This document shows, piece by piece, positions 1-64,000 of a DNA stretch of 64,000 bases; within the stretch, counting starts at the first letter, position 1, and every line of letters starts with the position of its first letter. The position numbers and the translations under genes were made by a program. Source of the DNA: Nitrospirota bacterium (GTDB lineage Bacteria; Nitrospirota; Nitrospiria; Nitrospirales; Nitrospiraceae); NCBI GenBank assembly GCA_002737345.1, contig NSIK01000012.1, forward strand, positions 53-64,052, read 5' to 3'. The notes below the pieces were generated by a model, which was not told where the DNA came from, did not search any database, and saw only the letters and a list, made by a program, of their open reading frames with translations.

Positions 1-228
1 CCTCAATCGGGGCCGGCGCATTATAACTACGCTTTGGCGCTGAATGCCCTGGGCGACACGGAGCAAGCGCGCCAACAGTTTCTAGAAGCAGCCAACCTGG
101 CTCCTGGCGATAAGGTGATCTGGGATTCGCCCGCGCTTCATCCATTCGGCAGCCCGGCTGGGCCCAAGGAACGTAAAGAACATCCCATGGCGACGGGCAG
201 ACCTGGTATGGGCAGCGGCCCTCGATAA
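1..228 (+). CDS. TPR-repeat protein, C-terminal end (partial)
   Basis: Frame 1 is open from the first base to a TAA at 226-228, so this is the tail of a gene that begins upstream. The first 35 residues form one tetratricopeptide unit: HYNYALALNALGD, then QARQQFLEAANLAP. A Pro/Gly/Arg-rich tail of about 35 residues follows and looks disordered. TPR units mediate protein-protein contacts; the partner cannot be deduced from this fragment. It lies 21 bp before bcp on the same strand. Confidence 0.7.
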   Translation, partial: PQSGPAHYNYALALNALGDTEQARQQFLEAANLAPGDKVIWDSPALHPFGSPAGPKERKEHPMATGRPGMGSGPR

Positions 229-249
229 TATACTGGAACTGGAGAGCGC

Positions 250-726
250 ATGACTGAGATGGCCGCAGAACTTGAAATCGGTGCTAAGGCGCCAGCTTTC
301 GCGCTTCCCGATCAATCGGGAAAGCCGGTGAAGCTGAAGGACTTTCTCGGCAAGCAGGTGGTGCTGTATTTCTATCCCAAGGACAGCACTCCAGGCTGTA
401 CGCAAGAGTCGTGCGATTTTCGCGATCACATTGCGCCGATCAAGAAAGCGGGGGGCGTGGTCCTGGGCGTAAGCTTTGACGGCCAGAAGTCCCACCAGAA
501 GTTTATCGAGAAATTTTCCTTGCCGTTCACGTTGCTCTGTGACGAGGACAAGGGCGTGGCAACGGTCTACGGGGTCTACAAAGAGAAAAGCATGTACGGC
601 AAGAAGTATTGGGGCATCGAGCGCAGCACCTTCGTGATCGATCAGACCGGCAAGTTGAAGGCGATCTTTAGAAAAGTGAAGGTCACGGGGCATGTCGATG
701 AAGTGCTGGCGGCCTTGAAAGCGTAA
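250..726 (+). CDS. bcp: Peroxiredoxin, Bcp/PrxQ type thiol peroxidase
   Basis: This thiol-dependent peroxidase reduces H2O2 and organic hydroperoxides in the cytoplasm, normally recharged by thioredoxin. The 158 aa are the usual length for the family. The active-site segment DSTPGCTQESCDFRD carries the peroxidatic Cys, with the resolving Cys five residues later, as in atypical 2-Cys PrxQ. The AhpC/TSA core runs through the FALPDQSG and YFYPKD segments. A GGAGAG ribosome site precedes the ATG. It probably acts alone in peroxide defence. The assignment is secure. Confidence 0.95.
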   Translation: MTEMAAELEIGAKAPAFALPDQSGKPVKLKDFLGKQVVLYFYPKDSTPGCTQESCDFRDHIAPIKKAGGVVLGVSFDGQKSHQKFIEKFSLPFTLLCDEDKGVATVYGVYKEKSMYGKKYWGIERSTFVIDQTGKLKAIFRKVKVTGHVDEVLAALKA

Positions 727-757
727 TTTCTTCCTGTTTTATGTGGCTGTGCGGACT

Positions 758-1621
758 ATGCGATTCCCATTCTTCAGAGCTTGTCTCTTGACTCTCCTCA
801 TTGTTTGGGCTGCGACCACCACTCTGTTTGCTGCTGAGAAGCTTCCCGGGACCTTGACGGTTCAAGATCGCCTCACCTCTCCCCACCAATCTGCCGCCAT
901 TGAAGCGATGCTGACCTGGAAGGGCTTCAAGACTGAGGCTGTTCTAGGCGGGGAGCCACTGGAGCTGCTGATCGCGGGCAAGGTCGTCGCGACTGCAGTC
1001 ACTGGTGGAGATGGGCGAGCCTTCTTCTCCTATACCCCCAAAGCCAAAGGGTCGATCTTTTTCACTGTGCGAATCGGAAATAGTCCAAGAGTTGCCGCGA
1101 CCGAGGCCGATGGAAATCTGGCCGTATGGGAACGGCGCGGCCCGATCATGGCGGTGGAGATGATCGCGCTTATGGACGGTCCAGTCGGGCAGGGGCCTTC
1201 CCTGATCTGGCCTGGGAAGGAAGCAGTGGGCAGGATTCCGATGCCAGATGCGGCGGAGGAGCTCGGCAAGGTCACGCAGTTCTACTATAACCTGCTCTAT
1301 GTGGTGACGGAGGATCAGGTGGCTGGTTCGACCAGCCAGGCCAGCGCCCAAGCCAGACAATGGCTCAAGGATCGGAAGTTTCCGGTTGGCCATATTCTCG
1401 TGCTGCCATCCGATCCCGCAGCGCTTGGGGTGAAGCTTGATGCCTTGCACGCGGACGGCTGGAAAACACTGAAAGTGGGGGTGGGGCGTACGAAGGCCTT
1501 TGCCGAAACATTTCTGCAGCGGCGGCTCGATGCTGTGATGGTGCCAGAGCCGGCCAAGGGAGACGCGCCGCGCAAAGCAAAGATTGCGAAGGAGTGGAAG
1601 GACGTGCGGCGGAAGTTGTGA
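758..1621 (+). CDS. Secreted protein with possible LNS2/HAD-like C-terminal domain
   Basis: A GTG at 743 is in frame, but ATG 758 puts the signal peptide (RFPFFRACLLTLLIVWAA, then a cleavage site near LFAAEK) at the N-terminus and is preferred. Residues about 30-120 look like an Ig-like beta domain of the kind that describes a rule such as unconstrained surface carriers. Residues about 135-287 contain ARQWLKDRKFPVGHILVLP followed by a DGWKTLKVGVG segment, which resembles the LNS2/lipin-type HAD fold. I see no clear DxDxT nucleophile motif, so enzymatic activity is doubtful. It is a predicted periplasmic protein of unknown role. Confidence 0.6.
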   Translation: MRFPFFRACLLTLLIVWAATTTLFAAEKLPGTLTVQDRLTSPHQSAAIEAMLTWKGFKTEAVLGGEPLELLIAGKVVATAVTGGDGRAFFSYTPKAKGSIFFTVRIGNSPRVAATEADGNLAVWERRGPIMAVEMIALMDGPVGQGPSLIWPGKEAVGRIPMPDAAEELGKVTQFYYNLLYVVTEDQVAGSTSQASAQARQWLKDRKFPVGHILVLPSDPAALGVKLDALHADGWKTLKVGVGRTKAFAETFLQRRLDAVMVPEPAKGDAPRKAKIAKEWKDVRRKL

Positions 1622-1822
1622 GAGGCCTTCCACTCTGGTGGGGGTACGGGACGAATGAGTCTTTGGCTGCAAGAAATTCGAACAAAAACTCTCTGGACTT
1701 AGGGTTTTCGAGCGACTCCCGCATCTTCCATTCACCTCCTCTATCCTTTACTATAAGCCTTTAGACTGTAGACTTTGGAGGGTAGGCGTTCGACTGTCCT
1801 TCTTTTATCGAGGCTTCTTCCC

Positions 1823-3184
1823 ATGAAGGCGAAAACGAGCTTTTCCTGCCAGGCTTGCGGGCATCAGGCACCTCGGTGGCTTGGCCGGTGCCCTGATTGC
1901 AGCGGCTGGAATACGATGAAAGAAGAGCGGCAGGCGCCGACCGGGAAGGGTCGGCCTGCTGCGATGAAGATTGCCCAGGCGAAGGCCACGCCAATTGCCG
2001 AGATTGAAGTGGTGGGTGAGGACCGGCGGCTGACCCATATCGGCGAGTTCGACCGGGTGCTGGGGGGGGGAGTCATTCCCGGCTCGGTCATTTTGATCGG
2101 CGGAGATCCGGGGATCGGGAAAACGACCTTGTTGCTCCAGGCTCTTCCGCGTCTCGCGTCGAAAGATGAATCGGTGCTCTATGTTTCGGGGGAGGAGTCT
2201 CCGAGGCAGATCAAGATGCGTGGGCAGAGGCTTGGCATCGAACATCCGAATCTGTTGATCCTGGCGGAAACCTCTCTTGAACAAATCCTCAAGGCGGCGC
2301 AGGAGATTCAGCCCGCCGCCGTGGTTATCGACTCAATTCAAACGGTCTATACGGAACAGATTACGTCCGCGCCAGGCAGTATCAGTCAGGTGCAGGAGGT
2401 GGCAGGCCAATTGATGTGGTACGCAAAGCGCAGTAGCGTGCCGGTCTTCATCATCGGCCATGTGACGAAGGAAGGGGCCATCGCTGGGCCTCGGCTGCTG
2501 GAGCACATTGTCGATACGGTCCTCTATTTCGAAGGGGACAAGGGGCATAGTTTTCGCATCCTTCGCGCGGTGAAGAATCGCTTTGGTTCGACTAATGAGA
2601 TCGGCGTGTTCGAGATGAAAGACTCAGGGCTGGAGGAAGTGAGCAATCCCTCCGAGTTGTTTTTGGCGGAACGGTCCCAGCGCACGACCGGGTCGGTGGT
2701 GGTGTCGAGCCTCGAAGGGTCGAGGCCGATTCTGGTGGAGTTGCAAGCGCTGGTCTCTTCCACGAGCTATGCGATGCCGAAACGTATGGCAAATGGGGTG
2801 GAGCAGAATCGGGTCTCGCTCCTGCTCGCGGTCATGGAAAAACGGCTGGGCATGCATCTGTCAGGGCAAGACGTCTATGTGAATGTCGTTGGGGGGATGC
2901 ATATCGACGAGCCGGCCATCGATTTGGGCATTGTGGCGGCGGTCACTTCAAGTTTGCGTGAAGTGCCGATTGAGCCTGGCCTGTTGGTCTTAGGCGAGGT
3001 GGGGCTCGGGGGCGAGGTGCGCGCGATCAGTCAGGCGGAGATGCGGATCCGTGAAGCGGCCAAAATGGGATTCAAACGCTGCCTGTTGCCGGAGCGGAAC
3101 CTGGCCAAGCTGGAACCGATCGATGGGATCGAATTGATCGGGATCAAGGAAGTGGGTGAGGCGTTAGATGTGGTGCTGGCGTAG
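1823..3184 (+). CDS. radA: DNA repair protein RadA (Sms)
   Basis: RadA is a RecA-related hexameric ATPase that drives branch migration in recombination intermediates. The order is canonical: an N-terminal C4 zinc finger (CQACG, then CPDCSGW), the Walker A segment GGDPGIGKTT, the RadA signature KNRFGST, and a C-terminal Lon-protease-like domain. The frame is open from a TTG at 1775, but ATG 1823 begins exactly at the conserved MKAKTSFSCQACG and gives the normal length of 453 aa. About 200 bp upstream hold no gene. Confidence 0.96.
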   Translation: MKAKTSFSCQACGHQAPRWLGRCPDCSGWNTMKEERQAPTGKGRPAAMKIAQAKATPIAEIEVVGEDRRLTHIGEFDRVLGGGVIPGSVILIGGDPGIGKTTLLLQALPRLASKDESVLYVSGEESPRQIKMRGQRLGIEHPNLLILAETSLEQILKAAQEIQPAAVVIDSIQTVYTEQITSAPGSISQVQEVAGQLMWYAKRSSVPVFIIGHVTKEGAIAGPRLLEHIVDTVLYFEGDKGHSFRILRAVKNRFGSTNEIGVFEMKDSGLEEVSNPSELFLAERSQRTTGSVVVSSLEGSRPILVELQALVSSTSYAMPKRMANGVEQNRVSLLLAVMEKRLGMHLSGQDVYVNVVGGMHIDEPAIDLGIVAAVTSSLREVPIEPGLLVLGEVGLGGEVRAISQAEMRIREAAKMGFKRCLLPERNLAKLEPIDGIELIGIKEVGEALDVVLA

Positions 3185-3204
3185 CCAAGTAAAAATACAA
3201 AATA

Positions 3205-3251
3205 CAAAATGCAAAATGGTCGGGCGAAGTCTTTTTGCATTTTGCATTTTG
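3205..3251. repeat. Perfect 14-bp inverted repeat containing a start codon
   Basis: The left arm CAAAATGCAAAATG (3205-3218) is an exact reverse complement of CATTTTGCATTTTG (3238-3251), with a 19-nt loop. The last three bases of the left arm are the ATG of the lipoprotein gene, and the right arm encodes part of its signal peptide. The left arm sits in a longer run of AAAATAC units. A related arrangement occurs at 8329-8370. In RNA the stem would bury the start codon. Confidence 0.75.
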
Positions 3252-4040
3252 AATTGTACCATTGCGCTTCTCGCGGGCTGTGCGTTGTTTGCGCCAAGGG
3301 AAGAGGCTCGTCTCCCTCTGGCGACGGTGGAGGGGCTGACGGCCTTGTTGAGTCAGAGAGAAGCGGCGCTTCAGACGATGAAGGGCCTCTTCAGCGCGAA
3401 GGTGCGGGGTGGAATCCTCCCGATCGCGGCCCGGGTGGAGGGCACCCTCTACTATCGCCGTCCTGACGCCATGCGTCTGCGAGGGTTTACCGCGGTCGGC
3501 AGCGAGCTCTTCGAATTTGTACAGACGGGCGACCAGTTCACGTTGCGGTTGCCGACGATGGGCCGTGTCCTGTCTGGCAATGCATCCGAGATGGGGGAGA
3601 TGGGAAAGCTGGCTAGGCCCTTTCAGCTGAGTGTTTGGGCGATGGGTGGCCTGCTGGGCATTCGTTCGATTGCGAAGGACGAGACTGCCACATTGGGGGA
3701 GGACGGAGATCGTTACAGGCTGGAGGTGTCAGGTCCCGCATCCAACGGGGCGCAGGTGCTGCGCCGGAAGTTATGGTTTGAGCGGCAGACTTGGCTCGTG
3801 GTGCGGGAGGATCGCCTCACGGAATCCGGTTCGGTGGAAGCGACCATCCAGTATGAGGACTTCCGCGCGATCGGTGGAGTTGCGGCAGTCTCCACTGGCA
3901 GCGAGGGGCAGTTGCGACGGCCCTTCAAGATTTCATTGGTGGATGGGAAGGGGCAGGGGAGCGTGGAGATGACGTTTCACGAGATGACCCCGAATCAACC
4001 CTTGACGGCGGCTGATCTCCCGCAGATCTCGCTCCGATGA
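3216..4040 (+). CDS. Outer-membrane lipoprotein, LolB/DUF4292-like
   Basis: A hydrophobic signal ends in the lipobox LLAGC, so residue 22 or so is the lipidated Cys. The rest resembles LolB/LolA-fold proteins (DUF4292-type) that handle lipoproteins or envelope lipids: residues about 60-110 read RVEGTLYYRRPDAMRLRGFT, and a WFERQTWLVVREDR strand lies near residue 190. ATG 3216 is chosen because earlier in-frame starts overlap radA and add a non-signal leader. The gene ends on an ATGA overlap with tsaB, so the two are probably cotranscribed. Family level is fairly sure; substrate unknown. Confidence 0.75.
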   Translation: MVGRSLFAFCILNCTIALLAGCALFAPREEARLPLATVEGLTALLSQREAALQTMKGLFSAKVRGGILPIAARVEGTLYYRRPDAMRLRGFTAVGSELFEFVQTGDQFTLRLPTMGRVLSGNASEMGEMGKLARPFQLSVWAMGGLLGIRSIAKDETATLGEDGDRYRLEVSGPASNGAQVLRRKLWFERQTWLVVREDRLTESGSVEATIQYEDFRAIGGVAAVSTGSEGQLRRPFKISLVDGKGQGSVEMTFHEMTPNQPLTAADLPQISLR

Positions 4041-4861
4041 AGGTGTTAGCCGTTGAAACCGCAACCTCCTGGCAGAGTGTGGCGATTCTCGATGGGACGC
4101 ACGTGCTGGCCCGGCACGATCAGGATGCAGGCGGGTCGCATGCCAAGCTCTTACTGCCTGTGATCGACCGGTTATTCAGCGAGTCTGGTGTGTCGCTGAA
4201 GCAATTGGATGGGCTGGTGGTATCGATCGGTCCCGGCTCCTTTACAGGACTTCGCGTCGGCCTGGCGACGCTCCTCGGGTTCCGCACGATCAGCCAGCTT
4301 CCTTTGGTCGTCGTCCCGACCCTTGAGGGCATGGCCTGGAATCTCCGGGGAACCTCGACGTTGCTTTGTCCTGTGCTCAACAGCCGCCGAGGGGAACTCT
4401 ATTGGGCGCTCTTTCGCTGGGCTAGCGAAGACCGGTTGGAGCGAGTGGTCTCAGAGCAGGTGGGCACGCCCGTCATGCTGGGGAACAGCCTCTCGGAATC
4501 GGCGCTTCTATTCGGGGAGGGCTGGACGGTTGAAGCCTCGGGCATCCGTGCGGCTCTTCCTCCCTCCGTTAAGATTGCCGAGGCGCCGGGCCAGGCGATG
4601 AAACCTTCGGCTGTGTCGATTGGGTTGGCGGGGATCGAACGGCTCCGCCGAGGTGAGCAGGCCGGGATGGGTATTAGCCCGTTGTACGTGCAACGGACCG
4701 CCGCGGAATTGAAGTATGAAGAATCCGGCGGCATTTCGCCTGTGCTGTTGCGGCAGGAACGGGTCGCGAAGAAAGTGCAGGCGCGGGCCACAGTGGTGCG
4801 AACTCCCTCCGGGCGCAGGAAGGCGACGCGCGAGAGGGACGGGACGCGGGGCGAAATATGA
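4037..4861 (+). CDS. tsaB: tRNA threonylcarbamoyladenosine biosynthesis protein TsaB
   Basis: TsaB pairs with TsaD and TsaE to put threonylcarbamoyl on A37 of ANN-decoding tRNAs. The ASKHA fold starts with VLAVETATSWQSVAILDG, and SIGPGSFTGLRVGLATLLGF is the conserved family signature. At 274 aa it is longer than the E. coli protein (about 230). The extra part is a basic tail (RATVVRTPSGRRKATRERDGTRG) with no recognisable domain. It overlaps the lipoprotein gene by 4 bp and rimI by 4 bp; tsaB-rimI linkage is common in bacteria. Confidence 0.93.
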   Translation: MKVLAVETATSWQSVAILDGTHVLARHDQDAGGSHAKLLLPVIDRLFSESGVSLKQLDGLVVSIGPGSFTGLRVGLATLLGFRTISQLPLVVVPTLEGMAWNLRGTSTLLCPVLNSRRGELYWALFRWASEDRLERVVSEQVGTPVMLGNSLSESALLFGEGWTVEASGIRAALPPSVKIAEAPGQAMKPSAVSIGLAGIERLRRGEQAGMGISPLYVQRTAAELKYEESGGISPVLLRQERVAKKVQARATVVRTPSGRRKATRERDGTRGEI

Positions 4862-5400
4862 TGAGTGGCGAATGGGTTATTGCGCCGGCGACGGTTGAAT
4901 CATTGCCGGATATTTTGGAAATCGAAGAAGCTTGCTTCCCCTCCCCCTGGACGCGCAAAATGTTGGAGGCGGAACTGAGCGGGAATCGCTTCGCACATTT
5001 TCTGTTAGCCAAGCGGACGACCCCTGGCAACGATGGTTTCCCCTCGATTATCGGCTATCTCTGTTTCTGGATCGTCTTTGAGGAAGTTAGGTTGATGAAC
5101 CTCGCGGTCATCGAGTCGATGCGGCACAAGGGCATCGCCAAAGCCTTGGTTGCGCAGGCTCTGGACGCGGGGGCGTCGCAGGGTGGGATGCGCGCCCTGC
5201 TCGAAGTGCGGGCATCGAACCATGCGGCCCAGGCTCTTTATCGAAGCTTGGGGTTTCGAGCCGCCACGACTCGGCCGGCTTATTATACTAATCCCTTAGA
5301 AGATGCGGTATTGATGGAACTGGACCCGATTGTATCGGAGGCTGCTCAAGTGGCAGAGGCATGCGATCGCGACGGAGGGCGTATCACGCCACTGCAGTAA
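4858..5400 (+). CDS. rimI: Ribosomal-protein-alanine N-acetyltransferase RimI
   Basis: This GNAT-fold acetyltransferase modifies the N-terminal Ala of ribosomal protein S18. The family start is present: EACFPSPWTRKMLEAEL. MNLAVIESMRHKGIAKALV contains the acetyl-CoA pyrophosphate loop (RHKGIA), and the catalytic Tyr region YRSLGFRAATTRPAYYTNP follows. At 180 aa it has about 25 extra C-terminal residues. It follows tsaB with an ATGATG start cluster, so coupled translation is likely. Confidence 0.92.
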   Translation: MMSGEWVIAPATVESLPDILEIEEACFPSPWTRKMLEAELSGNRFAHFLLAKRTTPGNDGFPSIIGYLCFWIVFEEVRLMNLAVIESMRHKGIAKALVAQALDAGASQGGMRALLEVRASNHAAQALYRSLGFRAATTRPAYYTNPLEDAVLMELDPIVSEAAQVAEACDRDGGRITPLQ

Positions 5401-5422
5401 TTTCATCACCAGAAGGTGCGAC

Positions 5423-5665
5423 ATGCTGACAGACAGTATGATTGCGGACCGGCTGCGCCTATCCAGTTACGAATTCCGTACACTGGAAAAATCCCACCGC
5501 CGGTTGGACCTGGAATTAATCGATTTGCAGAAGCGTCACGGGTTGACTCTGGTCGAAGCACAATCAAAGAAGCAGTTACAAAAAAAGAAACTAGCGACGA
5601 AAGATCAAATGGCCGAGCTGATCCGCGCCTATCGGAATCAAGAGCTGCAGGCCGCTATACACTGA
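5423..5665 (+). CDS. DUF465/YdcH-family small helical protein
   Basis: The 80-residue protein has the YdcH/DUF465 pattern: an N-terminal FRTLEKSHRRLDLELIDL helix, then KKQLQKKKLATKDQM, forming a helical hairpin with high Lys content. ATG 5423 is used because the longer frame starts inside rimI. The family has no established function. It lies between rimI and tatC on the same strand, close enough to be in one transcript. Confidence 0.75.
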   Translation: MLTDSMIADRLRLSSYEFRTLEKSHRRLDLELIDLQKRHGLTLVEAQSKKQLQKKKLATKDQMAELIRAYRNQELQAAIH

Positions 5666-5712
5666 GGAGCATCGTCGCGGGCTGGGGCAGCCCAGCAACC
5701 GGGACCGGAGTC

Positions 5713-6486
5713 ATGGCACAGATTCTCAATCCGCTTGCCGCGCATATCCGGACCGTCAAGCATCGCCTGATTACCATCGGGGCTACGCTGTTGGTGGCCC
5801 TGATGGTGTCCTTTACTTTTTCTGGGGAGATGGTCGCCTGGCTGAACCGCCCCTTCCCCAATCAGTTGGTATTCTATGGACCGACTGAAGCGCTCTTCGC
5901 TTCCATCAAAGTGTCGTTTCTGGCGGCGATTTTGGCGAGCATGCCGGTCATCTTCTATCAATGTTGGAAGTTTATTGAGCCGGCGTTGCTGCCCAAGGAG
6001 CAGCGCTGGGGCTTTCCACTATTTGCGCTCGCCGGGGGCTTGTTCGTGCTCGGCTTGGTCTTTTGCAATCTCGTCATTCTTCCGCTGGTCATCGAGTTTT
6101 TCGTCAGCTTCGGCATGGATCACGACGTGACTCCGCTTTTGAGCGTCGGGACCTATATCGATTTCAACGTCAAATTTCTGCTGATCTTCGGCTGTGCGTT
6201 CGAGTTGCCGTTGGTGCTAACCATTCTCGCGCGGGTTGGCGTGGTAACCGGAGCGACCTTGGCGAAGTATCGGAAGCACGCCATCGTGGTTGCCTTGATT
6301 TTCTCGGCCATCGTGACGCCGGACGCAACCCTCTTCACCATGCTCTTGATGGCTGTGCCCTTGCTGGTGTTGTATGAAATTGGGATCCTTGGCGCCCGTG
6401 TTTTCGGGCGTGGTGGCCCAACAGAAATTAGTTTGCCGCTTGATCCGGATTTGCCGATAGGACCGGCAGGCCACCGTGCCCGCTAA
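5713..6486 (+). CDS. tatC: Sec-independent protein translocase TatC
   Basis: TatC is the inner-membrane receptor that recognises twin-arginine signal peptides of folded proteins. The sequence shows six hydrophobic segments, the conserved FYGPTEALFASIKVS loop after the first, and FIEPALLPKEQRW after the second. ATG 5713 gives 257 aa starting MAQILNPLAAHIRTVKHR, matching the usual cytoplasmic N-terminus; the frame is open further upstream but overlaps the DUF465 gene. TatA/TatB are not in this window. Tat export suits molybdopterin enzymes, a theme echoed by the molybdate operon at 20.7-27.5 kb. Confidence 0.95.
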   Translation: MAQILNPLAAHIRTVKHRLITIGATLLVALMVSFTFSGEMVAWLNRPFPNQLVFYGPTEALFASIKVSFLAAILASMPVIFYQCWKFIEPALLPKEQRWGFPLFALAGGLFVLGLVFCNLVILPLVIEFFVSFGMDHDVTPLLSVGTYIDFNVKFLLIFGCAFELPLVLTILARVGVVTGATLAKYRKHAIVVALIFSAIVTPDATLFTMLLMAVPLLVLYEIGILGARVFGRGGPTEISLPLDPDLPIGPAGHRAR

Positions 6487-6660
6487 CAGGGTGCTGAGAC
6501 AGGGGCGGGTAGCTGGGACGATCCCCGTGCTCGCGCAACATGCGGCCTCGGAAGGCTCGCGTCGGCCGCGCGCAATGGGGATCGTCCCAGCCACCCTTAT
6601 AAAGTGATAGTTTGTTGCGGCCTTGTTGGAGGAACTGTTTGAACATCCTGCGCTAGGTTG
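6487..6660. repeat. MITE-like intergenic element, copy 1
   Basis: It begins right after the tatC stop with CTAACAGGGTGCTGAGACA and ends with TGTTTGAACATCCTGCGCTAG, imperfect inverted ends. Inside is a perfect 15-bp inverted repeat, GCTGGGACGATCCCC (6512-6526) against GGGGATCGTCCCAGC (6577-6591). Between those arms lies a shorter GCGGCC/GGCCGC palindrome (6542-6547/6564-6569). No protein is encoded. Related ends occur at 48.9 kb and 63.4 kb. It could also act as the tatC terminator. Confidence 0.6.
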
Positions 6661-6744
6661 GTCTCGCGCCAAAGCAATAGCAGTTGTGTTTTTACATGTG
6701 CTATTTTTGCAGCCGCTAGAACGCATGATGTGGAAAGGATTGGG

Positions 6745-7770
6745 ATGAATCGCTTTGGAATTGGTTTGGTCGTTGTCTGGTTGTGGATGAGCAGCGCTGT
6801 GGCGGGATTAGCTGCGCCAGCCCCGCCGCAAGGCGAGTCTGAGCAGAAGTTGACCAGCATTCAGGCTCTCACATCTGTGGGGAACAGCCTGATCTATGCG
6901 GGTTCGTTTGGCCATGGTCTCTTTCGCAGCGAGGATCGCGGCGCTACTTGGACGCGATCAGGCCAGGGCGTGACGGACCCTTTCATTCTGACCTTGACCA
7001 CGGGGAAGGACGGAACAATCTATGTCGGCACCTTCCGTGGCGGAGTCTTTCGTTCGCGCGATCGCGGAACGAGCTGGCAGGCAATCAACAGCGGGCTCAA
7101 GCATCTTGAAATCAAATCCTTGCTCGCAGCGGGGGAGGTGTTGTACGCAGGAACAGCCGACGGGGTTTATCGGCTGAGCGCGGCCAACGACCGTTGGTCG
7201 ATGGTCTCCACCGGTTTGAGCGATATTCTAGTTCATGCCTTGGCCCTCTCCTCCGATGGAACACTCTTTGCCGGCACCTCCGGGAAAGGCATCTTGCGGT
7301 TCAAAGCGCAGTCGACCGGGTGGGTGCGCCAGCAGCAGGGACTGAAAGACCATGAAGGTATGGTCGAGAACTTTATTCGCGTGCTGACGATCGATCCCGA
7401 AGGGAGCCTCTATGCCGGGACCTTCGACGGGGGAGTCTTTCGCAGTATCGATGCGGGGGTGACCTGGCGCTCTATCAGTCGGGCTTTGCCGAACGATTCG
7501 ATTCGCGGGATCCTTTTCAATAGCCGAGGTCTCTTCGTGGCGACGGGCCACGGTATTTTTAAAACGGTGGATAAAGGGAAACAGTGGATGCCGCTCAACA
7601 AGGGATTGACGAGCATGTCGGTCCAAGTACTGATCGAGTCCGGCGCCGGGCTGCTGTACGCCGGGACGAGCGAAGGGGCCTTCCGCAGCGATGACGACGG
7701 ACAGACGTGGCGCTCCATTAATCAGGGTCTTGAGGGAGGGGAGTCTCCGGCTCCCTTTAGTTTGCGTTAA
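6745..7770 (+). CDS. Secreted BNR/Asp-box beta-propeller protein
   Basis: A signal peptide (GIGLVVVWLWMSSAVAGLAAPA) precedes about seven repeats of the form IYAGTxxGGVFRSxDxGxTW. These Asp-box blades mark a sialidase-like or VPS10-like propeller. ATG 6745 is used since the in-frame start at 6658 adds an implausible leader that runs into the repeat element. Such propellers bind proteins or glycans; no catalytic residues of glycosidases are evident. It stands upstream of a cyclophilin, both possibly on one transcript (20 bp apart). Confidence 0.8.
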   Translation: MNRFGIGLVVVWLWMSSAVAGLAAPAPPQGESEQKLTSIQALTSVGNSLIYAGSFGHGLFRSEDRGATWTRSGQGVTDPFILTLTTGKDGTIYVGTFRGGVFRSRDRGTSWQAINSGLKHLEIKSLLAAGEVLYAGTADGVYRLSAANDRWSMVSTGLSDILVHALALSSDGTLFAGTSGKGILRFKAQSTGWVRQQQGLKDHEGMVENFIRVLTIDPEGSLYAGTFDGGVFRSIDAGVTWRSISRALPNDSIRGILFNSRGLFVATGHGIFKTVDKGKQWMPLNKGLTSMSVQVLIESGAGLLYAGTSEGAFRSDDDGQTWRSINQGLEGGESPAPFSLR

Positions 7771-7790
7771 CCAAGAAAGGGTAGAGGACG

Positions 7791-8303
7791 ATGTCAGAGC
7801 CGACCGAAAACACGCGAGCCACGATTACTATCAGCAGCAAAGGAGCCCAGCTGGGCGAGGTCGTATTGCGATTTTTTCATGATGTGGCGCCGGGCCATGT
7901 GAAGAACTTTACGAAGCTGGCTCAAGAGGGCTTCTATCAAGGCACGACCTTTCATCGGGTCATCCCCGGCTTCATGATTCAGGGCGGCGATCCCAACAGC
8001 AAGAATCCCGATCGCGCGTCGCACGGCATGGGGGGGCCTGGCTATCAGATCAAGGCCGAGTTCAACAGCCAGCCGCACAAGCGTGGCGTCATGTCCATGG
8101 CCCGCTCGACCGAGCCGGACAGCGCAGGCTCGCAGTTTTTCATTTGCGTTGCGGATGCGAACTTTCTCGATTGGCAGTACACGGCGTTCGGCGAAGTGGT
8201 CAGCGGAATGGACGTCGTGGATAAGGTTGTCGCCATGAAGCGTGACGGCCGAGATAATCCGTTCGAACGAGTCGAGATGACCGTCGCGATCAGCGAGAGC
8301 TGA
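7791..8303 (+). CDS. Cyclophilin-type peptidyl-prolyl cis-trans isomerase
   Basis: It speeds proline isomerisation during folding. The cyclophilin core is complete: FHRVIPGFMIQGGD, the AEFNSQPHKRGVMSMAR segment and the SQFFIC active-site strand, with the catalytic Arg in FHRV. There is no signal peptide, so it is cytoplasmic. The 170 aa are typical of the PpiB class. A GGGTAGAGG stretch lies ahead of ATG 7791. Substrates are unknown. Confidence 0.94.
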   Translation: MSEPTENTRATITISSKGAQLGEVVLRFFHDVAPGHVKNFTKLAQEGFYQGTTFHRVIPGFMIQGGDPNSKNPDRASHGMGGPGYQIKAEFNSQPHKRGVMSMARSTEPDSAGSQFFICVADANFLDWQYTAFGEVVSGMDVVDKVVAMKRDGRDNPFERVEMTVAISES

Positions 8304-8328
8304 TCGTTGCAATGTAAAATGGAAAATT

Positions 8329-8370
8329 CAAAATGAAGCCCTCCACTGGCAGCATTCGTTTTTCATTTTG
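8329..8370. repeat. Inverted repeat over a lipoprotein start codon (second example)
   Basis: CAAAATGA (8329-8336) pairs with TCATTTTG (8363-8370), and flanking AAAATGGAAAATT and CATTTTG copies extend the complementarity imperfectly. The ATG of the following lipoprotein gene is in the left arm and the signal peptide (SFCIL) is encoded by the right arm. It is the same layout and motif as at 3205-3251. Confidence 0.65.
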
Positions 8371-9040
8371 CATTTTGACTGTTTGCTTCGCCGCTCTGGC
8401 TGTTGGCTGCGGTATTCCTATGGTGCCCTACCGCGCGGTCTATGAGGACCCGGTCAATTACGTCAGGCTGGAATGGGATCAAACGGTTTTGCCTGAGTGG
8501 CCGCCCAGCGCTCATGCGCACCCGACTATGATGTCTGTCGAGGATCTGGCTCACATCCTCGACGGCATCTCGGTCAGAGAACATCGGATTTGGTTGCAGA
8601 CATGGCTGCAAGGCGAGGCGCCGCTGGAGCCGGTATTTCGTCCTGAAGAGCTGGCCCTGGTGTCTCGGCAGGTTGCCGCGGCCCTGGCCGAGGCCCAACC
8701 GGACGAGCGGGTGACCTTTTATCTCAGCCAGCCGAAAACCTCCGTGAAGCGCATCATTACATCAGGCGGTTTGTATCTTCACGGCAAGGAGCTGCATTTC
8801 ACGCTGGGGAATTGGCAGGTGCTGTACGGTATTCCAACCTATGGGATGATCTACGATCGGCGCTATCCCCTGCGAGCGACGGCTGCGAAGGGGTTCGATA
8901 TTTTCTTTCATCCGAACGAGGCGGTCGTCGAGCAGCACCATGGTTTTCTGGATACGGTGCTGGCCAACACCAGAGACGAGCTTGTCATCGACCTGACGAA
9001 GATGAATGCCGGGCCCATCGCCTTGCTAGTGGAGCGTTGA
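8333..9040 (+). CDS. Lipoprotein of unknown function, paralogue of the one at 22674
   Basis: A short signal ends in the lipobox ALAVGC. The 235-residue protein has no domain I recognise, but it shares a clear block with the 22674-23324 lipoprotein. Both have HP, about 8 residues, then DxxxILxGxSVRxxR, then P(V/L)FRxxE(L/I)xLxxxxxxxALxxxxPDERVxFxLxxP. An internal DERVTFYLSQP is followed by beta-rich sequence. The gene ends in a 15-bp convergent overlap with the TolC gene. It is a member of an apparently lineage-specific lipoprotein family. Confidence 0.7.
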   Translation: MKPSTGSIRFSFCILTVCFAALAVGCGIPMVPYRAVYEDPVNYVRLEWDQTVLPEWPPSAHAHPTMMSVEDLAHILDGISVREHRIWLQTWLQGEAPLEPVFRPEELALVSRQVAAALAEAQPDERVTFYLSQPKTSVKRIITSGGLYLHGKELHFTLGNWQVLYGIPTYGMIYDRRYPLRATAAKGFDIFFHPNEAVVEQHHGFLDTVLANTRDELVIDLTKMNAGPIALLVER

Positions 9041-10408
9041 ATCGATCTCTAGCTGGCTCCGTCTTCCTGCTGCATAGGCGAGGGTGACTTCCGCGATCTT
9101 GTAATCGTATTGCGCTTCCGCCAGCCTTGTTTGCGCCCCCGTCACGGCGACTTCCGACTGCGTCACCTCCACCACTGTGCCGAGCCCGAGCTTATAGCGC
9201 TGCTTCGCGAGGTGCAGCGCTTCCAGTGCCGTTTTCACCTGCTCGTCGCTCAGCGTGATCTGTTGCGCGAAGGTGAGGGTGTCGAGATAGGCGTTCGTGA
9301 CCTGTTGCGTCAGGGCCTGTTCGATGCTGAGGCTGACGGACTGGGCTGCCACCTGTTGCGCGCTTGCTTCCCTCACTTGGTTCTCGATCATGAACCCCGT
9401 GAAGATCGGCATGGAGACCGAGGCGCCGCCGGCCCACCAGCCGCCGGTCGTGACGTTCCGGCTGGTGTCGAAGGTGTCGTATTGGCCGCCGCTGGCGATG
9501 GCGGAAATCGTCGGGAGGTACTGTTTCTTCATGGCCCGGAGCTTGGCTTCCGCTGCGGCGCTCTGTTCTCTGGCCCGCTGCAGTTCCGGATGGGTCAAAC
9601 TGTCGGCAATCAACGAGGGGAGTTCGCGCGGTACCCGCACCTCCACCGAGACCTCCTCCAGCACATAGTCCACCGCGCCGACGACACCCATCGCGCGATT
9701 GATGTCGGCAAAGCTGGATTTGAGGTCGTTCCGGCTCTTCACCAGCAGCGATTGCGCATTGACCAATTCCAGCCGCGCGAGGTCGAAGTCGAGCTTCGAT
9801 TTCAATTGCTGGCGGTAGAGGGTTTCGATCTGGCCGGTGATGAGCCCCCGTTCACGCACGGTCTCTTCGGCAATCTGCACTAGCTTGCGCCGTTTTAAAC
9901 TGTTGAGGTAGGCCCGTTGGATATTGACGACGATGAGGGCGCGGCGCGCCGCGACATCCTGGGTGGAGGCCCGTTGCGATAGTTCCGACGCCTGGACCAT
10001 ATTCTGTGTGTAGCCGAAGTCGTAGAGCCGCTGGCTCGCCAAGATTCCGGTTGAGTAGGCGCTCATGTTGGGCTGCAAGAGGCCGCCGGCTGGCGTGACG
10101 AAGCGCGGGTTGATCCTAGCTGCCCCGTTGGCCGCATCCATATTGGCGGAGACTTGTGGGTAGTAGAGTGAGCGGGTTTGCTCGGTTCGCGCTTCGTTGA
10201 TTTTGAGGTTGGCGTCCCCCTCTTGCATGAGCGGATGGTTCTTGAGTCCTGCATCGACGGCCTGTTGCAGGGCCAGGAAGCTGCCTTGCAGGAGGGCTGG
10301 CGGCGCGTCCTGTGCCGGCTGCGCAAATCCTGCGTGAGGATCGAGCGCGCCGAGTGTGACGAGCGCGAGACCTGCCGCGATGAGGAATCGAGTCGTAAGA
10401 GGTGTCAT
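9026..10408 (-). CDS. TolC-family outer-membrane efflux channel
   Basis: This is the outer-membrane component of a tripartite exporter. It carries a signal peptide (LIAAGLALVTLGALDPHAGFA) and two repeated coiled-coil halves (helices such as RYKLGLGTVVEVTQSEVAVTGAQTRLAEAQYDY near the C-terminus), as in TolC trimers. ATG at 10408 is preferred over 10447 because AGGAGA lies just upstream of it. It is the last gene of the RND operon, 42 bp after the adaptor. The length of 460 aa is standard. Confidence 0.9.
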   Translation of the reverse strand: MTPLTTRFLIAAGLALVTLGALDPHAGFAQPAQDAPPALLQGSFLALQQAVDAGLKNHPLMQEGDANLKINEARTEQTRSLYYPQVSANMDAANGAARINPRFVTPAGGLLQPNMSAYSTGILASQRLYDFGYTQNMVQASELSQRASTQDVAARRALIVVNIQRAYLNSLKRRKLVQIAEETVRERGLITGQIETLYRQQLKSKLDFDLARLELVNAQSLLVKSRNDLKSSFADINRAMGVVGAVDYVLEEVSVEVRVPRELPSLIADSLTHPELQRAREQSAAAEAKLRAMKKQYLPTISAIASGGQYDTFDTSRNVTTGGWWAGGASVSMPIFTGFMIENQVREASAQQVAAQSVSLSIEQALTQQVTNAYLDTLTFAQQITLSDEQVKTALEALHLAKQRYKLGLGTVVEVTQSEVAVTGAQTRLAEAQYDYKIAEVTLAYAAGRRSQLEIDSTLH

Positions 10409-10450
10409 GGTCGTTCTCCTGATAATGGGCGTGAAACGGTCCGACATCGT

Positions 10451-11716
10451 CTACTTGTTGGCGGAGGCTGGCGGAACGCCCTGGTTGCTTCCCGGCGACC
10501 GCCGTTCGAACTTCTGCTGCGCCGGCTTGGCGTCCGGAAGATTGAAGGGCGCGGGAGTGACTTGGGCGCCTTCCACCAGTCTGCGCTTGCCGACGACGAC
10601 GACCTGTTCGTCGCCAGAGAGTCCGTCGGTAACTTCCATCCAGCGCCCGTCGCTGATGCCGGTTTGCACCGGCACAGATTTTGCGCGGCCGCCTTCGACG
10701 ATGAACACAGACTTACCTTTCGACCCGCTGATGATGGCTTGCGGCGGCAACACAAGCGCGTTGGGAATCTCCCGTAGCCCGAGCGAGACTTCGACATAGG
10801 TACCGGGGCGGAGCGCATGGTCCTTGTTCGGGAGATCGATCTCGACGAGGAGGCTTCGCGTCGACGGATCAAGCGCGAGAGTCGAGCGAGTGACGGTGCC
10901 GGTGAAGGATCGTCTGTCGAGTCCCTTGACGATCACGGTAGCCTTGGTCTTGCCAGGCACCACCCAGGAGGAGTCATCCTGCGGCACGTTCGTGTAGACG
11001 CGCACGGTATCCAGATCCATGATGGTGAAGAGCGGAATCGCTCCGGCTGACGAGGCCGTAGCGATCTGGATCAGCGCCCCGGGATCGGCAAAACGCGCCG
11101 TGATGATCCCCGCATAGGGCGCGCGCACCTTCGTATAGTCGCGCAAGGCCATCCGCTGTTCCACGAGATGTTTCGCCCCCTGGGCTGCGGCCTCCACGAC
11201 ATCGACATCGTGTTTGGCGATGACATCCGGTGATTCCTTCCAAACTTTGGCCAGCCGTTCGAACGTCAGCTTCTTGATGTGGTAGTCGGCCAGGGCCTGA
11301 TGGAACTGCTCGTCCACTTCCGGTGCATCGATGATGGCCAGGATCTGATCCTTCTTGACCGAATCGCCTTTATCCGGACCGATCCATCTCAAATAGCCGG
11401 ACACTTTCGCGTAGAGCGTCGTTTGATAGAGTGGCGAGATGTTCGCTGGAAGAGTGACGGTATAGACCAGCTCTCGTCTCGTTGGTTTCGTGACCTGCGC
11501 ATCCACCGGCTGGTTATCGCCTTGTGGGCCGGTTTTCGGAGCGTCCGGCGAGGGCGAGAGATGGCTGTCGCCTGGCAGGGCCGTCGTCTGTTCCCCGGTG
11601 CCGTGAAGGGAGAGATAGCCTCCGATGGACAGCGCCGTCATCGCCGCTAGAGTTGGGATGAGCCAGCGGCGCGGCGCGGATGGCGAAAGTGGGGTCCGTT
11701 CGTCGAGATCGTCCAT
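10451..11716 (-). CDS. RND efflux periplasmic adaptor (membrane fusion protein)
   Basis: HlyD/AcrA-type adaptor linking the inner-membrane pump to TolC. One N-terminal transmembrane or signal segment (IPTLAAMTALSIGGYLSL) is followed by a biotinyl-lipoyl half (SGYLRWIGPDKGDSVKKDQ), an alpha hairpin, the second half (VRAPYAGIITARF) and a beta-barrel domain. Its ATG shares one base with the pump stop codon (TGATG on the minus strand), a sign of coupled translation. 421 aa is slightly long for the family. Confidence 0.92.
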   Translation of the reverse strand: MDDLDERTPLSPSAPRRWLIPTLAAMTALSIGGYLSLHGTGEQTTALPGDSHLSPSPDAPKTGPQGDNQPVDAQVTKPTRRELVYTVTLPANISPLYQTTLYAKVSGYLRWIGPDKGDSVKKDQILAIIDAPEVDEQFHQALADYHIKKLTFERLAKVWKESPDVIAKHDVDVVEAAAQGAKHLVEQRMALRDYTKVRAPYAGIITARFADPGALIQIATASSAGAIPLFTIMDLDTVRVYTNVPQDDSSWVVPGKTKATVIVKGLDRRSFTGTVTRSTLALDPSTRSLLVEIDLPNKDHALRPGTYVEVSLGLREIPNALVLPPQAIISGSKGKSVFIVEGGRAKSVPVQTGISDGRWMEVTDGLSGDEQVVVVGKRRLVEGAQVTPAPFNLPDAKPAQQKFERRSPGSNQGVPPASANK

Positions 11717-14700
11717 CAAATCTCCTCAGAGGTCGCTTGAGGTGTGGGGGCGGAGGCCACATGCACACGACTCGTCAGAACCAGGCTATGCAGCACCGGC
11801 ACGACGAGCAGGGTCATGATGGTGGAGACGGCCAGGCCTCCGACGACGGCGCGGGCCAAGGGGACCATCGTTTCATTCCCTTCGCCGAAGCCCAGCGCGA
11901 GCGGGAGCAAGCCTAGAATCGTTGCGAGGGCCGTCATCAAAATCGGTCGGACGCGGCTGGCGCCAGCCTGGAAGACGGCTTCTTCCGCGGTGGCGCCGGC
12001 TCGCACCCTGCGGTTCGCCGAGTCCACCAGGAGAATGCTGTTCGAGACCACGATGCCCATCATCATGAGGGTTCCGATCATGGATTCCACGTTGACTGAG
12101 GTATTGGTCAGGTGCAGCAAGAGGACGGTGCCGATCCAGCCGAGCGGCACCGCCACCAGGATAATCAAGGGATCGATCAAGGACCGGAAGAGTCCGACCA
12201 TCACGAGATAGATCAAGAGCATGGCCAGGGGCAGGGCAAGGGCAAAGTTGCCGATGGCGGCCCGCATGTTGGCCACTTCGCCGCGAAGCTGCAAGGTCAC
12301 GTCCTTCGGGAGCTGGATAGTGGCCAGGACGGTTTCAATGTCTTTGGCGACGTGGCTCAGATCGTTGCCAACCGGCGTAATGAGCACGTCGATCATCCGA
12401 GAGAGATCGTAGTGATCCACGGAATCTGGGCCGGTCTTGAAGGAGAGGGCGGCCACATCCCGGAGGAGGACTGGCGGCCCGCGCCGCTCGTCTCCCGACG
12501 CGTAGAGGCCGCTGGCCAGACCCATCGGCTGTCCGGCGAAGGGGGTGTTTTGGAGCGCCTGGGCCGAGCCGCTCGTTGCGCTCGAGGTCAGGGAGGAGGC
12601 GGAGCGCAGCTGTGTGCGGGCGCCGATGATCGGGGTGTTGAGCAGGTCTTCGGTATTGGTCAGCGACTGTTCCGGATATTGGGCCAGCAAGTAGTACCCG
12701 TTGCCGGTCTTGGGATCGAGCCAGAAGTTGGGGCTCAAGGCAATGTTCGAGCTGATGCCGGTGATCACATCCACGATGACGCGCTCCTGCGTAATGCCGT
12801 AATAGGCGGCTTTGGTTCGGTCCACGTCAATGTGCATCTCCGGATAGTTCTTGCCCTGTTTGATCCGCACATCGACTGTGTTTGGGACCTGCGCGACCTT
12901 CTGCTGAATTTCTTCCGCCACAGACCGGATGATGTCGAGGGTCGGCCCTTTTACCTGAATGTCGATCGGCGCGCGCAGCCCGAAGTTCAGGACGTCGCTG
13001 ATGATGCCGCCGGTCTGGAAGGCGATTTCGACGCCGGGCAGGGAGTTGTGCAGTTTGGCCCGTAGCTGCGTGATGTAGTCGTCCGTGCCCCCCTGGTGGC
13101 CCGTTACGAGGTTGACCAGCACAAAGGCTGTGTGGCTGCCGGTGTTGGGGGCGAAACGAGCCGCATCGCCGAAATAGATCCCGGTGTTGGAAATGACTTC
13201 TTCCAGATCCTGTTTCGGGATGGTCTCCTGCACCAGCTGTTCGACCTGCGCCACAATCGCTGTCGTCTTTTCAATCCGCGACCCTTCCGGCGCTGAGATA
13301 TGTATCGTGAAATTGCCTGCGTCGACGCGCGGGAAAAATTCCTGGTGCAGCAGTGGCGCCAGGATGAGGACTGTGCCCATGAGGGCCAGGAGGGCCAGGC
13401 CGATCACGACCGGTTTGAGGCGCAGGCTGGTCCGCAAGAGCGGGAGATAGATGGCCAGGACATAGCGGAACCAGCCGCTGGAGGCAGAGCTCGCCTTTGC
13501 GCTGTCGCCGCTATGGGCCTTCTGGTAAAAACTGGCGAGGAGTACCGGCGTCACGGACATCGAGACGGCATAGTCGGCCAGCATGGCAAAGGCCACGGTC
13601 ATGGCGAGCGGCAAGAAGAGGAATTTGATGATCCCGGTGAAGAACATGATGGGGAGGTACACGATCAGGATGCAGATCGTGGCGACCAGGATCGGCAACG
13701 TCAGTTCGGTCGCGCTGTCTTCGGCGGCGGAGCGGCCGTCTTTGCCCATCGCCAAATGGCGATGCAGGTTTTCCTGCACGACGATGTTGTTATCCAGCAG
13801 GGTGCCGATTACGAGCGCCAACCCGCCGAGCGTCATGATGTTCACGCTCTGGCCGGTCAAATAGAGCGCGCCGAGCGCAGCCGTGAGCGAGAGGGGAATC
13901 GCCAATCCGACGACCAGCGAGGCTTTGAAGCTTCCGAGGAAGAGATAAATCATCAGGCCGGCCAGCACCGCGCCCATGAGCCCTTCTTTTTGCAGATTGG
14001 CAATGGCCTGCCGGATATAGAGCGACTGGTCATAGATGAACTTCACCGTCGTACCGGCGGGAATCTCCGTCAGCTTCGAGAGTTTTGCGCGGATCCCGTC
14101 CGTCACTTCCAGCGTATTGGCCCCCTCCTGCCTGGTGATGGGGAGATAGGTGGCCTCGCGCCCATTCACCCGCACGATCGACGCTTGAATGGCCGCGCTG
14201 TCCGATGCCGTGCCGATGTCGCGCACGAAGATCGGCGTGCCGTTCACAATTTTGATCGGGATGTCGTTGATCTTCTCGACCGCCTCGATGAGGCTGTTCG
14301 AATAGACGTAGAAGTCCAGGTCGCCGATCTTGATATTGCCGGCCGGGATGATGGCGCTCTGGGCGTTAATGGCTTTGACGACGTCCGAGGGGGACACGTC
14401 GCGTGCGACCATTCGTTGATGGTCGAGGAAAACCGTGATCTGCCGGACCTTGCCGCCCAGCGGGGGGCCGAAGGAAATACCGGGGATGGTGGCGATCTGC
14501 TGGCGCAAGGTGAAATAGGCCAAATCGCGGATCTCTTTCGCACCCAGCGTGTCGCTGCTGACCGAGAGGAGCCCCACCGGCAGGCTTGCCACGCCGAACT
14601 TATAGACGGAGGGAGGATAGACGCCGGGCGGGAGCAGTCGAATGATGCTGTAGGCCAAGCTGGTCAGCTCGGACTGGGCCGAATCGATACTGTATTCAGG

Positions 14701-14985
14701 CTGGAAGAAGACTTTGATGTAGCTCATTCCGGCCAGCGACTGCGATTCAATATGTTCAACGTAGCTCGCTTCGACGAACCGCTGCTCCATCTTGAGCGTA
14801 ATCGCCCCCTCCATCTCGGTGGGGCTTAAGCCCCGGTAGAAGGTCGTCACGAGGATGGTCGGAATCTTGATCTCGGGGAAAATGTCCACCCGCATCTTTT
14901 GGTACGACACGGTGCCGAGGACGAGCAGGATCATGCAGAGGGCAAAGACGGCGTAGGGGTTCTTGAGGGACGCGCGGGTTAGCAT
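11716..14985 (-). CDS. RND-family efflux pump, inner-membrane permease
   Basis: A 1089-aa proton-driven exporter of the AcrB/MdtB superfamily with twelve predicted membrane segments and two large periplasmic loops. TM4 carries LVIGTLLDNNIVVQEN, where AcrB has two adjacent Asp residues; here the second is Asn. TM10 reads MMMGIVVSNSILLVD, with Ser where AcrB has the proton-relay Lys. These differences suggest a subfamily with altered proton coupling rather than a true AcrB. The substrate is unknown. It is the first intact gene of the pump-adaptor-TolC operon; no strong ribosome site is visible ahead of it. Confidence 0.92.
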   Translation of the reverse strand: MLTRASLKNPYAVFALCMILLVLGTVSYQKMRVDIFPEIKIPTILVTTFYRGLSPTEMEGAITLKMEQRFVEASYVEHIESQSLAGMSYIKVFFQPEYSIDSAQSELTSLAYSIIRLLPPGVYPPSVYKFGVASLPVGLLSVSSDTLGAKEIRDLAYFTLRQQIATIPGISFGPPLGGKVRQITVFLDHQRMVARDVSPSDVVKAINAQSAIIPAGNIKIGDLDFYVYSNSLIEAVEKINDIPIKIVNGTPIFVRDIGTASDSAAIQASIVRVNGREATYLPITRQEGANTLEVTDGIRAKLSKLTEIPAGTTVKFIYDQSLYIRQAIANLQKEGLMGAVLAGLMIYLFLGSFKASLVVGLAIPLSLTAALGALYLTGQSVNIMTLGGLALVIGTLLDNNIVVQENLHRHLAMGKDGRSAAEDSATELTLPILVATICILIVYLPIMFFTGIIKFLFLPLAMTVAFAMLADYAVSMSVTPVLLASFYQKAHSGDSAKASSASSGWFRYVLAIYLPLLRTSLRLKPVVIGLALLALMGTVLILAPLLHQEFFPRVDAGNFTIHISAPEGSRIEKTTAIVAQVEQLVQETIPKQDLEEVISNTGIYFGDAARFAPNTGSHTAFVLVNLVTGHQGGTDDYITQLRAKLHNSLPGVEIAFQTGGIISDVLNFGLRAPIDIQVKGPTLDIIRSVAEEIQQKVAQVPNTVDVRIKQGKNYPEMHIDVDRTKAAYYGITQERVIVDVITGISSNIALSPNFWLDPKTGNGYYLLAQYPEQSLTNTEDLLNTPIIGARTQLRSASSLTSSATSGSAQALQNTPFAGQPMGLASGLYASGDERRGPPVLLRDVAALSFKTGPDSVDHYDLSRMIDVLITPVGNDLSHVAKDIETVLATIQLPKDVTLQLRGEVANMRAAIGNFALALPLAMLLIYLVMVGLFRSLIDPLIILVAVPLGWIGTVLLLHLTNTSVNVESMIGTLMMMGIVVSNSILLVDSANRRVRAGATAEEAVFQAGASRVRPILMTALATILGLLPLALGFGEGNETMVPLARAVVGGLAVSTIMTLLVVPVLHSLVLTSRVHVASAPTPQATSEEI

Positions 14986-15263
14986 GCTGTTTCAACCATG
15001 AGCGGGCGGTTCCATGTGAGCCAGTAGCGGCAGCGATCGCCGGCACAGTGAATAGGTCCATCGAAGCTCCCTAGTTTTACCACATAACCGTTGGTTCCGC
15101 AGCTATCAGAATTGGCAAGATCAGCCGGATCGTTCGACGTGGTGACGACGACGACGGGGAGCGCGGCAAACCGACCATGGGATCGGAGCTGTTTCAGCAG
15201 GTCGCAGCCATTTTGGCGGCCTAGATGCAGGTTTAAGAGTATGCGGGAGGGGAGGGATGGCGA
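14979..15263 (-). pseudogene. Decayed response-regulator receiver domain fragment
   Basis: The minus-strand frame reads SRILLNLHLGRQNGCDLLKQ, then LPVVVVTTSND, then GYVVKL and a final TWNRPL. This matches the second half of an Rcp1-type receiver domain (LILLDLNLPxxDG, PVVVLTTS, Y(I/V)xKP). The phosphoacceptor Asp is Asn here, while the conserved Thr and Lys positions remain. The beginning of the domain is absent in frame because it runs into the TPR gene. Its TAA overlaps the RND start by a few bases, so it may be the ruin of a regulator gene that once led the operon. Confidence 0.6.
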
Positions 15264-15357
15264 GGCAGGTGGCAGGGTTTCTGTGCTCGCAGAACGCGCG
15301 TCCGATCCCCACATCGCCGCCCAGTTATGTACTGCCCGAGAGGGTGCTCTGTGGTTA

Positions 15358-17091
15358 CTACGATCCGGTTGGCGCCACGATCCGGAACCGGACTTCATCC
15401 ACAAGAGTATCGCTGGACGCCTGCTCTCCTGCGAACAAGCCACAGCGGTAGAGGCCTGTGGCCCATCCAGTGGCAGGAGGGGCGAGCAGGAAATAGCCGG
15501 ACTGGTCGTTCATGGTTGTCATCACGTGGTCCTGTGCGATGGCGCGTGGCGCTCCCGTGATCCCTGATGTCTCAGGCGAACAGTGTGCTGTAAGGGGTAC
15601 CGCATCGTACGAGGACGACACCAGCCTGAAGACCAGGTAGATCTCTTTCTGCGAAGGGGGGAAGCTATCCCCTGGGTAGAGAGGAATAAATTCATGGGCT
15701 CCGGTGGGGAAATCGTCTCGCACGACTTTTCCAGCGGGGATGACAAATCGAAACCAGCTGAAGTCGGCATCCCGGCCCATAAGCGAGGCCTGTTGGTCTA
15801 GGGGGTTCTGAGGTTTCAGCTGCGCCAGGGCCTTCGCGAACAGGTCTTCCTCCGCAAGGGCTGAGGCAGAGGCGGGAGTGCTGGATGGGACTGAGTTCGC
15901 AGCTTCATCTGTCAGGCGCGCCAATTCTGGAACATGGGGCCGTACCTTCTCGAGCCATCGGGCGATCTTCTGTTTGTCGAGCATCCTGGTGTCCGGCGGG
16001 AGCTGGGTGTTCTTATTCTGTGTTTCAAATTCGACCGCCGCCTCATAGAGGATGTGGAAATGCACGAAGGCCTCTTCCCACTGTTTTAGGTCGACGAGAC
16101 ATTGGCCCATTCGAAAGACCGTATCCGCATAGTCTTCGTCGCTGGGATTCAGGTCAGATATCTTGCCGAAGACCGTCAGGGCCTCCTTGCACCGGCTTAG
16201 CTGCATGAGGGTCAGCCCTAATTGGTGATTGGCAAGGGGGTCGTTGGGGTTGAGCACCAGCAGCCGTCGATAGATCGGTTCGGCCTCCTGGTAGTGACCA
16301 ATTGAGAAGAGTCGCCAGGCCTCTGCGCGAATGGCGGCCCATTCCTTTCGCTGCGCCGCGGTCATGTCGCGCGAGAGGACCGGGTCGAAACGCCGGCCTC
16401 GATCGATGGAGGTGCCGCGGATTTGCGAAAGCAGATTCTTGGCAGGGAGCTCCAGTGGAGAGTCGGGCGGCAGCTGGTGCAGCACATATTGCACGGCAGC
16501 TTCCGCGCCTTGGTAGTTGAGAAGGTCAAATCTCGCTCGGGCCAATGATAATCGCCAGCCGAGCATATCCGGAACGAGTTCGATGGCTGCAGCATAGAAC
16601 GCGAGCGATTCTTCCAGGCGATCGAGCTTTCGGAGTTCGTGCGCAAGCCGTAAATGGATCAAGGGATTTCGAATATCGATTTGGGCCATGCGCTGGAGCT
16701 CGGCGATGGATTCGTCTTCCTGACCCCACCGAGTCAGCACGCTCCACTTGGCCCATCGGACATCCAATGCAGCCGGGTTTCCGGCCAGCGCCAGGTCATA
16801 GGCCGCCACTGCCGCTTGAGGGTCTCGGGCTGTGGCCAGAATATCACCGCGTAATTTGTAGAGCGTCAGCGCGGGTGGGTAATCGTGAATTCCCTGGTCG
16901 AGGATCTCGACGGCTGGCTGCAGCGCGCCGCTCTCCCAGAGGGCTTTCGCCCGCTCTGCCAGGGCCGTTTCCGGATGAGTCTGTGGGGCCTCCGCCGATG
17001 CGAGAGCTCCCATCGTCAACGTTGCCGCACATGCGAGGCTCAGGAGCCTGGCGAGGGGACGGCCTTGTGGTCGGACGGCAGTGTGTTGCAT
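15358..17091 (-). CDS. Periplasmic TPR-repeat protein
   Basis: A signal peptide (LLSLACAATLTMGALASAEA) is followed by several TPR units: two near residues 45-120, more at 130-200, and a cluster at 270-370 including GHYQEAEPIYRRLLVLNP. A C-terminal region of about 150 residues is rich in beta strands (FSWFRFVIPAGKVVRDDFP, IYLVFRLVSSSYD) and is not TPR. The ATG at 17091 gives a clean signal sequence; the frame is open to 17181. It probably scaffolds an envelope complex. It diverges from trmL. Confidence 0.75.
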   Translation of the reverse strand: MQHTAVRPQGRPLARLLSLACAATLTMGALASAEAPQTHPETALAERAKALWESGALQPAVEILDQGIHDYPPALTLYKLRGDILATARDPQAAVAAYDLALAGNPAALDVRWAKWSVLTRWGQEDESIAELQRMAQIDIRNPLIHLRLAHELRKLDRLEESLAFYAAAIELVPDMLGWRLSLARARFDLLNYQGAEAAVQYVLHQLPPDSPLELPAKNLLSQIRGTSIDRGRRFDPVLSRDMTAAQRKEWAAIRAEAWRLFSIGHYQEAEPIYRRLLVLNPNDPLANHQLGLTLMQLSRCKEALTVFGKISDLNPSDEDYADTVFRMGQCLVDLKQWEEAFVHFHILYEAAVEFETQNKNTQLPPDTRMLDKQKIARWLEKVRPHVPELARLTDEAANSVPSSTPASASALAEEDLFAKALAQLKPQNPLDQQASLMGRDADFSWFRFVIPAGKVVRDDFPTGAHEFIPLYPGDSFPPSQKEIYLVFRLVSSSYDAVPLTAHCSPETSGITGAPRAIAQDHVMTTMNDQSGYFLLAPPATGWATGLYRCGLFAGEQASSDTLVDEVRFRIVAPTGS

Positions 17092-17186
17092 GTGCGCGGG
17101 CAACGTTGTGAGGTCACCTGCTACTATACCAAGAAGCCGGGCGATAATGAAATGGACTGTCGCGTCCATGTTACACTGCACATCCC

Positions 17187-17660
17187 ATGTTCGACGTCAT
17201 TCTGTACCAGCCTGAAATCCCGCCGAACACCGGCAACATTATCCGGCTCTGCGCCAATACCGGGGCCAGGCTGCATCTGGTGAAGCCTTTGGGGTTTACG
17301 CTGGAGGACAAGCAGTTACTGCGAGCGGGACTGGACTATCACGAATTCGCCACGATCACGGTGTATGAAAGCTGGGCCGAATGCGCCGACCGATTCAAGG
17401 ATCGCCGCCTCTTTGCCATTTCGACCAAAGGCACGCAACGGCATGATTTGGTCGAGTATGTTGCCGGCGATGCCTTTGTGTTCGGGCCTGAGAGCCGCGG
17501 GTTGCCGCCAGAGATTCTGGAGCTGGCGGCAGGGCCGCAATGCATTCGAATCCCCATGGTTCCTGGAAACCGGAGCCTCAATCTGTCCAATGCCGTCGCG
17601 GTGGTGGTCTATGAAGCCTGGCGTCAGCTGGGGTTTAGTGCGGGGCCGAAGAGTGGATAG
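17187..17660 (+). CDS. trmL: tRNA (cytidine/uridine(34)-2'-O)-methyltransferase TrmL
   Basis: This SPOUT-class enzyme methylates the wobble ribose of tRNA-Leu using SAM. It starts FDVILYQPEIPPNTGNIIRLCANTG, contains the family signature FGPESRGLP, and ends with the trefoil-knot segment MVPGNRSLNLSNAVAVVVYEA. The 157 aa match the minimal SPOUT length. It stands alone between divergent and convergent neighbours. Confidence 0.95.
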   Translation: MFDVILYQPEIPPNTGNIIRLCANTGARLHLVKPLGFTLEDKQLLRAGLDYHEFATITVYESWAECADRFKDRRLFAISTKGTQRHDLVEYVAGDAFVFGPESRGLPPEILELAAGPQCIRIPMVPGNRSLNLSNAVAVVVYEAWRQLGFSAGPKSG

Positions 17661-17750
17661 CGAATGGCTTATCGCCGAACAACGGAAATCCTGTTTGTCT
17701 TGTCTCTACTCTCGGCCATATGCCATCGGCATGGGCTCTCCCATCCGTTT

Positions 17751-18650
17751 CTAGACATCTTCCTCCTTTAAACAGCGCCCGAGTCCCTGTTGCTCGGCAA
17801 AATAATAGGCATAGTGCAGCGCGGCAAGGTTGGCGATGCGTTCTTCGGCCTCGTCGCGCGTGTCCGCATAAATAACCTGGATGCCATACCTCGCCGTGAG
17901 CGAGTCCAGAAAATCGATCAGCCCAATTTTGTGGTACTGGTTGAGACGCCCGCCAGCCTTGCGATGCTGGAGCGTGCCTTCGACGACGAGGAAGCGCGAA
18001 GGGAAGGCGAGGACCTGTTCGAGTTCCTGGAGAAAGGGCAGGCGGTTGTAAGAGGGATTTGAAAAGACCGTATAGAGGTCTTCGACGCTGATGCGTTTGA
18101 TACACAAGAGCTCGGGGACTTCCGCAATGGCATAGCCCTTGACTGGCAATGTTTCGCGCATCGTTCCGGCAATGCGCACGAATCCATGAAAGTCGTAGGG
18201 CTGGTGCTCGCGCGGGTCGACGTAGAGGTGAATAGCCGGTACCATGGCTTTGGGCTGGTTTTGCTGGGAGAGTAGCATGATGAGCGATTGCGGGCCGCGA
18301 GGCCCGTGGCTGGCTTGCGCGTTCTGCTGCGCGCGGGGCGGGGTGCTCGAATAGGTGCCGGACGAGGGATTCGCTGTGGGGGCCGGTCGCGCGGCCGGCT
18401 TCTGAGAAGCCGTGGGTTGCGTCTTGGCATCGTAGCTGGCCCGTGCCGCCGAGTCGCTGAGGGTTTGATAGGCCTGGTTCAGCAGTTGTGTCCGGGTTTC
18501 CGCTTTCTTGTGCAGGGCCGGGGCATGGCCAAAGCGATCCGGATGCCAGACCTGGACCTGTTCATGCCAGGCTTTTTTGATTTCCGCGTCCGTGGCGGTG
18601 GGCAAAAGTTCCAGCAGCGTATAGTAATTGATGATCCGTTCCTCCCGCAT
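17751..18650 (-). CDS. J-domain protein fused to an ERCC4-like nuclease domain
   Basis: Residues 7-75 form a DnaJ-type J domain with the HPD motif at 36-38, the Hsp70-stimulating loop. A Pro/Ala/Ser/Gln-rich linker spans about 77-135. Residues 138-275 follow the XPF/MUS81 (ERCC4) layout: VDPRE at 144-148 with PYDF after it, then a hydrophobic strand, the ISVEDL segment at 187-192, FLVVEG and an RYGIQVIYADTRDEAEERIA end. The catalytic GD before the strand is KG (171-172) and ERK is KRI (185-187), so nuclease activity is doubtful. It may be a DNA-binding cochaperone. No partner gene is adjacent. Confidence 0.75.
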   Translation of the reverse strand: MREERIINYYTLLELLPTATDAEIKKAWHEQVQVWHPDRFGHAPALHKKAETRTQLLNQAYQTLSDSAARASYDAKTQPTASQKPAARPAPTANPSSGTYSSTPPRAQQNAQASHGPRGPQSLIMLLSQQNQPKAMVPAIHLYVDPREHQPYDFHGFVRIAGTMRETLPVKGYAIAEVPELLCIKRISVEDLYTVFSNPSYNRLPFLQELEQVLAFPSRFLVVEGTLQHRKAGGRLNQYHKIGLIDFLDSLTARYGIQVIYADTRDEAEERIANLAALHYAYYFAEQQGLGRCLKEEDV

Positions 18651-18821
18651 CGGTTTCTCCTCTGGACGAAGTGTAACGGAGTACTCATCGGAGATCTAGC
18701 GAGCGGTGCCGCAATAGATCTGATAGATACGCGGGGCGGTTGCAGTAAGCTCGCTGCCAGCTCGTTCGTGCCGGCAGTGGATAGATTCATTCCGTAAGCC
18801 CAGCCCTCAGCACACCATAAT

Positions 18822-18872
18822 GAAAAGCAAGCCGCGCAACATTGCGCGCTCAGGCTCGTCGCGCTGTGCTTT
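18822..18872 (-). terminator. Likely terminator of the acetate-transporter-family gene
   Basis: AAAAGCA (18822-18828) pairs with TGCTTTT (18866-18872). Between them GCGCAA-CA-TTGCGC forms a second, inner palindrome. Read on the minus strand, the stem ends in a TTTT run about 80-130 nt after the stop of the 18951-19553 gene. The rest of 18651-18950 holds nothing else I can identify. Confidence 0.4.
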
Positions 18873-18950
18873 TGGAACGATCGGTCCTAGAAAGAGAGGA
18901 TGGTGCCAGGTACTCAACCAGTTTCAGCCAGCGCGCCGGGACGACCGGTC

Positions 18951-19553
18951 TTAGCTGCGCGGCTTATCCGCTCGATGGTACAGGAGCGGCGGCCCCAGAG
19001 GCAGCAAGGCATGGCCGGTAAAGGCAACGGTCAGGCTGGCAATGGCATGATAGAAGGCCATGAATCCTAGGAGGACATGGAAGATGCCTGGCAGTAATTC
19101 ACTGATTTGACCCAGGCGCGCCAGGAAGGTGAGCAGGAACGTTCCCGTAATGACGATGTGCAGGGCGCAGAGTGTCGTATTCCGGTAGGCCGTCAGGTAG
19201 ACCATCGCCGCCGAAAAGAAAAAATACACGAGATTGATCGGCGCGAACAGCACCATGTCGAGCTGCGAGTTATTGCTCGCGCTGACCAGCTTGACGGTGC
19301 AGACGGTGGCCCAGAAGAATCCGTACATGGTGAGCGCGGTGCCGCCAAGTTGCTCGTGGTAGCGGATGTCGGTAATGCCCGCCAGGATTTGCACGATGCC
19401 GCCGAAGGCGAGGGCGATAACGAGGGTGCCGATATGATCTCGCTCGGGAATCAGGCCCAGCTGCGCCGTGCCCAGGGTGAGAGCGCCGACCGCCAGCCCG
19501 AATAATCCAATTGCCAAGACATCGATACGTCGTGCGTGCTCGTCACCGGCCAT
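18951..19553 (-). CDS. GPR1/FUN34/YaaH (SatP) family membrane protein
   Basis: Six hydrophobic segments and the family pattern are present: GLFGLAVGALTLG in the first helix, LAFGGIVQILAGI in the second, and GGTALTMYGFFWATV. Members transport acetate or succinate across the inner membrane (SatP, Ato). At 200 aa the length is normal. The classical N-terminal NPAPLGL motif is modified here (VLAIGLFGL), so the substrate is uncertain. It stands alone, with a probable terminator downstream. Confidence 0.8.
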   Translation of the reverse strand: MAGDEHARRIDVLAIGLFGLAVGALTLGTAQLGLIPERDHIGTLVIALAFGGIVQILAGITDIRYHEQLGGTALTMYGFFWATVCTVKLVSASNNSQLDMVLFAPINLVYFFFSAAMVYLTAYRNTTLCALHIVITGTFLLTFLARLGQISELLPGIFHVLLGFMAFYHAIASLTVAFTGHALLPLGPPLLYHRADKPRS

Positions 19554-19701
19554 GGGGACTCCTTGCGTAGGTTCAGTTGCGTGGTGCAGAGGTGAGCAGC
19601 ATGCCGGAGCGGCAGCCGGAAAAGCAATGAGTCAGGAGGAATGGCCGCGTGGTGTGCCGCGGGTTATCGATAAGGCTTGTTGCCGATGGGCGGGATTGAC
19701 G

Positions 19702-20316
19702 TCAGGCCTTGGGGGCCGGCTTGGTTTTGAAGTAGTTTCCGCCCTTGCTGTTGTCGTTGTCGCTGCCCCAATCAATCTGCTTGTCCAGCCGCTTGAGAAG
19801 TGGGACATGTTTGGAACAGTGGATATAAGCTTCTTCCACGTCGATCAGGATCCAGGCTTCCGGGCGGCGGCCTTTTTTCAGCTTGGTTGCCTCGACCATG
19901 CTCTCCGGTAGATGGGGGAGGCTCGTGATCTCATCAGGGGAAAACACGCGCGCCTTGCCGTTGACGTGCAAGCCGACCGTGCTCTGGAAGTAATCCAGAA
20001 AGATCATGCCGATCTGCGGGTTCTCCAGGATATTGCCCACACTGGCCAGGACGCCATTGCCACGGTATTCCGGGTAGGCGAGCGTTTTTTTATCCAGGAT
20101 CTGTACGAATCCAGGCGCGCCGGCTCGAAAGGAACAATCGCATGAGCCGTTGGCGTCCGCGGTGGCGATGAAGGCCATGTCCTGCCGCGCGATGAACTGC
20201 TGCATCGCGGGGTTCAGATGATCCAGCATCTGTTTGGGGTAAAACGACGCAGCGCGGGTGCTGGTGCCGAACCGTTTCTGGGCCTGCTGTTCTCCTGCTG
20301 ATACCGGCCGTTTCAT
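19702..20316 (-). CDS. Pyridoxamine-5'-phosphate-oxidase-fold flavoprotein
   Basis: The 204-aa protein has the split-barrel FMN-binding pattern: MAFIATADANGSCDCSFRAG, then YRGNGVLASVGNILENPQIGMIFLDY, then LHVNGKARV. It ends with the CSKHVP segment seen in the PNPOx-related group acting on general flavin or heme substrates. It is unlikely to be the vitamin B6 enzyme PdxH itself, whose C-terminal signature is absent. The last 20 residues are Lys/Gly-rich. It diverges from the molybdate operon. Confidence 0.8.
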   Translation of the reverse strand: MKRPVSAGEQQAQKRFGTSTRAASFYPKQMLDHLNPAMQQFIARQDMAFIATADANGSCDCSFRAGAPGFVQILDKKTLAYPEYRGNGVLASVGNILENPQIGMIFLDYFQSTVGLHVNGKARVFSPDEITSLPHLPESMVEATKLKKGRRPEAWILIDVEEAYIHCSKHVPLLKRLDKQIDWGSDNDNSKGGNYFKTKPAPKA

Positions 20317-20645
20317 GGCTGCTTCCTTCGTTTCCCTCTGGCGCTGTTCACGAGAAGAGGATCCCTCATTCTACAGGATGCGCCGCTTAGCCAACGGTAC
20401 CACAGGCCCGTAGCGACCGCTAGGGTGGTATGTCAGGGGTTTATCGCATCACAATTTTTCTGCTCTTGTCCCAGCACCAGCAGACGGACCGATTCGGATC
20501 GATGGCATTGACGGCAGTTTGGCCTGCGACGGTAAATTGGCAAACGTCGACGACCCGATACGCATTTAATTAATATCAGTGAGGCGTAAGCTGCCGCGCT
20601 CGCGACTGAAATTAATCAATAGTTTAAGCGCAGAAGCACTTTATT
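20317..20645. other. Intergenic region upstream of the molybdate operon
   Basis: No open frame or RNA is visible. The sequence becomes strongly A/T-rich from about 20565 (TTTAATTAATATCAG) on, in contrast to the surrounding GC-rich DNA, as expected for a regulated promoter region. Confidence 0.5.
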
Positions 20646-20682
20646 ATTGCTATTAGCAATTATAAATGCTAAACGTTTGGCA
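20646..20682 (+). promoter_or_regulatory. Two palindromes at the promoter of the molybdate operon
   Basis: ATTGCT-ATT-AGCAAT (20646-20660) is a perfect 6-bp inverted repeat. TATAAA (20661-20666) follows at once and could be a -10 box. TGCTAAACGTTTGGCA (20667-20682) is a palindrome with 7 of 8 pairs, ending on the A of the regulator's ATG. They are good candidates for autoregulatory operators of the HTH protein encoded next. Confidence 0.5.
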
Positions 20683-21854
20683 TGGGACAGGCACATAAAG
20701 CGGAATCCGTCGAACATTTTCAGAATCATCTGAAAGATCTCCGCCTCGCTCACAGTTTTTCCCAGGGTCAGCTTGCCGGAAAATCCGGAATCACTCGGCA
20801 GGCCATATCTGCCATCGAATCGCATCTCTATTTACCCACGACGGCGGTTGCGCTTCGGCTGGCGGCGGCCCTGGGCTGTCGCGTGGAAGATCTCTTCAGC
20901 TTGGCAGAGGCGCAGGAAGTCATTGGAGGGAGACTGGTCGGTCATTTGCCTCGCCGGGATGAGAAGATTTCAACGGTGCGTGTGAAGGTCGCGAGGGTCG
21001 GGGCTCGTCTGATCGTGCGGCCCGTCACGGAACTGGGCGAGGTCCTCGCCTATAGTGTGCCGGCCGATGGGTATGCCACGGATGTGCAGGGCCAGGAGTC
21101 CGGCGCCACGGTGAGCGTGACGTTGTCGCGTAGCCGTCAGGCAGTCGAACAGGAAATTTTCGTCGCAGGCTGCGATCCCGCGATCTTTCTCGCCGGCGCG
21201 CATTTGCGGCAGGGGCAGGGCCAGACTTCCATTGTCGGTTGGACTATGGGGAGTATGGCGGCGTTGCGGGCCTTGCAGCAGGGCGAGGTGCATGTTGCCG
21301 GGCTGCATCTCTTCGACCCGACCACCGGGGAATCGAACCTGCCCTTTCTGAGACGGGCGCTGAAGAGTGTGCACTACGACGTCGTGACGTTTGCAACCTG
21401 GGAGGAAGGGTTCCTTGTCCAGCCAGGCAATCCCAAATCTATCCGCACGATCGCTGATGTGGCAGATCCGCTTGTGACCCTCGTGAATCGCGAAGAGGGG
21501 GCGGGCGCCAGGCTCATGCTTGATCAGAGGCTGCGGGCAGCGGGGATCGACTCGGCTCAGGTGCGCGGGTATGAGCATACGGTGCCGTCCCATTTCGAAG
21601 TGGCCCGAGCTATTGCCAGCCACCACGCCGACGTCGGGGTCGGCATCCGATCCGCCGCGCAACTCTTCGGCCTCGATTTTGTGCCGCTGCAAGCCGCCAG
21701 ATACGATCTCGTGGTTCCTAAAGCCTATCTGAAGTCCCATCCGACATTGGCCCACCTGTTCGACACCATTGTCAGCCGTTCCTTTCGCGCGGAGATCGAC
21801 GCGCTCGGGGGCTATGACACCACGAGTACGGGAATGGTCCATTCATTAGCATGA
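20682..21854 (+). CDS. HTH regulator with substrate-binding domain (molybdate-responsive candidate)
   Basis: Residues about 12-68 form an XRE-type helix-turn-helix (HLKDLRLAHSFSQGQLAGKSGITRQAISAIE). Residues about 85-385 are a periplasmic-binding-protein-like domain (PBP_like_2 type) with VSVTLSRSRQ, AGCDPAIFLAGAHL and a C-terminal AVGIRSAAQLFGLDFVPL. Such fusions are cytoplasmic repressors or activators that bind an oxyanion ligand. It heads a run of overlapping genes leading to modABC, and its stop overlaps the next ATG, so molybdate or tungstate is the likely ligand (inference from context). Confidence 0.85.
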   Translation: MGQAHKAESVEHFQNHLKDLRLAHSFSQGQLAGKSGITRQAISAIESHLYLPTTAVALRLAAALGCRVEDLFSLAEAQEVIGGRLVGHLPRRDEKISTVRVKVARVGARLIVRPVTELGEVLAYSVPADGYATDVQGQESGATVSVTLSRSRQAVEQEIFVAGCDPAIFLAGAHLRQGQGQTSIVGWTMGSMAALRALQQGEVHVAGLHLFDPTTGESNLPFLRRALKSVHYDVVTFATWEEGFLVQPGNPKSIRTIADVADPLVTLVNREEGAGARLMLDQRLRAAGIDSAQVRGYEHTVPSHFEVARAIASHHADVGVGIRSAAQLFGLDFVPLQAARYDLVVPKAYLKSHPTLAHLFDTIVSRSFRAEIDALGGYDTTSTGMVHSLA

Positions 21855-22681
21855 GGCTGGCGATGCGCAGGCAGCAGGATGTGTGGCCGTTATTTTTTTT
21901 GATTTTCTTATTGGTGAGCCCTGTTGTGAGCCGGGCTGAATCGCTGTTGATCCTGGCTTCCCCTTCCGTCCAGATCCCGCTTGAGGGTCTGGCGCGCGCA
22001 TTCGAGGCGATACATCCGGCTGTGTCGGTGGAGCTCGCATTCGAACGGGGATTCGATTTGAGACGGACCATTGCGCAAGTGGAGAACAGGGGAGTGCTGG
22101 CCGCCGAGGCGCGTCCAATCCATCTTGTCGCGCCTGGCGACGACGAGTTAGTCACGAGGCTTGCGCAGAAACAGTATGTGTGGTCGGAGACCAGGACTCC
22201 CTATGCCACGCGCCAACTCGTGCTCGTGGTTCCGGAATCGCTCGTGGATGCTCCGACCTCATTTGCCTCGTTGGCGCTGGACTCTCGCTGGCGAATTGCC
22301 GTGGCAGATCCTCTGGTCACCGAGCTGGGGCTGGAGACGGCTGCCTGCCTGGAATCGTTGGGGATTGCCGTGGCCGTGGCTGATCGTCGAGCGGTCGCGG
22401 GAGATGCCCGTGGCGTCTTGGATCGCGTGTTGAGAGGCGACGCCGATATGGGGATTTTGTTCGGGCCCGATGCCCTACAGGAGCAAGAACATATTCGCGT
22501 GGCAGCGGTGGCGCCGGAAGCCCACCATCATCCGCGCATCTATTCAATGGCCATGGTACGAAGCTGCCCCGATCGCATGCTCTGCAGAGATTTTCTCTCG
22601 TTCGTGTATACGCTGCCGGCTCAGGCGCTCTTGAAACAGTTGGGCTATGGCATTCCCCAGGAGGCTTTCGCCCGTGAATAA
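21851..22681 (+). CDS. Divergent ModA-like periplasmic binding protein
   Basis: A signal peptide (FFLIFLLVSPVVSRA) precedes SLLILASPSVQIPLEGLARAFEAIHP, which matches the start of ModA proteins but lacks the AASDL oxyanion loop. Later ModA-type landmarks remain: TRQLVLVVPES, ALDSRWRIAVADP and DADMGILFGPDAL. At 276 aa the length suits a type 2 binding protein. With an ordinary ModA in the same operon, this second copy may bind another anion such as tungstate or act as a sensor; this is inference. Confidence 0.75.
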   Translation: MRLAMRRQQDVWPLFFLIFLLVSPVVSRAESLLILASPSVQIPLEGLARAFEAIHPAVSVELAFERGFDLRRTIAQVENRGVLAAEARPIHLVAPGDDELVTRLAQKQYVWSETRTPYATRQLVLVVPESLVDAPTSFASLALDSRWRIAVADPLVTELGLETAACLESLGIAVAVADRRAVAGDARGVLDRVLRGDADMGILFGPDALQEQEHIRVAAVAPEAHHHPRIYSMAMVRSCPDRMLCRDFLSFVYTLPAQALLKQLGYGIPQEAFARE

Positions 22682-23324
22682 GTGGCTCGCCATGTTCGGT
22701 GCCTTTGTCATCCTGGCCCTGGCAGCCGGTTGTGCCAGGCTGCCGTACGATACGATGGCGGTCGAGGAGCAGGAGCGTTTGCTGGTGACGCTTCAGCAGG
22801 AAGTCGCGCCGGCCGGCTACGCCCATCCGGTTCAGGTGACTGCGGCCGATGCGGCCGCCATCCTCCGGGGATTTTCTGTCCGTCCCCAGCGGGCTCTGCC
22901 CCTTCGGTGGTATGCAGAAGATAATCCGCCGAAGCCCCTGTTTCGGGAGGATGAGATCAGCCTCTTGGCGCCTGCGTTGAGTCGGGCCCTACGCCTGGCC
23001 GGGCCGGATGAGCGGGTGCGGTTTGAACTGCGCGCGCCCGGGCTGAACTCTGCGGCGAGTCGCGATGTCACGGTCGGCTGGGTGGCGGTTCGGGAGCCCT
23101 ATTGGTATGTCACCGTCGAACAGGTTCATGCGCAGGCTCCCCTCAGAAAGTCTGACCAGTACGATTACAATTTTCCCACGCCGCCACCCTTGCCCGACTC
23201 CTTCCTTCTGTATTTTGAGCCAGGACGTTATTGGGGGGCCGATCGGTCGGGCACGGCTCGAGGGTTAGACTATCGTGCGTTCCTCAAGTCCGCCATCGTG
23301 CCGACGGGAGGAACGGCACGATGA
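22674..23324 (+). CDS. Lipoprotein, paralogue of the one at 8333
   Basis: GTG 22674 is chosen because AGGAGG (22659-22664) sits 9 nt upstream; an ATG at 22647 is also in frame. The signal ends in the lipobox LALAAGC. A core block, AHPVQVTAADAAAILRGFSV with LFREDEISLLAPAL and then GPDERVRFEL, matches the 8333-9040 lipoprotein. It lies between the binding protein and the porin, overlapping both by a few bases, so it probably belongs to the outer-membrane step of uptake. Function unknown. Confidence 0.75.
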   Translation: MNKWLAMFGAFVILALAAGCARLPYDTMAVEEQERLLVTLQQEVAPAGYAHPVQVTAADAAAILRGFSVRPQRALPLRWYAEDNPPKPLFREDEISLLAPALSRALRLAGPDERVRFELRAPGLNSAASRDVTVGWVAVREPYWYVTVEQVHAQAPLRKSDQYDYNFPTPPPLPDSFLLYFEPGRYWGADRSGTARGLDYRAFLKSAIVPTGGTAR

Positions 23325-24979
23325 GCAGCCTGTTGCGTCTCTGTGCCGTCATGATGGTGTCCCTGGTCTGGGGGTCTGCCTTGTGGGCGGCGGAGTCAGG
23401 CCGATTGGTGGAGAAAGACGGCAAGTATGTGTTTGTCGAAAGCATGGATCCTGCCACCCAGCTGCTGCTCGAACGGGCGGTGAAGCAGGGGACGATCAGC
23501 CAAGAGGAATTCAATCGTGTGGCGCAGGAGTCCGAGCGGAGAGCCTATCTCCTCCAGCCGAGTTACAGGCTCTGGTATGATCGTGGCTTTAATATCTCGC
23601 TGAACGACAACGCCTTCCTGCTCAAAATCCGCGCCCGGTTCATGGGCCGCATGACGAGTCGTGTTCGCAATGATGCCTGGCGGAACCCGGGCGATGCGAA
23701 GAATTTTCCAGAATTGCTCGGCGTCTTCGGGGACTATCGGGCCAGCCGGTCGGACAACGAGTCCACTCAGTTCAATCTCCGCCGCGCGCGGCTGTATTTC
23801 ATGGGGCATCTTTTCAATCCTGATTTTAAATACTATATCCAGCTCCGTGGTGAAACGGCCGAGAACGCGCAGTCGCCCGGCTCACTCCAGCTGTTCGATT
23901 GGTTCTTCACCAGCACCCATGTGCCGGCCCTCAACGTCCAGTTCGGCCAGTATAAGGTCTATTTCAATCGCGCCCAGATCAACTCGACGGCGTCGATGCA
24001 GTTCGCCGAGCGGGCTCTTGTGATGGATGCCTTTACTGGCAGCGGGCTCGATCGGCGGGATATCGGACTTACGCTGATGAACGACGACGAGCTCTACCCG
24101 GTGAACTATTACCTGGGGGTCTTCAACGGAGCCGGGCCGAACTTCAATCGGCTGGGGTCCTTTACCAGCGAGCAGCCGACGGAAGGTTGCCCCGCTGGCG
24201 TCAGTGTGGCGGGTTGTGATACCGCTCAGCGAAACATCAATTCTAACGTCCGGATGGATCTCAGTAAGCTGATGTTCGCAGGCCGGCTCATGTGGAACAT
24301 CATGGGGCGACCAGGCTATGGCGAAGGGGACCTCGTCTATTCCGAGACCCCACAAATGGCAATTGCCGGAGGCTATGCCTACAATCCCAGCATCAATACC
24401 AGTTCCAATAACGCTTTTATCGGGATCGACTTGGGGAACCTGAACTATCGGCGGCAGTTGGCCGCCTTCGGGAATGGCAGACAGCTTGGCTGGGGCGTCG
24501 TCGATTACTCGACCTGGGCCCTGGACTATGTGCTGAAGTATCGGGGTTTCTCCTTTCAAACGGAATACTATTTCAAGAATGTGACGCGCCATAATAAGGG
24601 GGTTCCTTGTATGAATACCGCGTGCACATCAGTGGCGTCCGCTTTGCTGGGTAATGCGCAGGGCTGGTACGGGCAGTCCGGTTATTTTCTGGTGCCGAAA
24701 AAGTTGGAGCTGGCCGCTCGCTATGCCTACTGGGATCCAGATACCAATGCGGCCGACGATCTCGTGAAAGAAGCGAATGTGGCCCTTACCTACTATGTAA
24801 ACGGAAATTACGATCAGACGATTACGGTGCAATATTCTAATACCGCCATGGGGACTGGGGGCTATGCCATCGCCCGAAGTGCGCCCTTGCCGACCGAGTT
24901 CGGCACGGTGCCGCTGGATGCGCGTGGCGGGACCTTGATTGAAAATGCGATTCGGCTCCAATATCAAATATTCTTCTGA
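23321..24979 (+). CDS. Outer-membrane porin, phosphate-selective porin (OprO/OprP)-like
   Basis: A signal peptide (LCAVMMVSLVWGSALWAAESG) is followed by a short helical segment (EFNRVAQESERRAYLL) and a long beta-barrel region. Alternating strands include FNLRRARLYFMGHLFNPDFKYYIQL and VPALNVQFGQYKVYFNRAQ, typical of Porin_O_P, and the chain ends in Phe (QYQIFF). The 552 aa suit this family. ATG 23321 overlaps the lipoprotein stop; longer upstream frames add non-signal sequence. Within a molybdate operon it probably admits oxyanions through the outer membrane (inference). Confidence 0.85.
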   Translation: MSSLLRLCAVMMVSLVWGSALWAAESGRLVEKDGKYVFVESMDPATQLLLERAVKQGTISQEEFNRVAQESERRAYLLQPSYRLWYDRGFNISLNDNAFLLKIRARFMGRMTSRVRNDAWRNPGDAKNFPELLGVFGDYRASRSDNESTQFNLRRARLYFMGHLFNPDFKYYIQLRGETAENAQSPGSLQLFDWFFTSTHVPALNVQFGQYKVYFNRAQINSTASMQFAERALVMDAFTGSGLDRRDIGLTLMNDDELYPVNYYLGVFNGAGPNFNRLGSFTSEQPTEGCPAGVSVAGCDTAQRNINSNVRMDLSKLMFAGRLMWNIMGRPGYGEGDLVYSETPQMAIAGGYAYNPSINTSSNNAFIGIDLGNLNYRRQLAAFGNGRQLGWGVVDYSTWALDYVLKYRGFSFQTEYYFKNVTRHNKGVPCMNTACTSVASALLGNAQGWYGQSGYFLVPKKLELAARYAYWDPDTNAADDLVKEANVALTYYVNGNYDQTITVQYSNTAMGTGGYAIARSAPLPTEFGTVPLDARGGTLIENAIRLQYQIFF

Positions 24980-24987
24980 GGCCTGCG

Positions 24988-25770
24988 ATGAAACAGCTGG
25001 TTCGTTCGCTTTTGCTCATAGTTTTGTTAGCGTGGATCGGTCCGTCCTCGGCTGGAGCGGCCCGCGAGATCACTGTGGCTGCAGCGTCGGACTTGAGCTT
25101 TGCGTTTAAGGAAATCACGGCTCTGTTTGAACAGACCACGGGCACCCATGTGAAGTTGTCGCTTGGTTCATCCGGGAATTTCTTCTCGCAGATCCAGAAC
25201 GGCGCGCCCTACGATCTCTATTTTTCGGCGGATAGCCGCTACCCGCACAAACTGGTCGAGAGTGGCCATGCGGTGGCGTCGTCTCTCTATATCTATGCAG
25301 TCGGGCGCATCGTCCTGTGGGTGCCCACGTTATCGGCATTGCAGATCGAACAGCGAGGCTTAGAGGTGTTGCTCGATCCGACTGTGAAGAAAATTGCCAT
25401 TGCCAATCCCAAACATGCTCCGTATGGCAGAGCGGCGGTGGCGGCGATGGAGCGGGCCCTGCTCTACGATCGCGCCAAAGACAGGCTGGTGCTGGGCGAG
25501 AATGTTTCGCAAGCGGCGCAGTTCGTGGAGTCTGGCGCGGCGGATATTGGAATCATTGCCTTATCCTTGGCCCTGGCGCCGCCGATGCAAGCAGCCGGGC
25601 GCTACAAGGAAATTCCTGCTGAGGCCCATCCTCCCTTGGTGCAAGGGGCCGCCCTGTTAGCTGGAGCCTCGCATCCAGTCGAGGCACAGGCCTTCCTGTC
25701 GTTTCTCCAAAGTACGGAGGGTCGGGCCATCATGACGCGCTATGGTTTCGTGGTTCCGGACAAACGGTAA
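24988..25770 (+). CDS. modA: Molybdate ABC transporter substrate-binding protein ModA
   Basis: A signal peptide ending AGAAREI precedes the classic ModA opening VAAASDLSFAFKEI and SLGSSGNFFSQIQNGAPYDLYFSAD, the oxyanion-binding Ser and loop. ModA captures molybdate or tungstate in the periplasm. The 260 aa are normal. It follows the porin by 8 bp and precedes modB closely. Confidence 0.93.
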   Translation: MKQLVRSLLLIVLLAWIGPSSAGAAREITVAAASDLSFAFKEITALFEQTTGTHVKLSLGSSGNFFSQIQNGAPYDLYFSADSRYPHKLVESGHAVASSLYIYAVGRIVLWVPTLSALQIEQRGLEVLLDPTVKKIAIANPKHAPYGRAAVAAMERALLYDRAKDRLVLGENVSQAAQFVESGAADIGIIALSLALAPPMQAAGRYKEIPAEAHPPLVQGAALLAGASHPVEAQAFLSFLQSTEGRAIMTRYGFVVPDKR

Positions 25771-25777
25771 CGATCAG

Positions 25778-26452
25778 ATGAATTGGATTGCCATCGGAGT
25801 CACCGTCAAGCTCGCAGCCCTGACCTCGCTCTTATTGCTGGGCATCGGGGTAGGGATTGCCTATTGGCTGAGCTTTTCTCGCTGGCGCTGGAAGTTTCTT
25901 GTCGAGTCGATCGTCGCGCTTCCGCTGGTGCTGCCGCCGACTGTGTTGGGTTTTTATATTTTGGTCGCGATCGGCCCTCACAGCCCAGTCGGTCGATTCT
26001 ATGCGGATCTTGTAGGCCATGCGCTGCCCTTTACCTTTGAAGGGCTGCTGTTTGCCTCGATCCTCTATAGTCTGCCGTTTGCGGTTCAGCCGTTCGCGGC
26101 GGCGTTCGATCAAGTGGATCGGCGTCTGATTGAAGCCTCTTGGACCTTGGGGGCGTCGAAGCTTCAGACTTTCTTCAAGCTCATTCTGCCGCTCTCGATC
26201 ACCGGAGTTATCACCGGCGTCGTCTTGAGCTTTGCCCATACGTTAGGTGAGTTCGGCGTCGTGCTGATGGTTGGGGGCAACATTGAAGGGGAAACGCGGA
26301 CGGTCTCAATCGATATTTACGATGAGGTGCAGGTGCTCAATTATGCGGGGGCCGCAAAGACGGCATTCTTTCTTCTCGTGGTCTCCTATCTGGTGTTGCT
26401 TTGTGTTTACGCGATGAACCGAAAGGTCTGGGCAGTATGGCCGCAACGCTAA
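25778..26452 (+). CDS. modB: Molybdate ABC transporter permease ModB
   Basis: The inner-membrane channel, with five or six hydrophobic segments. It has the family start MNWIAIGVTVKLAALTS and the EAA loop IEASWTLGASKLQTFFKLILPLS that docks on ModC. ATG 25778 starts at that conserved region; the frame is open from 25742 but that leader overlaps modA. 224 aa. Confidence 0.93.
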   Translation: MNWIAIGVTVKLAALTSLLLLGIGVGIAYWLSFSRWRWKFLVESIVALPLVLPPTVLGFYILVAIGPHSPVGRFYADLVGHALPFTFEGLLFASILYSLPFAVQPFAAAFDQVDRRLIEASWTLGASKLQTFFKLILPLSITGVITGVVLSFAHTLGEFGVVLMVGGNIEGETRTVSIDIYDEVQVLNYAGAAKTAFFLLVVSYLVLLCVYAMNRKVWAVWPQR

Positions 26453-27531
26453 GCCTTGACTGCCGGAAAACATTTCCCCGCGGGCTCACGGTCTCCGTGC
26501 AGCTAGAGCTTCCGCTCGATCCTCCATTGGTTCTGATCCTGTTTGGTCCCTCTGGTTCAGGTAAAACGACGGTCCTCCGTTGCTTGGCTGGACTCGAACA
26601 GCCGGAGGAGGGGACGATCCGGTTTGGGCAGGATCTCTGGGTCGATGCCGCGCGCCGTCAGGTTGTGCCGCCGCAAGCGCGCCACCTTGGCTATATGCCG
26701 CAGGACTATGCCTTGTTTCCGACCCATACCGTGACGGGCAATATCGAGTATGGGCTGAGTGACTTGCCGCAGGCTGAGCGGCGCAGGCGGGTGAGCGAGG
26801 CGCTGGCCTTGCTGCAACTCCAGGGATTGGAGCAGTCGAAGCCCCGCCAGTTGTCCGGGGGCCAGCAGCAGCGCGTAGCGTTGGCCCGCGCGATTGCCCG
26901 CCAGCCGCAGCTATTGCTATTGGATGAGCCATTGTCGGCCTTGGATGCTCCGACCCGAGGTGCACTCTGTAGCGAGCTCCGCTCCTTGCTCACCAGGTTG
27001 AAAATCCCGACCGTCGTCGTCACCCATGATTGGACGGAAGCCCTGACGCTGGGTGATCGCATTGCCGTCATGAGTGAGGGCAAGATACTGCAGGTTGGTG
27101 TTCCTCAGGAGGTATTTTCTCGACCGGCCAATGAATCAGTAGCGCAGATTGTGGGAGTCGAGACGGTCGTGCAGGGGCAGGTCAGCGACTCTGCACATGG
27201 GCTTGCCACGGTTCAGGTCAACGGCATAGCCATGAAGGCCCTGGCGGTGGACGAGATTGGCCCATCGGTCTATGTCTGTATCCGTGCCGAAGATGTGGTG
27301 CTGGAACAGGCGGGGAGCGGTATGACCAGCGCCAGGAACCATCTTGCGGGGCGGGTGGACGCCATCGATCCCCGGGGCGTGATGGTGCAGGTGAAGATTG
27401 ACTGCGGCTTTCCGCTTACGGCGGTGATCACGCGGGGGGCTGTTGAGGAGTTGCGTCTGGCGCCAGGCGCCCCCGTCATCGCGGCGATTAAGGCCGGATC
27501 TGTGCACCTGGTGTCTCGTTCAGTTGTTTGA
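26437..27531 (+). CDS. modC: Molybdate ABC transporter ATP-binding protein ModC
   Basis: The ATPase of the uptake system. Walker A is GPSGSGKTT, the ABC signature LSGGQQQRVALARA, and Walker B LLLLDEPLSALD. Residues about 235-364 form a TOBE/Mop-like domain (HLAGRVDAIDPRGVMVQVKIDCGFPLTAVIT) that binds molybdate and gives feedback control. ATG 26437 overlaps the modB end by 16 bp. This is the last gene of the seven-gene operon. Confidence 0.93.
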   Translation: MAATLSLDCRKTFPRGLTVSVQLELPLDPPLVLILFGPSGSGKTTVLRCLAGLEQPEEGTIRFGQDLWVDAARRQVVPPQARHLGYMPQDYALFPTHTVTGNIEYGLSDLPQAERRRRVSEALALLQLQGLEQSKPRQLSGGQQQRVALARAIARQPQLLLLDEPLSALDAPTRGALCSELRSLLTRLKIPTVVVTHDWTEALTLGDRIAVMSEGKILQVGVPQEVFSRPANESVAQIVGVETVVQGQVSDSAHGLATVQVNGIAMKALAVDEIGPSVYVCIRAEDVVLEQAGSGMTSARNHLAGRVDAIDPRGVMVQVKIDCGFPLTAVITRGAVEELRLAPGAPVIAAIKAGSVHLVSRSVV

Positions 27532-27907
27532 ATCGGAATGGGTGGTGAACGTATTTGTGCAATTTGGGCCGTACGGTCACGGTGCAGTGTACAAAATCAT
27601 CCTCCACAGCTTCTGTGCATAAGTCTGTTCATAAGATTGCCCGCTCGCAAAATCCCGCATAGCTATTCACCTTAAACACGTCTTTGCCTCAAAAATAGGC
27701 ATTGTTTGCTGATGATGGTGACCCCCTAGATATAGTGGTTCTCGCTTAAATATAAACGAAAAACAACAAAGCCTAGTAGACATAGGTGCTTCATCATCTC
27801 TGGCTGCGAACCGCTGCGCTGGCAGAGACATTCCTGACCTGTTATGCACAGATCTCCTACAGTGAAGAGGTTTTTTTGATTGAGTCCATAAACCTTGGAT
27901 ATGGGGC
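27532..27907. other. A/T-rich intergenic region between modC and the XRE/S24 gene
   Basis: Nearly 380 bp without a convincing gene. It is A/T-rich, especially 27670-27780, and contains short ORFs on both strands without ribosome sites. I find no tRNA, CRISPR or clear terminator here. The bases 27908-27946 are described separately. Confidence 0.5.
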
Positions 27908-27946
27908 TTGACAGCGCATCGCGATATATGTAACCATTGGTTACAT
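27908..27946 (+). promoter_or_regulatory. Promoter and palindromic operator of the XRE/S24 repressor
   Basis: TTGACA (27908-27913) is a perfect -35 box. A 19-nt palindrome, ATGTAACCATTGGTTACAT (27928-27946), covers the -10 position and ends 1 bp before the ATG at 27948. There is no room for a Shine-Dalgarno site, so the mRNA may be leaderless. The arrangement suggests tight autorepression. Confidence 0.7.
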
Positions 27947-27947
27947 T

Positions 27948-28493
27948 ATGAAGCCAACTGATCTGAAGCGTATTCGCGAACAGCGTGGGTTGACCCAGCA
28001 GCAGCTGGCGGATACTTTGCGGACGACCCGCGTATCTATTGCGCGATATGAGGCCGGTATGCGCCGTATTCCCGGAATGGTGCAAATTGCACTGGAGCAG
28101 GTAGGTGGCGCCTCGGGAATTCCTATGGCGGGCATGGTGGCCGCTGGTTCACCGATCGAACCAGTTCCCCAGTCCGAACTCATCGATGTGCCCCCGAGCA
28201 TGTTACGAGGCGGTAGCACGTTCGCGCTCCGCGTCAAAGGGGAATCGATGAAGGACGATGGCATCCTCCCAGGCGATCTTGTGGTGGTGAGAAAGCAGGC
28301 GACGGCGCAAAACGGGCAAACCGTCGTGGCCTTGGTGAATCAGGAGGCCACGATCAAGACCTACTTCAAGAAAGATTCACATATCGAGCTGCATCCGGCG
28401 AATCAGGCGATGCAGCCGATTATCGTGACTCCGTCCGATACTTTTCATATCGAAGGCATTCTGATCGGCGTGATTCGGCATTGTACGGTCTAA
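27948..28493 (+). CDS. XRE-family repressor with S24 (LexA-like) self-cleavage domain
   Basis: Residues 1-55 are an XRE helix-turn-helix (LTQQQLADTLRTTRVSIARYEAG). Residues about 60-178 form a LexA/CI-type peptidase S24 domain: the Ala-Gly cleavage site in GMVAAGSP, the Ser in VKGESMKDDGILPGD and the Lys in QEATIKTYF. Such proteins cleave themselves on RecA filaments and derepress targets; recA lies 10 kb away. The N-terminus is CI-like, not the winged helix of LexA, so it is a LexA analogue or a domesticated phage-type repressor. Confidence 0.88.
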   Translation: MKPTDLKRIREQRGLTQQQLADTLRTTRVSIARYEAGMRRIPGMVQIALEQVGGASGIPMAGMVAAGSPIEPVPQSELIDVPPSMLRGGSTFALRVKGESMKDDGILPGDLVVVRKQATAQNGQTVVALVNQEATIKTYFKKDSHIELHPANQAMQPIIVTPSDTFHIEGILIGVIRHCTV

Positions 28494-28515
28494 TTCATGA
28501 GGGGAGGGCGCAGCG

Positions 28516-28764
28516 ATGCATACAGGAGGAAGACTCTGTGAGACGGAACGGCTGGTTGATTTGGAGCAAACGGTGAATTTCTTAAACGGACAATTACGCG
28601 AAGTGCAATGGAAGCTGGGCCGGCCCAAGGCGGATCGGCTTCCTGCCCGGTTGTGGCGGACCTTGGTGAACCCGAAGGGTGGGCAGGAGTTTATGTCCGC
28701 CGTCTGCAATCGCCAGGTTCGTCCGAATACAAAGATGGTGCCGCATGTTGACCCACGATCGTAG
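28516..28764 (+). CDS. Small protein of unknown function
   Basis: 82 aa starting 22 bp after the S24 repressor, with GAGGGGAGGG ahead of the ATG. A helical N-terminus (LVDLEQTVNFLNGQLREVQWKL) looks like a short coiled coil. The rest is basic and unremarkable. I do not recognise a family. Its placement and ribosome site suggest translation with the repressor. Confidence 0.45.
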   Translation: MHTGGRLCETERLVDLEQTVNFLNGQLREVQWKLGRPKADRLPARLWRTLVNPKGGQEFMSAVCNRQVRPNTKMVPHVDPRS

Positions 28765-28927
28765 GGTGGAGCGATTAGTTGGCGGCGCCTGTGCTGACTG
28801 TGGGTCGATCGTCACTCAACGACTCGCTTGCGTTGATGGAATGACCCATTCAACGGTCGAACTCTGTGAACGTTGCTGGACCGCGTCTCAGCAACGGCAG
28901 GTCTTTTTAGGCGGATGTTGCGGCTAA
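28745..28927 (+). CDS. Small zinc-ribbon-like protein
   Basis: 60 aa starting MLTHDRRVERL, overlapping the previous ORF by 20 bp. Two Cys pairs, CADCGS and CERCW about 28 residues apart, form a treble-clef or zinc-ribbon pattern, and the chain ends GGCCG. I do not know its role. It could be a small regulatory or nucleic-acid-binding protein working with the repressor above. Confidence 0.45.
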   Translation: MLTHDRRVERLVGGACADCGSIVTQRLACVDGMTHSTVELCERCWTASQQRQVFLGGCCG

Positions 28928-28959
28928 CGGAACCTGGCAAAATGACTGCTACCGCGCTG

Positions 28960-28989
28960 TAGACACTTTCCAGATCATTCCTGTATTCT
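28960..28989 (+). promoter_or_regulatory. Probable promoter of the CAT tRNA
   Basis: TAGACA (28960-28965) and TATTCT (28984-28989) are separated by 18 nt, close to sigma-70 consensus. The start would be about 20 nt before the tRNA. Confidence 0.5.
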
Positions 28990-29015
28990 ATGCTCGTGTA
29001 CGGAGAATCCGTTCT

Positions 29016-29091
29016 GGCGGTGTAGCTCAGTTGGTAGAGCAGCGGACTCATAAGCCGCGGGTCTCCCGTTCAATCCGGGACACCGCCACCA
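29016..29091 (+). tRNA. tRNA-Met (CAT), elongator; tRNA-Ile2 not excluded
   Basis: The cloverleaf folds completely: acceptor GGCGGTG with CACCGCC, D arm GCTC/GAGC, anticodon loop CTCATAA, a 5-nt variable loop and T arm TCCCG/CGGGA with TTCAATC. The CCA end is encoded. The anticodon CAT means elongator Met or lysidine-modified Ile2. Initiator features are missing (there is no run of three G-C pairs flanking the loop). The last anticodon-stem pair is A31-G39, a mismatch. Confidence 0.9.
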
Positions 29092-29200
29092 AATACTTCA
29101 ACAAGGCGGAGTGCCGTGGGCTAATCTTGCCAACGACGTGTGGCCAGCCCTCCCGCCTGTTGTGCGTAAACCTACTAGTCCGATGACTACCCTAAACGCG

Positions 29201-29803
29201 TCACTCAATCTCTATGAGAATTTCATTTCGACGGAAAAAAGGTAATGTCCACGGTGGGTTATACCGTGCGAGCTGAAAAGGAGCGATAGCATGAAGGTTC
29301 TTTGATGCGATCCAAGCTAAAAGTTCCCTCGCCTTCTCCTCAGCTTTCTCTTCACCCGCGAACCAGTCGAATACCAGCACCGCATACCGCTTCTCCGGTA
29401 CTTCCCGTAAAATAACCGCCTCATTGACGGGGTGAGGCAATCGGCTCATCGTGTACGCGCGTGGCATAACAAACTGCACGCGCCATTGTTCAGTCAGGTT
29501 GACTCGTTCCACCGTTACGGGTGCCGTCATCGCAATCTTCTGCGAAGGTTGATCCGCAACCCCATCAACCGATTTATTATTGCCGAAAATGTAATTGGCA
29601 ATCAGCCGAAATCCGGCGTTTGATGCCGTAGCCATATCTCCCACAACAATTGTTTCAGCAACAATAAATGGTGGATATTGACGAATTTCAATGTCATTGA
29701 ATTGCGCGATAAGGTGAAAAGCGGGCTCTTCAATTGCCAGCGCCTCTCCTACAGATACGAGACTAATCACCGCCAAGACCAGATACTTCCTCAGATTTTG
29801 CAT
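29201..29803 (-). CDS. SOUL-family heme-binding protein, secreted
   Basis: A signal peptide (KYLVLAVISLVSVGEALA) precedes a SOUL domain: FNDIEIRQYPPFIVAET, the NAGFRLIANYIFGNN segment, KIAMTAPVTVE and the VQFVMPRAYTMSRLPHPVNEAV strand. The family binds heme or other tetrapyrroles. ATG 29803 is chosen because GGAGG followed by TAGGA precedes it; the frame opens earlier at 29857. The gene stands alone next to the tRNA. Confidence 0.85.
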   Translation of the reverse strand: MQNLRKYLVLAVISLVSVGEALAIEEPAFHLIAQFNDIEIRQYPPFIVAETIVVGDMATASNAGFRLIANYIFGNNKSVDGVADQPSQKIAMTAPVTVERVNLTEQWRVQFVMPRAYTMSRLPHPVNEAVILREVPEKRYAVLVFDWFAGEEKAEEKARELLAWIASKNLHAIAPFQLARYNPPWTLPFFRRNEILIEIE

Positions 29804-30089
29804 AGATCCTACGCCTCCTTTTCGTGGGCAGATGGTGCCGCAGGCACATGAAAGCACTTATCCTAGCGCGTGGGCAAGCGTATGTTTTCACATTCGCGCG
29901 CTTGGGGTCAGCGTGCGTCGCTCGCAATGGACCACGAATTTTCTGGCCAAACTAATATATCTTCCGGGCCACCGCCACCACAGCGCACGTTGTGCGCATC
30001 GTTCCCTTTTATGTTGCATCGTGCTGAAGTCGGAGATGCGCTTGGTGTGCGGGTTAGCGCCCCACTCATGGCTCTGGTAGACTAGGGCC

Positions 30090-30701
30090 ATGATCCATCC
30101 GCTTCCCTCCACCTGTGAACGAGCCCTCCTCGAACGATTCCTCAAGGCGGAGGCAATGGCCTTGTGGGCGGTGCGCTCTGCGCAAGCGCAGGATGTGCCG
30201 CCCGGGGTGCTGCAGTTTTTACGTCGGCATGAGGAGGAGGAGGCCCAGCATCTCAAGCAGTTCGAACAGCTGTTGGGCGTTCGTTCACATCACAAGACAG
30301 TGTTGCCTCGTGTGCCCAGCCAATGGTGGGCCCTGGCCGTGCATCTCTACGGATACGAGACGTTGGGATTGGAGTTTGCCAAGCTGCTGATCGAATTGCG
30401 GGCGGATCTAATTTCGATTTTGAAAGATGAAGAAGTACATGTGGGATTCTTCGAGGATCAAGTGCGCGCCATCCTGGTGCGGGGCGGGTCTGCTGCGGAT
30501 GGCGCGCGCCGAACGGCACAGGCTTGGAGGCGGCGGTTGCCAGGAACAGTCGATCGGTACCTGGACGGGGAGAGCCTGGCTCCGTTCCGCGATGAGCTCC
30601 GACGGCATCTGCTTGGGGCAGTCGACGAGCGGTTTGTCACGGTTGGCTTGCTAGCGAGATCGGAGGGACGGGACGCGTCAATCGTGGAGGCCGAGGGTTA
30701 G
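30090..30701 (+). CDS. Ferritin-like diiron protein
   Basis: The 203-aa protein is all-helical with a four-helix ferritin-like pattern. Candidate iron ligands are Glu in FLKAEAMALW, EEEAQH in the second helix, Glu in YGYETLGLEFAK and EEVHVGFFE in the fourth, giving two E(x)xH sites. It may act in iron or oxygen handling. It is not a full rubrerythrin, because no rubredoxin Cys are present. Confidence 0.7.
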   Translation: MIHPLPSTCERALLERFLKAEAMALWAVRSAQAQDVPPGVLQFLRRHEEEEAQHLKQFEQLLGVRSHHKTVLPRVPSQWWALAVHLYGYETLGLEFAKLLIELRADLISILKDEEVHVGFFEDQVRAILVRGGSAADGARRTAQAWRRRLPGTVDRYLDGESLAPFRDELRRHLLGAVDERFVTVGLLARSEGRDASIVEAEG

Positions 30702-30861
30702 GCGACATTCGTAGCCAGCGGTTTGATCGCCTGTCTGCGCTACTTGCCGAAACGATGCATATAGGTAGAGGTTATCGACATAACTAATTGATAAACTTTG
30801 TATATTTAAATATGTTAGCGCGGTACAATCGTGCCGGTATAGTGTGTGAATTGAGGTGTTG

Positions 30862-31734
30862 ATGGCGTCTGCCTTGCTGCGACAGAGCGTGGTTATTACC
30901 GGAGCGTCAACCGGGATTGGCGCAGCTTGCGCCTTGCATCTCGATGCCATGGGGTTCCGGGTGTTTGCCGGGGTACGTAGGCGAGAGGATGGAGCAGCAC
31001 TCAAAGCTCGTGGGAGTCAGCGGCTGCTGCCAGTGCTGCTCGATGTGACGGATGAGGTCTCGATCGCACAGGCCGCTGCCCTGGTCAAGGAGGCCGTGGG
31101 AGAGGAGGGGATAGCCGGACTCGTGAATAATGCCGGCATCGCCGTGGCCGGCCCTTTGGAGGTCTTGCCGATCCCCGAGTTGCGAAAGCAATTTGAGGTG
31201 AACGTGATCGGAGCGGTGGCGGTGACGCAGGCCTTTTTACCCCTCTTGCGCATAGGGAGGGGGCGGATCGTAAATATGGGGTCGATCGCGGGACGGGCGA
31301 CCATGCCGTTTCTCGGCCCCTATTCGATGTCCAAGTTTGCGCTGGAGGCGATGACGACGGCGCTGCGCCTGGAGCTGGATACCTGGGGGATCGAGGTGTC
31401 GATCGTCGAGCCAGGCGCAATTGCCACGCCAATTTGGGAGAAATCGACCAAGGCCGCCGATCTGCTCCAGGCGACGACAGAACATGAATCGTTGCCGCTC
31501 TATGCTGAACATCTCGCCTGCGTTCGCCGGGCGATCGACGAGGCCGCGCAGCGGGCAATTTCTACCGATGCCGTGGCTCAGGCAGTGGAGCATGCCTTGA
31601 CGGCCCGGCGCCCTAAGGCCCATTACCTGGTCGGCTCCGATGCCAAGTTCCGCGCGCTCCTGGCCAGGTTCCTGCCTCATCGCATGCAGGATGCGTTGCT
31701 GCGTTGGTTTTTGAAGTTTCCCCCTCGCCGTTAA
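30862..31734 (+). CDS. Short-chain dehydrogenase/reductase
   Basis: Classical SDR: TGASTGIG cofactor loop, the NNAG segment (GLVNNAGIAVAG), a Ser near NMGSIAGRA and the catalytic YSMSK. The C-terminal part is rich in helices with a GSDAKFRALLARF segment, like the ChrA or retinol-dehydrogenase-like group. NAD(P)-dependent, substrate unknown. ATG 30862 follows GAGG; GTG 30856 is also possible. Confidence 0.9.
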   Translation: MASALLRQSVVITGASTGIGAACALHLDAMGFRVFAGVRRREDGAALKARGSQRLLPVLLDVTDEVSIAQAAALVKEAVGEEGIAGLVNNAGIAVAGPLEVLPIPELRKQFEVNVIGAVAVTQAFLPLLRIGRGRIVNMGSIAGRATMPFLGPYSMSKFALEAMTTALRLELDTWGIEVSIVEPGAIATPIWEKSTKAADLLQATTEHESLPLYAEHLACVRRAIDEAAQRAISTDAVAQAVEHALTARRPKAHYLVGSDAKFRALLARFLPHRMQDALLRWFLKFPPRR

Positions 31735-31984
31735 GCCCCCTTGCGCAAGTCTGTTCTCTGGCGCGCCGATCGATGTGCCCGGCTAGTGGCGTCATCTGTA
31801 TGCCGGCTGCGTCGCTTGCTGCGATTGCCGCGCAGGTGATGAAGCCCGTCGCGATGCAAGGCTTGCGCGCGTCGTGCAGGATACGATGGCGGGACCACCC
31901 CGCAGTCACGAGGAATAGGCCTCGTCGGAGGCGACAAGCGCTGAACAGTGAGCGATGAACGATAAACTGTTTTTCGGAGAAGCG

Positions 31985-32422
31985 TTACCCGACTAAGTCA
32001 GGATTGAGCCGGTGCAGAGGCTTGATCGAGATGGCTTTGATTTCGTTGTAGATGATCGTCCGTCCTGCCTGGCGAAGGCGCGCGAAGATGCCTTCCACGA
32101 TGACCTGGTCGCCTTCCCGGACTTCAACCTGCCCGAGGCTGATGATTTTCAGGGTGCCGGCGGCATCTTTCAACAAAAATCCATAGGCAGGCTGGCCTTG
32201 CCGGTTCGTCGCGAGTTGGACGTTGGTGACTTGGCCTGTGACGACCACTTCCTGGCGGTCGTATTGCTCTGGGTGCGAGAGGAGCTCGGTGATTTCCAAG
32301 AGCCCGGATGCGTGAGCGGAGACCGGTAACACGATGAGAACGAAAAGAGACAGGGCAAGGCTCCGAAGGCGTGAGAGCTGGGACCGTCGAATGGGTGGCT
32401 GCATGCTCGATAGGTTCGCCAT
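31985..32422 (-). CDS. Secreted OB-fold protein
   Basis: A signal peptide (LALSLFVLIVLPVSAHASG) is followed by about 110 residues with an OB-fold pattern: VVVTGQVTNVQLATNRQGQPAYGFLLKDAAGTLKIISLG, then VIVEGIFARL. This resembles the tRNA_anti-like or YgiW/BOF small periplasmic families. Function unknown. The plus-strand frame of similar length here is its shadow. Confidence 0.65.
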   Translation of the reverse strand: MANLSSMQPPIRRSQLSRLRSLALSLFVLIVLPVSAHASGLLEITELLSHPEQYDRQEVVVTGQVTNVQLATNRQGQPAYGFLLKDAAGTLKIISLGQVEVREGDQVIVEGIFARLRQAGRTIIYNEIKAISIKPLHRLNPDLVG

Positions 32423-32475
32423 GATGTGGGCCTATTATACGTCACCGGGAGCAAAGCGCAATCAGGTAAGTAGTG

Positions 32476-33672
32476 CTACCACTTGTCTGAGGCTCTGCCG
32501 GTCGCGTCTTCCCCTCTCATGCTGCTGAGGATTTGCGCCTGCATTTCACTCAATTCCTTCACCGCCGGTTCAGCCGGACCGTCCAGCGCGCCTGCTTCGA
32601 GTTTCTGCCTCGGCACAGTTCTCTTCAGTAATTCTTCGTCCAAGGCGTCGATGGAGGTATCCATGTCGTTGAGGATCGTGATGAGCCGCTGCAGCCCGAA
32701 CAGGTTCCTGGTGATTTCCGAATGCATGGCATTGGAACTCGCGCCGAAGACGAGCGACGTCCAGAATTTGACCTCGCTTTCCTCTGCCAGGTTGCCCCAG
32801 ACCATCAAGGTCAGCTTGTCGATGAGCGCGGACTCGGTTTTTTCGAGCCCGTCGTAGGTCGAAAGCGATCGTTCGACTGGTTCCTCCGCGAGTACCGTGA
32901 AGGTTTCCTTCCACAAGTCCAAGGGCGCGGTCGAGGCGGCGAGGCCTGGTGAACTGGCCTGTAACTTTTCCTGAAGCGCCTGCAGATATTGTGTGAGGTA
33001 TTTGACTTTCCGCGCCGCCAGACTGCCGGCGGGGATGCCCCACACATGTCCTATTTCGTGGTCTTGCAGCGGCGCATAGATTGCGGTCTGCCGCTCCCGC
33101 TCGGCCAGGTTAAGCCGTTTGCGATATTTCTCGGCCATGCGGAGCTGGGTTTGGTATTCGATGCTGAGCCGTTGCTGCTGATAGTCTTCAGCCGTGACCT
33201 CATTGTCTTCCCACCGTTGCTCCAGCAGGCGGATGGCCGGTCTGGGCAGTACGGTTCTGGCTGAGGATTCGAAGGAGTCGAGGGTTTCTGGGGAGAGGGC
33301 GAAACGCTCGGTCAGGAGGATGCGGGCCCGCTCGGCGAGCCCTTCACGCAGGCGTAGGAGCCGCTGCAGCGATTCGCATTGCAGCCAGGTCCGCTCCCGC
33401 TTGAGTCGCGCCTGGCGACGATATTGATCGCGCCGATCCGTGACGGCCTTGATCGATTCTTTGGTGATGATGCCGTGGAGGCGCTTAGTGCCAGTGACGC
33501 AGCGGGGATCCGGTTGGTCGGCCACCATGTAAAGGATTTCCTCGTCCGTCACGTCGAAGTGCTGGAGCAGGATCAGGCGCAACATGATCCTGCCTTGTAT
33601 CGGCATGGCATCAATGACGGATCGGATCATGGGAGCGGTCAAGATGGAGGTCGGGGAAGCGGTGATGGTCAT
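32476..33672 (-). CDS. Protein of unknown function, 398 aa
   Basis: No family recognised. It is cytoplasmic, with no signal or membrane segments, and mostly helical with many Arg/Glu/Gln residues (RRDQYRRQARLKRERTW and AEKYRKRLNLAERERQ look like coiled coil). A final helical region follows. A GGGG ribosome site precedes its ATG. It starts 9 bp after the 70-aa gene upstream on the minus strand, so the two probably form one transcript. Confidence 0.75.
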   Translation of the reverse strand: MTITASPTSILTAPMIRSVIDAMPIQGRIMLRLILLQHFDVTDEEILYMVADQPDPRCVTGTKRLHGIITKESIKAVTDRRDQYRRQARLKRERTWLQCESLQRLLRLREGLAERARILLTERFALSPETLDSFESSARTVLPRPAIRLLEQRWEDNEVTAEDYQQQRLSIEYQTQLRMAEKYRKRLNLAERERQTAIYAPLQDHEIGHVWGIPAGSLAARKVKYLTQYLQALQEKLQASSPGLAASTAPLDLWKETFTVLAEEPVERSLSTYDGLEKTESALIDKLTLMVWGNLAEESEVKFWTSLVFGASSNAMHSEITRNLFGLQRLITILNDMDTSIDALDEELLKRTVPRQKLEAGALDGPAEPAVKELSEMQAQILSSMRGEDATGRASDKW

Positions 33673-33681
33673 TTGGAGCCC

Positions 33682-33894
33682 CTATGAGGTCCCGGCATGG
33701 TGCGATTCGAGATAGAGGGCGACATATTCACGGATCTCTTGAATGCTCCCGTTGACGAACATGTCCCGTGGGATTTCCACGCGTGTGAGGGTGGCAGGGT
33801 CGACCCCTCGTTCAAGTGCGTAGTCTTCGTCGATGTATAGGCTCAACGATCCGTCGGGAAAGCGGATCGCGTAGAGTGCATTATTATCAGTCAT
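33682..33894 (-). CDS. Small protein of unknown function, 70 aa
   Basis: An acidic 70-residue protein (ALYAIRFPDGSLSLYIDEDYALERG). It is predicted alpha/beta with no signal. It is 9 bp upstream of the 398-aa gene and on the same strand, suggesting coupled expression. No family recognised. Confidence 0.6.
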   Translation of the reverse strand: MTDNNALYAIRFPDGSLSLYIDEDYALERGVDPATLTRVEIPRDMFVNGSIQEIREYVALYLESHHAGTS

Positions 33895-33990
33895 AGCGAA
33901 TGTCGAGGCGCCTGGTTCTTGATATCCGCCCCGTAGCTTCTAGAGGTATCATACGGGTGATTCGGCTGTCAAAGCGGCGAATCCTTTGCG

Positions 33991-34011
33991 CGGAGGCGGA
34001 AAAGGCCTCCG
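33991..34011. terminator. Stable hairpin in the gap between the Cld gene and the 70-aa gene
   Basis: CGGAGGC (33991-33997) pairs with GCCTCCG (34005-34011), a 7-bp GC-rich stem with a 7-nt loop. There is no strong T-run. It may terminate or stall transcription on either strand. Confidence 0.35.
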
Positions 34012-34041
34012 GTTTCGTTCGTACAAGCCTGAAAGGTGAAC

Positions 34042-34108
34042 GGTGAAACGAGGCACTGCCACGAGCTTCCATCCGAAACATTTCACGTGTTGCCGTTCAC
34101 GTTTCACC
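34042..34108. repeat. GTGAAACG-type inverted repeat
   Basis: GGTGAAACG (34042-34050) matches inverted CGTTTCACC (34100-34108), with a GGTGAACGGTGAAAC run on the left side. Similar short words (GTGAAACGTAGACG, GTGAAAAGTAAAACG) occur near 63450 and 43568, so it may be a dispersed motif. The rest of 33895-34217 encodes nothing I can find. Confidence 0.4.
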
Positions 34109-34159
34109 GACCATGAACGGCCGTTTTAAGTATCCTGCCTGGATAGTCGTTTCAACGAC

Positions 34160-34193
34160 ACAGGGCCTTCGATCGTGAGACCGAAGGCCCTGT
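34160..34193 (-). terminator. Likely terminator after the Cld-family gene
   Basis: ACAGGGCCTTCG (34160-34171) pairs with CGAAGGCCCTGT (34182-34193), a 12-bp stem with a 10-nt loop, 25 bp beyond the stop codon. No U-tract follows on the minus strand, so it may be an mRNA-stabilising or Rho-assisted structure. Confidence 0.5.
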
Positions 34194-34217
34194 TCAATCC
34201 ATCTCTTCGCCGTGGCG

Positions 34218-34952
34218 TTAGCCGCCGAGGGTGTCGAGGGTTTCCTTGAGAGTTTTGCGAATGCAGGTGAAAATCGGCGTGTCGCGCAGCGTGTAGCGCG
34301 AGCCTTCGGTTTCGCGGAGCGCCATCACGAGGTCCAGGAAGTCTTCTGGCTTATCGCTTTCAAATGCCACGACCCATTCCTGGTCATCCAACCCGAACGA
34401 GTAGGTCGTGTTCAGCTTCACCGAGGGGAAGCGATGGCCGACTTCGATGTGCTCGTCCATCATGCCCTGCCGCGCCGCCTTGGTGAGGAGGAACCATTCG
34501 CGCGTCTTGAGGAACGGGTAAACGAAAATGTACTTGGCTTTTCCCGGCACGACGGTCAACCGCTTGCTCTCTTGATTCTCGTGAGTATGGTGATCCACGT
34601 AGACTGAGCGTTTGGTGATCGCAATATAGGAGTAGGGCGTGGACAGGTACTGGCCCAAACCTGAGGCCAGGATCTTGGTAGTCATGCTCTGGAAGAGTTC
34701 CAGCTCGTAGCTGATGCGCCAGAGCATGATGTCGCAATCGCCTCTGATCCCGACGGAAGAATAGGCCACCACGAGCACCCGGCCTGCATATTCTTCGACC
34801 GCATTCAGGAATTCCTGCTTGCCTTTGGTGCGTTCGCTTTCGGGAAGGCGCCGCCAAGCCGGATCGATCTTATAGAAGGCGAAGTTCACATATTGACGTT
34901 TCGGCGCCGGGACGGGCGCTTGGGCTGATGGGTTTTGTTCAGGGGTTGGCAT
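34218..34952 (-). CDS. Chlorite-dismutase-family heme protein, non-canonical
   Basis: The 244-aa protein has the Cld/HemQ dimeric alpha-beta fold: NFAFYKIDPAWRRLP, VAYSSVGIRGDCDIMLWRI and GLDDQEWVVAFESDKPEDFLDLVMALR. The proximal heme His is probably His168 in MMDEH. At the distal position, Leu180 replaces the Arg of chlorite dismutases and the Gln of Firmicute HemQ, so neither chlorite dismutation nor standard coproheme decarboxylation can be assumed. ATG 34952 follows a perfect GGAGG. Role uncertain; it may still bind a heme-like cofactor. Confidence 0.85.
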   Translation of the reverse strand: MPTPEQNPSAQAPVPAPKRQYVNFAFYKIDPAWRRLPESERTKGKQEFLNAVEEYAGRVLVVAYSSVGIRGDCDIMLWRISYELELFQSMTTKILASGLGQYLSTPYSYIAITKRSVYVDHHTHENQESKRLTVVPGKAKYIFVYPFLKTREWFLLTKAARQGMMDEHIEVGHRFPSVKLNTTYSFGLDDQEWVVAFESDKPEDFLDLVMALRETEGSRYTLRDTPIFTCIRKTLKETLDTLGG

Positions 34953-35005
34953 CGAGATCCTCCGTATAACTTCTTGAAAAGGCACGCAAAGTAGGAACTC
35001 TTTTC

Positions 35006-35033
35006 TTTATCACTTCGCCTTCGCTATTGTCAA
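35006..35033 (-). promoter_or_regulatory. Promoter of the Cld-family gene
   Basis: On the minus strand TTGACA (35028-35033) and GATAAA (35006-35011) are 16 bp apart. The promoter sits about 55 bp before the ATG at 34952. A plus-strand TTGACA also lies at 35061-35066, facing cinA, with only a weak -10. Confidence 0.6.
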
Positions 35034-35272
35034 CCGGCTGAAGCACGCGGGGGCCGTTCGTTGACAGGTGAAAAGTGATCTGGTACTGGCATGCCTGTTC
35101 GGTGCACCGGCCCATGGCTTGAGGAACATTGTGCTGTTCGGGAGCGTGGTTGCGCTGAGTTGGCTCCTGCCTCTGCCGGCTCGTGCGATCGATGTCCCTA
35201 ACGGGAGGGTGAAGAAATTCATAGTGTGTTTTATCCATGTGGGCTGTTCGGTCGGTCTCGCTTCTTTCGCTG

Positions 35273-35326
35273 AACCAGACCAACTAGATAGACCAGATCA
35301 ACCAGGAAGACCAGATGAACCAGCTT
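35273..35326 (+). repeat. 9-bp tandem repeat running into the cinA start
   Basis: Six consecutive 9-bp units: AACCAGACC, AACTAGATA, GACCAGATC, AACCAGGAA, GACCAGATG and AACCAGCTT, at 35273, 35282, 35291, 35300, 35309 and 35318. The last two supply the cinA ATG and its first codons. The AGGA used as ribosome site is inside unit four. Confidence 0.75.
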
Positions 35327-36598
35327 GACGCAGAAATCATCGCGATCGGTAGCGAGCTCTTGACCGGGGGCCGGTCCGATTCCAATTCGATTTTCCTCGC
35401 AGACGAACTCGGCAAGCTTGGGATCGCCGTGCGTTTTAAGTCGGTGGTCGGGGATGCAAAGCAGGATATTGTCACGGCCATTCACACAGCCGCGACGCGG
35501 GCGAAGGTGATCATCATGACAGGCGGGCTTGGCCCGACGGTGGACGATTGCACGCGCGAGGCGGTGGCTGCCGCAACGAGGCACAGGCTCAGTCGCCGCA
35601 AGGCAGCGCTGGAAGGGATGACGGCCCGGCTCGCGCAATGGGGCCGCACCGCGAATGTCGCGCAGTTACGGCAGGCTTTGATTCCCTCCGGCGCCACCGT
35701 GTTGAATAATTCGGTCGGCTCTGCGCCGGGATTTTGCTTGACCTGGAAGAAGGCCATGATTGTTGCCTTGCCGGGTGTGCCGAGGGAAATGGAAGCGATG
35801 ATGCTGCAGGAGGTCCTGCCTCTGTTGCGCGCTGCCGCTGCATCGTCAGGCTTACCTCCACGATCGCCGATCGTTCGTCAGCTGTTTCATACGTTCGGCC
35901 TGGCGGAGGCGGATGTGGATGCCAAGTTACGAGGCCTCGTTCCGAAGGGTGCGCCGGTCGATTTAGGGCTGCTCGTCTCGCCCTTGGCGGTGCTCGTTTC
36001 GCTGACGACGAAGGGGAATCAACCGGCTCGGCGGACGCATCGTGATCTGCTCGAAAAGCTGGCCGAGGGAGTCCGCTCACGGCTTAGCGAGTGGATTTTC
36101 GCCGAGGGGCGCGATCAGATGGAAGAGGTCGTCGGGCGGGAATTGGCAAAACGAGGGCTGACCATCGCGTTGGCGGAATCCTGTACTGGCGGCTTGATCG
36201 GCCATCGCCTCACTCAAGTCGCTGGCTCATCCGCGTATCTGGACCGTGGCGTCGTCTGCTACAGCAATCGGGCGAAGACGGAGCTGCTAGGTGTGCCGGC
36301 TGATCTCATTGCCAGGCAAGGAGCGGTGAGCCGAGAGGTCGCAGCGGCGATGGCCTGCGGCATTCGTGAGCGAGCCAAGGTATCGGTGGGGCTCAGTGTC
36401 ACCGGTATTGCCGGGCCGGGCGGCGGGACCGAGGCCAAGCCGGTCGGGCTGGTCTATATCGGGTTGGATGGGGGAACCGGCCAGCCGCTGACGAAAGAGT
36501 TTCGATTCCACGGCGATCGGGCTGTCATCAAGCAACGGTCCTCGCAAGCAGCCCTGGATCTCTTGCGCCGCTGGCTGCTCGCTCCGGAGCGGACGTGA
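35315..36598 (+). CDS. cinA: CinA: competence/damage-inducible protein with nicotinamide-nucleotide amidase domain
   Basis: Two domains: an N-terminal MoaB/MogA-like COG1058 domain (IAIGSELLTGGRSDSNS, MTGGLGPTVDD) and a C-terminal CinA amidase (LAESCTGGLIGHRLT, TGIAGPGGGTEAKPVG) that converts NMN to NaMN. 427 aa is full-length. It lies upstream of recA, as in many bacteria, with a broken thpR between. The start sits in a 9-bp tandem repeat. Confidence 0.93.
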   Translation: MNQLDAEIIAIGSELLTGGRSDSNSIFLADELGKLGIAVRFKSVVGDAKQDIVTAIHTAATRAKVIIMTGGLGPTVDDCTREAVAAATRHRLSRRKAALEGMTARLAQWGRTANVAQLRQALIPSGATVLNNSVGSAPGFCLTWKKAMIVALPGVPREMEAMMLQEVLPLLRAAAASSGLPPRSPIVRQLFHTFGLAEADVDAKLRGLVPKGAPVDLGLLVSPLAVLVSLTTKGNQPARRTHRDLLEKLAEGVRSRLSEWIFAEGRDQMEEVVGRELAKRGLTIALAESCTGGLIGHRLTQVAGSSAYLDRGVVCYSNRAKTELLGVPADLIARQGAVSREVAAAMACGIRERAKVSVGLSVTGIAGPGGGTEAKPVGLVYIGLDGGTGQPLTKEFRFHGDRAVIKQRSSQAALDLLRRWLLAPERT

Positions 36599-36793
36599 TC
36601 GGGGCTTTCCTTGCTGGGGGAATGGTCTTACGACCTCCTCGCCAAACTAGCCCTTCTCCAACAGGAATTGAAACGTCGAATTGAGCCGGAGCTGAGGCGA
36701 GGCGCGCGCATCTTCTGGGCGCAGCCTGCTGCCATTCATCCGACCTTCAAGTTCCTGGGCGACATGGATGAGGCCGTGCGGCTGCGGGGTTAA
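36595..36793 (+). pseudogene. thpR: Truncated, frameshifted RNA 2',3'-cyclic phosphodiesterase (ThpR/LigT)
   Basis: A GTG at 36595 overlaps the cinA stop (GTGA) and begins VIGAFLAG, like the MIRAFLAV start of ThpR. After a frameshift the other frame reads LLQQELKRRIEPELRRGARI, then HPTFKFLGDMDEA, the first HxTx motif and the following strand. A stop comes at 36793, and the other two thirds of the gene, with the second HxTx, are absent. The cinA-thpR-recA order is common, so this is a decayed member. Confidence 0.7.
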
Positions 36794-37425
36794 TCGTTCG
36801 ATACGGTCGCGGGCGGTGGGTGGCGGATTGCATCGGATAGTCTTCGAAGGACAGCCGTGATATTCGTAAAGGTGCGATCCAGGTTTGCCATTACTTCAGG
36901 TTCGTTTTCTCCCCAAGCCCAAAATGACAACATCAGCTGTTGGCCATCTTGCCGAGCCGCCGGCCCAGGCAGAGTGATGAATCGGACCGGTAGGATCGTG
37001 GCGCCGATAGCGCCCGATTCGAACTCCGGATCGATTCGTCCCAAGGCATGGGCTGCGGCGTTGGTCAACCAGCCGATCTGTGCCGGCGCTGTATTCACTG
37101 ACAGGTCACGGTAGAGAATCATCAGACGACCCGAACATTGCAGGCGCTGGGAGGATTGCTTGCTGGTGTTGGCCGCCGCGCCGCTAAAGGCCGAGTCATT
37201 GGACTCAAAGACCGATTCTGCTCCATTGAGCCATTCCAGAAGCCGATAGAAGGTCTCGGTCGCGGGGTAGCTGCTCCACTTCTGCATATCTTCAAGCGAT
37301 GATCGGATGAGTTCCGGGCTTGTGCGAAAATTATAATACCGATGGGTGGGGCTTGAGTCGCTGTCGATCCAGGGGTGAGATCGAGTACGCAAGGAGTCTG
37401 GGTCGTTGTGTGCGTAAATTTTCAT
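36790..37425 (-). CDS. Protein of unknown function, 211 aa
   Basis: No family recognised and no signal peptide. Residues about 95-200 include an MILYRDLSVNTAPAQIGWLTNAAAHAL stretch and a beta-rich centre. It lies convergent to the broken thpR, overlapping its end by 4 bp, and may have arrived with the event that truncated it. The start at 37425 has no clear ribosome site. Confidence 0.6.
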   Translation of the reverse strand: MKIYAHNDPDSLRTRSHPWIDSDSSPTHRYYNFRTSPELIRSSLEDMQKWSSYPATETFYRLLEWLNGAESVFESNDSAFSGAAANTSKQSSQRLQCSGRLMILYRDLSVNTAPAQIGWLTNAAAHALGRIDPEFESGAIGATILPVRFITLPGPAARQDGQQLMLSFWAWGENEPEVMANLDRTFTNITAVLRRLSDAIRHPPPATVSND

Positions 37426-37499
37426 TGTCCATCACAGGTCATGAAGGCAGCGGCCAGAGCTGAGAGCGGGCTGCGGCCTTGAAGCATAGCAAGAATCGA

Positions 37500-37623
37500 T
37501 CATTTTGTGTGGATGGCCTTGTCCGTCATCGGCCTTAGTCCCTCTCGGGCGAGGGGCTGCTGATCGTCGATGATCAGGGCCGTCGGTTTCCAGCTGATGG
37601 TATAGGCACGCGCGCTCAAGCAT
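37500..37623 (-). pseudogene. Possible receiver-domain start fragment
   Basis: A minus-strand frame ending in TGA at 37500-37502 reads KPTALIIDDQQPLAREGLRP. The hydrophobic strand followed by IDD matches the N-terminus of NarL-type response regulators (ALIIDDHxxxREGL). It stops after a few more residues and no start fits. It could be chance, but two other regulator relics are in this window. The rest of 37426-37745 is empty. Confidence 0.3.
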
Positions 37624-37745
37624 GGTCGATGCGTAGCTCGCTCCCTATTGTCCGTCAAGGAAATCGCGTGCACATGCGGAGGTGCCCTCTAGTTGCCCCG
37701 TATTCTTCAGCGATTCTCCGCTAGGTTTCCCTCGCTCAATTTGGG

Positions 37746-37780
37746 TATAATATCCCGATCTCTCCATACACAAGAGGAGC
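37746..37780 (+). promoter_or_regulatory. recA: recA promoter -10 box and ribosome site
   Basis: A perfect TATAAT (37746-37751) lies 34 bp before the ATG. No good -35 box is seen at the usual spacing. AGAGGAG before the ATG is a strong ribosome site. I see no convincing LexA box. Confidence 0.6.
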
Positions 37781-37784
37781 ACCT

Positions 37785-38867
37785 ATGGCTGAAAAAGACG
37801 ATAAGAAGCGCGCGCTCGAGCTGGCCCTGTCCCAAATTGAAAAACAATATGGGAAGGGGGCCATTATGAAGCTGGGGGGGGCCGATGCCCCGGTGGATAT
37901 TCCGGCGATTTCGACCGGATCGCTCGGACTCGATATTGCCCTGGGCGTCGGCGGGCTTCCCCGCGGCCGAGTGATCGAGATTTTTGGTCCCGAGTCGTCG
38001 GGCAAGACGACCTTGACCCTCCACGTCATTGCAGAGGCGCAGAAGGCTGGCGGCACCGCCGCCTTTATCGATGCGGAGCATGCGCTGGATTTGGGCTATG
38101 CCAAGAAGCTAGGCGTGCAGGTGGATGACCTGCTTGTGTCGCAGCCTGATACAGGCGAACAGGCGTTGGAAATTGCCGAGACGCTCGTCCGCAGCGGAGC
38201 AATCGATGTGATCGTGGTGGACTCGGTTGCAGCTCTCGTGCCGCGAGCCGAGATTGAAGGCGAAATGGGCGATGCCCACATGGGGCTGCAAGCCCGGCTC
38301 ATGTCTCAAGCGCTTCGCAAGTTGACGGCGGCGATTTCCAAGTCGCAGACGACCTTGGTGTTTATCAATCAAATCAGAATGAAGATCGGCGTGATGTTCG
38401 GCAACCCGGAAACAACTACAGGCGGCAACGCGCTCAAGTTCTATTCGTCCGTGCGGTTGGATATCCGGCGCATCGAGTCGATTAAGGACGGGCAAGAGGT
38501 AACCGGCAACCGCGTGCGCGTGAAAGTGGTGAAGAACAAGATGGCGCCTCCCTTCAAGCAGGCGGAGTTCGACATTTTGTTTGCGCAGGGAATTTCCAAA
38601 ATGGGCGAATTGGTCGATCTCGGGGTCGAGAAGAAAGTAGTGGAGAAATCCGGGGCCTGGTATTCCTATCAAGGCGAACGGCTTGGGCAGGGACGCGATG
38701 CAGTGCGGGACTTTCTGTTGAGCAATCAGCCCCTGGCCCGTGAGATTGAAGGGAAGCTGCGCGATCTGGCTTGTTTGCCTGGGCGGACGGCTGAGAAGGC
38801 TGCTACCGCGCCGGTGAAGGACGAAAAAAAGACTGAGGACAAGCGATCGCATAAGGTTGGCGCGTAA
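37785..38867 (+). CDS. recA: Recombinase RecA
   Basis: Strand-exchange ATPase and SOS coprotease. Walker A reads GPESSGKTT, Walker [16 protein letters not shown]. The conserved [13 protein letters not shown] and [15 protein letters not shown] regions are present, and a Lys-rich tail follows. The 360 aa are normal. recX follows 18 bp later. It could activate the S24 repressor at 27948. Confidence 0.98.
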
Positions 38868-38885
38868 CGGCTGACGAGCAGGCTG

Positions 38886-39371
38886 ATGAGCAGGCGCGTC
38901 ACAGTTCAGACGACAGCATCTCCTGATCAGTGGCTGCAGATTGCGGTGAGGGCTCTGGCTCGCAGCGATCGCACGGCGGTTCAGATCGAACGGTTGCTCG
39001 ATGCGAAGGGGGCCTCTCCCTCGGAGATTCGAACTGCGATCAAACGGCTGACGTCGTTGAACTACCTCGACGATGCGGCCTTCGCGTCTCGGTGGATCGA
39101 GCGAAGGCTTACCTGCATGCCGATGGGGCGTGCGCGCCTGCAAGAAGAACTGCTGGTCACTGGTTGTCCTGAACAGATCGTGCAGGCGACGGTGCGGGCC
39201 GCCTACCGCAAGGTGAGTGAGCAGAACCTCGCGCAACAAGTGGTGACGAGGGCTGGACGGAGCAGCTCGGTTCAGACGGTTGGCCGATTGGGGCGATTGT
39301 TGAGCCAACGAGGTTTTGACGAAGATACGATTGAGACAGTGATCGGGTCGTTGCTGCGAGAGGAAAGTTAG
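38886..39371 (+). CDS. recX: RecX, regulator of RecA
   Basis: RecX binds RecA filaments and limits them. The protein has three repeated three-helix units: ALARSDRTAVQIERLLDAKG, IKRLTSLNYLDDAAFASRWIERR and LLSQRGFDEDTIETVI. It follows recA directly and precedes alaS by 5 bp. 161 aa is usual. Confidence 0.93.
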   Translation: MSRRVTVQTTASPDQWLQIAVRALARSDRTAVQIERLLDAKGASPSEIRTAIKRLTSLNYLDDAAFASRWIERRLTCMPMGRARLQEELLVTGCPEQIVQATVRAAYRKVSEQNLAQQVVTRAGRSSSVQTVGRLGRLLSQRGFDEDTIETVIGSLLREES

Positions 39372-39376
39372 GGGAC

Positions 39377-42007
39377 ATGAAGAACAGCACTCAGGAGTTA
39401 CGGCAAGCCTTCATTCGATATTTCGAGCAGCATGGCCATCAGTCCGTGCCCAGTTCCGCCTTGATTCCTCAAGCCGACCCCACGCTGCTCTTTACCAATG
39501 CCGGAATGAACCAGTTTAAGCGGGTTTTTCTCGGCGAGGAAACGCGCGCCTACAAGCGGGCGGTCACGGCGCAGAAATGCCTTCGCGCCGGCGGCAAGCA
39601 CAATGATCTAGAAAATGTCGGCTATACGAGACGGCACCATACATTTTTTGAAATGTTGGGGAACTTTTCCTTCGGCGACTACTTCAAAGAAGAGGCGATC
39701 CTGTTCGGCTGGGAGTTTCTGACCAAGACGGTCGGTCTCGACAAGGACCGTATGTGGGTCACGGTCTTCCGCGACGATGACGATGCCGAGCAGCTGTGGA
39801 AGAAGATCGGTGTGTCGCCTGCACGCATCATGCGGTGCGGCGAGACGGATAACTTTTGGCAGATGGGTGATACGGGTCCCTGTGGCCCCTGTTCGGAGCT
39901 CCATTTCGACCAGGGACCCTCTGTGCCGGGCGACGATCGTCCGAACGGGGAAGGCGACCGTGTCATCGAGATCTGGAATCTCGTCTTCATGCAGTTCAAT
40001 CGGGATGCATCAGGCACGCTGCATCCTCTCCCCAAGCCCAGCATCGATACGGGCATGGGGTTGGAACGGCTGGCGGCAGTGGCGCAGGGCGTCTACAGCA
40101 ACTATGACAGCGATGTATTTACGCCCCTGCTCAGCGCCGTGGCTGCCAGGGCGGGGATTCAGTATGGAGGGAAGGACCTGACCGACCGGTCGATGCGGGT
40201 GGTGGCGGACCATCTTCGCGCCATTACGTTCTTGATGGCCGATGGAGTCTTGCCCTCGAACGAGGGCCGTGGCTACGTGCTCCGCCGAATTCTGCGCCGG
40301 GCCGCGCGTCATGGCAGGCTCCTGGGTGTTGTCGAGCCATTCCTCCACGAATTGACGGAAACAGTGGTGGGCCAGATGGGCTCCATCTATTCGGAAGTTC
40401 GCGGCGCGGCTGCAACGATTGCCGAAGCGACGAGAGGCGAAGAGGAGCGGTTCATCTCCACGCTGGAGCAGGGCTTGCCGATTCTGAACGAGTTGATTGC
40501 AAAGGCGCGCTCGGCCGGGCGCAAAGTGCTGACTGGCCCCGACGTGTTCAAGCTGTACGATACCTATGGATTCCCGATGGACTTGATGAGCGAGGCCTGC
40601 CGCGAGCAGGCGATGACGCTCGATGAGGCGGGGTTCGACCGGGCCATCGAAGAACAGAGAAATCGCGCGCGTAAGACCGGCGGGTTCGAGCAGGAGACGG
40701 CTCGCCCTGCTGTTGCGGAACTGGCCGGACGTCTCGGGGCGACGAAGTTTATCGGCTACGATCGGCTGGAGAGCGAGAGCCTCGTGCAGGCGATTCTCAA
40801 AGGCGATCGGCGGGTCAAAGAAGCGGCGGAAGGCGATGAGGTGGAATTGGTTCTGGATGTCACGCCCTTCTATGCGGAAGGTGGAGGACAGGTCGGAGAC
40901 CAGGGCCTGCTGATGGGGCCGGACGGGCAGGTGGAGATCAAAGAAACCACGAGGCCTGTGCCGACGATCATTCTGCATAAAGGGATCGTGACGAAAGGGC
41001 GGATTCGCGAGAGCGAGCAGCTGCGTCTGACCGTCAATGCCACCACGAGACAGGATGCGCAGCGGAACCATACGGCCACTCACTTGCTCCATGCAGCCTT
41101 GCGCGATTTACTGGGACCTCACGTCAAACAGTATGGATCTCTCGTCGGGCCGAATCGCTTGCGATTCGATTTTGCCCATTTCAGACCCCTCTCCACTCGC
41201 GACATCGATGAGATTGAAACAGTCGTGAACAACGAGGTGCGGAGGAACGAGAAGGTCACGACCGAAGTGCTGAGCATCCAGGATGCGGTGGCCAAGGGGG
41301 CGCTGGCCTTCTTTGGCGATAAATACGGCGAGCAGGTGCGGGTGGTGACAGTCGAGTCCTTTAGCAAAGAACTTTGCGGAGGAACCCATTGCCGTCAAAC
41401 AGGGGACATCGGCTTATTCAGAATTGAGTCCGAGACCGGCGTCGCATCCGGTGTACGCCGGATCGAGGCCCAGACCGGCCGCGGGGCGTTCGCGCAGATG
41501 AAGAAGTTGGAAGCGGACATCCGGGCGCTTTCGGATCTGCTCAAGGTCGGCCAGTCCGAACTGGTGCCGAAGACTCGCAAGGCCCTGACGCAGCTGAAAG
41601 ACAAGGAACGGGAGCTGGAAGAGCTGAAATTAAAAATGGCCAGCGGCTCCGCAGTTGAAGCTTCGGCCAGAACGATCGCCGGTGTTGCGGTGCATGTGCA
41701 GCGGACCGACGGGTTGGATGTGAACGGCATGCGAGCCCTGGCCGATCAGTTACGGGATAAATTGAAGAGCGGTGTTGTGGCCCTTGGGGCGGCCAACGAT
41801 GGCAAGGTCTCGTTGCTGGTCATCGTCACGAAGGATCTGATTGCCAAGCTGAAAGCGGGCGACCTGATCAAGGAGATGGCGGTGGAGGTTGGTGGGACCG
41901 GCGGAGGTAGGCCGGAGATGGCGCAGGCAGGCGGGAAGGACCCAGCCGGTTTGGATACGGCGCTGGAAAAGGTCTTTGGGCTGGTCGAACGGACGTTGGG
42001 GCGGTAG
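39377..42007 (+). CDS. alaS: Alanyl-tRNA synthetase
   Basis: Class II enzyme charging tRNA-Ala. Motifs: FIRYFEQHGH at the start, FTNAGMNQFK, the DTGPCGPCSE region, and the editing domain zinc site RNHTATHLLHAALR with CGGTHCRQTGDIG. A C-terminal oligomerisation domain completes the 876 aa. The recA-recX-alaS order is common in bacteria. Confidence 0.98.
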   Translation: MKNSTQELRQAFIRYFEQHGHQSVPSSALIPQADPTLLFTNAGMNQFKRVFLGEETRAYKRAVTAQKCLRAGGKHNDLENVGYTRRHHTFFEMLGNFSFGDYFKEEAILFGWEFLTKTVGLDKDRMWVTVFRDDDDAEQLWKKIGVSPARIMRCGETDNFWQMGDTGPCGPCSELHFDQGPSVPGDDRPNGEGDRVIEIWNLVFMQFNRDASGTLHPLPKPSIDTGMGLERLAAVAQGVYSNYDSDVFTPLLSAVAARAGIQYGGKDLTDRSMRVVADHLRAITFLMADGVLPSNEGRGYVLRRILRRAARHGRLLGVVEPFLHELTETVVGQMGSIYSEVRGAAATIAEATRGEEERFISTLEQGLPILNELIAKARSAGRKVLTGPDVFKLYDTYGFPMDLMSEACREQAMTLDEAGFDRAIEEQRNRARKTGGFEQETARPAVAELAGRLGATKFIGYDRLESESLVQAILKGDRRVKEAAEGDEVELVLDVTPFYAEGGGQVGDQGLLMGPDGQVEIKETTRPVPTIILHKGIVTKGRIRESEQLRLTVNATTRQDAQRNHTATHLLHAALRDLLGPHVKQYGSLVGPNRLRFDFAHFRPLSTRDIDEIETVVNNEVRRNEKVTTEVLSIQDAVAKGALAFFGDKYGEQVRVVTVESFSKELCGGTHCRQTGDIGLFRIESETGVASGVRRIEAQTGRGAFAQMKKLEADIRALSDLLKVGQSELVPKTRKALTQLKDKERELEELKLKMASGSAVEASARTIAGVAVHVQRTDGLDVNGMRALADQLRDKLKSGVVALGAANDGKVSLLVIVTKDLIAKLKAGDLIKEMAVEVGGTGGGRPEMAQAGGKDPAGLDTALEKVFGLVERTLGR

Positions 42008-42011
42008 ACTG

Positions 42012-42587
42012 ATGGAGGACGGGAAACGGATCCTTGCGCTCGATTATGGCACTGTGCGGATCGGCGTGGCCCTGAGCGATGAGCTGGGCTGGACCGCCCA
42101 ACCCCTGGAGACGCTCACGCGTCGCACGTTGGATCGGGACATCGCCCATATTGCCGCCCTCGTTGCGACCTATGAGGTGAAGCAGGTCCTCTTGGGCTTT
42201 CCGTTGCAATTAGATGGTCGCGAAGGGCCGGCGATCCAGGCGATGCGAGAGTTCCAGACCCACTTAGAAGCTGGTGTGCCAGTTCCGGTTATTCTGTGGG
42301 ACGAGCGGTTGACGACGAAGTCGGCGGAAGACCTTTTGATCGCCGCCGATGTCAGCCGGAAAAAGCGGAAGGGTGTGATCGACCGCATCGCCGCTTCGAT
42401 TCTGCTCCAGAGTTATTTGGCCAGCCTTGAGCCGGCGCCGAAGCAGAGGGTGGAAGGCTGGACGGATGAAGATGACAATACGGAAACCCTAGAACCGCAT
42501 GATGAACCGACGGATCATTTTCGGACTTCTACTGGTCGTAACGGCCGCTCTTGGCGTCGCCGTGCATCAGACGATTCGCTGGGCTGA
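42012..42587 (+). CDS. ruvX: Pre-16S rRNA nuclease RuvX (YqgF) with an extended tail
   Basis: RNase H-fold protein: ILALDYGTVRIGVALSD at the start, VLLGFPLQLDGREGP, and LWDERLTTKSAEDLL with a final DRIAASILLQ. This enzyme trims the 5' end of 16S rRNA. It is 191 aa, about 50 longer than usual; the tail after SLEPAPKQR is acidic, then basic, and overlaps mltG by 89 bp. ATG 42012 is 4 bp after alaS. Confidence 0.9.
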   Translation: MEDGKRILALDYGTVRIGVALSDELGWTAQPLETLTRRTLDRDIAHIAALVATYEVKQVLLGFPLQLDGREGPAIQAMREFQTHLEAGVPVPVILWDERLTTKSAEDLLIAADVSRKKRKGVIDRIAASILLQSYLASLEPAPKQRVEGWTDEDDNTETLEPHDEPTDHFRTSTGRNGRSWRRRASDDSLG

Positions 42588-43536
42588 GGGCCCGGTTGCT
42601 CCCGCGCCGATGCACCCCCCCTCGAAAGTCGTTCTGATCCCAGAAGGCTCGTCGTTTCAACAAGTCGCCGCGATGCTGGAACGTGAACGGTTGATCAAGA
42701 GCCGTTCCGTCTTTGTCATATTCGCGAAGTCCCAATCGGCTGACCGGAAGGTGCATGCTGGGGAATATGAACTCAATGCCGGTATGACTCCGGCGGAGAT
42801 TCTCGCCAAGCTGATTAACGGCCAAGTGATGCTGCATCCTCTGCCCATCCCTGAAGGGCTGACCCTCACGCAAATCGCCGATCTGGTCGCGCGCCAGGGC
42901 CTCACGGACCAGGCGGAGTTTCTCCGGCTGGCGAAGGATCGAACCTTCATCGCGTCGCTGGGGATCAAGGCGGACACGCTGGAGGGCTATCTTTACCCTA
43001 ATACCTATAAGTTTCCCCGCACCGTCAAGGCGCGCGAAGTCCTGACGGCGATGGTGGAGCAATTGCGGCAGGCCATCGGGCCGGACCTCCTCGCTCGGAT
43101 GCAGGAACTGAAGATGACGATGCATGAAGTGCTGACCCTCGCCTCCGTCATCGAAAAGGAGACCGGCGCTAGCGGCGACCGGCCGGATATTTCCGCGGTC
43201 TTTCATAACCGGCTGAAACAGCACATTCCGCTCCAGAGCGATCCGACGGTCATTTACGGTTTGCCGGCATTCGATGGGAATTTACGCAAAAAAGACCTGT
43301 CGAGCCCCAGCCCGTATAATACTTATCGGGTGAAGGGCTTGCCGCCGGGACCGATCTCCAACCCAGGGATTCAAGCGATTCGCGCGACTTTGTATCCGTC
43401 CGACTCGCGCGCCCTGTATTTTGTCTCGCGGAACGATGGCACGACTCAATTCTCCAAGACGCTCACCGAGCATAATCAGGCGGTGGAGAAGTATCAGAAG
43501 CGGCCTTTCAGAAAAATATCCTCGCCAGGCCTCTAG
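42499..43536 (+). CDS. mltG: Endolytic murein transglycosylase MltG
   Basis: Membrane-anchored terminase of peptidoglycan synthesis. One N-terminal TM (IIFGLLLVVTAALGVAV) precedes a LysM-like subdomain and the YceG catalytic region: LASVIEKETG, with the conserved catalytic Glu, and FHNRLKQHIPLQSDPTVIYGL. 345 aa is normal. It starts inside the ruvX reading frame. Confidence 0.93.
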   Translation: MMNRRIIFGLLLVVTAALGVAVHQTIRWAEGPVAPAPMHPPSKVVLIPEGSSFQQVAAMLERERLIKSRSVFVIFAKSQSADRKVHAGEYELNAGMTPAEILAKLINGQVMLHPLPIPEGLTLTQIADLVARQGLTDQAEFLRLAKDRTFIASLGIKADTLEGYLYPNTYKFPRTVKAREVLTAMVEQLRQAIGPDLLARMQELKMTMHEVLTLASVIEKETGASGDRPDISAVFHNRLKQHIPLQSDPTVIYGLPAFDGNLRKKDLSSPSPYNTYRVKGLPPGPISNPGIQAIRATLYPSDSRALYFVSRNDGTTQFSKTLTEHNQAVEKYQKRPFRKISSPGL

Positions 43537-43717
43537 CCGAATACCGCAGAAGTTTCCTCTAGGAGCCGTGAAAAGTAAAACGTCTGCCCGGATGGCATTT
43601 TCGAGCGTCCGGGAAAATACTTGTGTGCCCAAACTGTTTTCCACCCTCTGCAACTGATTTATCTTCCCTCTGCGCTTTCCTCTTCATCTCTGATCCAGGA
43701 CTTGTTATAAGAGTGGC

Positions 43718-44401
43718 ATGATGACAACACAGGATTGGAACGTACCGACGCTACTGGACCATACAGTGCTGCGCCCTGACGCAACGAAAGTCGATGTGCT
43801 GCGGCTGTGTCTGGAGGCGAAGGAGTCAGGCTTTGCCGTCATCTTTGTGCCGCCCTGTTACATCGATGAGGCGGTTGCGGCTGTGGCCGGGACGAATATT
43901 CGCGTCGGGATTCCAGTCGGATTCCCATTAGGAGGCCATACGACGGCGACGAAGGTTGCCGAGGCTATTGAAGGAGTTGCCCGTGGGGCCAAGGTGCTCG
44001 ACATGGTGATCAATGTGAGCTGGCTCAAATCTGGCGACTATGATCTGGTCAGAGCCGACATGGCTGAGGTCGTGCAGGCGACTCAAGGGGTCGAGCATAA
44101 AGTGATTTTGGAGACCTGCTGTTTGACGCGCGAGGAAAAAATCACAGCCTGCCGTTTGGCCGTGGAGGCTGGGATGGACTATGTGAAGACCTCGACAGGG
44201 TTTTCCGCGTCCGGCGCCACGGTCGAGGATGTGAGGCTGATGAAAGAGACGGTGGCTGGTCGAGCCAAAGTGAAGGCTTCTGGAGGGATCAGAGATTGGA
44301 AGACCACGTTGGCCATGCTGGAGGCAGGCGCGGATCGGATCGGTACCAGTGCGAGTCTGGTGATTATGGCCGAATGGTCTGCGGCAAAGCGGAAAGGGTG
44401 A
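43718..44401 (+). CDS. deoC: Deoxyribose-phosphate aldolase
   Basis: Splits 2-deoxyribose-5-phosphate into glyceraldehyde-3-phosphate and acetaldehyde. Class I aldolase: DHTVLRPDATK at the start, the EVxxxVxHKVILETC pattern and the Schiff-base Lys in VKTSTGF, then VKASGGIRDW. It forms a deoxynucleoside salvage pair with deoB. The 180 bp upstream hold no gene. Confidence 0.95.
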   Translation: MMTTQDWNVPTLLDHTVLRPDATKVDVLRLCLEAKESGFAVIFVPPCYIDEAVAAVAGTNIRVGIPVGFPLGGHTTATKVAEAIEGVARGAKVLDMVINVSWLKSGDYDLVRADMAEVVQATQGVEHKVILETCCLTREEKITACRLAVEAGMDYVKTSTGFSASGATVEDVRLMKETVAGRAKVKASGGIRDWKTTLAMLEAGADRIGTSASLVIMAEWSAAKRKG

Positions 44402-44432
44402 GCCTCGTGGAGGCTTCTGGTATAGTGCGCCG

Positions 44433-45590
44433 ATGATTACTCGTGTGATTGTCCTAGTGATCGATGGATTGGGCGTCGGGGCTCTGCCAGATGCGGGAGA
44501 ATACGGCGATGCCGGGACCCATACCCTGTCCCATTTGGCCGATGCGGTCGGGGGGCTGCACCTGCCTACGCTCGAAGCCCTCGGGCTCGGCCACATTACG
44601 GCGATTAAAGGCGTGCGGGTGATGGGACAGCCGGAAGGTTTGTTCGGACGTCTCGGCTTTCTCTCCAAGGGCGTGGACTCCATGGCCGGCTATTGGGAAA
44701 TAGCCGGCTTGCAGACGGATAGTGCGGGGCCTCTCTATCCTGACGGATTTCCTCCCGAGCTGGTTGCGGTTCTTCAACAGACACTAGGCCGGAAGATTCT
44801 TGGGAATCGCCGCGCCTCAGGCGCGGCGATGCTGCGTGAGTATGAAACAGCGCATCTCGCATCCGGTTCGTTGCTCGTGTGGACGGATGGACGACGTACC
44901 TGCCATGTGGCGGGGCATGAGAATGCGATCCGCCAGGACGAGTTGTTTCAGCGTTGCCGAGACGCGAGGAAATTGCTGAAAGACCGCTGGGGCATTTGGC
45001 GCGTCTCAGCCTATCCGCTTACGGGGGATGCCGGGGCGGTGCAGTTTGCCACCCATTCACGCGAGTTCGTAATTGAGCCGCCTGGGCAGACGATGATGGA
45101 TGTGCTGAACCGAGCCGGTCAGATCGTGATCGGCGCGGGGAAAGTCGGCGATCTCTTTAGTAGCCGCGGTTTCACTCGGTCCATTCCGGTCGGGCCTTGG
45201 ACGGCGCTGTTTACAGAAGTCACGGGGATGCTGAAGAAGGCGCCCCGTGGATTGATTGTTGCCGGCCTGAATGTGTTGGAGCCGGAGGCCGCGCAGTCTG
45301 CTGCGGCCCTCCATGATTTTGATCGCAGGCTTCCCGAGTTGCTGGAACAGCTGCGCCCTGGCGACCTGCTGGTCCTGACGGGCAATCATGGGCAGGACTT
45401 CACGAAGACGGATCAGGTGGCCACAAGAGAATATGTGCCTCTCTTGGCCACAGGCCCAAAGCTGGCACAGGGGGTCAATCTGGGTATCAGGGCCTCTGCT
45501 GCTGATCTGGGGCATACCATCGTGGAGGCGTTGCAGGGCGATGAGCTCCCGGTCGGAGAGAGTTTTTTGAACGCGCTTCGCGCGGCGTGA
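44433..45590 (+). CDS. deoB: Phosphopentomutase DeoB
   Basis: Interconverts (deoxy)ribose-1- and -5-phosphate. Alkaline-phosphatase-like metalloenzyme: IDGLGVGALPDAGEYGDAGTHT near the start with the metal-binding Asp, and LTGNHGQDFTKTDQVATREYVP near the end. It follows deoC by 31 bp. Confidence 0.95.
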   Translation: MITRVIVLVIDGLGVGALPDAGEYGDAGTHTLSHLADAVGGLHLPTLEALGLGHITAIKGVRVMGQPEGLFGRLGFLSKGVDSMAGYWEIAGLQTDSAGPLYPDGFPPELVAVLQQTLGRKILGNRRASGAAMLREYETAHLASGSLLVWTDGRRTCHVAGHENAIRQDELFQRCRDARKLLKDRWGIWRVSAYPLTGDAGAVQFATHSREFVIEPPGQTMMDVLNRAGQIVIGAGKVGDLFSSRGFTRSIPVGPWTALFTEVTGMLKKAPRGLIVAGLNVLEPEAAQSAAALHDFDRRLPELLEQLRPGDLLVLTGNHGQDFTKTDQVATREYVPLLATGPKLAQGVNLGIRASAADLGHTIVEALQGDELPVGESFLNALRAA

Positions 45591-45625
45591 CACGTAAGGG
45601 GTAACAGGAACAGGCTGGTTATTAA

Positions 45626-46084
45626 ATGTCCTACGAACACAAACTGAAAGAATTAGCACTCGAACTGCCTCAGCCCCCTAAACCGTTGGCGACCTATGTG
45701 CCTGCGGTCCTGGCCGGAAACCTTTTGTTTCTATCCGGCGTGTTACCCATGCGTGACGGGCAGTTGGTCTTTTCGGGTAAGCTAGGACAGGATCTGACGG
45801 TCGAGCAAGGCATAGAGGCGGCCAAGCTGTCGCTTTTGAATGCCCTGGCGATTGCCAAACAGGAACTCGGGACGTTGGACCGTATTACACGTGTCGTGAA
45901 AGTTGTCGGATATGTGGCGTCGGCGGAAGGGTTCGTGCAACAGCCCCAAGTGCTCAACGGCGCCTCAGATCTCCTGGTTGCCATCTTTGGCGAGGCAGGC
46001 CGGCATGCGCGTGTGGCGGTAGGGGCTGCTGAGTTGCCTCGGGGAGCCGCCGTCGAAATCGAAGTGATTTTCTCCGTCTTGTGA
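45626..46084 (+). CDS. RidA-family reactive intermediate deaminase
   Basis: 152 aa with the YjgF/YER057c fold: KPLATYVPAVLAGNLLFLSGVLP, NALAIAKQELGTLDRITRVVKVVGYV and the VGAAELPRGAAVEIEVIFSV end. These proteins hydrolyse enamine/imine intermediates; this is the longer YjgH-like type. It follows deoB by 35 bp. Confidence 0.9.
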   Translation: MSYEHKLKELALELPQPPKPLATYVPAVLAGNLLFLSGVLPMRDGQLVFSGKLGQDLTVEQGIEAAKLSLLNALAIAKQELGTLDRITRVVKVVGYVASAEGFVQQPQVLNGASDLLVAIFGEAGRHARVAVGAAELPRGAAVEIEVIFSVL

Positions 46085-46132
46085 TCGTTTACGCAAAGCC
46101 CTTCGAGCCTCATCTGGCAAGGGCTTGCTGGC

Positions 46133-46162
46133 TTGACTCTCGAAAAAACTGCTTGCTATAGT
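46133..46162 (+). promoter_or_regulatory. Promoter of the IPT/TIG gene
   Basis: TTGACT (46133-46138), 18-bp spacer, TATAGT (46157-46162). The leader to the ATG at 46236 is about 65 nt. An inverted repeat AAGCCCTT/AAGGGCTT (46096-46103/46119-46126) lies just upstream and may end the ridA transcript. Confidence 0.65.
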
Positions 46163-46235
46163 TTGATCGGTTTTTCGATCGGCGCGGTATCCCCCAGGAT
46201 GACCTATCCCTTTCTTGCCTGACAGGAGTCTGCTC

Positions 46236-47918
46236 ATGAATGTGTTTTTCGCTGGCGTGAGTACGATGACGTTATGGGCCAGTATGAGCGTTGCCGCTTT
46301 TGCGGCAGCTCCTTCTTCGCTCGAACTATATCCGTCAACGACGGTTCCTGGCGCGACTCTTTCGATCGGCGGGAAGGGGTTGGGCGCATTCCAATCTGTG
46401 CAAAAAAATCGCGTCACCGTCGGCGGGTTTCCCGCGCTGATTCAGCGGTGGGAGGCCGATCTGATCGAAGTGAAGGTGCCCTTCCAGGCTCAGACCGGTC
46501 CCGTTGAAGTGATGGCAGGAAAAAAGAAACTATCTGCCGGGATATTAATAATCGTGCAGCCGACGATTACTGCGGTAACGCCAGCAGAGATTGAGCCGGG
46601 CCATACAATGCAGATCACTGGCGCGCATTTCGGCACTACGGCTGGTCCGCGCGATCCCAATACGATGTTCGGGGTCAATGACGTAACGATCGGAGGCGTG
46701 GTCGTCAGGCCGCGCCGCTGGAAAGACGACAGCATCGAGATCGATATGCCGACGAATGCTGCATCGGGCGATGTGGTGGTTCGATTGGCCTCGTCTGATC
46801 CCTTGCCGGACGGGTCCTGTTGCGCGCCGGTCCAGTATAAAGTGAGCAATGCGGTTCCGCTGAAACTGATTCCGAATATCCGTGTCGATCCCATGAGCGG
46901 GCCGATCGGGACGAAGGTCGTCTTTTTCGGGCAGGATTTTGGCGCAACGAAGGGGGCTGGCGACAAGGTTACCTTTGGGGGGCATCCCGCGACTATCGCT
47001 CAGTGGTCCGATAGTGCGATCGTAGTGCATCTTCCGGTGGATGCCGAGACCGGACCCATTGCTCTGACTGTGCAGGGACGTCAGCGAATGATCGGAAGCT
47101 TCACGGTTTATGTGCCAAAAGTGGTCGCCTTGGTCCCTCCGGCCGCTCCGATCGGTACCCTCCTCAGAATCAGCGGAGTACATTTCGGTCTCTATTCTGA
47201 AAGTGGTTCAACCCCCTATGCCTTTACTGATTTCAATATCGGAGAAAATCGCGTCGACATTGGCGGGGTTCGCGCCGTCATCTATCGCTGGCAGGACGAT
47301 CGCATCGATGTATGGGTGCCGTTCAGCGCCCAGAGCGGACCGGTCGTGATTTCTCGCGGTGCCACGAAGCCCAATCCAGACGGTTCGTGTTGTGCGACGA
47401 AGGAAATTCTTAAAAATGACGCGGGGACTTTTACGTTGGTGACGCCGAAGATCGACTCCTACAGCCCGAAGTCTGGGGGACTTGATGAGTTGATCACGAT
47501 CAAGGGGTCTGGGTTCGGCTCGTTTCTCAAGACCGCCGAACATGCCTATTTGGGTCTTAATCAGGGCGCCTATAAGCGACGGGATGACATCGAGTTGGGC
47601 GAGAACGTATCGCGGACAGAGGTCTTGTTCAGTAACGTTGCGGCGCAGGTCATGTCCTGGACCGATACAGAGATCGTCGTGCGTGTGCCGCACCGGAACC
47701 TCTATGGGTTAGGGAAGCGTAACGAGTTCTTCAATGAGCTGGCCACAGGCCCGCTTATTGTGCGGCGCGGATCCTGGGACGTGCAGCCTGACGGGACCTG
47801 CTGCACGATGAAGAAATGGCTGACCTTGGAAGCTGGCTCCTTCACCATTGAAGCCAAGGGTATGCCGGATCCAGGCTACTTTAATAACAACCGTCCGGAC
47901 GCCGATACTAACCAGTGA
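46236..47918 (+). CDS. Secreted IPT/TIG-repeat protein
   Basis: A signal peptide (FFAGVSTMTLWASMSVAAFAAA) precedes at least four IPT/TIG immunoglobulin-like units, each with the pattern PGxxxxIxGxxFG...VxxGGxxxxxxxWxDxxIxVxVP...GPVxV. Three copies of a PDG(S/T)CC motif occur, with vicinal Cys at residues 195-196, 385-386 and 522-523. They may form disulfides or bind metal. It could be a surface adhesin or binding scaffold. It overlaps the next gene by 4 bp. Confidence 0.85.
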   Translation: MNVFFAGVSTMTLWASMSVAAFAAAPSSLELYPSTTVPGATLSIGGKGLGAFQSVQKNRVTVGGFPALIQRWEADLIEVKVPFQAQTGPVEVMAGKKKLSAGILIIVQPTITAVTPAEIEPGHTMQITGAHFGTTAGPRDPNTMFGVNDVTIGGVVVRPRRWKDDSIEIDMPTNAASGDVVVRLASSDPLPDGSCCAPVQYKVSNAVPLKLIPNIRVDPMSGPIGTKVVFFGQDFGATKGAGDKVTFGGHPATIAQWSDSAIVVHLPVDAETGPIALTVQGRQRMIGSFTVYVPKVVALVPPAAPIGTLLRISGVHFGLYSESGSTPYAFTDFNIGENRVDIGGVRAVIYRWQDDRIDVWVPFSAQSGPVVISRGATKPNPDGSCCATKEILKNDAGTFTLVTPKIDSYSPKSGGLDELITIKGSGFGSFLKTAEHAYLGLNQGAYKRRDDIELGENVSRTEVLFSNVAAQVMSWTDTEIVVRVPHRNLYGLGKRNEFFNELATGPLIVRRGSWDVQPDGTCCTMKKWLTLEAGSFTIEAKGMPDPGYFNNNRPDADTNQ

Positions 47919-48880
47919 GCCAGGGACTGCCAGGATGTTTTGCCGTGCTGTTGGGGACGTTGTGCTGTGCGTCTCCCTCCTGGGCTGCTGACGCATCTCT
48001 GACTGTTACTCCTCAAACGAGCCATACAGAAGCGCTCTTGATGGGGCTGTACTTTCGTACGCCTCAATTGGGCTGGGCTGTCGGATCAGGCGGCGCTATT
48101 GTGAAGACGGTTGATGGAGGGAAGAAGTGGCAGAAGGTCGTCAGCGGTACCACTGTGACCCTCTCGGGCGTCTTCTTTCTTGATGCGAAGCAGGGCTGGG
48201 CCATCGGCGCAAACGGGACGATTCGCCGGAGCCAGGATGGGGGCCAGACCTGGCAGCAGCAATTCGTCGATACCCAGGTGCCCTTCTACGGGCTGTCGTT
48301 CGTCTCGCCCGGCGAGGGTTGGGTGGTCGGCGGCAATGGCACTATTCTCCATACGAAAGACGGCGGAGCCCATTGGACCGATCAAGCGAGTAAGACCAGT
48401 GCTGCTCTCTATGCCGTACAGTTTCTTACCGCGCACCATGGGACGGCTGTTGGGGCAGTCGGAACCGTGTTGATGACGAAGGATGGCGGAGTGACCTGGA
48501 CCCCGCAAGAGACTCAGGGGGCCGTGACCCTCTTTGATGTCTATTTCTCCGATGCTTCGACTGGTTGGGTTGTCGGTAACGCCGGTGCCATTTTCCACAC
48601 GACCGATGGCGGCAGCCATTGGATCGACCGTACGCTGCCTTGCAATCGGACCTGCACGAAGCTTACAGACCTCTTGCGGGTACGCTTTACCGATCCTCAG
48701 CGTGGATGGATTGTGGGGGAGCGCGGGATGGTCTACCGGACTATCGATAGTGGCTTTACCTGGACTGAGCAGGGTACTGTTGCGGCTGTGTCGCTATTCG
48801 GTCTGTCGTTCCCTGATGGCACGCAGGGTTGGACGAGTGGAGAAAAGGGGACGATTGTTCGTCTTAGTACCAGCCATTAA
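47915..48880 (+). CDS. Secreted Ycf48-like beta-propeller protein
   Basis: GTG start overlapping the IPT gene stop. A signal peptide (CFAVLLGTLCCASPSWA) is followed by seven WxVGxxGxIxxTxDGGxxW repeats, the Ycf48/photosystem-assembly-factor type propeller. In non-photosynthetic bacteria such propellers are surface or periplasmic binding proteins. Its pairing with the IPT protein suggests a shared envelope complex (inference). Confidence 0.85.
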   Translation: MSQGLPGCFAVLLGTLCCASPSWAADASLTVTPQTSHTEALLMGLYFRTPQLGWAVGSGGAIVKTVDGGKKWQKVVSGTTVTLSGVFFLDAKQGWAIGANGTIRRSQDGGQTWQQQFVDTQVPFYGLSFVSPGEGWVVGGNGTILHTKDGGAHWTDQASKTSAALYAVQFLTAHHGTAVGAVGTVLMTKDGGVTWTPQETQGAVTLFDVYFSDASTGWVVGNAGAIFHTTDGGSHWIDRTLPCNRTCTKLTDLLRVRFTDPQRGWIVGERGMVYRTIDSGFTWTEQGTVAAVSLFGLSFPDGTQGWTSGEKGTIVRLSTSH

Positions 48881-48883
48881 TGG

Positions 48884-49013
48884 CTGGCAGGAGCTGAAAA
48901 GCCCTCCAGCGTCGTTCTCGCCTCGAAAGCATCCTCAACGTAGCCCAGAGGCTGCGCCTCCGGTGCGTTCATCGGCTGTGGCCTTGCTGACCGGTTTTTT
49001 GCGCATCCTCTAA
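48884..49013. repeat. MITE-like intergenic element, copy 2
   Basis: Between two convergent genes. One end is GGCTGGCAGGAGCTGAAAAG, the other CCGGTTTTTTGCGCATCCTC, imperfect inverted ends of the type seen at 6487. An inner GAGGC/GCCTC hairpin lies at about 48951-48963. It also resembles the 63.4-kb element in the CCAGCGTCGTTC word. It could serve as a bidirectional terminator. Confidence 0.6.
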
Positions 49014-49023
49014 TCTGGCCGGT

Positions 49024-49764
49024 TTAACCCAGCTCATCGAGTCTCGATTGAAGAATGCTGAGCGCGGCAATCGCGGCAGTTTCGGCTCGTAGGATGCGTG
49101 GTCCGAGGGTGAGAGGGAGGAAGCCCTGCTCCTGTGCCACGCGCTGTTCCTCTTCGGTCCAGCCCCCTTCTGGTCCGACCAATAGAATAATTGGCTGCCG
49201 ATGGTCTTGCGGTAAGGGTATGGCGGCGAGCGAAGGGCCGCTGGATCGTTCCGTGAGGATCACCTTCAGGGGCGCGGAGGCATAGAGCCGGGAGATCTGC
49301 GCCAGGTCGAGCGGGTCTGCGATGGTGGGAATCGTCCACCGTTCAGACTGCTGCGCTGCGTCTCGTACAATACGTTCCCAGCGGGACCGCTGATGTTCAA
49401 GCCGTTCTGGGTTGAGCTTGATGACGCTGTGCGTGCAGTGAAGGGGCACGAGGGTCTCGACGCCCAGCTCCGCCGCCTTTTGCATGACCCAATCCATCTT
49501 GTCGCCTTTGATCAACGCCTGTCCCAGCACAATTGGCGAGGTGTTGCGCAATGGCTCGGCCTGCTGGTGGAGGATGCGGCTCTCGATCGCCTGCGGGCTG
49601 ACCTGGGTGATTTCCACGCGATAGCGGGTGCCGCACCCGTCGTTCAGGGTGAGGGCTGTGCCCTGGTGCAAGCGAAGGCTCTCGCGAAGATGATGGAGGA
49701 GATCACCGGTGATGCGGATTGTGGGGGGGGTGACGGAGTCGGGGGAGACAAAAAACGTAGACAT
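49024..49764 (-). CDS. rsmE: 16S rRNA (uracil-1498-N3)-methyltransferase RsmE
   Basis: SPOUT methyltransferase with an N-terminal PUA-like part (LLHHLRESLRLHQGTALTLNDG) and the C-terminal knot signature LLVGPEGGWTEEE, then LGPRILRAETAAI. 246 aa. Last gene of the chaperone cluster, 24 bp after dnaJ. Confidence 0.95.
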   Translation of the reverse strand: MSTFFVSPDSVTPPTIRITGDLLHHLRESLRLHQGTALTLNDGCGTRYRVEITQVSPQAIESRILHQQAEPLRNTSPIVLGQALIKGDKMDWVMQKAAELGVETLVPLHCTHSVIKLNPERLEHQRSRWERIVRDAAQQSERWTIPTIADPLDLAQISRLYASAPLKVILTERSSGPSLAAIPLPQDHRQPIILLVGPEGGWTEEEQRVAQEQGFLPLTLGPRILRAETAAIAALSILQSRLDELG

Positions 49765-49788
49765 AGTGGGGTCCCTGGCGATGGCTCG

Positions 49789-50910
49789 CTACTCGAAGTG
49801 GGATTTCATCTTATCGAAGAAGCCGTCGCCACCTTCGTCCATCGTCATGCCGCTTTCTTTGGCGAATTCCGTGAGCAATTCTTTCTGACGGGCAGTCAGT
49901 TTGGTGGGGATCTGAATTTTGATGACGAATAGCTGATCGCCGGTGCTTTGGATCTTGAGGCTGGGAATGCCCAGGCCCTTGAGTCGGAGAATCTTGTCCT
50001 GTTGCGTGCCGGCAGGAATCTTGATGACCGTATTGCCTTTCAGTGTAGGGACTTCGATTTTTCCTCCGAGCACGGCTGTGACGAAATTGACCGGGACGTC
50101 GCAGAGGATGTCGTGACCTTGACGCTGAAAGACCGGGTGAGGCTTGACGGTAATCGCCACATAGAGATCGCCTGGCGGACCCGCATTGACTCCGTGCTCC
50201 CCTTCGTTGGAGAGGCGCAGGCGCATACCTGATTCGATGCCGGCCGGGATGTGGACCGCGATGGTCCGTTCCCGATAGGTGCGCTGACGGCCCTGGCAAG
50301 CGCCGCAGGGCTCTGTGACGATCCGTCCCGCCCCTTCGCATTGGCCGCAGGGACGGCTGATGCTGAAGAAGCCCTGCTGGAACCGCATCTGGCCGGCCCC
50401 TTTGCAGCTGGGGCAGGTCTTGATCGCGGCGGCGCTCTTGGCGCCGGATCCTTTACAGTCAGAGCAGACTTCCCAGCGCGGGATTTTCAGCTTGGCATCT
50501 TTTCCGTAGACGGATTCTTCAAAGGTCAGCTCGAGGTTGTACTGGAGATCGTTGCCTCGCTCTGCTCGATTACCGCCACGCTGGCCCCCGAAAAAATCTT
50601 CGAAGATGTCGTTGAAGGCGTCACCGAAGCCGCCGCCACGCCCGAATCCCTCAGGTCCAGGACCCTGCTGGCCGCCCGCGTGGCCGAACATGTCGTAGCG
50701 TTTGCGTTTTTCCTGATCGTTCAGTGTCTCGTAGGCTTCGTTGACCTCTTTGAACTTTTCTTCCGATACTTTTTTCTCCGCCTCTCCGGTCTGGAGATCA
50801 GGGTGGTGCTGGCGGGCCATCTTGCGATAGGCCTTCTTCAGTTCGTCGTCGGAGGCGGTTCGTTCGACGCCTAAGGTTTCGTAGTAATCGCGCTTGGACA
50901 CGGCTGCCAT
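49789..50910 (-). CDS. dnaJ: Chaperone DnaJ
   Basis: Hsp40 cochaperone of DnaK. It has an N-terminal J domain (HPD in ARQHHPDLQ), a Gly/Phe-rich linker, four zinc-binding repeats (CSDCKGSG, CPSCKGAG, CGQCEGAG and CGACQGRQ) and a C-terminal substrate-binding half. 373 aa is full-length. It follows dnaK by 74 bp. Confidence 0.97.
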   Translation of the reverse strand: MAAVSKRDYYETLGVERTASDDELKKAYRKMARQHHPDLQTGEAEKKVSEEKFKEVNEAYETLNDQEKRKRYDMFGHAGGQQGPGPEGFGRGGGFGDAFNDIFEDFFGGQRGGNRAERGNDLQYNLELTFEESVYGKDAKLKIPRWEVCSDCKGSGAKSAAAIKTCPSCKGAGQMRFQQGFFSISRPCGQCEGAGRIVTEPCGACQGRQRTYRERTIAVHIPAGIESGMRLRLSNEGEHGVNAGPPGDLYVAITVKPHPVFQRQGHDILCDVPVNFVTAVLGGKIEVPTLKGNTVIKIPAGTQQDKILRLKGLGIPSLKIQSTGDQLFVIKIQIPTKLTARQKELLTEFAKESGMTMDEGGDGFFDKMKSHFE

Positions 50911-50984
50911 CTCTCTGGGTGATAGAGCAGCAAGACCGAGCCCCGCATATTGACGAAGCTCGGTCCTGCTGACGGTATTCTAGC

Positions 50985-52904
50985 TTACTTTTTCTCTTTG
51001 TCTACTTCTTCGAATTCTGCGTCGACGACCTTTTCGTCCGTCTTGGTCTCGCCCGCTCCGTCTCCCGCACTGGCGCCAGCGTCCGGTGCTGCCGAGGCGG
51101 AGGCCGCCTTGTACATTTCTTCCGCCAGCTTATGGGAGGCGGTGGTCAAGGCCTGGGTGGCGGACTCGATCGCGTCCGGGTCCGTGCCTTCCATCGCTTT
51201 CTTCAGCGCGGCGACGGCTTCCTCAACTTTGGTCTTGTCTTCTGCGGCGATCTTGTCGCCGTATTCGCTCAGGTTCTTTTCCGTCTGGTAGATCAGTGTG
51301 TCGGCCTGGTTTTTGGCCTCGGCGGTTTTCCGCCGCTTCTTATCGTCGTCCGTATGGGCCTGGGCATCCTTCACCAGCTTCTCAACTTCTTCTTTGCTCA
51401 AGCCGCCGGAGGCCGTGATCTTGATGGACTGTTCCTTCTGCGTAGCCAAGTCTTTGGCCGAGACATGGACGATGCCATTGGCATCGATGTCGAACGTCAC
51501 TTCGACTTGCGGCATCCCGCGCGGGGCGGGAGGCAAACCGACTAGGTCGAACTGGCCAAGGAGCTTGTTGTCGTTCGCCATTTCGCGCTCGCCCTGGAAC
51601 ACGCGAATGGTCACGGCCGTTTGATTGTCCGCCGCCGTCGAGAATACCTGGCTCTTCTTCGTCGGAACGGTCGTGTTCCGCTCGATTAACTTCGTGAAGA
51701 CACCGCCGAGGGTTTCGATACCCAGCGAAAGAGGCGTCACGTCGAGGAGTAGGACGTCTTTGACTTCGCCTTTGAGCACGCCGCCTTGAATGCCGGCGCC
51801 GATCGCCACTACTTCGTCGGGGTTCACGCCGCGATGCGGCTCTTTGCCGAAGAATTCTTTGACGGCCTGAATAACTTTCGGCATGCGAGTCATGCCGCCG
51901 ACGAGGACGACTTCATTGATGTCGCGCGCGGAGACTCCGGCGTCAGAGAGCGCCTTCTTGCAGGGCTCGATCGACCGTTTGATCAGGTCGTCGACCAACT
52001 GCTCCAGCTTCGCGCGGGTCAGTTTGATAACCAGGTGCTTGGGTCCGCTGGCATCGGCTGTGATGAAGGGCAGATTGATCTCGGTGTCCTGCGATGAGGA
52101 GAGTTCGATCTTGGCCCGCTCCGCCGCTTCTTTCAGACGCTGGAGAGCCATCCGATCCTTACGGAGATCGATGCCCTGATCCTTCTTGAATTCATCGACC
52201 AACCAGTCCATGACGCGCTGGTCGAAGTCGTCGCCGCCGAGATAGGTATCGCCGTTGGTTGACTTGACTTCGAACACGCCGTCGCCGATCTCCAGGATGG
52301 AGACGTCGAAGGTGCCGCCGCCCAAATCGTAGACGGCAACCCGCTCGTCTTTCTTTTTGTCTAGACCGTAGGCGAGGGCCGCGGCCGTCGGTTCGTTGAT
52401 AATCCGGAGGACGGTCAAGCCTGCGACCTGGCCTGCATCTTTGGTGGCCTGACGCTGGCTGTCGTCGAAATAGGCCGGGACGGTGATGACCGCTTCGGTG
52501 ACTTTTTCTCCGAGATAGTCTTCGGCGGTTTGCCGCATCTTTTGCAGAATCATGGCGGAGATTTCCGGCGGACTGTAGCGCTTGCCGCGCAACTCGACAT
52601 AGGCATCGCCGTTCTCGCCATCGAGCACTTTGTAGGGCAGCCGCTTGCCTGCGTCGGTGACTTGCTGGCTGTTGAACTTGCGGCCCATGAGTCGCTTCAC
52701 GGAGAAAATCGTGTTCTCCGGATTCGTAATGGCCTGGCGTTTTGCAATCTGCCCGACGAGGCGCTCGCCCTTTTCGGTAATAGCGACAACAGACGGGGTC
52801 GTGCGGGCTCCTTCTGAGTTGGCGATCACAATCGGTTCACCGCCGCTCATGATCGAAACACAGGAGTTTGTCGTTCCAAGATCGATGCCGATCACTTTAC
52901 CCAT
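50985..52904 (-). CDS. dnaK: Chaperone DnaK (Hsp70)
   Basis: ATPase domain with [31 protein letters not shown] and [15 protein letters not shown]. The substrate domain follows, and the C-terminal acidic tail ends [10 protein letters not shown]. 639 aa. Works with GrpE upstream and DnaJ downstream in the same operon. Confidence 0.98.
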
Positions 52905-52976
52905 GTACCTACTCCTTCCTAGCTATATCTGTCTGTGATGATATGTGTACGCTGAACTGGTGTTGTCTACTCTCGA

Positions 52977-53531
52977 TTAGCTCTCGGCCCGGCCTGTCGA
53001 TACGCTTACCATGGCAGCCCGCAAGATACGGTCGTGCAGAAGATACCCCCGTTGAAACTCATCTACCACATGTTGCTCCGGCACCTTCTCGGACGGAACG
53101 GAGGTGACGGACTGATGCGTCGCGGGATCGAAGGGTTTGCCGATCGTTTCGATGGGCGTGACATAAAATCTCGTCAAGGCTCCCGTCAACTGTTTGAGGG
53201 TGAGCTCCACGCCTTGCATGAGCACTTCGTTGCTCCCACCTTCTTGTGAGGCCTTGATGGCCCGTTCGAGATTGTCGATGACCGGCAGGAGGTCCTTCAG
53301 CAATTGTTCATTGCCGAACCGGATCTGGTCCCGCTGGTCCTTCTGGGTCAAGCGCTTATAGTTGTCAAACTCGGCAGCGAGCCGAAGGTACTTGTCGTTC
53401 AAACCCGTCGCTTCTTCAGCCTTGTCCGCGAGAGCCTGTTCTAGCGCTGCCACTGAGCCTGGTTCCTCAATGGCTTGCGCGGCATTATTCAAGTCATCGA
53501 TTGTATTCGTGTTCTGCTGATCTTCAGCCAT
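52977..53531 (-). CDS. grpE: Nucleotide exchange factor GrpE
   Basis: It has a long N-terminal helix (LADKAEEATGLNDKYLRLAAEFDNYKR) and a C-terminal beta domain (GKPFDPATHQSVTSVPSEKVPEQHVVDEFQRGYLL). It releases ADP from DnaK. ATG 53531 follows GAGGAG; the longer frame is unneeded. No hrcA precedes it in this window. Confidence 0.95.
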   Translation of the reverse strand: MAEDQQNTNTIDDLNNAAQAIEEPGSVAALEQALADKAEEATGLNDKYLRLAAEFDNYKRLTQKDQRDQIRFGNEQLLKDLLPVIDNLERAIKASQEGGSNEVLMQGVELTLKQLTGALTRFYVTPIETIGKPFDPATHQSVTSVPSEKVPEQHVVDEFQRGYLLHDRILRAAMVSVSTGRAES

Positions 53532-53563
53532 GAAATACTCCTCTGTCCGTGTGGAGATAGCCA

Positions 53564-53590
53564 CAGGCCCTATAAAGTCAACGGGGCCTG
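53564..53590 (-). promoter_or_regulatory. Inverted repeat over the grpE promoter
   Basis: On the minus strand, CAGGCCC and GGGCCTG (7 bp, 53584-53590 and 53564-53570) flank TTGACT (53576-53581), a possible -35 box. TATCTC follows as a possible -10 about 16 bp on. The repeat may be an operator or attenuator of the chaperone operon. No CIRCE element (TTAGCACTC repeats) is found. Confidence 0.45.
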
Positions 53591-53621
53591 GAAAATTAAT
53601 TACTTGTGCGGGCAGTGGCTT

Positions 53622-54413
53622 TTAAACTTGCGTGGCGGAGGGGAAGGTGCCCTGAGCGCGGAGGTAGAGGAGTTCCAGCCCTTCTAAAGTCAGGAGGGGC
53701 TCGATTTTTTGGATTGATGTGGTTTCGGAAGCCAAGATGGAGCTGAGGCCTCCTGTCCCGATGACATAGGCGGTGCGTCCCAGTTCCTGCTCCATGCGCC
53801 GAACGACGGTATCGACCAGTCCCGCATAGCCGAATAAGAGCCCTGATTGAATGCTGCTGGCTGTGTCTGTGCCGATGGTGGTCTTCGGGCGGATTAACTC
53901 CACCTTGGCCAGTTTGGCGGCTCTGGTGAAGAGGGCCTCCGCCGAGATGACCAGGCCGGGAGCGATGACGCCTCCGAGGTATTGGCCCTCGGCTGTGATG
54001 GCGCAAAAGGTGGTGGCAGTGCCGAAGTCGACGACGATGAGGTCGCGGCGATATTTATGGTAAGCGGCCGCGGCATTGACCAGCCGGTCGCTGCCGATTT
54101 CTTTGGGATTGTCGTACCGGATGGTGAGTCCCGTATCCGTGTCCGAGGTCACCACTAGGGGGCGCAGATGGAAATACTGTTCGAGCATCTGCTCGACGGT
54201 TCCGGTCAGAGCCGGGACGACGCTGGAGATGATGGCACCGGTTAGCCGCTGCACGGAGATTTCTGCCGCCGTAAGGAGGTTGGCGAAGAGAATGCCGTAC
54301 TCGTCGGACGTTTTCTTCACGTCCGTGGCGATGCGCCAATGGGCCGCCAGGGTGCGGTCGTTATAGACGCCCCAGACAATATTGGTGTTGCCGATATCGA
54401 GCACGAGAAGCAT
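53622..54413 (-). CDS. coaX: Type III pantothenate kinase
   Basis: First step of coenzyme A synthesis; ASKHA fold with LDIGNTNIVWGVYNDR, the IVVDFGTATTFCAI Asp loop and GGVIAPGLVISAEALF. The 263 aa are normal. It stands between birA and grpE, 44 bp from birA. Confidence 0.95.
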   Translation of the reverse strand: MLLVLDIGNTNIVWGVYNDRTLAAHWRIATDVKKTSDEYGILFANLLTAAEISVQRLTGAIISSVVPALTGTVEQMLEQYFHLRPLVVTSDTDTGLTIRYDNPKEIGSDRLVNAAAAYHKYRRDLIVVDFGTATTFCAITAEGQYLGGVIAPGLVISAEALFTRAAKLAKVELIRPKTTIGTDTASSIQSGLLFGYAGLVDTVVRRMEQELGRTAYVIGTGGLSSILASETTSIQKIEPLLTLEGLELLYLRAQGTFPSATQV

Positions 54414-54456
54414 GGCCTATTGTACGTCTCGGGTAAGTGATTTGGCCAGTAGGCCG

Positions 54457-55296
54457 TTAGGTCCGCACATGGATAATGTCAGCGACGCGTAAGTGAAGGG
54501 TCGCCGGCTCTTTGGAACCTGTTTGCGTCTTCTCCGGTTTTACGATCAGGGCTCCATCCTGGTCGATGCCTTCTGCTTGCCCCAGGCACTGGTCTCCATT
54601 GGCCAGCGTAGCTTTTATTTTCTGTCCGATGGTGGAGCAGCGCTGGTGATAGGCCAATGAGAGCCGACTGGTTCCGTGAGCTGCCAATTCATCGATGCAT
54701 TGTTCGAGCTCAAGGAGGAGTTGGGCGAGTAGCCTGTTGCGGTCCACCGTTCGTTGTTGTTCATGCCAGATCGAGGTAGCAGATTCGCGGAGTTCCTCCG
54801 GCCAGTCTTCTTGTGCGACGTTGACGTTGAGGCCGATTCCAATAATTTGGAAGGGGATTGCGCCGGCAGAAGAACTGCTTTCACAGAGAATCCCTCCGAC
54901 CTTTCGCTCCGAGATCAGGAGATCGTTGGGCCATTTCACAGAGACCTGGAGAGATGAAACCGCCTCGATGGCTTCTGCTGCAGCCAGAGCCGAGACGAGC
55001 GGGAGCCAGGAGAGCCATTCCGTGAGACCTTCAGCTGGACGTTTCATTCTGAGGATGACAGAGCAGTAGAGATTGGCGCCACCCGGTGAAAACCAGGTTC
55101 TAGCCAAGCGCCCACGGCCGGCGGTCTGGCTGTCGGCGACGACGACTGTGCCATGCTCCACGTCTGCCTGTGCGAGGCGCGAGGCTTCCCGGTTCGTTGA
55201 GGGGAGGCTGTCGAACAGCTCGATACGGCGCCCGAGCCACTTGCTGGATAGCGTGCTTTGGATCGTGTCTCTGGAGAGGGGAGGTGACGCCTGCAC
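54457..55296 (-). CDS. birA: Biotin-[acetyl-CoA-carboxylase] ligase
   Basis: Attaches biotin to carboxyl carriers. SLPSTNREASRLA at the start of the catalytic domain, QTAGRGRLARTWFSPGG biotin loop, VKWPNDLLI and the C-terminal SH3-like domain. The N-terminal helix-turn-helix of E. coli BirA is missing, so it is a ligase without repressor role. The next gene, nadC, is 3 bp away. Confidence 0.94.
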   Translation of the reverse strand: MQASPPLSRDTIQSTLSSKWLGRRIELFDSLPSTNREASRLAQADVEHGTVVVADSQTAGRGRLARTWFSPGGANLYCSVILRMKRPAEGLTEWLSWLPLVSALAAAEAIEAVSSLQVSVKWPNDLLISERKVGGILCESSSSAGAIPFQIIGIGLNVNVAQEDWPEELRESATSIWHEQQRTVDRNRLLAQLLLELEQCIDELAAHGTSRLSLAYHQRCSTIGQKIKATLANGDQCLGQAEGIDQDGALIVKPEKTQTGSKEPATLHLRVADIIHVRT

Positions 55297-55299
55297 TCG

Positions 55300-56178
55300 T
55301 TATTTCGCCTTGCGAATTTTTCGTGGTGGTTCGAGCACCAGACTCATCGTTGCGGCTGGAGCCGAATGGGTGAGGGCTCCGATAGAGATGCGGTCCGGGC
55401 CTGCTTCCGCCATCGCCCGTACATTGCTCAAGGTGATGCCGCCTGAGACTTCCACGAGCGCATGGCCTTTGATCAGTTTGACGGCGCGACGAACCATGGC
55501 GGGCGTCATATTATCCAGCAGGATGATATCGACTCGCTCTGTCAGGGCCTGCTTCACATCCGCCAAGGATTCCACTTCCACAATTACCGTCATGTTGCGG
55601 GGGGCTTTGGCGTTGGCCTTGCGGCAGGCAGTCTTCACGGGCGTGGCCGTGCGGCGCAGGAGGGCCAGATGATTATCCTTGATGAGGATCCCGTCGCTCA
55701 GAGAGGGGCGGTGATTCGTGCCTCCGCCGAGGAGGACGGCCCATTTCTGAAGGGCGCGCAAGCCGGGGGTCGTTTTTCTCGTATCCAGGATGCTGACCGG
55801 GCATCCGTGAATTGCATGGCAATATTGGCTCGTCAAGGTGGCGATACCGGAGAGGTGTTGAAGAAAGTTCAGGGCGACCCGTTCCGCCGTGAGGATGGAT
55901 CGGCCATCGCCTTCGATCTGGAGGAGACAGTCTCCAGCCTGCGCCAGGTCTCCATCCCGGTGGTGCATGAAGAGAACAAGCGAGGGATCGATGGCGCGAA
56001 ACACCTGAATAGCCGCGGCGAGTCCGGCGACCACCAGGGATTGCTGGGCGACGATGCTGGCGCGTGCTGGAATCGGAGCAGGAAAGAGGACGGCGGTTGT
56101 GACGTCGCCATGCGGGAGGTCTTCCTGGAGCGCCAGCCTAACGGCGCGGCTGATGTCGGCAACCGGAGTCTTGATCAT
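55300..56178 (-). CDS. nadC: Nicotinate-nucleotide pyrophosphorylase (carboxylating)
   Basis: Converts quinolinate to NaMN in NAD synthesis. ALQEDLPHGDVTTA at the start, VALNFLQHLSGIATLTSQY, ILDTRKTTPGLRALQKWAV and VEVSGGI near the end. 292 aa. It is 3 bp after valS, and CinA also feeds NaMN. Confidence 0.95.
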   Translation of the reverse strand: MIKTPVADISRAVRLALQEDLPHGDVTTAVLFPAPIPARASIVAQQSLVVAGLAAAIQVFRAIDPSLVLFMHHRDGDLAQAGDCLLQIEGDGRSILTAERVALNFLQHLSGIATLTSQYCHAIHGCPVSILDTRKTTPGLRALQKWAVLLGGGTNHRPSLSDGILIKDNHLALLRRTATPVKTACRKANAKAPRNMTVIVEVESLADVKQALTERVDIILLDNMTPAMVRRAVKLIKGHALVEVSGGITLSNVRAMAEAGPDRISIGALTHSAPAATMSLVLEPPRKIRKAK

Positions 56179-56181
56179 CAG

Positions 56182-58950
56182 TTAGGTTCCTAACATGGCG
56201 CGCAACTGTTGCTCGCTGCTGGCGAGCATGATCTGATCGCGGCGCAGGCTTGCCAATCGATTCTGGTGATCGGTAATGACTTCCAGCGGGGCCTTGGCGG
56301 TAAATTCCAGATTGCGCAGTTTTCCCTCCAGCCGTTCCATTTCCTTCGTCTGTTCCGATTGCTGCTTGAGTAGGCGATCCAGTGCTTTATTGAGATCCAC
56401 GTCGCCCGCCACCAGGATGCCGACCGATAAACCTTCGATGACCAACCGGAGGAGGTTGCCGATCGGCCAGGTTGCCGTCGGGGTCAGCTCGACCGTGCCC
56501 CGTCCGAGATGGGCGAGGTAGGGCTTGAGGTGGTTCAAGTGCGCGTGTCTTTGCGGCTCCTCGTGCGAGACGTAAAACGTCATCGGTTGTCCCGGCGGAT
56601 AGTTTAAGAGGACGCGGGAGGAGCGTACCAGGCCAATGGTCTGTTCCAGCAGCGTAAACCGCTGGTCCATCTCCGGCGCTATCCAGGCTGTTTCGTGGGT
56701 GGGATAATGCTGCACCACGATGCTCTCGCCTTGGTGGGGGAGGGTTTGCCAGATTTCTTCTGTGAGAAAGGGCATGAAGGGATGCAGGAGCCGCATCGTG
56801 GTCTCCAACGTATCGACCAGAGTCTGTCTGGTGCCAGGTGCATCAAGGCTGGCAGGATTTTGCAGTGCAGGCTTGATCAATTCGAGATACCAGTCGCAGT
56901 ACTCGTGCCAGATGAACTGGTACAGAGCGTTGGCGGCCTGGTCGAAGCGATAGGCTTCCAGTTCCGTCGTGACGACCTGGATCGCATGATTGAGGCGGCT
57001 TAAAATCCAACGGTCAGGGAAACTGCGTTCTGATGGTGCATTCGCCGTGCGAGGCCCGTCCAGATTCATGAGGCTGAAGCGGGTCGCGTTCCAGATCTTG
57101 TTGGCGAAGTTGCGATAGCCCTCGATCCGTTCTTCTGCCAGTTTGATGTCGCGGCCAGGCGAGGCCATCGAGGCGAGGGTGAAGCGGAGCGCGTCTGTGC
57201 CGAACTGCTCCATCACATGGAGCGGGTCGATGACGTTGCCCTTCGACTTGCTCATTTTCTGCCCTTCGGCATCCCGCACGAGGGCATGGATATAGACGTC
57301 CCGGAAGGGCACTTCGCCCATGAACTTTAATCCCATCATGATCATGCGGGCGACCCAGAAGAAGAGGATGTCGAGTCCCGTCACGAGGGTGGAGGTCGGG
57401 TAGTAGGTTTTTAAATCAGCTGTCTGTTCCGGCCATCCCAAGGTCGAAAAGGGCCAGAGGGCTGAGGAGAACCAGGTGTCGAGGACGTCCGGGTCGCGGA
57501 TGAAATCATGCCCCTGGCAAGTCGGACAAGTCGTGGGCGCGGTCTTTCCGACGATCGGTGTAGCGCCTTGGAGGATCGTGAGTCGTGGCGCGGCGGTGGC
57601 TGAGTCAGTTGAGGGGGCCCCCTCAACGATCAAGTCCTTGTTGCAATTGCGGCAATACCAAGCAGGGATTTGATGGCCCCACCAGATCTGGCGTGAGATG
57701 CACCAGTCTTTGATCTCCCTCATCCAGCCGAGATAATTGTTCGTCCAGCCTTCCGGAATGATGCGGATACGTCCGTCCACCACTGCCTGGATGGCTGGCT
57801 CTGCCAGCGGCTTGATCTTCACGAACCATTGAGGCGAGAGGTAGGGCTCGATCACCGTCTTACAGCGGTAGCATTTGCCGATGGCCATTTTATGGTCGGC
57901 GACTTCCGTAAGGAGCTCGCGATCTTTCAGGAGCTGCTCGATTTTAGGCCGCGCCTTGAGAGCGGGAAGGGTGGCGATGGCTTCGATGACGGCTGGTTCG
58001 ACTCCGGCTGCTGTGAGACCCTCGCGATCGAGTCGAGCCTGGTGGTCAAAGATGGGCAGCCGGGGCAAGCTATGCCGTTCCCCTGCTTCAAAGTCATTGA
58101 AGTCGTGCGCCGGGGTGATCTTCACGGCGCCTGTCCCGAACTCGCGGTCGACGAGGATCGCATCCCCCACGATTGGAATGGTCCGGTTGGTCAGGGGGAG
58201 ACGAACCCGCTGCCCGATCAATTTATTGTAGCGGGGATCTTCCGGATGGACTGCCACTGCCATGTCGCCGAGCATCGTTTCCGGTCTGGTGGTGGCGACG
58301 GTGAGGCGAACGGTCGGATCCTGCTCAAGCGGATATTCAATCGAATAGAGCTTCCCCTTGATGTCTTCGTGCTCGACTTCGATGTCTGAGAGGGCCGTCA
58401 GGCAGCGGGGGCACCAGTTGATCAGCCGCTCACCCCGATAGATTAGACCTTCGTCATGTAATCGGACAAAGACTTCGAGGACTGCTTTCGAGAGGCCTTC
58501 GTCCATCGTAAAACGAAGCCGGTCCCAGTCGCAGGATTCCCCCAGCCGTTTTTGTTGGCGGATGATGGTATCGCCAGAGGTGGCTTTCCATTGCCAGATC
58601 CGTTCGATGAACCGGTCGCGGCCTAAAGACTCCCGGGAGGCCCCTTCTGCCATGAGCTGCTTTTCGACGATGTTTTGCGTGGCAATGCCGGCATGGTCTG
58701 TGCCTGGCAGCCAGAGCACATTGCGGCCCTGCATCCTCCGCCAGCGCACCAGGATGTCCTGTATCGAGTGGTTCAGCGCATGGCCAACGTGAAGCGAGCC
58801 GGTGACGTTCGGGGGCGGAATGACGATGCTGTAGGGCGGGCCCGGATGGGTCGGCGAGGCGTGGAAATAGCCTTTTTTCGTCCAGACCTCATACCAGCGC
58901 GCTTCAACGGCTTTGGGGTCATAGCTTTTATCCAGTTGGGGTGTGCTCAT
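56182..58950 (-). CDS. valS: Valyl-tRNA synthetase
   Basis: Class I enzyme with HVGH in PPPNVTGSLHVGHALNHS and KMSKSKGNV, the editing domain between them, and a final coiled-coil arm (LDRLLKQQSEQTKEMERLEGKLRNLEF). 922 aa. Head of the minus-strand operon valS-nadC-birA-coaX. Confidence 0.97.
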   Translation of the reverse strand: MSTPQLDKSYDPKAVEARWYEVWTKKGYFHASPTHPGPPYSIVIPPPNVTGSLHVGHALNHSIQDILVRWRRMQGRNVLWLPGTDHAGIATQNIVEKQLMAEGASRESLGRDRFIERIWQWKATSGDTIIRQQKRLGESCDWDRLRFTMDEGLSKAVLEVFVRLHDEGLIYRGERLINWCPRCLTALSDIEVEHEDIKGKLYSIEYPLEQDPTVRLTVATTRPETMLGDMAVAVHPEDPRYNKLIGQRVRLPLTNRTIPIVGDAILVDREFGTGAVKITPAHDFNDFEAGERHSLPRLPIFDHQARLDREGLTAAGVEPAVIEAIATLPALKARPKIEQLLKDRELLTEVADHKMAIGKCYRCKTVIEPYLSPQWFVKIKPLAEPAIQAVVDGRIRIIPEGWTNNYLGWMREIKDWCISRQIWWGHQIPAWYCRNCNKDLIVEGAPSTDSATAAPRLTILQGATPIVGKTAPTTCPTCQGHDFIRDPDVLDTWFSSALWPFSTLGWPEQTADLKTYYPTSTLVTGLDILFFWVARMIMMGLKFMGEVPFRDVYIHALVRDAEGQKMSKSKGNVIDPLHVMEQFGTDALRFTLASMASPGRDIKLAEERIEGYRNFANKIWNATRFSLMNLDGPRTANAPSERSFPDRWILSRLNHAIQVVTTELEAYRFDQAANALYQFIWHEYCDWYLELIKPALQNPASLDAPGTRQTLVDTLETTMRLLHPFMPFLTEEIWQTLPHQGESIVVQHYPTHETAWIAPEMDQRFTLLEQTIGLVRSSRVLLNYPPGQPMTFYVSHEEPQRHAHLNHLKPYLAHLGRGTVELTPTATWPIGNLLRLVIEGLSVGILVAGDVDLNKALDRLLKQQSEQTKEMERLEGKLRNLEFTAKAPLEVITDHQNRLASLRRDQIMLASSEQQLRAMLGT

Positions 58951-59140
58951 TCAGTGGTGGTGTCCTCGAAACAGTGAATGTGTCTGTGAACATTGCGATC
59001 TTAGCATGCGGCTGGCGGCCTCTCAAGGAAGATGGGGCCACAGATAGCTTGAGGGGTGGGGCGGCGTGTGCTATACAGACTCGCACCGGGCGAGGGCGAA
59101 AGGTTCGCCTCGCTTCCACTTTTTACGATTTGGAGAGACT

Positions 59141-59254
59141 ATGGCCACAGGGCGTGAAAAAGACCGGAAGACCAGAAAGAAGCATTTGAAGAACATGGCG
59201 CGAGTGAAGGCGTTGGCGACTGCCAAACGGGGTAAGAAGACCAAGAAGAAGTAG
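59141..59254 (+). CDS. Small very basic protein, 37 aa
   Basis: ATG 59141 follows GGAGAG. The product starts MATGREKDRKTRKKHLKN and ends with GKKTKKK, almost half Lys and Arg. This resembles small basic nucleic-acid-binding proteins. I recall similar short proteins in Nitrospira, but cannot name a family. The frame opens at 59066 and may start earlier. Confidence 0.5.
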   Translation: MATGREKDRKTRKKHLKNMARVKALATAKRGKKTKKK

Positions 59255-59273
59255 GACCCCGCAGGGCGAGGCC

Positions 59274-59870
59274 TTACGCGGCAGCGGTGAGGCGCGTAAG
59301 CGCTGCTTTGATTTGTGCGTCAGCAAGCCAGGTGCCAGCCGCTGACCCGCCTCTTCAATTTGCTCGCAGGCTGCCGCGCGAACAAGCGCGTCGACTATTC
59401 CCGCTGTCTGGTTGGCGGCAGTTCGCTGGATCGCTTCCTTGGCGAGTTCCTCAATCAATCGGAGTTGTTCTCGAACCATATCGGACAGCGTGGCGCGAAA
59501 GGCCACGGCCTGTTCAGCGACGAATTGCTCGAGGCCCGACGGGATCAGGGGACCGGCGATGTCGGCCAGGCTGCGCTGGATGAGGGATTCGAGAAGGGCT
59601 ATCTTCTGTTCCAGCCCGGCTGTCAGCCGTTCTTCCACGAGAGAGGCGCTGGTTTGTGTGCGGACTGCCGCTTCCACGGCTTTGGGCACAAGGGCTGCTA
59701 GGTCTTTCCCCACCATCTACGGGAGCAAGTCGGTAATCTTTTTTCCGTCGGTTCTGGCATGGACTGGAGGAGCTGACTGAAGAGGCGCTTCATCATGTCT
59801 TCCGGTTCAATCGCTGCGCTGCTGTCGATAATAAAGATGGCGGAAGCCACAGGATTTTCCCATCATATTA
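59274..59870 (-). pseudogene. Response-regulator-like pseudogene with several frameshifts
   Basis: On the minus strand, VASAIFIIDSSAAIEPEDMM resembles the start of receiver-domain proteins, but most of the receiver is missing. After a frameshift near a run of six A comes KITDLLP, a TAG stop, then MVGKDLAALVPKAVEAAV and a long helical region (ALLESLIQRSLADIAGPL). Another frameshift leads to LADAQIKAALTRLTAAA and a stop at 59274-59276. The open stretch 59123-59716 is what remains in one frame. The intact parent is not known. Confidence 0.6.
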
Positions 59871-59987
59871 GTGATATTGACACAACAGTGGGTATATTCT
59901 TTGCCAAGAAAACGCAGGATCTATACGGGTGGCTACTTCGGATGCTGAGTGGACCGCCCATCGCGTGGGAGAGGACTCGTAGGACTA

Positions 59988-60713
59988 ATGAAGACGCCAA
60001 TCCATGTCATATTTTTCGATGCAGCTGACACCCTGTTTCATGTGAACGGTTCGGTAGCGGATATTTATCTTCAACATGCGATTCAGCATGGGTTCAAGCA
60101 GACTCCCGATTCGCAGGCATTGATTACCCAAGCGTTTCAGCGCGCCTTTCGCGACGCTTCGCCGCCGATTTTTGCTGTCACAGACCCCCTTAAATTGAAG
60201 CAATGCGAGCGGCTCTGGTGGTTCGACATCGTCCATAACGTGTTTTATCGCGTCGGAATGTTCGCGCGGTTCGATGAATTCTTCGAACAGGTTTTCCAGG
60301 CGTTTGAAGATCCCCGTTCCTGGAGCCTGTTTCCTGAAACCCATGCCGTATTGACCAGGTTGCGTGAAGAGGGCTTTGAATTGGGGATTGTTTCCAACTT
60401 CGATACCAGACTTTTTTCGGTGATCCGGGGCCTCGGCATCGATCGGCTCTTCGATACGGTGACGATTGCCAGCCTCTCGATGTGTGCCAAGCCAGCCTCA
60501 AAGATTTTTGCAATGGCCCTGGAAAAACATGCGATTGATCCCGGCGAAGCGATGCATGTCGGAGACAGTCTCAGGGATGATGTGGAGGGCGCGACGAAAG
60601 CGGGGTTGACCGGTGTGTTGCTGGATCGAACAGGGCGCGCTCAGGCGACGGGCGGCCATGTGATCAAAACGTTAGACGAGTTATTGCCGCTGGTGATGGT
60701 GTCAAAGGGGTGA
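59988..60713 (+). CDS. HAD-superfamily hydrolase, REG-2/HDHD3-like
   Basis: HAD motif I is VIFFDAADTLF, with Asp11 as nucleophile; the usual second Asp is Ala13. Motif II is VSNFD, Lys in AKPASKIF is motif III, and HVGDSLRDDVEGATKAG motif IV. The cap sits in a helical stretch after residue 20. ATG 59988 is used; the longer frame from 59949 lacks a ribosome site. Possible phosphatase; substrate unknown. The next gene is 4 bp away. Confidence 0.88.
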   Translation: MKTPIHVIFFDAADTLFHVNGSVADIYLQHAIQHGFKQTPDSQALITQAFQRAFRDASPPIFAVTDPLKLKQCERLWWFDIVHNVFYRVGMFARFDEFFEQVFQAFEDPRSWSLFPETHAVLTRLREEGFELGIVSNFDTRLFSVIRGLGIDRLFDTVTIASLSMCAKPASKIFAMALEKHAIDPGEAMHVGDSLRDDVEGATKAGLTGVLLDRTGRAQATGGHVIKTLDELLPLVMVSKG

Positions 60714-60717
60714 GTAG

Positions 60718-62061
60718 ATGAAGCAGATTTTGATGGTCGGTGCCGGCTCGGTGGGTGGGTTCTTCGGAGCGCATCTGGCAAAGAATAATCCCAATGTGTC
60801 CTTCTTGTTGAGGGCCAAGACGCTCGCGGCCGTGAAACAGAACGGCTTGACGATTCGTAGCGCCAAGGGCTCCTTTACTGTCCACCCAACCGCTGCTTCA
60901 GACCCGCGAGAGCTTCCGAAGCCGGACCTGATCATCCTCTCGGTTAAAGCCTATGACCTGGACGAGGTGTTGAATCAACTCGAGCCGGTCCTGACCAATC
61001 AGACCGTCATCCTGACTCTCCAGAACGGGGTGGATACGGAAGACCGTATCGTGGCCCGCCTGCAACGGGATTGCGTCGTCGGTGGCGTAGCCTTTATCTA
61101 TTCCAAGATCGCCTCGCCCGGCGTCATCGAGCACTATAAGAAGGGGGCGGTCGCCATCGGTGAGCTGATGGGGCATCAGAGCCCGCGTTTGCTCGCCATT
61201 GCGGATCTGTTCAATCAAGCGGGGATTCCCTGTCAGCTTACGGAGGATGTGCGGAAAAGCAAATGGGAAAAAATGTGTTGGAACTGCGTCTTCAATCCGC
61301 TCACCGTCATTGTCGATGACAAAGTGGCGAAGACGCTAGAACATCCGGAGATGCTTCGTGTTATCCATCAGATTGTCGAGGAGGTTTCAGCCGTCGCAGC
61401 CTCGGTCAAGGTACCTCTGTCGCCTGATATGGCAGAGAAGGTCGTGCGCTGGACTCAGGAGATTCGCGATATCCATACCTCCATGTACGATGATTGGAAG
61501 GCGGGCCGTCGGACCGAGATCGATTACTTGAACGGGTATATTGTGCAAAAAGGGCGCGAGCTCGGCATTCCAACACCGGTCAATGAGGCGCTGACAGCCA
61601 TGATCAAGACGATTACGGAAAAGGAAAAGACCGGGCCCGGTATCGTCAGGATCGACGGGGCGATGGTCCAGCCAGTGTCATTGGATCGCGCGGCGATTGC
61701 AGCCTTGCCGGCGGAGCACCAGCTGGACATTTCGACGGTGATGCCCAATATGAAGGGTAAAGGCATTCGCCTCAAAGCCTTGCTGGATATGCCGGCTCTG
61801 GCGATCAAGGCCGATCATGTCACGGTCCATGCCGGAGACGGAAAGTATTCAGCCTGTCTGACCCTTGCGCAGGCCGTAGAGTGGGGAATTTTATTGTATG
61901 AAGTGGATGGGGAGGCTCTTCCTGAGTCGAAAGGCGGCCCCTATCGATTGGTAACCCCGGGTCTGGGAGATCTCTGTGCCAATGTGAAGGGGGTCGCGAG
62001 GATCGAGGTCACGATTGGACCCGGCACAGATACCAGACCATCGGTCAGGACGAATTGCTGA
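60718..62061 (+). CDS. Ketopantoate reductase-like protein fused to a sulfite-oxidase-fold domain
   Basis: Residues 1-302 are 2-dehydropantoate 2-reductase (PanE/ApbA): nucleotide loop MVGAGSVGGFFGA, the Lys in VRKSKWEKMCWN and the C-terminal RTEIDYLNGYIV. Residues about 307-433 add a domain similar to the molybdopterin oxidoreductase (SUOX/YedY) core: GIRLKALLDM, VTVHAGDGKYSACLTL, ILLYEVDGEALPESKGGPYRLVTPG and NVKGVARIEV. The molybdenum-ligating Cys is missing, so the domain probably does not hold Moco. Role of the fusion unknown. Confidence 0.85.
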   Translation: MKQILMVGAGSVGGFFGAHLAKNNPNVSFLLRAKTLAAVKQNGLTIRSAKGSFTVHPTAASDPRELPKPDLIILSVKAYDLDEVLNQLEPVLTNQTVILTLQNGVDTEDRIVARLQRDCVVGGVAFIYSKIASPGVIEHYKKGAVAIGELMGHQSPRLLAIADLFNQAGIPCQLTEDVRKSKWEKMCWNCVFNPLTVIVDDKVAKTLEHPEMLRVIHQIVEEVSAVAASVKVPLSPDMAEKVVRWTQEIRDIHTSMYDDWKAGRRTEIDYLNGYIVQKGRELGIPTPVNEALTAMIKTITEKEKTGPGIVRIDGAMVQPVSLDRAAIAALPAEHQLDISTVMPNMKGKGIRLKALLDMPALAIKADHVTVHAGDGKYSACLTLAQAVEWGILLYEVDGEALPESKGGPYRLVTPGLGDLCANVKGVARIEVTIGPGTDTRPSVRTNC

Positions 62062-62069
62062 AAACTTAT

Positions 62070-63404
62070 TTATCGAAAGACTCGAATCGTTTTCCACTGT
62101 TCCGATCTGTAACGCCACAAGAGTAACGCCATCCTGACCGTCCAATCCGCGATCATCGCACTCCAGACATAGAGCACATCCATCGCAAGCCAGGGTCCTG
62201 CGGTGATGGCGAGGGGCACGCGGACTCCCCACATGCCGATGGTCGTGGCCAGCATGATGAATCTGGTATCGCCCGCTCCACGCAGTGACCCTGCCAGGAC
62301 CATGGTGAGGGCCAGCGGCACTTGGAGCACGGCGACGATTCGCAGGAAGACTGTTCCGAGTTCGATGACGGCTTCGTCATGAGTAAAGGCGCGAAGCAGG
62401 ATGTAGGGGAAAAAGAAGAACAAGACGCCCATCGCGGCCATCGCAGTACTGGCCAGCCGGTTCGCCTCCCAGTTTTCGAGTTTCGCCCTCACATATTTCC
62501 CCGCGCCAATACTCTGTCCCACCATCGTGGCCGCAGCAATGGCAAACCCATATCCAGGCAGGAACGAGAGAGACTCAATCGACAAGCCGACTTGATGGGC
62601 TGCATAAGTCACGGTGCCGTAGAGCAGGACAACCTTGGTGTAAATGATGATGCCTGCCTGTTGAAAGATCCGTTCGCCGGAGACCGGCGCGCCGATCTGC
62701 CAGGTGGAGCGCATGAGATCGCGGCGGATCACGAGCGACCGCTTGAAGACTCTTCGATTGGCCCAGAGGAGATAGAGGACGCCGGTTCCTTCCGCGAGTC
62801 CTGTAGCCACGGCGGCGCCGGTGAGACCCCAGGCTGGAAACCCCCAGAGGCCATAGACTAGCGGGTAGGCGATCGTCAGATAGATGAGATTCACTCCGAT
62901 CAAAGCATACATCGGCGTTTTAGTATCGCCGGTTCCTTGCATTATCGAGGAGAGCACTTGAAGGAAGATGGTGCAGGGAATGACCAGGAAGATGAGGTTC
63001 GAATAGGGCAGAGCCAAGGCGATGACGTCCTGCTCTGCGCCTAACAGCTCCATAGTGAGACGATTGAGGGACAGTCCCAGTAGCACGAGGCCGCAGGAGA
63101 CGAGGGCGGCCAATCCAAGAAGATGGGTGGCGGCTTCTCCGACGTCTTTGGTGCGGCGCGCACCCCAGAGCTGGGCGATGAGGACGTTGGCTCCCACTGA
63201 CAAGCCGGAGACGAGTGTGGTGGACATGAAGGCCAGTAACTGGCCGAGTCCGACTGCGGCAATGGAGGTCGCGCCGAGCCCGCCCACGAGGAAGACGGCG
63301 GCGATGCCTTCGGTGCGTTGGAGCAGGCTGCTGACCGTGACTGGCAGGGCAAGGGTCAGGACCGATTTTCTGATTTGGGCGATGCGGGATGCCATGTGTG
63401 ACAT
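62070..63404 (-). CDS. MATE-family multidrug exporter
   Basis: Twelve hydrophobic segments in two homologous halves (LALPVTVSSLLQRTEGIAAVFLVG and IGAPVSGERIFQQAG), with the family MVGQSIGAGKYVRAK loop. MATE proteins use Na+ or H+ gradients to export drugs or metabolites. 444 aa is normal. It is convergent with panE and ends 8 bp from it. Met4 is an alternative start. Confidence 0.92.
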   Translation of the reverse strand: MSHMASRIAQIRKSVLTLALPVTVSSLLQRTEGIAAVFLVGGLGATSIAAVGLGQLLAFMSTTLVSGLSVGANVLIAQLWGARRTKDVGEAATHLLGLAALVSCGLVLLGLSLNRLTMELLGAEQDVIALALPYSNLIFLVIPCTIFLQVLSSIMQGTGDTKTPMYALIGVNLIYLTIAYPLVYGLWGFPAWGLTGAAVATGLAEGTGVLYLLWANRRVFKRSLVIRRDLMRSTWQIGAPVSGERIFQQAGIIIYTKVVLLYGTVTYAAHQVGLSIESLSFLPGYGFAIAAATMVGQSIGAGKYVRAKLENWEANRLASTAMAAMGVLFFFFPYILLRAFTHDEAVIELGTVFLRIVAVLQVPLALTMVLAGSLRGAGDTRFIMLATTIGMWGVRVPLAITAGPWLAMDVLYVWSAMIADWTVRMALLLWRYRSEQWKTIRVFR

Positions 63405-63407
63405 CCT

Positions 63408-63530
63408 AGCAGGCCGTTGATAACGGCCGCCAGCTTCGTTCCCAGGGCTCGTGAAACGTAGACGTAAAACGAGAGTTGACCGGGAGCGGCGGTCTTGTTG
63501 GACGAACTTCCTTAACAGCCTGAGATTGAT
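63408..63530. repeat. MITE-like intergenic element, copy 3 (degenerate)
   Basis: CTAGCAGGCCGTTGATAACGG followed by CCGCCAGCTTCGTTC closely resembles the 48.9-kb copy (CCAGCGTCGTTCTCG). It then diverges into GTGAAACGTAGACGTAAAACG and ends about TTCCTTAACAGCCTGAG. It occupies the space between the MATE and DUF2779 genes. Confidence 0.5.
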
Positions 63531-63590
63531 TCGTGCTGTGCCTTCTGCCTGCTGGACAAATGAGGGGCTGTCCGATTAGGGTTCTGTACG

Positions 63591-64000
63591 ATGAATGAAC
63601 TCAACGATCCCGTACCAGCTGCGCTTCCGAAGGTTCCGCGCCTGTCCAAGTCGAAATTTCTGTCCGGTCTGCAATGTCATAAGCGCCTATACCTTGAAAT
63701 CCATCAGCCTTTTCTTGCGACCAAGCCGGACGCGGCGACTCAGGCGATGTTTGAGATGGGAACAGCAGTCGGGGAGTTGGCCAGGAGTCGTTTTGCCGGC
63801 GGTGTCCTGGTGACTGCTGGGTATCGCCAGACCGAGGCAGCGCTGGCGCAGACGGCGGCTTTGGTGAAAAATCTTGCCGTGCCGGCGATTTTCGAAGCGG
63901 CCTTTTTGCACGGCGGAGTGCTGATTCGCGCGGATGTGCTGGAGCGGGTGCCGTCCGCGGAGGGAGAGCCTGGCGGTTGGCGTTTGATCGAGGTCAAGTC
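63591..64000 (+). CDS. DUF2779/Cas4-like nuclease-related protein, N-terminal part
   Basis: An open frame from ATG 63591 runs off the end of the window. LSKSKFLSGLQCHKRLYLEIH is the typical DUF2779 opening with a Cys. VLIRADVLERVP and WRLIEVKS supply the Asp and ExK of a PD-(D/E)XK nuclease fold. Cas4-like Cys clusters would come later in the protein. It is a likely nuclease of a family often near defence or repair genes. Partial. Confidence 0.75.
   Translation, partial: MNELNDPVPAALPKVPRLSKSKFLSGLQCHKRLYLEIHQPFLATKPDAATQAMFEMGTAVGELARSRFAGGVLVTAGYRQTEAALAQTAALVKNLAVPAIFEAAFLHGGVLIRADVLERVPSAEGEPGGWRLIEVK

Follow-up and report, generated by a model that had tools for sequence, protein, structure and literature searches.

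The window (the whole 64,000-nucleotide stretch of Nitrospirota DNA that was analysed) contains a gene for a predicted J-domain protein that ends in an ERCC4 (XPF-type nuclease) fold, an architecture of which its domain matches and modelled structure leave us nearly certain. Judging from the residues at the metal site, the nuclease is very probably dead in the clade to which this protein belongs. For its present role we lean slightly towards a nuclease domain turned docking module. The gene, its parts and its conserved neighbours are:

17751..18650, minus strand: J-domain/ERCC4 fusion gene, an intact open reading frame with an ATG start (299 amino acids plus stop)
18657..18663, minus strand: AGAGGAG, Shine-Dalgarno-like, 5' of the fusion ATG (direct reading)
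18429..18629, minus strand: J domain, residues 8-74 (PF00226 DnaJ, 2.7e-15)
18537..18545, minus strand: HPD, residues 36-38, present in 77/77 distinct full-length copies
18234..18425, minus strand: variable linker rich in Pro, Ala, Ser and Gln, residues 76-139; RGP at 118-120 is invariant in 77 copies
17820..18233, minus strand: predicted ERCC4 (XPF-type nuclease) fold, residues 140-277 (Pfam, predicted model and profile comparison)
18207..18221, minus strand: VDPRE, residues 144-148; Asp145 is kept in 76/77 copies
18135..18140, minus strand: KG, residues 171-172, replacing GD (sequence reading and copy alignment)
18090..18098, minus strand: KRI, residues 185-187, replacing ERK; residue 185 is Lys in 27/28 copies of the catalytically dead clade
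17976..17993, minus strand: FLVVEG, residues 220-225; EG (224-225) is found in 77/77 copies
17790..17948, minus strand: helix-strand-helix element, residues 235-287 (copy alignment and predicted model)
17754..17789, minus strand: C-terminal tail, residues 288-299, common to stand-alone nucleases
17187..17660, plus strand: SpoU-family methylase (Pfam), a convergent conserved neighbour at 34/71 loci
15358..17181, minus strand: TPR protein (Pfam), a conserved neighbour at 44/71 loci

No match to a sigma-70-type promoter was found for the fusion gene.

The Pfam ERCC4 model (PF02732) matches residues 144-275 of the fusion protein over its whole length at 8.8e-5, with 22.9 bits against a cut-off of 24; in the genome-wide search the same domain scored 24.8 bits, above the cut-off. 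Three other fusions match at 3.7e-10 to 1e-8. Comparison of a profile built exclusively from 19 catalytically dead Nitrospira sequences with one built from 13 stand-alone ERCC4 proteins aligned 156 columns, reaching the last residue (probability 99.6, E 4.3e-24). A full-length AlphaFold model (mean pLDDT 56.6) left the first ERCC4 strands unmodelled and was replaced by a model of residues 113-299, made from 41 alignment rows (pLDDT 84, pTM 0.80). The latter leans on intact relatives, as phage rows were added to its alignment, and is thus not fully independent evidence, whereas the profile comparison is. In a Foldseek search with this model, the top PDB match was the nuclease domain of P. furiosus Hef (1j22; E 3.7e-6, TM 0.76 by target length), followed by A. 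pernix XPF, Mus81-Eme1 and XPF-ERCC1, with the ERCC1 and FAAP24 domains ranked lower. Matches in a viral structure library were ERCC4 proteins of giant and archaeal viruses. The preliminary description of this DNA had proposed an HPD J domain joined by a linker to an ERCC4-like domain, and had named structure prediction against ERCC4 as a check. Pfam, the profile comparison and the predicted fold, with Hef nuclease as its closest PDB structure, confirm that proposal, and HPD, VDPRE, KG, KRI and FLVVEG all lie where they had been read.

Searches of PDB sequences with the window domain alone found no ERCC4 chain. Four benzoylformate decarboxylase chains, all matching at one stretch at E 0.6-0.7, were rejected. 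The dead-clade profile likewise found no ERCC4 chain in the PDB, its matches being two designed barrels at E about 1; a wider profile that included phage relatives (A2) matched 1j22 at 2.5e-12. An (HhH)2 domain has no Pfam match in the fusion protein, where 12 residues follow the last long helix.

The J domain matches J domains in the PDB, including those of DNAJB8 (3.2e-9) and DnaJ. The C-terminal and zinc-finger domains of DnaJ are absent, as Pfam identified DnaJ, ERCC4 and two chance-level matches (0.42 and 0.82). The protein is presumably of the class C type, J-domain proteins without the DnaJ C-terminal domains. With its J domain and HPD intact it would be expected to stimulate DnaK, and we consider it quite likely to be a DnaK cochaperone. 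A dnaJ gene (373 aa, 49789-50910) and a dnaK gene (639 aa, 50985-52904), named by reading, lie on the same strand about 31 kb from the fusion and encode the likely Hsp70 partner within the window. Another J protein, at the genus level (L176 605-1867, minus strand; 420 aa), has by reading a transmembrane-like stretch and Sel1-like repeats; its J domain closely resembles the one in the fusion (matches of about 1e-25).

The fusion recurs in other genomes, where the preliminary description had suggested looking for it, and its orthologues are not without J domains. Alignments spanning positions 12 to 285 of the query gave 123 full-length loci, 77 of them distinct; an earlier selection step kept alignments of at least 280 aa. 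The HPD J domain was identified in all 77 distinct full-length Nitrospiraceae (f1) copies, a count that is no test for J-less copies because both halves were required for inclusion, and in the three copies opened from the sister family f3. Motif counts leave out truncated and frameshifted copies, such as L036, L048, L053/L016, L061, L064 and L066. GD is present in 49/77 copies, and 40/77 retain both GD and the Glu of ERK. The form GDXnERRX3E occurs in 26/77 and GDXnERKX3E in 8/77; the full GDXnERKX3D motif was found in 0/77 fusions. The three opened f3 copies have GDY, with ERK in two (L178 and L179) and ERQ in one (L199). Versions with intact residues, which the preliminary description had wished to see sought, are thus common. 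Its claim that catalytic residues had been lost is correct for the window protein and does not extend to the family, where loss falls mainly in one clade (28/77).

In quick tree searches, run with the motif columns left in, the presence or absence of GD needs at least three changes. A single clade of 28 (support 99) contains 27 of the 28 GD-less copies; the remaining one is placed elsewhere. The two sets of 28 differ by one member each: the dead clade holds L133 (GD, KCL) and not L140, and the GD-less set holds L140 and not L133. When a stand-alone nuclease outgroup was included, the three f3 copies branched first, with moderate basal support (79-85). Because the outgroup and the three f3 copies carry GD, its presence is taken as ancestral and its absence as derived.

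Both the GD Asp and the ERK Glu are Mg2+ ligands in A. pernix XPF (PMC3905867). The equivalent positions in the window protein are Gly172 and Lys185. At residue 172, 27/28 copies of the dead clade have Gly, Ser or Asn, and the former metal-binding Glu at 185 has become Lys in the same proportion; loss of the site is therefore old and not drift in one genome. Positions 186-188 form a basic stretch, R[RK]R, that hardly varies among the 49 copies outside the dead clade; within that clade, 13/28 copies retain Arg186 and none has a basic residue at 187 or 188. Human FANCM, described as lacking nuclease activity, has CDXnERRX3E, with K-to-R and D-to-E changes (PMC3905867). The D-to-E change at the last position is by itself no proof of inactivity, because 26/36 phage relatives also lack Asp there. 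Judged by motif, many copies of the family are in a FANCM-like state, and those of the window protein's clade in an ERCC1/FAAP24-like one. Copies with GD and ER[RK] could conceivably be true nucleases under the control of their J domain, the window's clade having kept a side function only. The 40 copies with GD and Glu, and the GDY and ERK of L178 and L179, fit this explanation; however, most GD/Glu copies read ERRX3E and so carry changes reported in inactive FANCM (PMC3905867), and we think it unlikely.

Purifying selection on the dead domain is strong. Median pairwise dN/dS among GD-less copies is 0.109 for ERCC4, 0.115 for the J domain and 0.339 for the linker (residues 76-135), and 0.118 for ERCC4 in GD copies (268/378 pairs among 28 GD-less copies and 413/1176 pairs among 49 GD copies, with overall pS of 0.1-0.6). 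The dead ERCC4 domain is thus constrained as strongly as the J domain, and as strongly as its counterpart in GD copies, so it still has some function. Within the dead clade, 62/138 ERCC4 positions are invariant. Across the 77 copies there is a modest excess of invariant positions in the helix-strand-helix element (15/53, versus 19/95 in residues 140-234). This element makes up the dimer surface of the nuclease domains in XPF-ERCC1 (PMC7048804). The retention of Asp145 of VDxRE in nearly every copy counts against a pure scaffold, though this residue may be structural.

The ERCC4 half matched in 90/235 genomes of the order Nitrospirales, 85 of them in Nitrospiraceae and four in f3; a weak f2 match (4.9e-6, one genome) was set aside, leaving 89/235, some of which are fragments (for example, G318 has 36 aa and G462 has 31 aa, and the matches in G378 and G220 are pieces at contig ends). 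With 85 matching genomes against 175 in the family, about half of the Nitrospiraceae are without this half, and the fusion is therefore dispensable or replaceable. Its absence from so many genomes, together with broken or remnant copies in G135 and G314, could indicate a decaying gene heading for loss. That explanation is contradicted by the dN/dS of about 0.11 in the GD-less set and by the invariant positions of the dead clade, and we find it scarcely credible. The G135 fusion (L053 5575-6631, the same copy as L016) is split into two overlapping frames of 229 and 335 aa by a frameshift or an assembly error. In G314, a second fusion copy survives on contig C7 (13938-14199) as a remnant interrupted by in-frame stops, and the intact copy is on contig C65. 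Two fusion copies that differ from each other (L038 and L040) occur on two short contigs of one Nitrospira lenta MAG, a finding that may reflect mixed strains or duplication.

The search for fusions covered the window's phylum and one genome-contig scan for close relatives. The scan recovered 32 loci. One is labelled Gaiellales (L066), and all the others carry the label Nitrospira, Nitrospiraceae, Nitrospirota or Nitrospirae. Over 185-191 residues the L066 fusion fragment shows 80-82% identity with Nitrospiraceae copies, and its contig is probably misbinned. Across the phylum, Pfam ERCC4 matches were found in 52/395 genomes. The proteins opened outside f1 and f3 are either stand-alone (L186; L067-L069) or have another architecture (L180-L184). 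The latter, from other families of the phylum, are 357-376 aa long with a common N-terminal part and a C-terminal extension, and they keep GDY and ERK. L185, also outside f1 and f3, proved to be a false match, and a weak match in G178, below the cut-off and by reading in a GGDEF-like protein, was dropped.

Neighbours were counted over 71 loci, some of which are too short to show neighbours and some of which may represent one genome twice. The four neighbours scanned with Pfam were the methylase (which we take to be TrmL-like), the TPR protein, a GPR1/FUN34/YaaH protein and a PNPOx protein; there was no repair gene or defence gene among them. In the 10 fusion-less genomes examined, out of 12 selected, the 1.5 kb flanking the TrmL-like gene contained no fusion remnant. 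We read the fusion as an old chromosomal gene at a partly conserved locus, and not as a recent mobile insertion. Elsewhere in the window (20682-27531) are genes that, by reading only, encode an XRE-type regulator carrying a PBP-like domain, a porin, substrate-binding proteins and a molybdate/tungstate-type ABC transporter.

Sequence comparison shows the ERCC4 half to be homologous to small GDY/ERK nucleases of phages, a plasmid and other Nitrospirota. Stand-alone relatives were identified in 36 IMG/VR phage contigs, two Halorubrum tailed viruses and one conjugative Rhodoferax plasmid; the plasmid copy and one Nitrospirota copy share 63% identity. GDY and ERK are intact in 36/36 phage contigs, a count that favours GDY because the contig scan used the pattern DYSIEGME. 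The f3 fusion L179 matches phrog_3490 at 1.7e-7, and the window protein does not match it at 0.01. The fusion itself was not confirmed in viral contigs by any of 21 matches to two patterns, both taken from the J domain, and among phages and plasmids no record spanned 80% of the query. Probably the ERCC4 half was captured from such a stand-alone nuclease gene. The simplest account would be that a J domain acquired a mobile nuclease in the ancestor shared by f1 and f3.

Relatives of the parent family in phages, viruses and a plasmid, and the conservation of the dimer element, would suit a domesticated decoy: ERCC4 nucleases arriving with phages or plasmids would pair with the dead domain and be passed to DnaK. 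Selection on the domain is instead strongly purifying, unlike the divergence of an arms race. PADLOC found nothing for the window protein, a weak restriction-enzyme match (3.5e-4) being obtained for the f3 fusion L179, and the scanned neighbours include no defence gene; a decoy is thus highly improbable.

We suggest that the protein acts as a J-domain cochaperone encoded by a single gene and lacking the C-terminal client domains of DnaJ. Loss of the metal site in the window's clade, read from sequence, most likely means that DNA is no longer cut, and the ERCC4 half may serve as a pseudonuclease that forms dimers and docks DnaK on a particular partner. By analogy, the likeliest partner would belong to replication or repair, either as a protein or as a DNA structure, and a DNA-repair partner in particular is proposed tentatively. 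An arrangement like that of XPF-ERCC1, with one dead and one live subunit, found no support: the genome-wide Pfam search identified no second ERCC4 gene in the window's own genome, and each of the 42 Nitrospiraceae genomes with a match (among 395 genomes searched) has one only. An active partner could be missed because the window's genome is 91.55% complete, and divergent partners because Pfam at E 0.001 misses some known fusions (for example those of G135, G197 and G214).

Docking on a protein is ranked above direct binding of DNA. A cochaperone targeted to DNA junctions, with the dead ERCC4 domain binding branched or damaged DNA and the J domain bringing DnaK to strip or remodel proteins, would have precedents in SV40 large T antigen and CbpA, DNA-binding proteins that carry J domains. 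ERCC4 proteins act at DNA junctions, and Hef, A. pernix XPF and Mus81-Eme1 are the best fold matches. Nevertheless, the fusion lacks an (HhH)2 match, and in the window's clade the metal ligands are gone and the basic R[RK]R stretch is reduced. Net charge over residues 140-299 is -5 in the window protein, -6.4 on average in its clade and -1 in one stand-alone relative; no repair gene was found among the four scanned neighbours; and PMC3905867 reports the FANCM-FAAP24 nuclease domains to be without detectable DNA binding. Direct targeting to junctions is therefore rather doubtful. The most elaborate form of the docking-module reading, that a J domain captured a mobile ERCC4 nuclease that was decommissioned stepwise and is now a homodimeric adaptor bringing DnaK to branched DNA or a repair complex, is improbable as a whole. 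Its steps would have been ERK to ERR, a change also reported in FANCM, and, in one clade, loss of the metal-binding acids with Glu changed to Lys, giving an ERCC1/FAAP24-like state. If true, it would mean chaperone-driven clearing of proteins from bacterial DNA junctions.

Among known systems, the fusion shares its predicted fold, VDxRE and the VEG strand with the XPF/MUS81/Hef nucleases (PF02732). It differs from them in the loss of GD and ERK in the window's clade, in having no (HhH)2 or helicase match and in its fused J domain; where the XPF/MUS81 family has the site GDXnERKX3D, the window protein has KG and KRI. The phage nuclease of phrog_3490, a small ERCC4-type protein, is homologous across the whole domain and tail, and unlike the fusion it stands alone with GDY and ERK intact. 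ERCC1, EME1, FAAP24 and the nuclease domain of FANCM also keep the fold and have lost the catalytic motif, a state that is here under constraint, and the GD/ERR fusion copies resemble the CDXnERRX3E reported for FANCM (PMC3905867). In contrast to these proteins, the fusion is bacterial, is joined to a J domain and has no (HhH)2 match, and no catalytic partner gene was found. A J domain/ERCC4 pairing was not identified among the matches listed from the open-licence literature, and domain-architecture databases may hold it unremarked; within the literature searched, a link between Hsp70 and an XPF-type fold is thus without a match. ERCC4 pseudoenzymes are known mainly from eukaryotic repair complexes. 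Here, one bacterial order holds a natural series in which the J domain persists while the nuclease half ranges from GDY/ERK to fully dead, and the making of a pseudoenzyme becomes testable with natural orthologues.
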